A stretch of 33,099 nt of DNA from Chloroflexota bacterium (GTDB taxonomy: Bacteria > Chloroflexota > Chloroflexia > Chloroflexales > Roseiflexaceae): positions 1 through 33,099 of the forward strand of contig JAUQOW010000021.1 of the NCBI GenBank assembly GCA_030550675.1, given 5' to 3'. The notes under the pieces were generated by a model. The model made no database searches and was not told where the DNA came from. It saw nothing but the letters and a program-made list of their open reading frames with translations. The first letter of the stretch is position 1. Each line of letters opens with the position of its first letter. Below are positions 1 to 33,099 of this stretch, in pieces. The position numbers were made by a program, and so were the translations under genes.

Positions 1-2437
1 CCACATTGGTGCGCAACTGTTTGATGCGTTCCTTATGACGCACGCCAAACCGCTGCTCTTCATCAATCACCAGCAATCCGAGGTCTTTGAAGGTCACGTC
101 CTTCGAGAGCAGGCGATGCGTCCCGATAATGATGTCGATCTCGCCGCGCGCCAGGCGCTGCACGATGTCGCTCTGTTCCTTCGCCGAACGGAAGCGCGAG
201 ATCATCTCAACCCGCACTGGAAACGCCGCCATGCGTCGGCTGAAGGTGTCGTAGTGCTGCTGCACCAGCACCGTCGTCGGCGCCAGCACCGCCACCTGTT
301 TGCCGTCCTGCACGGCTTTGAACGCCGCGCGCAGCGCCACTTCCGTCTTGCCAAACCCGACATCACCGCAGATCAGACGATCCATCGGCTGCGGCTGTTC
401 CATATCGCGCTTGACATCAATGATCGCCTTGAGCTGGTCGGGGGTTTCGACATATGGAAAGCTGGCTTCGAGCTCGCGCTGCCACTCGGTGTCCGGGCTG
501 AATGCGTGCCCTTCCGCCAGTTGACGCTGCGCATAGAGACTGATCAACTCGTTTGCCAGGTCCTGCACGGCGGCGCGCGCCTTGCGCTTGGCGCGTTCCC
601 AATCCTGTGTGCCGAGACGGGTCAGTTGCGGCTCGGCGTCGCTGGCTCCGATGTAGCGCGAGACGCGGTCAATCTGATCGACCGGAACGTAGAGGCGGTC
701 GCCTTCGGCATACCGCAGGTTCAAATAGTCGCGCTCAATGCCGCCGACGCTGCGCCGGACCAGTCCTTCATACACCGCGATGCCATGCTCGATATGCACG
801 ACGTAATCGCCGGGTTTCAGCCCGCGCAGGAACGCTGCGCGATCCTCGGCGCTCCGCTCGCGGCGGCGGCGCTGCCCGGTTGCGATCCGGCGCTGCCGCC
901 AACCGAAGATCTCGCTGTCGCTGTAGAGCGTCAGGCGCAACGCAGTCAGGCGGAACCCGGCGTCGAGTGCGCCGTGGATGGCGGTAAACAGCGACGGATC
1001 GACCGCCGGTTCGCCGTTGTGCTGCACGCCTTCCGTGACCAGTTCCTGCAACCGCGCCGCCTGCGGCGTCACAACGACCACCCGTTCGCCCGCGCGCATG
1101 CGCTCGATAATATCCTCAACCAGGCGCCGGATCTGTCCGCCAAACAGATCGGCAGGCACGAACAGGCGTTCCGGCAGAAGATGCACGCAGAACCGCTCGT
1201 CTGGCGGATCAGCGTCTGGCGCCCGATGCAGGATCGCAGGTTCGGCGCCATTCTCCGACCGAAGCGCGACGACGGAGGATGCAGGGAGCAATACGTCCCA
1301 GAGTGGTCGCTCATTATTGCTGAAATCCGCCAGGGTCAAGGCGTCCGCCTGCGCGATCAGTTCGTGCCAGCGCACATAGGGGCGCGGAAAGGTCGTCGGA
1401 AGTTCCCCAGCGTCGATCTGCTGGCGGCGGCGCGTTTCCGCCTGATGATCGAGTTCCGCGGCATGCTGCGCCAGCAGTAACGCATCATTGAACGCAACAA
1501 TCGCGCCCGGCGGCAAATGGCGCAACAGAGTGGCGTGAGCATCCGCCTCATCCCGGAAGAACGGCGCAAAGAATGCGCGTCCCTCGAAGCGCTCGCCGCG
1601 CCGGATGTGCTCGAATGCCTGCAACCACTCATCAAGCGCCTCACGCCGCAGCGCCGACGTATCAATATCGCGCATGCGCTGCAGCGCCGCCTCACGCCGC
1701 CACAACGGAAACTCATGCGGCGGACCGATGACCGCCGCGCTGATCTGCGCTTCACTGCGCTGCGTCAGCGGATCAAAACGGCGGAGACTGTCGATTTCAT
1801 CGCCGAAGAACTCGATCCGCAGCGGCAAATCGTCTCCCGGCGGAAACACGTCGATAATGCCGCCGCGCCGGTTGACCTCGCCCGGTTCTTCGACAATCGG
1901 CGCATAGCGATACCCGCGCTCAAGCAACCGTTCCATCAGATCGTCCAGTGCGCAGGGGGCGCCGCGCTCCAGGCGAATGCTGCCGGCCTGCAGTTCGACT
2001 GGCGTCAGCGTCGGCTGCATCAACGCCCGAACCGGCGCGACGATCACCGGCAGCACAGCGCTGCCATCGGCGGAGAGCGTCGCCAGGCGGCGCAGGACGC
2101 GCATACGCGCAGCAAGGATGTCGGCGCCGGTGGACATATGCTCATACGGCAGCGCATCGCTCGCCGGAAACATCAGGACCCGGTCATCACCCAACCACTG
2201 ACGCAAATCGTCGTATGTGCGCAACGCCGCATCGGTTGTACTCACCACATACACGACCGGCGCAGCGATATTGGCGGCGATGGCGGCAACCAGCGGCGTG
2301 CGCGCCGCCCCTGGCGCGGGGGCGATGTGCAGGCGCGCGCCAGCGCGGGCGCGCAACGTCGCCATCAACTCCTGAATCGGCGCAAGCGCCGCTATCTCAT
2401 CGAGGAGAGTCGCCAGCGAAACAATCGTTACTGTCAC
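1..2437 (-). CDS. mfd: Transcription-repair coupling factor Mfd, N-terminal 812 residues (runs off the window)
   Basis: Mfd is a DNA translocase that pushes stalled RNA polymerase off damaged DNA and recruits UvrA. The reverse strand is open from a GTG at 2437 to the window edge, with an in-frame TGA at 2443-2441, so GTG 2437 is the earliest start. A UvrB-like N-terminal part comes first. The CarD-like RNA polymerase interaction domain lies at about residues 540-600. The RecG-like helicase follows, with Walker A GDVGFGKT at 691-698 and DEEQ (Walker B) at 792-795, followed by RFGV. Family members are about 1,150-1,200 aa, so roughly the last third, including the end of the helicase and the C-terminal regulatory domain, lies outside. 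Long open frames on the opposite strand here are shadows caused by high G+C. Identification is secure; the start is fairly secure. Confidence 0.96.
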   Translation of the reverse strand, partial: MTVTIVSLATLLDEIAALAPIQELMATLRARAGARLHIAPAPGAARTPLVAAIAANIAAPVVYVVSTTDAALRTYDDLRQWLGDDRVLMFPASDALPYEHMSTGADILAARMRVLRRLATLSADGSAVLPVIVAPVRALMQPTLTPVELQAGSIRLERGAPCALDDLMERLLERGYRYAPIVEEPGEVNRRGGIIDVFPPGDDLPLRIEFFGDEIDSLRRFDPLTQRSEAQISAAVIGPPHEFPLWRREAALQRMRDIDTSALRREALDEWLQAFEHIRRGERFEGRAFFAPFFRDEADAHATLLRHLPPGAIVAFNDALLLAQHAAELDHQAETRRRQQIDAGELPTTFPRPYVRWHELIAQADALTLADFSNNERPLWDVLLPASSVVALRSENGAEPAILHRAPDADPPDERFCVHLLPERLFVPADLFGGQIRRLVEDIIERMRAGERVVVVTPQAARLQELVTEGVQHNGEPAVDPSLFTAIHGALDAGFRLTALRLTLYSDSEIFGWRQRRIATGQRRRRERSAEDRAAFLRGLKPGDYVVHIEHGIAVYEGLVRRSVGGIERDYLNLRYAEGDRLYVPVDQIDRVSRYIGASDAEPQLTRLGTQDWERAKRKARAAVQDLANELISLYAQRQLAEGHAFSPDTEWQRELEASFPYVETPDQLKAIIDVKRDMEQPQPMDRLICGDVGFGKTEVALRAAFKAVQDGKQVAVLAPTTVLVQQHYDTFSRRMAAFPVRVEMISRFRSAKEQSDIVQRLARGEIDIIIGTHRLLSKDVTFKDLGLLVIDEEQRFGVRHKERIKQLRTNV

Positions 2438-2456
2438 AGTTCACCAACACCAAAAG

Positions 2457-2481
2457 GGAGCCGGGTCGTCCAACCGGCTCC
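2457..2481 (-). other. Stem-loop just upstream of mfd
   Basis: Perfect 8-bp inverted repeat (GGAGCCGG / CCGGCTCC, 9-nt loop). Read in the mfd direction it is followed by CCCTTTTGG and then the mfd GTG start 20 bases on. It could be an attenuator or a transcript-end structure. The T-run is short, so a terminator role is weak. Confidence 0.4.
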
Positions 2482-2565
2482 TCGATCTTGAAACCTTGCT
2501 TAAGAAGAGTACCATGAAGCATAGCAAGGCGCAAAGCAATCGTGCAGGCGAAAGCATGGCTTCTC

Positions 2566-2637
2566 AGATCAACCAGATAGTGGACAATCTTGTGATCGGC
2601 GCTGGCTTCGACAGGCTCAGCCAGCGCCAACCGCTCC
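2566..2637 (+). repeat. Dispersed palindromic repeat, copy A
   Basis: A 10-bp perfect stem GGCGCTGGCT / AGCCAGCGCC (2598-2607, 2619-2628) encloses an 11-nt loop TCGACAGGCTC. It is flanked on the left by AGATCAACCAGATA and GACAATCTTGTGATC, and on the right by CAACCGCTCC. Related copies lie at 23488-23556 and 26146-26218 (both inverted relative to this one), with a decayed core at 32846-32873. Confidence 0.85.
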
Positions 2638-2791
2638 AAAGAAGTTGCCAGCGATGAAAATCGACTCTGATGGACCCGCGGCGGAACGCCCGCCCGCTGC
2701 GACTTCAGTCGCCAGCCAGGACGCAGCGCGTCCCTGCCGCGCTGGCTTGCCGCCTGACCATTTGTACCTGGACCCCGCGACGGCGGCGCCG

Positions 2792-2819
2792 TTGCGCATG
2801 CGCCCTATCGTGCTATAAT
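2792..2819 (+). promoter_or_regulatory. Sigma-70-type promoter for tig-clpP-clpX-mtnP
   Basis: TTGCGC at 2792-2797, a 16-bp spacer and a perfect TATAAT at 2814-2819. This places the transcript start near 2826, about 40 nt before the trigger factor start. Confidence 0.75.
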
Positions 2820-2864
2820 ACACAAGAATTGCTTTACTTTTTCTAGCCCTCTGGAGTGGTATCG

Positions 2865-4406
2865 GTGAAGGTCACAACCGAAAAGAAGCCGCGCAGTATT
2901 CTCGAACTGACCGTCGAACTCGACAAAGAACAGATCGAGAAGGCGCTGGATCGCGCAGCGCGCCGGATGTCGCAGAAGTACAACATCCCTGGCTTTCGCA
3001 AGGGAAAAGCGCCGCGTTTCATTGTGGAAAACTATTTTGGGCGCGAAGCGCTGCTTGAAGAGGCGTCCGACGATCTGATCAACAAGGCGTTCCAGGATGC
3101 GCTCAAGCAGGAGGGGATTGAACCGTATGCGCAGGCGCACCTGACCGCCGTCAATCTCGACACGCCGCCGTACACCTTCACGGTCGAGGTGCCGATGGCG
3201 CCAACCATCGAGTTGCCTGACTATCGCGCCATCCATGTGCCCTTCGAGCCGGATGAGGTGACGGATGAAACGGTCAACCGCGCGATGGAAATGCGGCGCG
3301 ATCGGCATGTCGTGCTGCGTTCGCTCGAAGAGCCGCGCCCGGCGCAACGCGGCGATCAGTTGACCGTGCAACTCGAAACATATGTTGATGGCGAATTGCT
3401 TGAACCGCGCGCGGAGGGCGAGGAGATCCCGCAATCTACGCTGGTGCTCGAACCCGATCGCATCGTGCCGGGATTGTACGAAGCGCTGCTTGGCGTCATG
3501 CCCAACACCATGGTCGATGTGACCGTCCGCATGGCGGATGACCATGAGAACGAGCGGGTGCGCGGCAAGGATGTGCGCTTCGTCGTCAACATTCTGGAGA
3601 TTCAGGAACGTCTGCTGCCGGAATGGGACGAACTGCCCGCGCTGGAGAACTTCGAGGGAACGCTCGACGAACTGCGGGAAAAGACGCGCCAGGAACTTAT
3701 CGAGGCGGCGCGCAAGAACGCTGAAGACAAAGTATTCCTCGAATATGTGCGTCGGGTGGTCGCCGCCACGACTTTTGATCTTCCCGATGCGCTGATTGAG
3801 CGCGAGGCGGAGAGTATGCTGCGCGAGCGCGAGGCGGAGTACGAGCGTTACGGCATTCGCCCCGAACAGATCTACGAGGCGACGGGCAAGAAGCGCGAAG
3901 ACTGGCTCGAGGAGTTGAAACCGGCTGCTGAGGAGCGCGCCAAGCGCGGTCTGGTGTTGCGCGAGATCGCCAAAGCTGAAGGTCTGGCGGCAAATGAGGC
4001 GGAGATCGCCCAGGAAATCGAAGAGATTGTTGCGAGTATGGAAGAAGATCAGCGCGACAGCGCTCGCACCATCCTGGGTTCCGAGCTGCGTCCGTTCGTC
4101 GTCGCCGGGATTGTGGATCGCAAATTGCGCCGCCGTATTCTTGCGATTGCAACCGGAGACCCGTCGTTTGAACAGAGCGCAGCGCCCGCCGCTGAAGCGC
4201 CCCACGTCGCCGCCGAGACGCCGTCCGCTGAACAGAGCGCAGCGCCCGCCGCTGAAGCGGATTCCATCCCCGATGCAGCGCCCGCCGCTAAAGCGGATTC
4301 CATCCCCGACGCAGCGCCCGCCGTATCAGAAGAATATGAAAACAGTCCACCCGCAGCAGATCGCGCTGCTGTCGAGGCGACAACCAACGAAACAAGAACG
4401 GAGTAA
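2865..4406 (+). CDS. tig: Trigger factor, ribosome-bound chaperone
   Basis: Trigger factor binds ribosomal protein L23 at the exit tunnel and shields nascent chains; it also has a peptidyl-prolyl isomerase domain. The ribosome-docking signature GFRKGKAP is at residues 43-50 of the 513-aa product. The PPIase region (about 150-250) is followed by the helical C-terminal chaperone arms. I chose GTG 2865 over the in-frame GTG 2856 because GGAG at 2853-2856 is then 8 nt upstream, and the protein begins MKVTTEKK, as is usual for the family. The end is odd: after about residue 440 comes a low-complexity Ala/Pro/Glu tail of about 75 residues with internal repeats, longer than in typical trigger factors. 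The gene is first in an operon; its TAA lies 3 nt before clpP and covers part of the clpP ribosome-binding region. Confidence 0.96.
   Translation: MKVTTEKKPRSILELTVELDKEQIEKALDRAARRMSQKYNIPGFRKGKAPRFIVENYFGREALLEEASDDLINKAFQDALKQEGIEPYAQAHLTAVNLDTPPYTFTVEVPMAPTIELPDYRAIHVPFEPDEVTDETVNRAMEMRRDRHVVLRSLEEPRPAQRGDQLTVQLETYVDGELLEPRAEGEEIPQSTLVLEPDRIVPGLYEALLGVMPNTMVDVTVRMADDHENERVRGKDVRFVVNILEIQERLLPEWDELPALENFEGTLDELREKTRQELIEAARKNAEDKVFLEYVRRVVAATTFDLPDALIEREAESMLREREAEYERYGIRPEQIYEATGKKREDWLEELKPAAEERAKRGLVLREIAKAEGLAANEAEIAQEIEEIVASMEEDQRDSARTILGSELRPFVVAGIVDRKLRRRILAIATGDPSFEQSAAPAAEAPHVAAETPSAEQSAAPAAEADSIPDAAPAAKADSIPDAAPAVSEEYENSPPAADRAAVEATTNETRTE
4170..4325 (+). repeat. In-frame tandem repeats coding the trigger factor tail
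   Basis: A 30-bp unit (coding about EQSAAPAAEA) occurs at 4170-4199 and again at 4230-4259. It is followed by two 36-bp units (coding about DSIPDAAPAAKA) from 4257 and 4293. All units keep the reading frame, which points to in-frame duplication of a disordered tail. Confidence 0.85.
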
Positions 4407-4409
4407 GCT

Positions 4410-5069
4410 ATGGGTATCTGGAAGTCAAACCATCGGATTGAGTGGATCGCGCCGCGGGTCGAGTCGCTGATCCCAATGGTGGTGGAGAGCACCAATCGCG
4501 GCGAGCGCGCCTACGATATTTACTCGCGCCTGCTGAAAGAGCGCGTTATTCTGCTGGGCACGCCGATTGATGATCAGATCGCCAATTTGATCGTTGCTCA
4601 GTTGCTGTTCCTTGAGCACGAAGACCCGGATCGCGACATCTGGCTTTACATCAATAGCCCCGGCGGGTCGATCACGGCAGGTCTGGCGATCTACGACACC
4701 ATGCAGGTCATTCGCCCCGATGTGGCGACGGTCTGCGTCGGCATGGCAGGCAGCATGGCGACGCCGATTCTGGCTGGCGGCGCAAAGGGCAAGCGCTACA
4801 GCCTGCCGCACTCGACCATTCACATGCACCCGGCTGGCGGCGGCGCGCGCGGCTACGCGCCCGACGTCGAGATTATGGCGCGCGAATTGCTGCGTGAACA
4901 GCAACTGATCCGTGAACTGCTGGCGAAGGACACCGGTCAACCGCTCGAGCGCATTGCGCGCGACTTCGACCGCGACCTGTTCATGGATCCGCAGCAGGCG
5001 AAAGAGTATGGTATTATCGATGAAATCCTGACTCGTGAAGATCTGCCGGCCAACAGCGAACGCCGCTGA
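4410..5069 (+). CDS. clpP: ATP-dependent Clp protease proteolytic subunit ClpP
   Basis: ClpP is the barrel-shaped serine protease that degrades substrates unfolded by ClpX. The 219-aa product has the usual length. The catalytic triad is visible: Ser115 in GMAGSMA, His140 in HMHPAGG and Asp189 in FDRDLFMD; the INSPGGS loop is at 81-87. ATG 4410 follows GGAG at 4400-4403 with 6-nt spacing, partly inside the end of tig, so translation may be coupled. clpX follows 18 bp after the stop, the classic tig-clpP-clpX order. The segment after the catalytic His reads [10 protein letters not shown] instead of the more common HQPLGG, and GMAGSMA replaces GxAASMG. It is therefore a divergent but apparently active ClpP. 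Cytoplasmic. Confidence 0.97.
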
Positions 5070-5087
5070 ACGGCCACGGGAGCGCCT

Positions 5088-6398
5088 ATGTCTCGCACAC
5101 GCGGCGGAAATCCCAATTCGCCGAATAGCCGCGGCGCGTATCTCTGTTCCTTCTGCGGACGGGGACAGGAAGAGGTGCAGCGCCTAATCGCCGGTCCGGG
5201 AACGGTGTTTATCTGCGATGAGTGCGTGGCGCTGTGCAGCGCCATTATTGCAGAGGAGACCGGTTCACGGCCATCGCCCCGCCGTTCATCGGCGCACCTG
5301 CCTGCCCGCCTGCCGACGCCGCGCCGACTGCGCGAGTGGCTCGATCAATATGTCATCGGGCAGGACCGCGCGAAAGTAGTGCTGTCAGTCGCAGTGTACA
5401 ATCACTACAAACGGCTGCGCGCCGGGCAGCACGCCGATGATGTTGAAATCGGCAAAAGCAACATTCTGCTGATCGGTCCAACCGGCAGCGGCAAGACGTT
5501 GCTGGCGCAGACGCTGGCGCGGGTGCTCGACGTGCCCTTCGCAATCGCTGACGCCACAGCATTGACCGAAGCGGGATATGTTGGCGAGGATGTTGAAAAC
5601 ATTCTGCTGCGGTTGATCCAGGCGGCGGACGGCGACATCGAGCGTGCGCAGACCGGGATCATCTACATTGACGAGATCGACAAGATTGCGCGCAAGAGCG
5701 ATAACCCGTCGATCACCCGCGACGTGTCGGGCGAAGGGGTGCAGCAGGCGCTGCTGAAGATCCTCGAAGGGTGCGTGGCGCACGTTCCGCCGGTCCCCGG
5801 ACGCAAGCATCCGCAACAGGAGTACATCTCGTTTGACACGACTCACGTACTGTTCATCTGCGGCGGCGCATTCGAGGGTCTAGACAAGATCATCAGCCAG
5901 CGCATCGGCGGCAAGCGCAGCATCGGTTTCCACGCCAGCGAGCCATCTGAGGCTCCGTCGTCAATCCTGTCGCAGGTGACGCCGGACGACTTGCTGCGCT
6001 TCGGCTTCATCCCCGAATTCATCGGGCGGTTGCCGGTCGTCGCAGCGCTTGACCCGCTCGACAAACAGGCGATGATTCGGATCTTGACCGAGCCGCGCAA
6101 CGCGATCATCAAACAGTACCAGAAGATGCTTGCGCTCGATCACGTTGAACTGGAAGTCACTCCCGACGCCCTCGAAGCGATCGCCGAGCGGGCGCTCAAG
6201 TCGAAGACCGGCGCGCGCGCATTGCGCACGATCGTTGAAGAGATCCTGCTCGATGTCATGTACGAAGTGCCGTCGCAGGAGCATATCGGGCGCTGTATCA
6301 TCAACGCCGAAGTGGTTGAGGGGCGCGGACATCCGATCCTGGTGCCGCGCTCCGCTGAACGGCAGGAGTACCGCCGCCGCATGGACGAGGCGGTGTAG
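5088..6398 (+). CDS. clpX: ClpX, AAA+ unfoldase of the ClpXP protease
   Basis: ClpX recognises tagged substrates, unfolds them and threads them into ClpP. The 436-aa protein has the N-terminal zinc-binding domain (Cys20, Cys23, Cys43, Cys46), Walker A GPTGSGKT (130-137), pore loop GYVG (163-166), Walker B IIYIDEID (191-198), the ClpP-docking IGF loop (279-281) and sensor-2 GAR (375-377). ATG 5088 is preceded by GGGAG at 5078-5082. It lies between clpP and mtnP on one transcript. The ssrA gene 2.1 kb downstream makes a tag ending in LAA, the classic ClpX degradation signal. All key motifs are intact. Confidence 0.97.
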
Positions 6399-6416
6399 CG
6401 TTCCCCGGAGGCGCAT

Positions 6417-7313
6417 ATGACCGCACCTCAGCAGACGGAACCGCGCGCAACGATCGGCGTCATTGGCGGGAGCGGTCTGTACGCGATGGAAGGTCTCACA
6501 GACGTTGAGCGCGTCACCTTGCAGACCCCCTTCGGCGCGCCGAGCGACGCCTATGTGCTCGGCACGATTGAAGGGCGTCGCGTCGCCTTTCTGCCGCGCC
6601 ACGGCGTCGGTCACCGCCTTTCGCCGAGCGAAGTGCCGAGTCGCGCCAATATCTACGGCTTCCGCATGCTCGGCGTGCGCTACCTGATTGCGGTGAGCGC
6701 CGTCGGAAGCCTGCGCGAGGAGTACGCCCCCGGGCACATCGTCATCCCCGATCAGTTGTACGACCGCACCAAAGGGCATCGCCCCGACACCTTCTTCGGC
6801 GGCGGGCTGGTGGTGCATGTCCAGTTCGACCGGCCCTTCGACGCCGGGCTGTCCGACCGTCTGGAGCAGGCGGCGCGCGCGGCTGGCGCTACTGTCCATC
6901 GCGGCGGCACGCTGGTGGTGATGGAAGGTCCGCAATTTAGCACCCGCGCCGAGAGCGAAGAAAACCGGCGGCGCGGGCATCACCTGATCGGCATGACTGC
7001 GCTCCCCGAAGCCAAACTGGCGCGCGAAGCGGAGATCGCCTACGCCATGCTGGCGATGGTGACCGACTACGACTGCTGGCATCCGGGGCACGACGCCGTG
7101 ACGGTCGAAATGGTCGTGCAGGTGCTCCAGGCGAACGCGCGGCTTGCCCAGGATGTCGTGCGGCGCGTCGTCCCGCTCATCGGCGACGGCTTCGACAGCC
7201 CGGCGCACCGCGCCCTGGCGAACGCGATCATCACCGATCCCGCCGTCATCCCGCCCGAAAAACTGGCGCAGGTTGAGCTGCTGGTGGGGAAGTATCTGCA
7301 CAAAGGCGCGTAG
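6417..7313 (+). CDS. mtnP: S-methyl-5'-thioadenosine phosphorylase
   Basis: This enzyme cleaves 5'-methylthioadenosine with phosphate to adenine and methylthioribose-1-phosphate, the first step of methionine salvage. The 298-aa product shows GGSGLY (17-22, phosphate loop), RHGVGH (61-66), MEGPQFSTRAES (169-180) and TDYDCW (216-221). The Asp pair in that last motif separates 6-aminopurine (MTA) phosphorylases from 6-oxopurine nucleoside phosphorylases, which carry Asn there. ATG 6417 follows GGAGG at 6407-6411, 18 bp after the clpX stop, so it is probably the last gene of the tig operon. No clear terminator is visible behind it. Confidence 0.94.
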   Translation: MTAPQQTEPRATIGVIGGSGLYAMEGLTDVERVTLQTPFGAPSDAYVLGTIEGRRVAFLPRHGVGHRLSPSEVPSRANIYGFRMLGVRYLIAVSAVGSLREEYAPGHIVIPDQLYDRTKGHRPDTFFGGGLVVHVQFDRPFDAGLSDRLEQAARAAGATVHRGGTLVVMEGPQFSTRAESEENRRRGHHLIGMTALPEAKLAREAEIAYAMLAMVTDYDCWHPGHDAVTVEMVVQVLQANARLAQDVVRRVVPLIGDGFDSPAHRALANAIITDPAVIPPEKLAQVELLVGKYLHKGA

Positions 7314-7364
7314 AGACATCGAATCTTCATGAATCAATCATAGTGCTTCAAAGCGGTCATTTAG

Positions 7365-7664
7365 AGAGTAAGGGTTTTTGGACATCTATCCAGCGTTTCT
7401 CAAAGTAAGCGGGGCAGTTACAATCCGCTCATTCCAGCATTATCAAAGGATCACCACAATCCACAGTGCAACCTGGTAGGCGAAAAACACAAACACAGAT
7501 GGACTGAGCGTTTTCGAGACAAAGAGGCATACGTTCCGATTGATATCACCGCACCCGCCTCAGATCCGGTCACCGTATGGCGCCAGTTTTGCGAGGAGAC
7601 GAAGTTGAAGCATAACGGCAGACTTTTGAACCCGCCGCCGTTACAGAGAAGATTGTTTCCATGA
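7365..7664 (+). pseudogene. Truncated remnant of the gene upstream of the DUF1828-like gene
   Basis: From just after a TAG at 7362-7364 the frame is open for 99 codons to TGA 7662-7664. It contains no ATG or GTG, and its only TTG is near the end, so the gene has lost its 5' end. The translation looks coding: HRWTERFRDKEAYVP, then PIDITAPASDPVTVWRQFC and HNGRLLNPPPLQRRLFP. It ends in an ATGA overlap with the next gene, the usual sign of a coupled pair. I think the family may be DUF6978, often seen beside DUF1828, but this is a weak recollection. The mtnP stop lies only 51 bp before the open frame, leaving no room for the missing part. A+T is higher than in the flanking genes. Confidence 0.5.
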
Positions 7665-8467
7665 ATGACAATAGTATTTGCCAGAAACTGAACGATAGCC
7701 TTCCTATGCTCTTCACGTGTGAAGAGAAAGAAGAGTACGTCCGCATCAGGACGCCATACCTCTATCCTGATGGCGATGTTATTGATTTATTTTGTCAGCA
7801 AGAGGGTGACATCATCGTTGTCTCAGATTTAGGTCAAACAGGTCGCTGGCTACGGATGCAGAGCGCGTCTCCAAAGCGCGCACCAAAGCAACAGGCATTC
7901 ATTGATGATATTTGCCTGAACCACGGTGTGGAGTTCTACAGAGGCATGTTGACAGCGCGATTCCATCCAGGAGATGATCTATCCCGCGTTGTCACACGCG
8001 TGGCTCAGGCGGCGTTGCGCATGTCGGATCTCTGGTTCACGCTGCGCATGCAGGCGGTCGAGTCATTTGCGGACGAAGTAGCAGATTTTCTTACCGAAAG
8101 AGAATTTCACTTCGACCGGTATGTACCGCACAGAGGAAGATCTGGACGCATCTGGAAGGTCGATTTTCACGTGCGCGCAATACAACGAAGTTCGCTTGTG
8201 TATGTATTGAGCACCGGCAGCCGATCTGCGGCTTCGCGGGTGGTCGATAAAGTTCATACGGCCTTCTATGATTTAATGCATCTGCACGCAGGTCCAGAAT
8301 CGTTGCAGTTCGTTTCCCTATTCAACGATAGCATCGATGTCTGGCACGAAGAGGACTTTCGATTGGCGGAGCAGGTGTCCATTCCCGCGCGCTGGTCGCA
8401 GCCGGAAGAGTTTGCGTTCATTCTGCGGGAAGCGCCAAGGGCGTCGGGATCCTTAACAATGTTCTAA
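7661..8467 (+). CDS. DUF1828/DUF1829-like protein of unknown function
   Basis: This 268-aa protein is probably cytoplasmic; no signal peptide or membrane segment is seen. Residues about 20-115 resemble DUF1828, with TPYLYPDGDVIDLFC and VVSDLGQTGRWLRM. Residues about 145-235 resemble DUF1829, with YVLSTG and a following basic patch. The family is known from phages and accessory islands and has no settled biochemical role. ATG 7661 overlaps the stop of a truncated upstream frame (ATGA), so it was probably second in a coupled pair. Base composition is more A+T-rich than the tig operon, which suggests acquired DNA. It lies directly before ssrA, a common integration neighbourhood. Whether it is still expressed after loss of its partner is unclear. 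Confidence 0.7.
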   Translation: MNDNSICQKLNDSLPMLFTCEEKEEYVRIRTPYLYPDGDVIDLFCQQEGDIIVVSDLGQTGRWLRMQSASPKRAPKQQAFIDDICLNHGVEFYRGMLTARFHPGDDLSRVVTRVAQAALRMSDLWFTLRMQAVESFADEVADFLTEREFHFDRYVPHRGRSGRIWKVDFHVRAIQRSSLVYVLSTGSRSAASRVVDKVHTAFYDLMHLHAGPESLQFVSLFNDSIDVWHEEDFRLAEQVSIPARWSQPEEFAFILREAPRASGSLTMF

Positions 8468-8477
8468 CGAACGACCC

Positions 8478-8506
8478 TTTACACCTTTCTTCCGATCTGC
8501 TACAAT
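8478..8506 (+). promoter_or_regulatory. Promoter of ssrA
   Basis: TTTACA at 8478-8483, a 17-bp spacer and TACAAT at 8501-8506, close to the sigma-70 consensus. The predicted transcript start near 8513 is a few bases before the mature 5' end of tmRNA at 8519, as expected for a processed RNA. Confidence 0.85.
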
Positions 8507-8518
8507 ATGTAAACGTCT

Positions 8519-8886
8519 GGGGATGACTGGTCTCGACAGGGAAGGATGTCTCAGGTTGCAAGCCGAGCCGCCCAGTCTCGTTAAAGGGGCAACGGCATAA
8601 CTGCCAACAACAACAAGGTCGTCGCCTTCAAGCCGGCGATGGCTCTGGCTGCCTAAGAAAACAGCAGCCCGCTCCCTTACTCTCACTCCGATGGAGTAAG
8701 TTCGAGCGTCAGACAGTCGGGGCGCTCCCGGCGAACGCCTGCTACGCCGGGCTAAGACAAGCAGGATGGCTCAAAAGTCGCTCTGTCCGCCGTGCGACTG
8801 CGAGCGACAGCAAACGACGGACTAAGCTTGTAGACGCCTGAGTCTAACTTTTCTGGACGGGGGTTCGACTCCCCCCATCTCCACCA
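8519..8886 (+). ncRNA. ssrA: Transfer-messenger RNA (tmRNA)
   Basis: tmRNA rescues ribosomes stalled on broken mRNA and adds a degradation tag. The 5' end GGGGATGACTGG and the 3' end CATCTCCACCA form a 7-bp acceptor stem with one G-U pair. The T-arm GGGGGTTCGACTCCCCC precedes the 3' end, and CCA is encoded. Total length is 368 nt in a one-piece layout. The tag frame starts at the GCC resume codon 8603 and ends at TAA 8654-8656, giving ANNNKVVAFKPAMALAA (17 residues). This is longer than the common 10-11 residues, but it keeps the ALAA end read by ClpX. The partner SmpB is not in the window. Confidence 0.97.
8603..8656 (+). other. tmRNA tag reading frame
   Basis: Codes ANNNKVVAFKPAMALAA followed by TAA. 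It is preceded by GGCATAACT, an A-rich resume context. The internal Met and the Lys/Val-rich middle are unusual, while the C-terminal ALAA is standard. Confidence 0.9.
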
Positions 8887-8894
8887 TTGCTATG

Positions 8895-8930
8895 CCCATC
8901 CTGCTTGCCGCCAGACACTTGCAGGATGGG
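8895..8930 (+). terminator. Terminator-like hairpin after ssrA
   Basis: Perfect 10-bp stem CCCATCCTGC / GCAGGATGGG with a 16-nt loop, starting 9 nt after the tmRNA CCA end. It is followed by CTTCGTGTTT, a broken T-run. Probably the intrinsic terminator of ssrA. Confidence 0.65.
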
Positions 8931-8949
8931 CTTCGTGTTTCCTATGAGT

Positions 8950-9131
8950 CCTGGATCAACGTCCGCTCGAGCGCTTTCCTCAATCAGTTCGACCTGCGTG
9001 AGCGTGATCGCGTCGAGGATGTATTGAGGCCACCCCCGAGTTTCGCGCAGATTGTCGACAGGGAGCGGAACTTCTTTGACCCCAGACTCGCAGGCGGCGC
9101 GCACCTTCTTCTGAATGCCGCCTGTTAGCAT
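8950..9131 (-). pseudogene. Fragment resembling the C-terminus of Lon protease
   Basis: Reading leftward from 9131 the translation begins MLTGGIQKKVRAACESGVK, then EVPLPVDNLR and a stretch ending in VELIEES. This lines up with the end of the Lon proteolytic domain, where GGLKEKxLAAHRxGIK is followed by a V(I/L)(I/L)P...N(K/R) motif and a final helix. Everything upstream in Lon (ATPase, catalytic Ser) is absent, because vapC ends 11 bp before it. The frame then continues through the ssrA hairpin into the tmRNA gene, which cannot be a true C-terminus. I read it as a relic. The alternative is a spurious frame. Confidence 0.4.
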
Positions 9132-9141
9132 CGCAGCCCTA

Positions 9142-9606
9142 TCAGGGGTGCTGGTTCGGATTCTCGGCAGGCAGGCCCTCGGCGCGGGCCGCAGCGACCA
9201 GATCGTCATCAGCGGCGACGAAGGTCAGGGCGGCCAGCCCGGCGGCAGTCAGCGGCTCATTCGCTGTCAGGGCCGCAGCGAGTTGTACAGCGTCATAACC
9301 GCGCAGCCGGCGGCGCTGGGTTAGAGCGACGGCCTGACTGGTAACAGTCGGTTCAATGGCGACAATCCGGTATTCCAAGTCGAAATGTCGCAGCACAAGA
9401 TTCACCAGATTGTCTCGTTCGTTCCGCGTAATAGCGCCAGCACGATGCCGTGCCGCAAGAGCCGCAGCAACTTCGACGCGCGTAATTTCGGCAACAACTA
9501 CAAAATAGCCAGTGGCCGGATCGATAAGCCTCGAAACCCAACCACTGCCTATCTCCTGAAGATACCGTTTCATCAGGGCGCTGGAGTCGAGAAAGAAGAT
9601 GCTCAT
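9142..9606 (-). CDS. VapC-type PIN-domain toxin (putative endoribonuclease)
   Basis: VapC toxins cut tRNA or rRNA with a Mg2+-dependent PIN nuclease until neutralised by the paired antitoxin. The 154-aa product has the acidic cluster of a PIN domain: Asp7 in LDSSALMKRY, Glu45 in TRVEVAAAL, Asp105 in RGYDAVQLA and Asp133-135 in VAADDDLV. Length is close to the family norm. ATG 9606 overlaps the antitoxin stop (ATGA), so the pair is translationally coupled with the antitoxin first, the normal order. It lies about 255 bp beyond ssrA, in convergent orientation to it. The target RNA cannot be told from the sequence. Confidence 0.88.
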   Translation of the reverse strand: MSIFFLDSSALMKRYLQEIGSGWVSRLIDPATGYFVVVAEITRVEVAAALAARHRAGAITRNERDNLVNLVLRHFDLEYRIVAIEPTVTSQAVALTQRRRLRGYDAVQLAAALTANEPLTAAGLAALTFVAADDDLVAAARAEGLPAENPNQHP

Positions 9607-9920
9607 TCCTTCGGCCCGCGCATCTCCAAGATCACCTCACTTAGCGGCTTCCCCCCGGCGCGATCAAGGATCGCGCGGACCTCCTCAAGCGTCAGAGTTG
9701 ACCTCGCTGCACGTTCTTTCTCCTCAGGCGACAACTCTGTCAGCAGACCAGCCTCACGCAGCACGGCGGTCGCGCGATCCCGCTCGCTCAGGTGAACGCT
9801 GGCAAGTTGCTCGGTCAGCAGTGTCGCTGCCACTGCCTCAACGGGTGCGCCACGCTGCCGGGCCTCCGCCAGCAAGCGCTGGTAGATCTCAGGCGGCAGA
9901 TCGAGCGTAATGGTCGTCAT
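9603..9920 (-). CDS. VapB-like antitoxin, ribbon-helix-helix type
   Basis: This 105-aa protein begins MTTITLDLPPEIYQRLLAEA, a pattern typical of ribbon-helix-helix DNA-binding antitoxins: a beta strand of alternating residues followed by a helix. The second half (about 50-105) is charged and would wrap the toxin. The start is ATG 9920; AGGAGG at 9924-9929 (reverse strand) sits about 5 nt upstream, and longer upstream extensions of the frame are not needed. Its stop overlaps the vapC start. Such antitoxins usually repress their own promoter with the toxin as co-repressor; an extended -10 box lies just upstream. Confidence 0.82.
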   Translation of the reverse strand: MTTITLDLPPEIYQRLLAEARQRGAPVEAVAATLLTEQLASVHLSERDRATAVLREAGLLTELSPEEKERAARSTLTLEEVRAILDRAGGKPLSEVILEMRGPKE

Positions 9921-9942
9921 AGATCCTCCTTTTTCGTCCTTG

Positions 9943-9948
9943 ATTCTA
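9943..9948 (-). promoter_or_regulatory. Extended -10 box for the vapBC pair
   Basis: Reverse strand reads TGGTAGAAT: TAGAAT preceded by the TGn extension. No good -35 box is seen. It would start transcription about 16 nt before the antitoxin ATG, giving a very short leader that holds the strong ribosome-binding site. Confidence 0.5.
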
Positions 9949-10905
9949 CCACACCGTGCGGCTATGAGCGCCCGACGATAGACTGCAACTCGCGGACGAA
10001 GGGCCAATGTCGCGGGTCAACCGCTTGAACTCATCGTCGGGGATGGCGTCGAGGATGCCGCGACTTACCGAGAGCGGCGCGGGGAACCGGCGACCAGCGG
10101 GCAGTTTCGCGCGGCTCAGGCGCTCGACCAGTTCATCCAACGGTGAGCTGCAATGCGCTCAGATGCGGCGTGGCGGTTCGACACGCTTGCCGCGCGCGAC
10201 TTGCGGCAAGCCGGGCGACGCGGACAATTCCGCTGCGCGCAGGCGCGCCCATTCCGCCATCGGTTCCGGGACGACGGCGCCGGATCAGCTGCGCCAGCGC
10301 GGTCATCAGGAGCAGCGCGGGCAGCGGGGAACGCATGCCGCGCGGCTCGGTTCGACTACGCTCACCGCAAGCAGCGGTCAGTCACTGTCCCCAACCTCCC
10401 GGATCCAGGCATGAATTGTCAGGCGGCAAGAAAGCGCATCCCTGTTGCGCCCTGGGTGGCGACTGCCCCCCAACCCTCGGCGAGCGGGGAATGCGCCGGG
10501 CAGTCGTTCCGCCGGACGTCCACCTGCGCGGTTCGGCGCGCTCACTGCGCATGGACGCCGCCATTCCCATCCGCGCAGGCGGACGGTCGGCCACAGGTCC
10601 GTCAGGGGCGATTTCAATCGCTGGCAGCCGGAGCGTCGTTTCCTGACATATCATGCCTGACCTCTCAGCCCACAGTCGGGCGTGCGCCCATGATTCGGGT
10701 GCATTCGCCATTGTGGGGCGCGCCGTTGCCGTGGGACACGCCGCCGGGCAAGGCGCCGCCGTGCCCCTACACCGCCCCCCATTCCTTCCCTGGGACGGAT
10801 CAGGTGGTGCGCTCATGATCGGGCACGCCACCGTCGTGGATACGCCGCTGCCCACGGGTACGCCGCCCACGGGCACGGTAGCGCCGTGCAAAGGATTGCC
10901 CGTGG
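9949..10905. other. Gene-poor GC-rich stretch with decayed coding debris
   Basis: I find no gene here with a credible start, ribosome-binding site and protein-like composition. Open frames exist on both strands, but they are rich in Arg/Ala/Pro and overlap one another. On the reverse strand, 10140 to about 9960 looks like a small broken gene: it reads PDDEFKRLTRDIGP, and a one-base frame change restores FVRELQSIVGRS and a stop. The right half holds GC-rich inverted and direct repeats such as CCCACGGGTACGCCG / CCCACGGGCACGGTA at 10852-10880. Confidence 0.5.
10709..10773. repeat. Imperfect GC-rich inverted repeat
   Basis: The left end TGTGGGGCGCGCCG and the right end CGCCGTGCCCCTACA are near-complementary and enclose about 30 bp that also contains internal GCCGCC/GGCGCC pairings. 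It resembles the TAGGGGC-type palindromes at 14685-14711 and may be a member of a short non-coding repeat family. Confidence 0.45.
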
Positions 10906-10911
10906 TATAAT
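10906..10911 (+). promoter_or_regulatory. -10 box upstream of the penicillin acylase-like gene
   Basis: A perfect TATAAT lies 43 bp before the ATG at 10954. A convincing -35 box at the right distance is not visible. Confidence 0.5.
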
Positions 10912-10953
10912 TGCCGCTATCTCCGTCGATGTTGAACTGTGTGCGAGGCAACA

Positions 10954-13365
10954 ATGCGGTTGCTAAAACGCCTTCTCCTCTGGCTGGTGTTGGGTCTGGT
11001 GATTGTGCTGGCATTCGGCGCTGGCGGCGGGTACCTGTGGCTGCGCCAGTCGCTGCCGAAGACGAGCGGCGAAATTCGGGTGAGCGGGATCAGCGGTCCG
11101 GTCACGATTGTGCGCGATAGCGATGGCGTGGCGCATATCACCGGCGCGACCGAAACTGACGCTGCGTTTGGGTTGGGGTTCGTCCACGCGCAGGATCGGC
11201 TCTGGCAGATGGAAGTGCAGCGTCGCATTGGTCATGGTCGGCTCTCTGAGATCTTTGGCGCAACCACGCTCAATACCGACCGCTTCTTGCGCACGCTCGG
11301 CGTAGCCCGCGCCGCGCGCAGCGCCCTAGAGCGGCTCGACGCTGAAACCGTCACCATCCTCGACGCCTACGCGGCAGGCGTGAACGCCTTCCTTGCCACC
11401 AACCCCATGCTGCCGCCGGAGTTCCTCATCCTTGGCGTTAAGCCCGAACCGTGGCAGCCAATCGATTCGCTCGTCTGGGCGAAAATGATGGCATGGGACC
11501 TGGGCGGCAACTGGAGCGATGAGGTGATGCGGTCGCTGCTGATTGCGCAGATCGGCGCGGAGGACGCCGATTTTCTGATGCCCGCCTACACTGCTGACGG
11601 TCCGCTGATCCTGCCGGAAGGCGTTCCGGTTCAGCCTGCAGCATCGACAACTGCGCCGGGCGTTGCAATCCAGCCTGCGACGGCGCAGGCAATGCTTGAC
11701 CTCTGGGAGACGGTGCATCTGACGACGGGGCTGGGAAACCGGCTGGCTGGCTCGAATAACTGGGTCATCGGCGGCGCACGCACGGCAAGCGGCAAACCGT
11801 TGCTGGTCAACGATCCGCACCTCGGCGCCCGCATCCCCTCGATCTGGTACCTGGCGCATATGCAGGGCGGCGCGCTCAATTCCATCGGCGCCACCTTTCC
11901 GGGGCTGCCAGCAGTCGTGATCGGTCATAATGAACGCATCGCCTGGGGCGTGACCAATACCGGTCCTGATGTGCAGGACCTCTACATCGAACGGATCGAT
12001 GCGCAGAATTATGTTGAGTACAACGGCAGGCGCGAACCGGTGACGCTGATCAGCGAGACGATCAACGTCAAGGACGCCGAGCCGGTGACGCTGACGGTGC
12101 GCATCACCCGTCATGGTCCGATCATCAGCGATGTGACGTCCGGCACTGGCGAGACGCTGGCATTCCGCTGGACGGCGCTTGACGAGGAAGACGCAACGCT
12201 CCGCGCCTTTCTCAACATCAACCGGGCGCGAAACTGGGAAGAGTTTACGGCGGCGCTGCGCGATCTCAAGGCGCCGATGCAGAACTTCGTCTACGCCGAT
12301 GTCGAGGGCAACATCGGCTACTACGCACCGGGCGCGCTACCGATCCGCCGCAACGGCGACGGGACGCTGCCCGTGCCGGGGTGGACCGACGAGTACGAAT
12401 GGGTCGGGTATGTGCCGTTCGAGGAGTTGCCCCACGTCTACAATCCGCCCCAGGGGTACATCGTCACCGCAAATAACCGGGTGGTCGGCAATGAGTACCC
12501 CTATCTGATGGGAACCTCGTGGGCGGCGCCGTACCGGGCGCAACGGATCATCGAACTGATTGAGCAGGGCAATCGGCTCACCGTCGCTGACATGCGCGCG
12601 ATGCTGGGTGATGTGGTTTCCGTGCAGGCGCGCGAGTTGTTGCCTGTGATGCTCGCGGTTCAACCTGCCGGACCGCGCGAAGCCGCTGCGCTCGAACTGC
12701 TGCGCGGCTGGGACGGCGCCATGCGGGGCGACAGCGCGGCAGCCGCCGTCTTTCAAGGATACTACTATGCCGCGATTGAGACGATCTTCGCCGATGAATT
12801 GCGCGACCTCTACGAGCGCCAGTACCAGTCTGAGCGCGATTTTCCGGCGATGGCGCTGCGCGCTGTATTGCTCGATGGTCGCAGCGAGTGGTGCGACAAT
12901 GTGACGACGATCGCGGTGACGGAAGACTGCGCAACCACGCTGGCGAAGGCGCTGACGCGCGGGTTGGAGGCGATGGCAGACGCGCAGGGTGAGAGTGATC
13001 CGACGCGCTGGCGCTGGGATCGCGTCCATCAGGCGGTCTTCCAGCACACGCCGTTCAGCCAGGTGGGGGCGCTGCGCGGCGTTTTTGAGCGGCGCATCCC
13101 TAACGGCGGCGACAATTTCACCGTGAATGTCGCACCGGTGCGTATCACGGAACCCTATCTGCAGTACAACGTGCCATCGTACCGCCAGATCATCGACCTG
13201 AACGACCTGAATGCGTCACGCTTCATGCACACAACCGGTCAGTCGGGCAATGTGCTGAGCAGTCGCTACAGCGATTATCTTGAACGCTGGCAGCGGGTGG
13301 AAGACATCCCCATGCGGTTCAGCGGCGCGATTGAGGGTGAGCGACTGGTGCTGGCAGGGGAGTGA
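10954..13365 (+). CDS. Penicillin acylase-family Ntn hydrolase (peptidase S45)
   Basis: The family consists of secreted or periplasmic amidases that hydrolyse acyl amides such as penicillins or acyl-homoserine lactones; the precursor cuts itself to expose an N-terminal Ser nucleophile. The 803-aa product starts with a hydrophobic anchor or signal (residues about 5-30). The alpha chain begins with the family feature VTIVRDSDGVAHI and has GFVHAQDRLWQMEV. The autocatalytic site is LAGSNNWVIGG with nucleophile Ser267 (codon 11752-11754), followed by NDPHLG. ATG 10954 follows GAGG at 10945-10948; a GTG 15 nt upstream is less well placed. The gene stands alone between a decayed stretch and a convergent nucleotidyltransferase gene. 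Substrate is unknown; lactone-signal quenching is possible but unsupported here. Confidence 0.92.
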   Translation: MRLLKRLLLWLVLGLVIVLAFGAGGGYLWLRQSLPKTSGEIRVSGISGPVTIVRDSDGVAHITGATETDAAFGLGFVHAQDRLWQMEVQRRIGHGRLSEIFGATTLNTDRFLRTLGVARAARSALERLDAETVTILDAYAAGVNAFLATNPMLPPEFLILGVKPEPWQPIDSLVWAKMMAWDLGGNWSDEVMRSLLIAQIGAEDADFLMPAYTADGPLILPEGVPVQPAASTTAPGVAIQPATAQAMLDLWETVHLTTGLGNRLAGSNNWVIGGARTASGKPLLVNDPHLGARIPSIWYLAHMQGGALNSIGATFPGLPAVVIGHNERIAWGVTNTGPDVQDLYIERIDAQNYVEYNGRREPVTLISETINVKDAEPVTLTVRITRHGPIISDVTSGTGETLAFRWTALDEEDATLRAFLNINRARNWEEFTAALRDLKAPMQNFVYADVEGNIGYYAPGALPIRRNGDGTLPVPGWTDEYEWVGYVPFEELPHVYNPPQGYIVTANNRVVGNEYPYLMGTSWAAPYRAQRIIELIEQGNRLTVADMRAMLGDVVSVQARELLPVMLAVQPAGPREAAALELLRGWDGAMRGDSAAAAVFQGYYYAAIETIFADELRDLYERQYQSERDFPAMALRAVLLDGRSEWCDNVTTIAVTEDCATTLAKALTRGLEAMADAQGESDPTRWRWDRVHQAVFQHTPFSQVGALRGVFERRIPNGGDNFTVNVAPVRITEPYLQYNVPSYRQIIDLNDLNASRFMHTTGQSGNVLSSRYSDYLERWQRVEDIPMRFSGAIEGERLVLAGE

Positions 13366-13600
13366 CGATTGACAAGTAACGAGTGATGAGTGCGATCATA
13401 AGCTGTATTCGTCGCCCTATCTGCGTTAGCAACGCCAGATCTGGCGTATGGTTGAGCGCTATCAGCCAGCTTCTGTATCAGGCAACGGGCAAAGGCGCCC
13501 GGTCGAGGAGTATGGGGGAATGCCTGGCAGATGACCTGAGAGCGCGATTACAATCACCTCGTCGGACTACCAGGCGGCTGACCTTCTGGTTACACGACTG

Positions 13601-14422
13601 TCATCTTTGCTCCCCGGACCTCGTCGCCAGGCGCTGTCTCAACTCCTGTTGCACATAGTCACGAAACACCTCCAGGAATGCAGCAGGAAACGCCCCTGTA
13701 TACTCAGCATCGCAGTAGTGCATCAGCGCTTTCTGAGTCAGCGGACGCAGCGTAAGGGGCAGGCGCTCAAGCGCCCATTCGCCTCCTTCCTTCTTTGAGA
13801 GCACCTGGCGCGTCTGCAAGAATGCCAGCGTGCGGCAGGCGTTCAGAATGGCATAGACCGGATCAGCGTAGATGCGGTCCAGCGCCTCGGCGACATCGGC
13901 GACAATCGCGGCGATGTAGTCAGCCTCCGGCACAGCGGGAAATACTTGAGCGGCAGGCGGACCGTAGAGCGCAACGCCTCGCTGCCGAACGACCGTGATG
14001 TGCGCGGAGAGGTCGGGGTCGCGCTGCTCGCTGGCGTTCCAGGCGCGCCACCGTTCTCCTGCAAGGTCGCGCGTGTAAGCGTCGCGCCACATTTCGCTGT
14101 AGTGGAAATCGAACGGCGGCGGATGGCGCCACGGCGTCAGCATTGCCAGCGTTAGAAAACTCACCTCAATCGGCGCTGGCTGGCGCGATGCGCGCAACAG
14201 GTGCACGGCAACGTCCCGCCTTGTCGTCGCGGTCATTGGCGCGCGCGTGACGACGAGAAGATCGAGATCGCTTTGCGCCGGGTTGAAGCATCCCATCGCC
14301 AGGGAGCCGTGCAGGTACACGCCAATCAGGGCGTCGCCGAGTATCGCGCGCACATCTGCAACGTAACGCTCGACCTGCGCCTGGATCAGGGTATTGGTCG
14401 TGCGATCACGGATCGCTCTCAT
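13601..14422 (-). CDS. AadA-like aminoglycoside nucleotidyltransferase family protein
   Basis: Members transfer AMP from ATP to hydroxyls of streptomycin or spectinomycin. The 273-aa protein has the polymerase-beta-type motif GS(39-40)LAMGCFNPAQSDLD(51-54), whose two Asp bind metal, and Glu86 in PIEVSFL, the position of the catalytic base in AadA. The C-terminal helical domain (about 150-265) matches the DUF4111 part of AadA. Length fits AadA (about 260 aa). ATG 14422 has only a weak GAAGG-type site upstream. Chromosomal setting without integron features suggests an intrinsic homologue rather than a recently acquired resistance cassette. The actual substrate is not determined by these motifs. 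It ends convergent to the acylase gene, with 235 bp of unremarkable DNA between. Confidence 0.88.
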   Translation of the reverse strand: MRAIRDRTTNTLIQAQVERYVADVRAILGDALIGVYLHGSLAMGCFNPAQSDLDLLVVTRAPMTATTRRDVAVHLLRASRQPAPIEVSFLTLAMLTPWRHPPPFDFHYSEMWRDAYTRDLAGERWRAWNASEQRDPDLSAHITVVRQRGVALYGPPAAQVFPAVPEADYIAAIVADVAEALDRIYADPVYAILNACRTLAFLQTRQVLSKKEGGEWALERLPLTLRPLTQKALMHYCDAEYTGAFPAAFLEVFRDYVQQELRQRLATRSGEQR

Positions 14423-14501
14423 GCCATCGCCTTCGTTGTTCCCTCATCGCCGTCTGTTCACCTTTGGGCGACCATCACCGCCATCCGCGTCCCGCCTGCC
14501 C

Positions 14502-14711
14502 CCGTTGGGGCGTCCCGGTCTGTCCCTGTTGGGGCGTCCCGCCGGGGCGTCCCGACCTGGACCCGTTGGGGCGTCCCGCCGGGGCGTCCCAATCCGTACC
14601 CCCTGTCGGGCGTCCCGCCGGGGCGTCCCGACCTGGACCCGTTGGGGCGTCCCGCCGGGGCATCCCGAATTCTGTACCCCCTCGTTGGGGCGACCCGGCG
14701 GGTCGCCCCTA
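14502..14711. repeat. Tandem GC-rich array ending in a perfect palindrome
   Basis: About four copies of a 38-40 bp unit built on GTTGGGGCGTCCCGCCGGGG followed by CGTCCCGACCTGGACC, with small variations in the spacer. The right end is the palindrome GGGGCGACCC-GGC-GGGTCGCCCC (14687-14709), flanked by TT and TA. Confidence 0.85.
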
Positions 14712-14918
14712 CCACGGGTTGCCCTGTCATGCGGGGTCCTGCGCCCGTGCGCTGCCGTTGCGCTGGAATCGCCGCTTGCGCCCGCCCACGATGGGTGATT
14801 GTCACCTGCCCCCGATGGCGTGGTCACCTGCAGGGGGCGCTCCTGCCTCACAAGGGTAGACTTTTTGGCAAGCCTCGTGTTGAGTCGTCCGCTTCAGGCA
14901 TCAGGATGCCAAAACACT

Positions 14919-14945
14919 CCCCTCTCCCGCGCTGCAGGAGAGGGG
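14919..14945. repeat. Short palindrome of the CCCCTCTCC...GGAGAGGGG type
   Basis: CCCCTCTCC (14919-14927) pairs with GGAGAGGGG (14937-14945) around a 9-nt loop and is followed by TTGGGGGTGAGGG. This is a widely distributed type of bacterial intergenic repeat. Confidence 0.75.
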
Positions 14946-15217
14946 TTGGGGGTGAGGGCAAAAACGGGCGTCAGGATGCGGAAAACACCCCTCCCACCCT
15001 GAAAACTCCGCCCCTGGGGGCGCCCCTACGCGGTGACGCCCTGGGATTCTCTGTGGCGGCAACGCGATCAACGCTCAACGCGATCGAGGGCGCTGTCCCG
15101 CAATGCGCTGGCATACGATCGCCTCCGAACCTTCTCGCCTGCACCCCGTAATCGCTCTCGTTGCCCTCGCGCTGCTGGCGTGTTTCGAGAGGCGTTGCGG
15201 CGTAACGTCTATTGCGA

Positions 15218-15240
15218 GAGACGTTGCGATGCAACGTCTC
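15218..15240. repeat. Short palindrome GAGACGTTGC-GAT-GCAACGTCTC
   Basis: Perfect 10-bp arms around a 3-nt loop, followed by TACG. Partial relatives (GGCGTTGCGGCGTAACGTCT) lie immediately to the left at 15191-15210, so the element is locally repeated. Confidence 0.8.
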
Positions 15241-15315
15241 TACGGAAACGCCTGACCTGAAATCCACCTTATAACCTCAGATCATTCTTTCCCCTCTCAC
15301 CTCTCGCCTCCTGCC

Positions 15316-17295
15316 TCACCCCTCCTCCAATTCCACCAGCGTTGCGCCTTTGGCGACCAGCGCGCCAGGGGCGTAGGGCAGACGCAGCACGATCCCGTCG
15401 TGCGGCGCGGCGACGATGTGCTCCATCTTCATCGCTTCCAGCACCACCAGCGGCTGGTGCGCCGAAACGCGATCCCCTTCGCGCACCAGAATGCGCGCAA
15501 TTGTGCCAGGCATCGGCGCTTCCAGACCGGCGCGGCTGTGGCTGTGCCCCGCCGCTCCCAGACGTTCGATTGCCAGCGCAGCGTGCACCAGGCAGAACCG
15601 TTGTCCGCGCCACTCAATGATCCGCGCTTCACCGTCGCGCGCTATCGTGAACCGTTCGATCCGCCCGTCCGCCATCCGCAGCGTCAGATGATCGGGCTGC
15701 ACTGCCAGGACGCTGGCAACGTAGACCTTCCCCTCGATCTCAACGCGCCAGGCATTGGCATCCTCGGTGATGCGCACATATCGTTCGTTGTCGCCATCGC
15801 GGTAACGCAGCGGCATATCGGTGCGCAGCATTCGCCACGGTCCCAGCGCGCCCCAGGGATCGCGCACGGCAGCTCTGCCGTGCGCCAGCGGCTGGACGTC
15901 GGCAATCGCCCCGGCTAGCAGCGCCTCATCCGGGATGGGAGCGGGCGCTGGCAGGTGCTGCGTGATCTCGTGCGCAGTCAGAAAATCAGTGGTCGTCTCG
16001 CCTGCGACGAATGCCGGGTGTGCCGCAATCGCGCGCAGCAGCGGCAGGTTGGTCGTCACTCCTTCGACGGCGCAGGCGTCGAGTGCGGCGCGGAGCCGTT
16101 CGATCGCGGCAGCCCGGTCATCGGCGTGGACAATGAGTTTTGCCAGGAGCGAGTCGTAGTAGAGGGTCGCTTCATCGCCGGTTTCGACGCCAGCATCGCA
16201 GCGGATGTTGCGCGGCATGTCGAAGCGCGTCAAACGCCCGCCGGTCGGCAGGAAGGTCACCGGATCTTCAGCGCAGAGACGCACCTCGATGGCATGCCCG
16301 CGTTGGCGCAGGTCCTCCTGGCGGAATGGCAGACGCGCGCCGCTGGCGATTGCGATCTGCAACTGCACCAGATCAACGCCGGTTACGGCTTCGGTGACCG
16401 GATGCTCGACCTGCAGGCGCGTGTTGACTTCGAGGAACGCGAAATTGCCATCGGTCTCGTCGTACAGAAACTCCGCCGTTCCCGCATTGACGTAGCCAGC
16501 GGCGCGCGCGAGACGCACCGCCGCTTCGCCGATCATCTCGCGCTGTTTGGAGGTCAGCACGGGCGATGGCGACTCTTCGACAATCTTTTGATGGCGACGC
16601 TGGATCGAGCATTCGCGCTCGAACAGGTGCACATAGTTGCCGTGCGAGTCTGCCAGAATCTGGACTTCGATGTGGCGTGGACGGACGAGCAATTTTTCCA
16701 GAAAGATCGTATCGTCGCCAAACGCGGCGCGCGCCTCGCGGCGTGCGCTTTCCACCGCTGAGGAAAGTTCGTCGGCGCTCTTTACGATGCGCATACCGCG
16801 TCCGCCGCCGCCAGCGCTGGCTTTGATCAAGAGCGGGTAGCCAATGCGCGCCGCTTCGCGCGCCAGCGTCTCATCGCTCTGGTCGGCGCCGTGGTAGCCA
16901 GGCGCAATGGGAACGCCGGTGGCGAGCGCCAGGCGACGGGCGGCGATCTTGTCGCCCAATGCTTCGATGGCTTCCGGCGGCGGACCGACGAAGACCAGCC
17001 CGGCATCACGACAGGCGCGGGCAAAGGCGGCGCGCTCGGCAAGGAAGCCGTAGCCGGGATGGATCGCCTGCGCACCGGAGCGCAAAGCTGCCTCGATGAT
17101 CGCCTCAATGCGCAGATAACTCTCCGGCGCAGGCGCAGGACCGATTGGCAACGCTTCATCCGCCAGACGCACGTGGAGCGCCCGACGATCCGCTTCGCTG
17201 TACACGACGACAGCGGCGATCCCCAGGGCGTGACAGGCGCGAATGATCCGAACGGCGATCTCGCCGCGATTGGCGATCAGGAGTTTGGCGAACAC
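15316..17295 (-). CDS. Acyl-CoA carboxylase alpha subunit: biotin carboxylase fused to BCCP
   Basis: This subunit carboxylates its own biotin with ATP and bicarbonate and hands CO2 to a separate carboxyltransferase acting on acetyl-, propionyl- or methylcrotonyl-CoA. The 659-aa product has the biotin carboxylase N-domain (LLIANRGEIAVRI), the ATP-grasp glycine loop AGGGGRGM (161-168), RRHQK (233-237), NTRLQVEH (291-298, catalytic Glu/Arg region), a linker domain, and a C-terminal biotinyl domain with EAMKM and biotin-Lys623, 36 residues from the end. I chose GTG 17295 because the ATG at 17346 lies upstream of the likely transcript start. No carboxyltransferase beta gene is next to it, so the substrate is open. 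In these bacteria such enzymes serve CO2 fixation (3-hydroxypropionate cycle) or branched-chain acid breakdown. Confidence 0.93.
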   Translation of the reverse strand: MFAKLLIANRGEIAVRIIRACHALGIAAVVVYSEADRRALHVRLADEALPIGPAPAPESYLRIEAIIEAALRSGAQAIHPGYGFLAERAAFARACRDAGLVFVGPPPEAIEALGDKIAARRLALATGVPIAPGYHGADQSDETLAREAARIGYPLLIKASAGGGGRGMRIVKSADELSSAVESARREARAAFGDDTIFLEKLLVRPRHIEVQILADSHGNYVHLFERECSIQRRHQKIVEESPSPVLTSKQREMIGEAAVRLARAAGYVNAGTAEFLYDETDGNFAFLEVNTRLQVEHPVTEAVTGVDLVQLQIAIASGARLPFRQEDLRQRGHAIEVRLCAEDPVTFLPTGGRLTRFDMPRNIRCDAGVETGDEATLYYDSLLAKLIVHADDRAAAIERLRAALDACAVEGVTTNLPLLRAIAAHPAFVAGETTTDFLTAHEITQHLPAPAPIPDEALLAGAIADVQPLAHGRAAVRDPWGALGPWRMLRTDMPLRYRDGDNERYVRITEDANAWRVEIEGKVYVASVLAVQPDHLTLRMADGRIERFTIARDGEARIIEWRGQRFCLVHAALAIERLGAAGHSHSRAGLEAPMPGTIARILVREGDRVSAHQPLVVLEAMKMEHIVAAPHDGIVLRLPYAPGALVAKGATLVELEEG

Positions 17296-17334
17296 GGCTT
17301 TCTGTCCTGTGTGTAAACCTTTCTGCAACCTGCT

Positions 17335-17340
17335 ATTATA
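17335..17340 (-). promoter_or_regulatory. -10 box of the acyl-CoA carboxylase gene
   Basis: Reverse strand carries a perfect TATAAT, 39 bp before GTG 17295. A GGGGTTA tandem (17351-17370) lies where the upstream part of the promoter would be; no good -35 box is seen. Confidence 0.55.
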
Positions 17341-17451
17341 GGGCATGTCAGGGGTTAGGGGTTAGGGGTTCCGACATTAAGCGTTCAACTCTTGCCGTTG
17401 CGGTTCAACGGCGTTACTGTCAACATTCAACTCCGCGCCTTTGTGATCGAA

Positions 17452-17482
17452 ACATTCAACATTCAACATTCAACGTTCAACG
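17452..17482. repeat. 7-bp tandem repeat (ATTCAAC)
   Basis: ATTCAAC is repeated three to four times, the last unit as GTTCAAC. The array runs into the lipoprotein gene and supplies its last codons and its TGA stop (17472-17470). Confidence 0.8.
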
Positions 17483-18189
17483 TACCGCACCCCCATCGGA
17501 GCCAGCGCGCCTTCGCGCCAGATTCCTTCGACCTGCACCATTCCGTAGCGCACGGCGCCGCCTGGTGTTGCCGTCAGGCGCGACAGCAAGGCGGGGTCGC
17601 GCAGTGGCGCGCGCAGTTTCACCTGGCGCGCCTGCGGCGCCGGCGCGCCGCCAGGACCAAGCGCTTCGACGAGGACGGCTTCGGTCTGGCTGGCGATCAG
17701 CGCGCCAGTCACGCGCACCGCCTGACCGGTCGCCGGGGTCGTCGCCAGGAACGCCACCGTCGTCTCCTGCCAGGGGAGCGGCGTGATCGTCCGGGGACGC
17801 ATCAGGTACCCGAAGGCGCCATCCGGTCCGAACGCGCCAGGACCTTCAAGCGCGCCGGTTGCGGCGACCGCCAGGTAGCGCACGTCGCCAGTCGGTTGAG
17901 CGCGGGCAATAAGGTCGTCGGTGATCGCGCCGGGATCGAGCCACACCTGGCGCGCTGGCGGATCAAGAGGCGTAGGAGTCGCGCCGCTGCTGAAACCCAG
18001 CGCGGCGACCAGGCGCGCGCCGCTGGCGTCGATCAGCAGGTAGGCGCTGACGGGAGATGATATGCGGGACGCATCCAGCGCTACATCGAGCGGAAGGAAC
18101 GTCGGCGCCGGAACGGGCGTCGCCGCCGGTGCGCCGCTGCATGCCGCCAGGATTGCAAGACATGTGCAGACTATGAACAATCGCCGCAT
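17470..18189 (-). CDS. Putative lipoprotein of unknown function
   Basis: This 239-aa exported protein has a typical lipoprotein signal, MRRLFIVCTCLAILAACSG, with lipobox LAAC and the lipidated Cys at 17, followed by a short Ala/Pro/Thr linker. It should be tethered to the outer face of the membrane. The rest is rich in Ala, Pro and Gly with beta-strand character; I recognise no domain. ATG 18189 is preferred over the in-frame ATG 18207 because GGAG lies about 4 nt upstream of it. The C-terminus runs directly into a 7-bp tandem repeat. It is transcribed away from the HMG-CoA reductase gene and is followed, after about 120 bp, by the carboxylase gene in the same direction. Confidence 0.75.
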   Translation of the reverse strand: MRRLFIVCTCLAILAACSGAPAATPVPAPTFLPLDVALDASRISSPVSAYLLIDASGARLVAALGFSSGATPTPLDPPARQVWLDPGAITDDLIARAQPTGDVRYLAVAATGALEGPGAFGPDGAFGYLMRPRTITPLPWQETTVAFLATTPATGQAVRVTGALIASQTEAVLVEALGPGGAPAPQARQVKLRAPLRDPALLSRLTATPGGAVRYGMVQVEGIWREGALAPMGVRYVER

Positions 18190-18275
18190 AGGTCTCCATC
18201 GTACCATGAAAGTCTCAGACAGTGGAATGATAGGTTTTGACAGTTTTCATGGCGTGTTTGAACGGATCCGCCTGC

Positions 18276-18281
18276 TATACT
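18276..18281 (+). promoter_or_regulatory. Extended -10 box for HMG-CoA reductase
   Basis: TGCTATACT: TATACT with a TGn extension, 54 bp before the ATG at 18336. The -35 region is poor, as is common for extended -10 promoters. Confidence 0.5.
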
Positions 18282-18335
18282 CGCGCGTAACAGGAAGCGG
18301 AATGTTCAAAAATTCACAGGAGAGAAGCGGCAATT

Positions 18336-19673
18336 ATGGCAACGCGCAACTCACGGATCAGCGGGTTCTATCAGCTCAGCCCCGACGAACGCCTCGAAGT
18401 TGTGCGATCGTTCGACGGGCTGAACGATGAAGACCTGCGCCAGCTCCGCGGCGGCAATGGCGCCCTGACCGTTGAGCGCGCCGACAAGATGATCGAAAAC
18501 GTTATTGGCACTTTTAATCTGCCGCTTGGCATTGCAACCAACTTTCTGATCAATGGGCGCGATGTGCTCATTCCGATGGTCGTGGAAGAGCCATCGATCG
18601 TCGCGGGCGCCAGTTATGCAGCGAAGCTGGTGCGCGACGGTGGCGGGTTCCAGGCGAGTTCGACCCCGCCGCTCATGATTGGTCAGGTGCAACTGGTGCA
18701 CGTCGCCGATCCCCACCGCGCTCGCCACGACATTCTGGCGCGCCGCGACGACATTCTGGCGCTCGCCAATCGCCAGAGCAGCACTCTGGTGGCGCTTGGC
18801 GGCGGCGCCAAGGATGTCGAGGTGCGCTTCTTCGAGACCAGCCCAATGGGTCCGATGCTGGTCGTGCACCTGATCATCGACTGCCGCGACGCGATGGGCG
18901 CGAACGCTATCAACACAATGGCAGAGGCGGTCGCGCCGCTGCTCGAGGAGATCAGCGGCGGCAAGGCGTACCTGCGCATCCTCTCGAACCTGAGCGACCG
19001 GCGACTGGCGCGGGCGCGGGCGATTGTGCCGGCGAAGTCGCTGGCGCGCGACGGTCTGAGCGGCGAAGAGGTCGTTGAGGGCATTCTGTGGGCGTATGCC
19101 TTTGCCGTAGTGGACCCGTATCGTGCAACAACGCATAATAAGGGCATTCTGAATGGCATCGACCCGATCCTGATCGCCACCGGCAACGACTGGCGCGCCG
19201 TCGAGGCTGGCGCGCACGCCTATGCCGCGCGGAGCGGTCGGTACACGTCGCTGTCGCACTGGGAGCGCGACGCGCAGGGGAACCTGGTCGGCACGCTCGA
19301 AATGCCGCTTGCAGTCGGCGTTGTCGGCGGCGCCACGAAGGTGCACCCGGCGGCGCAGGCGGCGCTCAAGCTGCTGGGAGTCACCCACGCGCACGAACTG
19401 GCGGAAATCTGTGTCTGCGCCGGTCTGGCGTCGAACCTGGCAGCGATGCGCGCTCTGGCGACCGAGGGGATTCAGCGCGGGCATATGAGCCTGCACGCGC
19501 GTCAGATTGCTATGGCTGCCGGAGCGCAGGGCGCTGAGGTGGACATGATCGCGGCGCGGATGGTGCAGGAGCGGCAGATCAAACCGGCGCGCGCCGAGGC
19601 GCTGCTGGCGGAACTGCGCGCCCGCAACGCCAGCGCCGATCACGCCTTGACGGAAACAGCGCGCATTTCATAG
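18336..19673 (+). CDS. Hydroxymethylglutaryl-CoA reductase, class II
   Basis: HMG-CoA reductase interconverts HMG-CoA and mevalonate with NAD(P)H. The 445-aa length, without membrane segments, fits the bacterial class II form. Visible catalytic positions are the Glu in [12 protein letters not shown] (84/85), Lys269 in [12 protein letters not shown], Asp285 in ATGNDWRA and His383 in RGHMSLHAR; the dinucleotide site DCRDAMGAN is at 182-190. AGGAG lies at 18318-18322, rather far (13 nt) from ATG 18336. The synthase, a thiolase-like gene and a DUF35 gene follow on the same strand, so the enzyme is probably used for mevalonate synthesis, not degradation. Biosynthesis of isoprenoids through mevalonate is established for the related Chloroflexus. 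A 257-bp gap to the synthase may hold a second promoter. Confidence 0.95.
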
Positions 19674-19930
19674 TCAGAGGCGAACAGCACTTCTCGAACG
19701 GATTGACGCAACGACGCAAAGGCGCAAAGTTTCGCAATCAACGGCATATACTCTTGCGTCTTCGCGTCTGTGCGTCAGAAGCGCTGAGCAATTCTCAGGT
19801 ATAACCAACAACCGGGAGGAGAACCCGGAACGCTGCATCCCGCCGTTGTGATGCAACCCCGTCGGTGCAGGCGCGCGGCGCGCGTTCCGCGTTCTCTTTT
19901 CGTTTGCCTTCAAAAAGAGGAGCATGTCGT

Positions 19931-20977
19931 ATGATGAAACCTGAACGACCCGTGGGCATTGTCGGATACGGCGCCTATATTCCGCGCTTCCGCATCGCAG
20001 CCCGCGAGATTGCCCGCATCTGGGACGGCGCTGGAGGGACGCCGGTCGACTCAAAAAGCGTGCCCGGTCCCGATGAAGATACGATCACGATGTCAATCGA
20101 AGCGGCGCGCAATGCCCTGGCGCGAGCGCGCATCGCACCCGACCGCCTCTCGGCGGTGTGGGTCGGCAGCGAGAGTCCGCCGTACTCGGTCAAACCATCC
20201 GGCACGCTGGTCGCTGAGGCGCTCGGCGCCACGCCATGGGTCAGCGCCGCCGACTGGGAGTTCGCCTGTAAAGCTGGTTCTGAGGCGTTGACCGCTGCGA
20301 TGGGCATGGTCGGCAGCGGCATGGCGCAGTACGTGCTGGCAATCGGCGCCGATACCGCGCAGGGGCGCCCTGGCGATGCGCTGGAATACACTGCGGCGGC
20401 TGGCGCTGCGGCGCTGCTGGTCGGTCCGGCAGCGGAAGCAGTGGCGGTTATCGAGGGAACGACCTCGTATGTGACCGACACGCCTGACTTCTTCCGTCGC
20501 GCTGATACGGCGTACCCGGTGCATGGGCATCGCTTCACCGGTGAGCCAGCGTATTTCAACACGTTGCGCAGCGCCGCCGAGCGGCTGCTGCGCGACCTGG
20601 GCGCGAAGCCGTCCGATTTCACTTATGCCGTGTTCCATCAACCGAACACGCGCTTCCCGCAGACTGTCGCCCGTCAACTCGGGTTCACGCCGCAGCAGAT
20701 CGCAACAGGGCTGTTGTCGCCGAAGATCGGCAATGCCTACTCAGCAGCCGCGCTCCTCGGATTGTGCGCGATTCTCGATGTGGCGAAGCCGGGCGACACG
20801 ATTTTTGTGGCGACCTACGGTTCTGGCGCGGGGTCCGACGCTTATGCGCTGCGCGTGACCGAAGCGCTGCCTGAGCGCCGTGGGCGCGCGCCGCTGACGG
20901 CGGCGTACCTGGCGCGTGAAACGTTTGTGGATTATGCCGTGTACGCCAAGCGGCGCGGCAAACTGGTGATGGAGTAA
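19931..20977 (+). CDS. Hydroxymethylglutaryl-CoA synthase, archaeal type
   Basis: This enzyme condenses acetyl-CoA with acetoacetyl-CoA to HMG-CoA. The 348-aa protein belongs to the short archaeal branch: GIVGYGAYIPRFRI at the N-terminus, Glu81 in GSESPPYSVKP, nucleophile Cys113 in WEFACKAG and His236 in FHQPNTRFP are all present. ATG 19931 is chosen because AGGAG at 19918-19922 lies 8 nt upstream; an open extension further left lacks support. It lies 4 bp before the thiolase-like gene, whose ribosome-binding site overlaps its 3' end, so the two are coupled. In archaea this synthase forms a channelling complex with acetoacetyl-CoA thiolase and a DUF35 protein; here the same three genes are in the same order. 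Confidence 0.94.
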   Translation: MMKPERPVGIVGYGAYIPRFRIAAREIARIWDGAGGTPVDSKSVPGPDEDTITMSIEAARNALARARIAPDRLSAVWVGSESPPYSVKPSGTLVAEALGATPWVSAADWEFACKAGSEALTAAMGMVGSGMAQYVLAIGADTAQGRPGDALEYTAAAGAAALLVGPAAEAVAVIEGTTSYVTDTPDFFRRADTAYPVHGHRFTGEPAYFNTLRSAAERLLRDLGAKPSDFTYAVFHQPNTRFPQTVARQLGFTPQQIATGLLSPKIGNAYSAAALLGLCAILDVAKPGDTIFVATYGSGAGSDAYALRVTEALPERRGRAPLTAAYLARETFVDYAVYAKRRGKLVME

Positions 20978-20981
20978 CGCC

Positions 20982-22136
20982 ATGCGACATGTCTATATCA
21001 TTGGAACCGGAGCGACAGCGGTTGGCGAGCACTGGGATCGCAGCGCTGAGTCGCTCGCAATTGAGGCGCTGAATAGCGCTCTGGGGACGATTCCCGTATC
21101 GCGGCTTGGTGCGCTCTACGTCGCCAGCGCACTGAGCGGAACGTTGCACGCGCAGAGTCAGATCGGCGCGCTGATCGCCACGGCTGCTGGCATCCCTGGC
21201 GTTGAAGCCGTCACCATCGAGGCAGGCGGAGCGTCCGGCGGCGTGGCGTTGCGCCAGGCGTGCATGGCGGTTGCGTCGGGCGCCGTTGATCTGGCAGCGG
21301 TTGTTGGCGTCGAAAAAGTGACCGATGTGCTCGACGCTCGCCGCGAAGCGGCGCTGGCGCTGGCGACCGACGCCGACTGGGAGGCGATCCACGGCGTCAC
21401 GCTGACGGCGCTGTGGGCGCTGCTCATGCGCCGGTATATGCATGAGTATGGCTACACCGCCGATGATTTTGCTCCATTCCCGATCAATGCCCACGCGAAT
21501 GCGGTCGCCAATCCGCGGGCGATGTACCGTTTCGCCATCACCGCCGACAAGGTGCGCAGCGCGCCGATGGTCTCCGAACCGCTCGGTCTGCTCGATTGCT
21601 CGACGGCTGCCGACGGCGCCGCTGCCGTGATTATCGCCAGCGAAGGGCTGGCGCGTGAACTCTGTGCGAACCCGGTGCGCATCGCCGGTTCTGCGGTTGC
21701 CACTGACACGCTGGCGCTGCACAGCCGTTCCAATCCGCTGTGGCTGACGGCGGCGGCGCAGACAACCGCAGCGGCGCTGCGGTCGGCGCATCTGACGCAC
21801 AGCGACGTGCAGGTGTTTGACGTGACTGACCCGCACGGCATCGCGGCGGCGCTGGCGCTCGAGTCGAGCGGGTTTGCCGAACGCGGAACCGCCGTGGCGT
21901 TGGCGCGCGAAGGCGCCATTACTCCGAAAGGTCGATTGCCGCTGGCGACCGGCGGCGGGTGCAAGGCGCGCGGCGATACGGTTGGCGCCAATGGCGTCTA
22001 TCAGATCGTCGAACTGGTTGCGCAATTGCGCGGGCAGGCTGGCGCAGCGCAGGTGGAAGGCGCACGGGTGGCGCTGGCGCAGTGCATGGGCGGCATTGGA
22101 GCGACGGTGGCGACGCACATTCTGACACTCGATTGA
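20982..22136 (+). CDS. Thiolase-fold protein lacking the catalytic residues
   Basis: The 384-aa protein matches archaeal-type acetyl-CoA acetyltransferases over its full length (GVEKVTDVLD, RRYMHEYGYT, DTLALHSR). The active site is replaced. The nucleophile motif EAACASGG reads EAGGASGG, with Gly83 (codon GGA) for Cys. The VHDxF His reads VTDPHG. The GHPxGATG motif reads GDTVGANG, with Asp for His. The frame is uninterrupted and codon use is like its neighbours, so it is maintained rather than decaying. ATG 20982 follows GGAG at 20971-20974. By position it would be the acetoacetyl-CoA-forming partner of the synthase, but as written it cannot do normal thiolase chemistry. A scaffold or CoA-binding role is my inference; an active thiolase should then exist elsewhere. 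Confidence 0.88.
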   Translation: MRHVYIIGTGATAVGEHWDRSAESLAIEALNSALGTIPVSRLGALYVASALSGTLHAQSQIGALIATAAGIPGVEAVTIEAGGASGGVALRQACMAVASGAVDLAAVVGVEKVTDVLDARREAALALATDADWEAIHGVTLTALWALLMRRYMHEYGYTADDFAPFPINAHANAVANPRAMYRFAITADKVRSAPMVSEPLGLLDCSTAADGAAAVIIASEGLARELCANPVRIAGSAVATDTLALHSRSNPLWLTAAAQTTAAALRSAHLTHSDVQVFDVTDPHGIAAALALESSGFAERGTAVALAREGAITPKGRLPLATGGGCKARGDTVGANGVYQIVELVAQLRGQAGAAQVEGARVALAQCMGGIGATVATHILTLD

Positions 22137-22151
22137 GGTGGAGGTTCAACC

Positions 22152-22559
22152 ATGGATCTGGCAAAACACTGGCGTCTGCGCCATGCCCGCTATCGTCTCG
22201 AAGGGCAGCGCAACCGGCTCACCGGCGAGGTGCGCTTCCCGCCAGCGCCGCCGCGTCCAGGCGAGGCGGAAGATGTGTGGGAGCCGTATGTGCTGAGCGG
22301 GCGGGGGCGCGTCTACTCATTCAGCGTTGTGCGGCAGCCGCCGGAGGGGTTCGAGGATCAGCCGCCCTACCTGGTGGCGCTCGTGCGCCTGGATGAAGGA
22401 CCAATGGTGACTGCCCAGCTCACCGACTGCGATCTCGAGCAGGCAGCGATTGATATGCCGGTTGAGATGGTCACCCGCCGCCTGCGCGATCTGGGACCGA
22501 CAGGGTTGATCGTGTACGGCTACAAATTCCGCCCCATTGTTCAGAGCGGCAATCACTGA
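22152..22559 (+). CDS. DUF35 OB-fold protein without its zinc ribbon
   Basis: DUF35 proteins bridge archaeal thiolase and HMG-CoA synthase. The 135-aa product has the N-terminal helix (HWRLRHARYRLEG), then the former zinc-ribbon region and an OB-fold (about 45-130: GRGRVYSFSVV, PYLVALVRLDEGPMVTAQL). In the usual form the ribbon reads CxxCG...FFPP...CPxC. Here it reads NRLTGEVRFPPAPPRPGE, with all four Cys gone but the FPP core kept. ATG 22152 has GGAGG at 22140-22144. It lies 15 bp after the thiolase-like gene and 11 bp before phnX. The loss of zinc ligands parallels the loss of catalytic residues in the thiolase-like neighbour. Confidence 0.85.
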   Translation: MDLAKHWRLRHARYRLEGQRNRLTGEVRFPPAPPRPGEAEDVWEPYVLSGRGRVYSFSVVRQPPEGFEDQPPYLVALVRLDEGPMVTAQLTDCDLEQAAIDMPVEMVTRRLRDLGPTGLIVYGYKFRPIVQSGNH

Positions 22560-22570
22560 GAGGGGCAACC

Positions 22571-23410
22571 GTGCAACCGACGGCGCAACGCACCTATCGC
22601 GGTCCTGTGCGGGGTGTTATCCTCGACTGGGCAGGAACAGCGGTCGATTATGGCGCGTTTGCGCCGGTTGCTGTCTTCATGCGTCTGTTCGAGCAGCGCG
22701 GCGTGCCGATCACGGCGGAGGACGCTCGTGCGGGCATGGGGTTGATGAAAAAAGACCACCTCCGCGCGATCCTCGAGCGTCCAACGGTTGCCGCCGCCTG
22801 GCGATCCGTCCGCGGCGCGCCGCCTGATGAGCGCGACATCAATGAACTGTTCGATCAGTTCGTCCCGCTGCAACTGTCCGTTGTGCGGGAATACGCCACT
22901 CCCATCCCCGGTCTGATCGACGCAGTGACTGAACTGCGCGCACGCGGGATCAGAATTGGTTCAACGACAGGATATCTGCGCGCGATGATGGATATGCTCG
23001 CGCCAGCTGCGGCGGCGCACGGCTATCGCCCCGATAGCATCATCTGCCCCGATGACGTTCCCGCCGGACGACCCGCGCCCTGGATGTGCTTTCAGAACGC
23101 CATGCGACTGGGGATATATCCGATGGCGGCGCTGGTCAAAGTTGGCGACACGCTGGTAGACATTGAGGAAGGTTTGAACGCTGGCATGTGGACGGTCGGC
23201 GTGACCCTCACCGGAAGTCTGCTGGGCTTGAACGAAGCGGGCGTCAATGCGCTCATGCCGTCGGAGCGAGCGGAGGCGCACACGCGCATTGGCGAACAAC
23301 TCTATGCCGCCGGAGCGCACCTGGTCATCGAAGGCGTCTGGGATCTGCCGCGCGCCATCGACGACATCGAAGCGCGGATACAGCGCGGAGAAACACCGAC
23401 CCCGACGTGA
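22571..23410 (+). CDS. phnX: Phosphonoacetaldehyde hydrolase (phosphonatase)
   Basis: PhnX splits the C-P bond of phosphonoacetaldehyde into acetaldehyde and phosphate, using a Schiff-base Lys and a HAD-type Asp. The 279-aa protein shows VILDWAGTAVDYG (nucleophile Asp19), MGLMKKDH (Schiff-base Lys60), GSTTGY and DDVPAGRPAPWM, the last diagnostic for PhnX. It continues KVGDTLVDIEEG and AGMWTVGV. Start is GTG 22571 after GAGGGG. Only 11 bp separate it from the DUF35 gene, so it is co-transcribed with the mevalonate cluster, which makes no obvious metabolic sense. The usual partner PhnW (2-aminoethylphosphonate transaminase) is not in the window. A regulator and an ABC ATPase follow, which may make a phosphonate-use locus. 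Confidence 0.93.
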   Translation: MQPTAQRTYRGPVRGVILDWAGTAVDYGAFAPVAVFMRLFEQRGVPITAEDARAGMGLMKKDHLRAILERPTVAAAWRSVRGAPPDERDINELFDQFVPLQLSVVREYATPIPGLIDAVTELRARGIRIGSTTGYLRAMMDMLAPAAAAHGYRPDSIICPDDVPAGRPAPWMCFQNAMRLGIYPMAALVKVGDTLVDIEEGLNAGMWTVGVTLTGSLLGLNEAGVNALMPSERAEAHTRIGEQLYAAGAHLVIEGVWDLPRAIDDIEARIQRGETPTPT

Positions 23411-23487
23411 CACGCACAATTGCGATTTCCTCCTGAGTAAGAGAGTCGGGCTGCCATTTTAACCTGGACAATCACGCTGGCGCATGT

Positions 23488-23556
23488 GGAGCGGTTGGCG
23501 CTGGCTTCGACAGGTTCAGCCAGCCGATCACAAGATTGTCCAACGTCTAGTGATCT
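23488..23556 (-). repeat. Dispersed palindromic repeat, copy B
   Basis: Inverted relative to copy A. It shares GGAGCGGTTGGCGCTGGCT, the TCGACAGG loop, and CCGATCACAAGATTGTCC with copy A. Further left, CCTGGACAA (23463) is also found left of copy C (26121), so B and C share a longer element than A. Confidence 0.85.
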
Positions 23557-23668
23557 TTCTGGAGACACAAGGCAATCAATTAATCCGTGGACATCCGTCC
23601 CGATCCGTGCACATCCGCGTCCCATTATTTCCTGCGCTTGCCAGAGAATCCACCTGCCAGGCGTCCGC

Positions 23669-23697
23669 TTGACGCACGCCAGCAACTTTATTACAAT
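23669..23697 (+). promoter_or_regulatory. Promoter of the winged-helix regulator
   Basis: TTGACG (23669-23674), a 17-bp spacer and TACAAT (23692-23697). Transcription would start near 23704. The leader (TAACGATATTATTCACGGAA, 23701-23720) is A+T-rich compared with its surroundings and is a plausible operator site. Confidence 0.75.
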
Positions 23698-23757
23698 TGG
23701 TAACGATATTATTCACGGAATTAATCTACTGCTTGTGAAAAAGCCAGGCAGCGCCCG

Positions 23758-24327
23758 ATGCCCATCCGAAATTTCGACGTCGTCAACCATCCAATCCGCA
23801 TGCGCATTTTCCAGTTGCTGCACAATGTGCGCCTGTCCATCAACCAGTTAGCCGAGCTGTTACCCGATGTGCCCAAACCGTCGCTCTACCGCCACGTACG
23901 GAAGCTGGTCGAGGCTGGCGTGATCTACGTGGCGGACCGACGCCTGGTGCATGGCATCGAGGAGCGCTTCTACACCTCGGTCGAGGGACTGATCGATCCG
24001 GAAGAAGTGCATCAGCCCGGCGGACTGGAGACATTCGCCGAGCATGTGCGCATCTATGGTTCGGTGGTGGCGCAGGACTTGGCGCAGTATGTGCTGACGC
24101 GCGGCACGCCTGATCTCGCCAACGTCGCCGCACGCGACCACGTCTTCTACGCAACGGAAGAAGAATTCATCCATCTGCGCGAGACGATCTATGAGATGTT
24201 GCGCGCGATGGAACAACAACCCCCCGCTCCCGGACGCACACAACGCCGCATGTTTATCATGGCGCATCCGTTATTGGCGTCGCTGCTGACGTCTGAATCA
24301 GACGACAATCGCCTGACTGGACGCTGA
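23758..24327 (+). CDS. Winged helix-turn-helix transcriptional regulator (ArsR-like)
   Basis: This 189-aa cytoplasmic protein has an N-terminal winged-helix DNA-binding domain (about 5-75): VVNHPIRMRIFQLLHNVRLS, then a recognition region PKPSLYRHVRKLVEAGV and the wing around VADRRLVHGIEERFY. This layout fits the HTH_20/ArsR group. The C-terminal part (about 80-180) is helical, with no metal-binding Cys cluster, so a small-molecule ligand or dimerisation role is likely. It has its own good promoter. The ABC ATPase gene follows after about 95 bp on the same strand and phnX lies upstream, so it may control either. ATG 23758 has only a weak AGG upstream. Confidence 0.85.
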   Translation: MPIRNFDVVNHPIRMRIFQLLHNVRLSINQLAELLPDVPKPSLYRHVRKLVEAGVIYVADRRLVHGIEERFYTSVEGLIDPEEVHQPGGLETFAEHVRIYGSVVAQDLAQYVLTRGTPDLANVAARDHVFYATEEEFIHLRETIYEMLRAMEQQPPAPGRTQRRMFIMAHPLLASLLTSESDDNRLTGR

Positions 24328-24421
24328 TAACTCCGGCGCTTAGTTGTGATAAGCTGAAGATCCGATGCGTTTGAAGCGTCCGCACATCTCTGGCGGCGCC
24401 AGGGCATGCACAGAGACGGCG

Positions 24422-25069
24422 ATGACGACCATCAACATTCGCGGCATTTCCAAAGCCTTCGGATCGGTCTCGGTTCTGGAGCGCGTTTCGCTGGACATCA
24501 CCCCCAAAGAGCGTCTGGTGATCGTCGGTCCGTCAGGGTGCGGCAAAACGACGCTCCTGCGCCTGATCGCCGGTCTGGAGACGCCTGATGCAGGTGAAAT
24601 ATGGATTGGTGGACGGCAGGCAAGCAGCCCGACGCAGGTCATTCCTCCGCATATGAGGAATACAGGAATGGCATTTCAGGCGCCGGCGCTCTGGCCCCAT
24701 ATGACGGTCTGGGACAATATCGCCTTTGGGCTTGCGCGGACGGACAGGCGTGAAATCCGGCGTCGCATTGAGGAGTTGCTGACAGCATTAGGACTGGAGC
24801 ATCTCTCCCGGCGATACCCGCATCAAATCTCCGGCGGCGAAGCGCGTCGCGTCGCCCTGGCGCGCGCGCTTGCCCCTCGTCCTGCAATTCTGCTGCTCGA
24901 CGAGCCGCTCACGCACTTGAATTCTGACCTCAAACAGCGCGTCCTGTCCGTTCTTCAGACGCATCTTGATCGGTATCAGCCCGTGCTGGTGTATGTCACT
25001 CACGACAACGACGAAGCGCATCTCATCGCCACGCGGATTGTCAACCTTGAGAAACGCAGAAGCGTATGA
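24422..25069 (+). CDS. ABC transporter ATP-binding protein (FbpC/PotA-like)
   Basis: This is the ATPase of an ABC importer. The 215-aa product has Walker A GPSGCGKTT (about 37-45), Q-loop FQAPALWPHMTVWDNI, signature ISGGEARRVALARAL (canonical LSGGQ), Walker B ILLLDEP and H-loop VTHDNDEA. It lacks the C-terminal regulatory (TOBE) domain of full-length FbpC/PotA proteins of about 350 aa. ATG 24422 (MTTINIRGISK) is preferred to the in-frame ATG 24365 because it fits the family N-terminus, though neither has a strong ribosome-binding site. No permease is adjacent. The likely partners, a binding protein and a double-domain permease, lie 4.6 kb downstream. It overlaps the next gene by ATGA, so both are translated together. 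Confidence 0.88.
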   Translation: MTTINIRGISKAFGSVSVLERVSLDITPKERLVIVGPSGCGKTTLLRLIAGLETPDAGEIWIGGRQASSPTQVIPPHMRNTGMAFQAPALWPHMTVWDNIAFGLARTDRREIRRRIEELLTALGLEHLSRRYPHQISGGEARRVALARALAPRPAILLLDEPLTHLNSDLKQRVLSVLQTHLDRYQPVLVYVTHDNDEAHLIATRIVNLEKRRSV

Positions 25070-26073
25070 ACCTGCGCCAGGTCTGGAAGCCGATTGCGCA
25101 ATTCCTGAGCGGCGTCCTGCTGATTGCAGGCATAAGCGGCATCATCTGGGTTCTGGTCCCTCGCCCCAAAGCGCCGGAAGCATGGCAGATCATCCGTCCG
25201 CCGATCGATGTGGCGGCGCTGGCGTTGTACGATGGCGCCATATGGGCAGGCGGCAGAGATGGTGTCGTGCGGATCGATCCGGTCAGCGGCGCGCTGCTGG
25301 AAGATGTGCGCATCGAAGGAAACGCCCTCCGTTTCGTGTATGCGCTGCTGGTCACCCGCGAAGGTGATCTCTGGATCGGGCATGACCGGGGCATCCATCG
25401 TCTTCATCAGGGGCGATGGGAGCATATGCGCACTATTGGCGACGTACCGCTGGCGCGGGTGTATGCTCTGCTTCAGACTCGCGACGGCGCGATCTGGATT
25501 GGAACTGAGACGGGATTACTGCGCTACCGCCATAACGACGCGACCTTTTTCACCCGCGACGACGGATTGGCAAGCAATGTCGTTTCAGTCTTATTTGAGG
25601 ACAGTCGCGGCGTCGTATGGGCGGGCAATGGGATGACGATGGAGGGGGGATTATCTTCCTGGGACGGAACCGCATGGCGCACGTATGAGGGGCTGGTGCA
25701 TCCAATGATCAACGCCATTATTGAGGACCACAACGGCGTTCTCTGGTTTGGCGCCGGTTTTGCTGCGCGCGGCGGCATCTCGCGCTTCGATGGAACAACG
25801 TGGAGCGTCATCACCCGCGCCGACGGGCTGGCTGGCGATAAGGTGCGCTCGCTCTTCCAGGATGCGTATGGCGGCATCTGGGCTGGTTCAGAGTACGATG
25901 GCGTGGCGCATCTGACGAACAATGGCTGGGAAGTGTTTGATGCCGACGATGGTTTCTCCGGCGCGGAAACCAAGGCGATCATGCAAACTCCCGACGGAGA
26001 TATGTGGTTTGGCACAGATAATGGCATTACGCGCATGCGCGCATCATTCTTCGATCAACGCGCAAACCACTAA
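25066..26073 (+). CDS. Membrane-anchored beta-propeller protein (Reg_prop repeats)
   Basis: This 335-aa protein has an N-terminal membrane segment (about 14-32) followed by a soluble domain outside the membrane. That domain shows seven similar motifs of the form (I/L/V/M)W-(I/A/F)-G: IWAGGRDG, LWIGHDRG, IWIGTETG, VWAGNGMT, LWFGAGFA, IWAGSEYDG and MWFGTDNG. This suggests a complete seven-bladed propeller of the kind found as the sensor part of hybrid two-component systems. No kinase or output domain follows; the protein ends after the seventh motif. ATG 25066 overlaps the ATPase stop (ATGA), so the pair is tightly coupled. Its role with an ABC ATPase is unknown; ligand sensing or binding is an inference. 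Confidence 0.82.
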   Translation: MNLRQVWKPIAQFLSGVLLIAGISGIIWVLVPRPKAPEAWQIIRPPIDVAALALYDGAIWAGGRDGVVRIDPVSGALLEDVRIEGNALRFVYALLVTREGDLWIGHDRGIHRLHQGRWEHMRTIGDVPLARVYALLQTRDGAIWIGTETGLLRYRHNDATFFTRDDGLASNVVSVLFEDSRGVVWAGNGMTMEGGLSSWDGTAWRTYEGLVHPMINAIIEDHNGVLWFGAGFAARGGISRFDGTTWSVITRADGLAGDKVRSLFQDAYGGIWAGSEYDGVAHLTNNGWEVFDADDGFSGAETKAIMQTPDGDMWFGTDNGITRMRASFFDQRANH

Positions 26074-26145
26074 TGTGTTTATTCATTCCCAAAAAATTCT
26101 TATAGCGAGATCAAATAAAACCTGGACAAGAGAGCCTGCGCTTCT

Positions 26146-26218
26146 GGGACGGTTAGCGTTGGCTGAGCCTGTCGAAGCCGACGCCGATCACGAGGATTGC
26201 CCAATATCTGGTTGATCT
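26146..26218 (-). repeat. Dispersed palindromic repeat, copy C
   Basis: In the orientation of copy A it reads AGATCAACCAGATATTGGGC, then AATCCTCGTGATCGGCGTC, the loop TCGACAGGCTC and AGCCAACGCTAACCGTC. It is the same element as copy A with scattered substitutions that weaken the stem. Confidence 0.82.
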
Positions 26219-26298
26219 TTTAGTCACTTGAGAGTTTTTATCGATAGAAAGGCTTATAAGTTCCTGATCTCACAAATTATGTCCTTTCGTCCCCGGTC

Positions 26299-26327
26299 TT
26301 GACGAATATCCAGGTTTCCTGTAGGAT
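26299..26327 (+). promoter_or_regulatory. Promoter of the envelope/FHA gene set
   Basis: TTGACG (26299-26304), a 17-bp spacer and TAGGAT (26322-26327); transcript start near 26334. It separates this gene set from the upstream ATPase-propeller pair. Confidence 0.65.
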
Positions 26328-26396
26328 GACGATAGAAAAAATCTGATGCCTGACCGACCTTGAGCCAGCTTCGTAGGGTGACAGAAGCAGAAAGCG

Positions 26397-27109
26397 ATGG
26401 ACTCTCGCGCACATCACTACTACGAGCGGTACCGGCAGGTGCGCGCAATGCGCGACGCGGGTCGGATGTCGCCGCAGCAGTTTCTTGCCGAAATACAAAC
26501 GTTGCGCTGGCAGGATAGCAACGGAGTATGGTGGCAGATCAGCGCGGAAGGCGCGTTGCTCTACTTCGACGGACGCCAGTGGATTCCCGCCCAGCCGCCT
26601 GCTACGCCAGCAGCCAGCGCGCCCCCGGCAACGCTGGGAATACCGTCTGCCGCGCCGCCCGGCGCTCGCCCGGCGCCACCTGCGGCGCCGGGAATGCCGC
26701 CCGGCGCCCGCCCGATCCCGCCTGGCGGTTCGTCCCGCCCATTGGCGCTGGCGCCGCTCCTGCCGATCATTCCTGCGTTGCTCTGCGGCGGGTGTGGTTC
26801 TTCTATACGTTTCTCGGTCTCTTCAAGTACGAGGGTCTGAGAGGAGTCGATTGGGTGACTCCGCTGATCGTCGGGGGACTGCCGGTCGCCTTCTGGCTGT
26901 TCAAGAAACCGCTTGACGATCTTCTATTGCCGCTCAAACCGGTGATCGTAGCCATTCCCTGGGTGGTGCGACTCGGCATCGTGCTGGCAGTGCCCATTTT
27001 TATGGGGTGGGTGCTGAACGCGATTATTTTCAACTCTGGCTATCTGGGGTTGCAGATGTCGGCCTTCATCAGCGTCGTGACGGCTGGCGTGCTGATGCGG
27101 TATCGATAA
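26397..27109 (+). pseudogene. Proline-linker membrane protein, interrupted by a -1 frameshift
   Basis: The first frame from ATG 26397 codes an N-terminal domain (about 1-62, YERYRQVRAMRDAGRMSPQQ, then LYFDGRQW), a Pro/Ala/Gly-rich linker (63-113) and the start of a membrane segment (ALAPLLPIIPALLCGG). It then runs into unrelated Ser/Arg residues and stops at 26838-26840. The continuation is in the -1 frame: VWFFYTFLGLFKYEGL followed by three more hydrophobic stretches to TAA 27107-27109. The switch lies near 26786-26793 in TGCGGCGGGTGTGG, and one extra G there would restore a single protein of about 237 aa. No classic slippery heptamer is present, so a one-base deletion or a sequence error is likelier than programmed shifting. 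Function unknown; it heads a set with the next two genes. Confidence 0.75.
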
Positions 27110-27119
27110 AGGCAGCGCT

Positions 27120-28313
27120 ATGACACGCGATAAACGGTCTTTTCTCTGGCTGGCGCTGATCGTGCTGGGGTGCGCGCTGGCGCTGACGTTTGCATCCCCG
27201 GATGTGGCGTATGCCGATGATTGCACGCGCGATCCGCTCAACGCCGCCGACTGTATGCGAACGGAGGGTTTCCGTGAGACAATTGCCATCATCGTGAGTC
27301 TTGGCGGAGCGATTGCGACCGTGCTGGTCACTCTCCTGAGCGGCATTTCGGTCGCAGCGCCGCCGGCTGCACCGCCAGCGACGCCCGTGACGCCGCCTGC
27401 CACGCCGCCCGGCGCCCCATCGCCGCCGCCGGTCGCCCCGCCCACTGTTCCCGCCGCGCCCGCGCCGCCGCCTGTTGCTCCATCGCCGCCGCGCGAGATG
27501 ACGCTGACCGATGCCGCAGGGCGAGAGCATCGGTATGAATGGAGTGAAGAACATCAGGGATATGTCAATATCCAGACCGGCGGCGTGTTCGATCCAACGC
27601 TCTGGAGCGAGTATAACCGGAATCTCCTGGAGAACCTCAGGTTCATCGAGGAGCAACGCCGAAAGCTGGAGAGCCGCCAGACCGATTTTGACCGCCAGAT
27701 GGATCGTATGGTTGAGAACCAGCGGCAGGAGATGGAACGGCTGCGCCAGGAGCAATACCGGCGACAACTGGAAAGGAAACGCGAGGAGATAGAGGCGAGC
27801 ATAGAAGATGCGCTGGGTGACGCGCAAAAATATACCTCGTTTGCTGAGGGATACGATCTATTTCTCAAGGGTCTTGAATGGATCAAGTGGGGTGCGGATA
27901 CGGTGATCGATGTCGGCGCCCAGCTCAGCCCCGGCACGGGAAAACTGGTTAGAATGGCGTATAAGTTCGCTTCAGGCGTCGGTGAAGGCATCGGAGAAGG
28001 GATGGCAGACCCCAGCCAGTTTGTATCGCATGTCATCAAAGGTGCGATGCGAGGCGGGATTGATGTGGGCAAAGATGCCGTCAAAGATTATCTTCGACCA
28101 GGAGTGCTGAAGCGTTTGCCGAAGCCTCTCGCAGACAACCCGGTCATCTCCAAATTTCCTATACCGCGAGATTACGGCGACGATCCGATGTCAGCAATAC
28201 CGCTTATCGACAAATTACGTGCTGGTGGGAATGTCGTGTTTAAGCGAATACGAAACACTGCCAATCCAGTCGTATTGCTTGGCGATAAACTGAAGGATTT
28301 GATTGGCAAATAG
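27120..28313 (+). CDS. Secreted or membrane-anchored coiled-coil protein, unknown function
   Basis: I do not recognise a family for this 397-aa protein. In order it shows a signal peptide (1-32, ending VAYA), a short segment with two Cys (35, 45) that could form a disulfide outside the membrane, a transmembrane helix (about 53-77), a Pro/Ala-rich linker (78-124), a small domain with HRYEWSEEHQGYVN, a highly charged coiled coil (about 165-235, rich in Arg, Glu and Gln) and a C-terminal region with Gly-rich amphipathic helices. By topology the coiled coil would be cytoplasmic if the signal is cleaved and the second helix anchors it. It starts 10 bp after the frameshifted gene and ends 11 bp before the FHA gene, so the three form one transcription unit. 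Confidence 0.75.
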   Translation: MTRDKRSFLWLALIVLGCALALTFASPDVAYADDCTRDPLNAADCMRTEGFRETIAIIVSLGGAIATVLVTLLSGISVAAPPAAPPATPVTPPATPPGAPSPPPVAPPTVPAAPAPPPVAPSPPREMTLTDAAGREHRYEWSEEHQGYVNIQTGGVFDPTLWSEYNRNLLENLRFIEEQRRKLESRQTDFDRQMDRMVENQRQEMERLRQEQYRRQLERKREEIEASIEDALGDAQKYTSFAEGYDLFLKGLEWIKWGADTVIDVGAQLSPGTGKLVRMAYKFASGVGEGIGEGMADPSQFVSHVIKGAMRGGIDVGKDAVKDYLRPGVLKRLPKPLADNPVISKFPIPRDYGDDPMSAIPLIDKLRAGGNVVFKRIRNTANPVVLLGDKLKDLIGK

Positions 28314-28324
28314 CGAGGATCGGC

Positions 28325-29650
28325 ATGGAACAGACCACCCGGATCGAAATCCGGCAATCCTGGCTGCCGGTGCTGGAACGCGCGGTTCCTGGACCGAAAA
28401 ACATCCTCTCGCCGCTGCACCTGCGCGTTGCACAGCAACCCGACGGCGATGTCTGGCGCAGCGGTCTGTTCGATCCGCAGGGACGGTTGCTCCCGGCATA
28501 TATGCCGGTGATGCAGATGCTGGCAAACCCGCTGTCGCTGGTTGATCTTCAGTTTACCATCGGGGACTATCAACAACAGGTGACCCTGTACTACAGTCAG
28601 CCTGGCGCAGCGCCGGTGTCGATGCACAATACGCAAAATGGTCTGATTCTGGAATATCCCGCGAAGATCAAGGATATTTTTCTGGGAGTGGTGCAGTTCA
28701 GCGGCGATAGCGTGATCGGCAGCCTCGATGTGCAGCTTTCACTGCCGTATCTGGAGGCGCTGGCGCTGGCGGGGCTGATCGATCTCCATCGCCGGCAGGC
28801 GGCGCGGGCGTTCGCTGATGTTACCGCGCCTTCATTCCAACCGGTTCCCCTCTCCGATCTGGCGAACTGGCTGACGCGCTGCCCCAATAATCCGCAATGG
28901 CTGACCGCGATCATTCGCAAACCCGACGATCCGCCGCCGTCCTGGGATCTGCTTCAGTCTGCAATCATGCGCCTGGCGGCGCGCGGGGCATGTCGCGCTG
29001 AGGGTGCGGGGTATCTGCTGTCGGATATGACCATGCCGGTGAGCGACCGGCTGTTCTGGATTGACCGGGTGTTCTCGTTGAGCATTGCGCGATTGAACAG
29101 CGGAGCGCCAGCGTCGGTCGCGCTTATGATGGCGGTTCAAGCCGGGGTTAATGATGTGTTGCGCATTGAATTCGCAGCGGACGAAGTGGCGCTCACCGGC
29201 GTCAGTCCGAGGAGGCTGGTTGAGGAGGTGTTCTTCTATCTCGAAGATGGCGGGTTCGCCCTCCCCGCGCCAGAGACGTCTCCGGCATACGCGCCGTCAA
29301 CGCCGCAACCGGGTAATGTGGCGTCCTCTGCTCCAACGATGACGCTCCAGCCGCCGCCGACGGCAACGGCGAAACTTGTGGCGCTGAACGGACCGCTGGC
29401 GAACCAGGAGTTTCCGTTGCGCGACTCGATGCGTCTGGGACGTGAGCGCGATAATGACCTTTCCCTGCCTGACCAGCAGGCGTCGCGGCATCATGCGGTC
29501 ATCCAGCTCCGCGAAGGGCGGTACTGGATCAGTGATCTCAATAGCAGGAATGGCACGCTGGTAAATGGCGCGCGGATCGCTCAGGCGACGCCCCTGACGA
29601 CTGGTGATGTGATTCAGATCGGCGACACCAGACTCCGGTTCAGCGCATGA
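28325..29650 (+). CDS. FHA-domain protein
   Basis: FHA domains bind phosphothreonine peptides. The 441-aa protein has a long N-terminal part with no recognised domain (about 1-325; mixed alpha/beta, no signal peptide), a Pro/Thr-rich linker (about 325-362) and a C-terminal FHA domain (about 363-440) with the conserved MRLGRERDNDLSLPD, SRHHAVIQ and DLNSRNGTLVNG motifs. The Arg, Ser and Asn used for phosphothreonine contact are all present. It lies 11 bp after the coiled-coil gene and overlaps the first possible start of the solute-binding protein. The presence of FHA implies control by a Ser/Thr kinase, but none is encoded in the window. It is likely a cytoplasmic partner of the two membrane proteins before it. 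Confidence 0.88.
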   Translation: MEQTTRIEIRQSWLPVLERAVPGPKNILSPLHLRVAQQPDGDVWRSGLFDPQGRLLPAYMPVMQMLANPLSLVDLQFTIGDYQQQVTLYYSQPGAAPVSMHNTQNGLILEYPAKIKDIFLGVVQFSGDSVIGSLDVQLSLPYLEALALAGLIDLHRRQAARAFADVTAPSFQPVPLSDLANWLTRCPNNPQWLTAIIRKPDDPPPSWDLLQSAIMRLAARGACRAEGAGYLLSDMTMPVSDRLFWIDRVFSLSIARLNSGAPASVALMMAVQAGVNDVLRIEFAADEVALTGVSPRRLVEEVFFYLEDGGFALPAPETSPAYAPSTPQPGNVASSAPTMTLQPPPTATAKLVALNGPLANQEFPLRDSMRLGRERDNDLSLPDQQASRHHAVIQLREGRYWISDLNSRNGTLVNGARIAQATPLTTGDVIQIGDTRLRFSA

Positions 29651-29688
29651 TCCTATCGCACATGCCACGTGCACGCGAGAGGCGAGTG

Positions 29689-30732
29689 ATGAGACCCGCA
29701 CTGCGATTACGGAATATCGCGCGGATAGGGCTGCTGGCAGCCCTCTGGCTGCTGGCGTCCTGCGGGTTGGCGTCTCCTGAACGGCGCGTTGTCGTCTACA
29801 CGTCGGTCGATCAGGTCTATGCCGAACCGATCTTGCAGAAGTTCGAGCAACAAACGGGTATTCGCGTTCAGGCGGTGTACGACGTCGAAGCCACGAAAAC
29901 GGTGGGATTGGCGCAGCGGCTGGTGTCGGAGAAAAATAATCCGCGCGCCGATGTCTTCTGGAATGGAGAGTTCCTGCAAACGCTCTCCCTGAAAGAACAG
30001 GGAGTGCTGGCGCCAGCGACGTTTTCCGCTGCTGGCGCGCTGCCGGCGAACTATGTCGATCCGCAGGGGTACTGGGCAGCGTTTGGCGGGCGCGCCAGGG
30101 TGATCCTCGTCAACACTGAACGCATCGCGCCCGGCGATGAACCCGCGTCGACGTTCGATCTCCTCTCGGAAGCATACCCGCCTGATACTATCGGCATGGC
30201 GTATCCGATGTTCGGCACGACCTCAACCGAAGCCGCAGCGTTCTATGCGCTCCTCGGCGCGGATGCAGCCCGACAGTTTTACCAGAATGTCGCGCGGCGC
30301 GGCATTCGCATCCTGGACGGCAACTCCGTGGTGCGCGACCAGGTGGCGAGCGGGCAACTCGCCTGGGGACTGACCGATACCGACGATGCCTGCGGCGCTA
30401 TCGAACGCGGGGCGCCGGTCAAAATGATCTTCCCCAACCAGGCTGAGGGTCAACCCGGCACGTTGATTATCCCAAATACTGTGGCGCGGGTCGCTGGCGG
30501 ACCCAACCCCGAAGCGGCGCAAACGTTGATCGATTATCTCCTCAGCCCGGAGGTCGAAGCGCAACTGGTGGAAATGAACTGGGTTCAGGTTCCCTCCCGC
30601 CCTCTGCCAGCGACGGTGAAGCCAGCCTGCGCGGTTGGGAGTGAGGTGCGGGGGATGCAGCTGTCGTTCGACGCCATCTACCAGATGCTTGAGACAGCCC
30701 GCACCGATCTCCGATCCATATTTGTGCGGTAA
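29689..30732 (+). CDS. ABC transporter solute-binding lipoprotein (FbpA-like)
   Basis: This captures the substrate for an ABC importer. The 347-aa product has a lipoprotein signal with lipobox LASC and Cys25. The mature part begins like the Fe3+/2-aminoethylphosphonate/spermidine-type binding proteins: VVVYTSVDQVYAEPILQKFE, then EKNNPRADVFWNGE and later GMAYPMFGTTSTEAAAFY. I chose ATG 29689 because GAGAGG at 29677-29682 is 6 nt upstream and the signal peptide then starts properly. An in-frame ATG at 29647 overlapping the FHA stop would add 14 residues. The paired C-terminal Tyr of ferric-binding proteins is not clearly present, so iron is not certain. The TAA overlaps the permease ATG by one base. 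Confidence 0.88.
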   Translation: MRPALRLRNIARIGLLAALWLLASCGLASPERRVVVYTSVDQVYAEPILQKFEQQTGIRVQAVYDVEATKTVGLAQRLVSEKNNPRADVFWNGEFLQTLSLKEQGVLAPATFSAAGALPANYVDPQGYWAAFGGRARVILVNTERIAPGDEPASTFDLLSEAYPPDTIGMAYPMFGTTSTEAAAFYALLGADAARQFYQNVARRGIRILDGNSVVRDQVASGQLAWGLTDTDDACGAIERGAPVKMIFPNQAEGQPGTLIIPNTVARVAGGPNPEAAQTLIDYLLSPEVEAQLVEMNWVQVPSRPLPATVKPACAVGSEVRGMQLSFDAIYQMLETARTDLRSIFVR

Positions 30733-32345
30733 TGCGTTCTACGGCGCGTCCAACCGGTCTGGCGCTTCGTCTTGCGACGTCAATCCTGTGGCTGCTGTCC
30801 GGCATGCTGGTGTTCGGTCCGCTGGCGGCGCTGCTTGGCGCCGGCGGCGAGGCGCTGCTACGGGAACCGGGCGATGCGCTGTCGCTTGCGCTTCCTTCAG
30901 GACGGCAGGCGACGCTGCTGCTCCGCAGCGTCGCTTTGAGCGCCTGTGTAGCACTTCTTGATCTGGCGCTGGGCGTTCTTTTCGTCTGCGCTGCCTGGCG
31001 ATTCGGTCAGCGCCTGGCATGGATGCGCTGGTTTCCTCTCGTGATGCTTGCGATTCCGCCGTACATTCACGCACTGGCATGGAATGCGATGGTCTATCGC
31101 CTGAGTCTCTGGTTGGGCGCGGTTCCTCCTCACGGCTTCTGGATGAGCGTCTGGGTGATGGCAATGGCGCTGTTGCCTGCTGGCATCGGTGTGGCGCTTG
31201 CCGGGTTGGAAACCGTGTCGCCAGCGCTGGTTGACGCGGCGCGCATCCATCATGATGATACGACTGTGCTATGGCGCATTGTCGTGCCGCTTGCCAGCCC
31301 GTTGCTGGCGGTTGGCAGCGGGTTGATCTTCCTGCTGAGTTTTACCGATTACAGCGTTCCCTCACTCTTTGGCGTCAATACCTATGCCCTCGATATTTTT
31401 GCCGAGTTCAGCGCCAGTCATTCCCCAGCGCGCGCGTTTCTGGCGTCGGTTCCGATGCTGCTGCTGATCATCCTGGTGCTGGCGGGGGGTCAACGACTGC
31501 TGCGCTCTGTTGCCCACCTGCCTGTGCCCGGCGTGTCTCCCTGGCGTCTTCCGCCGCGCTGGACGCCGGCATTCAACGCGCTTCAGGGGATTGGACTGAT
31601 CGTTGCAGCGGGGCAGATTGCCGTTCCGTTCGCTATGCTGCTCTGGCTTTCGTGGACGGGCGAAGGGTTCCAGACCACGCTCCAGTCGGCTGTTCAGGAA
31701 CTGCGACTGTCATTCATTATTGCAGGCGCCGCAGCGTGCGTCAGCCTGTTGCTGGCATGGACACTGGCGGAAACAAGAGGGCGACGACAATCGAATCGTT
31801 TTGCGGTATGGCTGTTGTTCCTGCCAGCAGCGATTCCGGCGCCGCTGATCGGCATTGGATTGGCGGCGCTCTGGAACCATCCTGGAACCGGCGCTCTCTA
31901 CGACAGCGCCCTGATGCCGGTGCTGGCTGTGCTGGCGCGGTTTGCGCCGCTGGCGATGGCGCTGGCAATCGCTCAGCATGATCGCGTCGATCCGCTCCTG
32001 TGGGATGCCGCACGCGTGTTTCAGGCAAGCAATCTCCATGCCGCATGGCGGATACGGTTGCCGTTGCTGGCGCCCGGTCTCGTGGCTGGCGCCAGCCTCG
32101 TGTTCGCCCTGGCGCTCGGCGAATTGGGCGCCACCCTGATCGTCGCGCCGCCAGGACAAGCCACGCTGACGATGCGCATTTACAATTATCTGCACTATGG
32201 CGCCAGCGATGTCGTGGCTGGGCTTTGCCTGACGATGGCGCTGCTCACGTTGACCGCCGGAGCCCTGAGCGCCATTTCACTGGCTCTCTGGAGACGCCCG
32301 CCAGGATCGCCGCATCTGCACGCTCAGTCTCACGACTCGGAATAA
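30732..32345 (+). CDS. ABC transporter permease, double-domain (FbpB-like)
   Basis: This inner-membrane channel belongs to an ABC importer. The 537-aa protein holds two homologous membrane domains, each with about six helices and an ATPase-docking EAA loop: VDAARIHHDDTTVLWRIV in the first half and WDAARVFQASNLHAAWRI in the second. Such fused permeases occur in ferric iron (FbpB) and 2-aminoethylphosphonate (PhnU2-type) importers. The start ATG overlaps the last base of the binding-protein stop (TAATG), a strong coupling sign. No ATPase gene follows; the best candidate partner is the one at 24422-25069. Downstream the coding strand flips. Confidence 0.92.
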   Translation: MRSTARPTGLALRLATSILWLLSGMLVFGPLAALLGAGGEALLREPGDALSLALPSGRQATLLLRSVALSACVALLDLALGVLFVCAAWRFGQRLAWMRWFPLVMLAIPPYIHALAWNAMVYRLSLWLGAVPPHGFWMSVWVMAMALLPAGIGVALAGLETVSPALVDAARIHHDDTTVLWRIVVPLASPLLAVGSGLIFLLSFTDYSVPSLFGVNTYALDIFAEFSASHSPARAFLASVPMLLLIILVLAGGQRLLRSVAHLPVPGVSPWRLPPRWTPAFNALQGIGLIVAAGQIAVPFAMLLWLSWTGEGFQTTLQSAVQELRLSFIIAGAAACVSLLLAWTLAETRGRRQSNRFAVWLLFLPAAIPAPLIGIGLAALWNHPGTGALYDSALMPVLAVLARFAPLAMALAIAQHDRVDPLLWDAARVFQASNLHAAWRIRLPLLAPGLVAGASLVFALALGELGATLIVAPPGQATLTMRIYNYLHYGASDVVAGLCLTMALLTLTAGALSAISLALWRRPPGSPHLHAQSHDSE

Positions 32346-32363
32346 GCATCTCTGCTCCCGTAG

Positions 32364-32771
32364 TTATTCGGGCAGGCGCTCCGCTCGCAGCGATACGGCG
32401 TATTCTGTCATTTCACGACGGCTCACCAGAAAAATGGACGGCTGGCGCATCATAACGATTGCCGCAAGAATCGCCCAGATACTCGCGTTGATGACCATGA
32501 GCGGCGTTTCGTAGATAATGTCGAGAAACAGGAGATTGCCGACATTAATCGCCAGGTGAAAGATGGTCGCCAGCAGAATGTTGAACCCCTGATCGCGCAC
32601 CAGGGCGAACATCACGATGGAATACGCAGTGATGAGCAGGAACAGAAGGACGACCATCGCCAGTCCGCGCCCGAAAAACGAAAGATGGATCGGCGTCCAG
32701 AGCAGACCGACGATTACAGCAGACACAATGCCGCGCATCCGGGAGTCCAGCGTTTTGTGGCGGAGCCACAT
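32364..32771 (-). CDS. CPBP-family membrane protein lacking the first motif
   Basis: CPBP (CAAX protease and bacteriocin-processing) proteins are intramembrane proteases with motifs EExxxR, FxxxH and HxxxN/D. The 135-aa product has about four membrane segments and shows the second motif region in LLWTPIHLSFF and the third in FHLAINVGN. The first motif is absent, and the protein is about half the usual length. Upstream in the same frame (about to 32825) no EExxxR appears. ATG 32771 has AAAGGA about 8 nt upstream, so the short form could be translated. It is probably a 5'-truncated relic or a non-catalytic short member. It is convergent with the permease gene, with 18 bp between stops. Confidence 0.65.
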   Translation of the reverse strand: MWLRHKTLDSRMRGIVSAVIVGLLWTPIHLSFFGRGLAMVVLLFLLITAYSIVMFALVRDQGFNILLATIFHLAINVGNLLFLDIIYETPLMVINASIWAILAAIVMMRQPSIFLVSRREMTEYAVSLRAERLPE

Positions 32772-32845
32772 ACGAGGTTTCCTTTCTTTTCGGTCCTGCG
32801 ACCACGTGGAACCGTTGCCTGTACGCCGCCTGCCCCCGGCGACGA

Positions 32846-32873
32846 GCGCTGGCTGAGCCTACCAAAGCCAGCA
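32846..32873. repeat. Decayed core of the dispersed palindrome, copy D
   Basis: GCGCTGGCTGAGCCTACCAA followed by AGCCAGC. The stem arms GCTGGCT / AGCCAGC are kept, the loop differs from the other copies, and the flanks are not recognisable. Confidence 0.5.
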
Positions 32874-32899
32874 CTGAGCACAGGACACTCAACAGATGT

Positions 32900-33099
32900 T
32901 CATGTATGGTGCGAATCGCTCTGGGGCGGCAGATTGCGGACACGTTCCAGCATGCGTTGATTCCATTCCAACTCGAATTCATAGAACGTAATCCCGTAAT
33001 CGAGCGTCATCCGCCACAATGCCTGCGCCCGTTCCCTTCCCGGCGGCAGGTCGGCAGGAACGGCGGATTGCGTCTGGGTCTCGTAGGTTTCCAAAATAT
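32900..33099 (-). CDS. Small protein of unknown function, possibly incomplete at the window edge
   Basis: The reverse strand is open from the window edge to a TGA at 32902-32900. The earliest visible start is TTG 33094, giving 64 aa, but the true start may lie outside. The sequence looks real: a Gln/Pro-rich beginning, then a charged helical stretch, ALWRMTLDYGITFYEFELEW, followed by NQRMLERVRNLP. I recognise no family. The next gene on this strand, the truncated CPBP-like one, starts about 130 bp downstream, beyond repeat copy D. Confidence 0.5.
   Translation of the reverse strand, partial: ILETYETQTQSAVPADLPPGRERAQALWRMTLDYGITFYEFELEWNQRMLERVRNLPPQSDSHHT

Follow-up and report, generated by a model that had tools for sequence, protein, structure and literature searches.

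We report that an archaeal-type HMG-CoA synthase (HMGS) in Chloroflexota is encoded beside a thiolase-fold protein, here called the pseudo-thiolase, in which every catalytic position of an SCP2-type thiolase is replaced. A thiolase in this place would normally supply the first committed step of isoprenoid synthesis. The gene lies in the window, meaning the whole 33,099-nucleotide stretch of DNA that was analyzed (Table 1), and is under purifying selection. We propose that its product is probably a non-catalytic partner of HMGS, present mostly in genomes that have a spare thiolase.

Table 1. Features of the window, with pseudo-thiolase residues listed under their gene
Feature	Position	Strand	Basis
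Probable intergenic repeat, rich in Gly/Pro/Arg, with several open frames on both strands	14394..14860
HMG-CoA reductase (HMGR), next pathway step	18336..19673	+	TIGR00532, 448 bits (cut-off 259.95); PF00368
Archaeal-type HMGS	19931..20977	+	TIGR00748, 482 bits, and NF003274, 533 bits, both above cut-off
Pseudo-thiolase, thiolase-fold protein without catalytic residues	20982..22136	+	Profile matches, alignments, predicted fold
Gly83 in place of the CxS-motif nucleophile Cys	21228..21230	+	Alignment
Thr282-Asp283-Pro284-His285 replacing H-D-(C/A)-F	21825..21836	+	Alignment
Asp332 at the GHP histidine	21975..21977	+	Alignment
DUF35 protein	22152..22559	+	OB fold PF01796, 84 bits
Phosphonoacetaldehyde hydrolase (PhnX), directly 3' of the mevalonate cluster	22571..23410		TIGR01422

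The original prediction described an uninterrupted thiolase-fold gene in a mevalonate cluster, and both points hold: the open reading frame runs from an ATG through 384 aa, and the genes follow each other in the order HMGR, HMGS, pseudo-thiolase, and DUF35, with few bases separating the last three. Profile searches detected the domains Thiolase_N (PF00108; 53.9 bits) and Thiolase_C_1 (PF22691; 126 bits), and the match to NF004720 reached 382 bits, below the cut-off of 420 for that model. Fold and family-level similarity to SCP2/archaeal-type acetoacetyl-CoA thiolases is thus present. The best solved structures were 7yvy, from Pyrococcus furiosus, and 6esq/6et9, from the thiolase/HMGS complex of Methanothermococcus thermolithotrophicus. 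The predicted fold (pLDDT, 90.9; pTM, 0.93) superimposed on the thiolase of the latter complex (6esq_A) with a TM score of 0.96 and 36% identity in the fold alignment. The P. furiosus thiolase PFC_04095 (7YVY) is the closest solved sequence, at 299 bits and 41% identity in the fold alignment. The HMGS of the window retains Glu81, Cys113, and His236. Its DUF35 protein retains the OB fold and has no CxxC...CxxC pair, so that the zinc ribbon is gone. PhnX also adjoins the related loci L002 and L004 and was not found next to more distant ones.

We then compared the active site with those of the solved thiolases (7yvy, 6esq/6et9) by alignment. Their motif EAACASGG aligns with EAGGASGG in the window, VHDAF/VHDCF aligns with VTDPHG, and GHPVGATG/GHALGATG aligns with GDTVGANG. 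The three replacements that had been read from the sequence earlier, namely, Cys to Gly83, loss of the VHDxF histidine (now Thr282), and GHP histidine to Asp332, were therefore recovered. In SCP2-type thiolases a second catalytic Cys sits in the HDCF loop (PMC7682436, PMC12329534). In the window protein this residue is Pro284, a fourth loss that the earlier reading had overlooked. Compared with the M. thermolithotrophicus enzyme, the pseudo-thiolase thus lacks the Cys85-type nucleophile, the His and Cys of the HDC motif, and the GHP histidine; 7YVY has the Cys, HDAF, and GHP, and the window protein has none of them. With the nucleophile, the HD-loop His and Cys, and the GHP histidine gone, the protein would not be expected to catalyze the thiolase reaction in the known way, and since the defining residues are absent, it should not be named one. 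It is very improbable that the protein still works as a weak thiolase through other residues. The fold is retained, and Cys368 lies near the position of the classical CxG motif in the window protein and in about two-thirds of the Chloroflexales sequences, but other members of the clade carry Ser, Thr, or Val at position 368, and active homologues carry Asn. Moreover, neither the nucleophile nor the oxyanion His is left, and Sal, which has Gly at the nucleophile position, is incapable of thiolysis (PMC12329534).

We looked into how widely the catalytic residues are missing. In an initial genome scan, which yielded 24 loci, the close relatives (L002 to L008) all lacked the three catalytic residues, and homologues not linked to HMGS (L012, L013, L014, and L017) retained them. 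We then searched 400 Chloroflexota genomes for HMGS and found 98 above the cut-off, counting that of the window. Among the 98 HMGS loci examined, one of which is a fragment below the cut-off, 96 had a thiolase-fold gene on the same strand, mostly less than 0.5 kb and at most 2.2 kb from HMGS; of the two without one, one is truncated by a contig end. The nucleophile position in the 97 HMGS-linked Chloroflexota thiolases (window included) is occupied by Gly in 66, Cys in 16, Asp in 8, Glu in 5, Gln in 1, and Thr in 1, meaning that Cys is absent from 81. Every linked thiolase that has the Cys also keeps both His, and the Glu/Cys/His triad of HMGS is present in every complete sequence from these loci. 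In Chloroflexales, taken as the families of the window's own order and including Roseiflexus and Chloroflexus among the relatives, the Cys is absent from all 41 orthologues and all three residues are absent from 40 of them. The finding of Cys and His in sister species would have pointed to a local event in the window, and the opposite result was obtained. Parallel to the change in the thiolase, the DUF35 zinc ribbon has disappeared from almost all Chloroflexales and from family f70 (loci of families f1 to f4 and f70). At 25 of the 98 HMGS loci (f11 g31 and g63; f44 g126 and g178), no DUF35 gene was found within the examined stretch; some of these stretches end at contig ends, and elsewhere the gene may be distant or lost.

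A decaying gene or an assembly error has a negligible probability as an explanation. The genome of the window is a 446-contig assembly, but the same residues recur throughout the order and in four further genomes of its genus, one of which, assigned to the genus Roseiflexus, is a single contig and has an orthologue that likewise lacks the Cys. Against decay, pairwise dN/dS values between the pseudo-thiolase gene and those of five relatives were 0.055 to 0.117, compared with 0.024 to 0.050 for HMGS, 0.039 to 0.059 for HMGR, and 0.026 to 0.109 for DUF35. On the basis of the orthologues and these ratios, we rejected a local mutation or a sequencing error.

The retention of a thiolase-dead protein beside an intact synthase can be considered in the light of the archaeal complex, the known case of acetoacetyl-CoA channeling via a shared CoA site. 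In published descriptions, thiolase and HMGS are held together by DUF35 and have a CoA site in common (PMC12329534, PMC6996347), and the CoA in 6ESQ touches residues of all three proteins (PMC6392133). The window resembles the M. thermolithotrophicus complex (6ESQ/6ET9) in having the three homologous genes adjacent and the Glu and Cys of HMGS intact; it differs in the thiolase residues described above and, in nearly all Chloroflexales, in a DUF35 protein without the zinc ribbon. With CoA at an interface of three proteins, removal of the thiolase would, by analogy, damage the CoA/acetoacetyl-CoA site of HMGS. We therefore favor, as the probable explanation, a thiolase-dead subunit kept as a scaffold and as a wall of the CoA site in an HMGS complex. 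The pseudo-thiolase would descend from the thiolase subunit of an archaeal-type thiolase/HMGS/DUF35 complex, and its gene would be retained because active HMGS needs it as a structural partner. Loss of the Cys may have become tolerable once another thiolase was present, so that channeling within the complex would have been lost while the architecture persisted. Acetoacetyl-CoA would then be made by ordinary cellular thiolases and presumably be drawn by HMGS from the bulk pool. If so, the purpose of the complex becomes directly testable, as channeling versus building the CoA site of HMGS.

A complex with one dead condensing subunit has a precedent in PhlACB (5M3K), which also combines HMGS-like, thiolase-like, and DUF35 subunits. 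In its HMGS-like PhlA the Cys and Glu are missing, and this subunit is considered necessary solely for assembly (PMC6392133). There, however, the thiolase-like PhlC is active, the reverse of the situation in the window, and we rejected membership in PhlACB since the opposite subunit is dead. In the literature searched, from which subscription journals were mostly missing, we found no description of a dead thiolase beside an active HMGS. It is also quite unlikely that the protein is a regulatory subunit, that is, a dead thiolase that binds acetyl-CoA or acetoacetyl-CoA and tunes HMGS allosterically. The conserved fold, the operon with an active synthase, and the fixed pocket residues would all suit such a role, but the sequence gives no separation between it and a scaffold.

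The newly fixed pocket residues of Chloroflexales speak against a pure scaffold. Cys-keeping homologues share 112 conserved sites, 66 of which are retained in Chloroflexales, and Asp283 is found in active homologues and Chloroflexales alike. Other positions have switched and are newly fixed in Chloroflexales (C83G, F285H in 41/41, H332D in 40/41, and M50A), and Trp145 (41/41) and Leu117 are fixed there as well. His285, Asp332, and Trp145 are absent from active homologues and are not obviously needed in a scaffold. Since residues have switched to new fixed states, the pocket was remodeled and then held. The original prediction saw a structural or CoA-binding partner of a still active synthase, with acetoacetyl-CoA coming from another thiolase. 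Its core agrees with the orthologues, the residues of HMGS, and the second thiolase described below, but the phenomenon is wider, reaching across the phylum and into archaea, and the old active site has been replaced, not simply eroded. There is a modest chance that the rebuilt pocket, in which Gly83, Asp283, His285, Asp332, Trp145, and Ala50 are fixed or nearly fixed in Chloroflexales, carries out a different CoA-thioester step or gates the entry of acetoacetyl-CoA to HMGS; if true, this would define an HMG-CoA synthase complex of a new functional class.

The same residues bear on the idea of a neofunctionalized enzyme, in which the Chloroflexales site would have been rebuilt around Asp283, His285, and Asp332 for another CoA-thioester reaction, for example, an aldol/retro-aldol reaction or a decarboxylation, as in Ltp2/Sal. 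His285, Asp332, and Trp145, fixed as they are, would fit such a history. Ltp2-ChsH2(DUF35) and Sal-Shy(DUF35) (6OK1, 9MYR; PMC12329534) likewise pair a Cys-less thiolase fold with DUF35, and Sal has Gly at the nucleophile position (PMC12329534). However, these enzymes carry YDHF/YDCY motifs and are accompanied by steroid hydratases, whereas the window has TDPH and HMGS. Their Tyr (position 282) and His/Cys (position 284) are unmatched by Thr/Ser282 and Pro/Gln284, and with Thr282 and Pro284 in place of the catalytic Tyr and His/Cys, we rejected membership of the window protein in the Ltp2/Sal aldolases. The genes beside it encode HMGS, HMGR, DUF35, and PhnX, with no steroid hydratase partner among them. 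In addition, other Cys-less lineages (f11, f44, and the Archaeoglobales type) carry different replacements, which argues against a common new chemistry. We thus consider neofunctionalization unlikely.

If the linked thiolase is dead, loss of the Cys is expected only in genomes with another thiolase. The pathway itself appears to be needed, since DXR was not found in the genome of the window or in ten other HMGS genomes (the control was positive in nine known genomes); mevalonate kinase is present. An alternative mevalonate pathway has been demonstrated in Roseiflexus castenholzii (PMC3857490). As had been anticipated, the genome of the window encodes further thiolases, among them TIGR01930 members with the full set of Cys/NEAF/GHP/CxG-type motifs. 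The thiolases L026, L027, and L028 have the Cys, NEAF, GHP, and CxGGG, and L029 has the Cys, NEAF, and GHP. Among the 80 Chloroflexota genomes compared, 64/65 without the Cys but 9/15 with it have a canonical thiolase (TIGR01930; Fisher P = 1e-4, relatedness ignored), and in the six Cys-keepers without a canonical thiolase, the linked gene is the sole PF02803 match. Among archaea, a further thiolase was found in 13/13 genomes with Asp at the nucleophile position versus 9/51 Cys-keepers (P = 4e-8, relatedness ignored). The single exception, G355, is a 92% complete metagenome-assembled genome that is Cys-less and in which no canonical thiolase was found; the thiolase region of a sister species had no match in it in a search made without a positive control. 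A test on phylogenetically independent pairs (Cys versus absence of a canonical thiolase) had too few pairs for significance. With few independent losses, the archaeal ones amounting to about one clade, the association suggests, and does not prove, that loss of the Cys goes with a spare thiolase in two lineages.

The archaeal survey covered the phylum of the archaeal match L023, in which 110 of 148 genomes have HMGS. Most of the 70 linked thiolases that were read retain the nucleophile, but in 12 of them Asp stands in its place and the Cys of the HD loop is replaced too; together with L023's own genome, these make up the 13 Asp genomes (L193, L200, L210 to L213, L226, L227, L229 to L231, L233, and L023), and we call the clade of L023 Archaeoglobales-type. 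These proteins have Ser or Val at the HD-loop Cys and retain both His. The state of the Cys changes six times on the HMGS tree and three times on a thiolase tree built without the catalytic columns; both trees come from quick searches and have long branches, and three to six changes is the range that they can support. On the thiolase tree, most Cys-less Chloroflexota form one old clade, with f27 g221 and the archaeal Asp clade separate. The Cys has thus been lost more than once, including an independent loss, to Asp, in the Archaeoglobales-type clade. Repeatedly, then, a lineage would have kept the architecture although its channeling enzyme was dead. In Chloroflexales and Archaeoglobales-type archaea, thiolase annotations at the HMGS locus are probably wrong, and the acetoacetyl-CoA used for isoprenoids is probably of other origin.

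Some further replacements were noted at the nucleophile position. The combination of Asp and two retained His is seen in Chloroflexota f44 g126 as well (L078, L081, and L089). The linked thiolase of L073 (f44 g93) has Gln; in ketosynthases, replacement of the Cys by Gln yields malonyl decarboxylases (KSQ). Among solved structures, the "thiolase-like" protein ST0096 of Sulfolobus tokodaii (PDB 4yzo) lacks the Cys (NTSGSGG) and retains the HD and GHP histidines.
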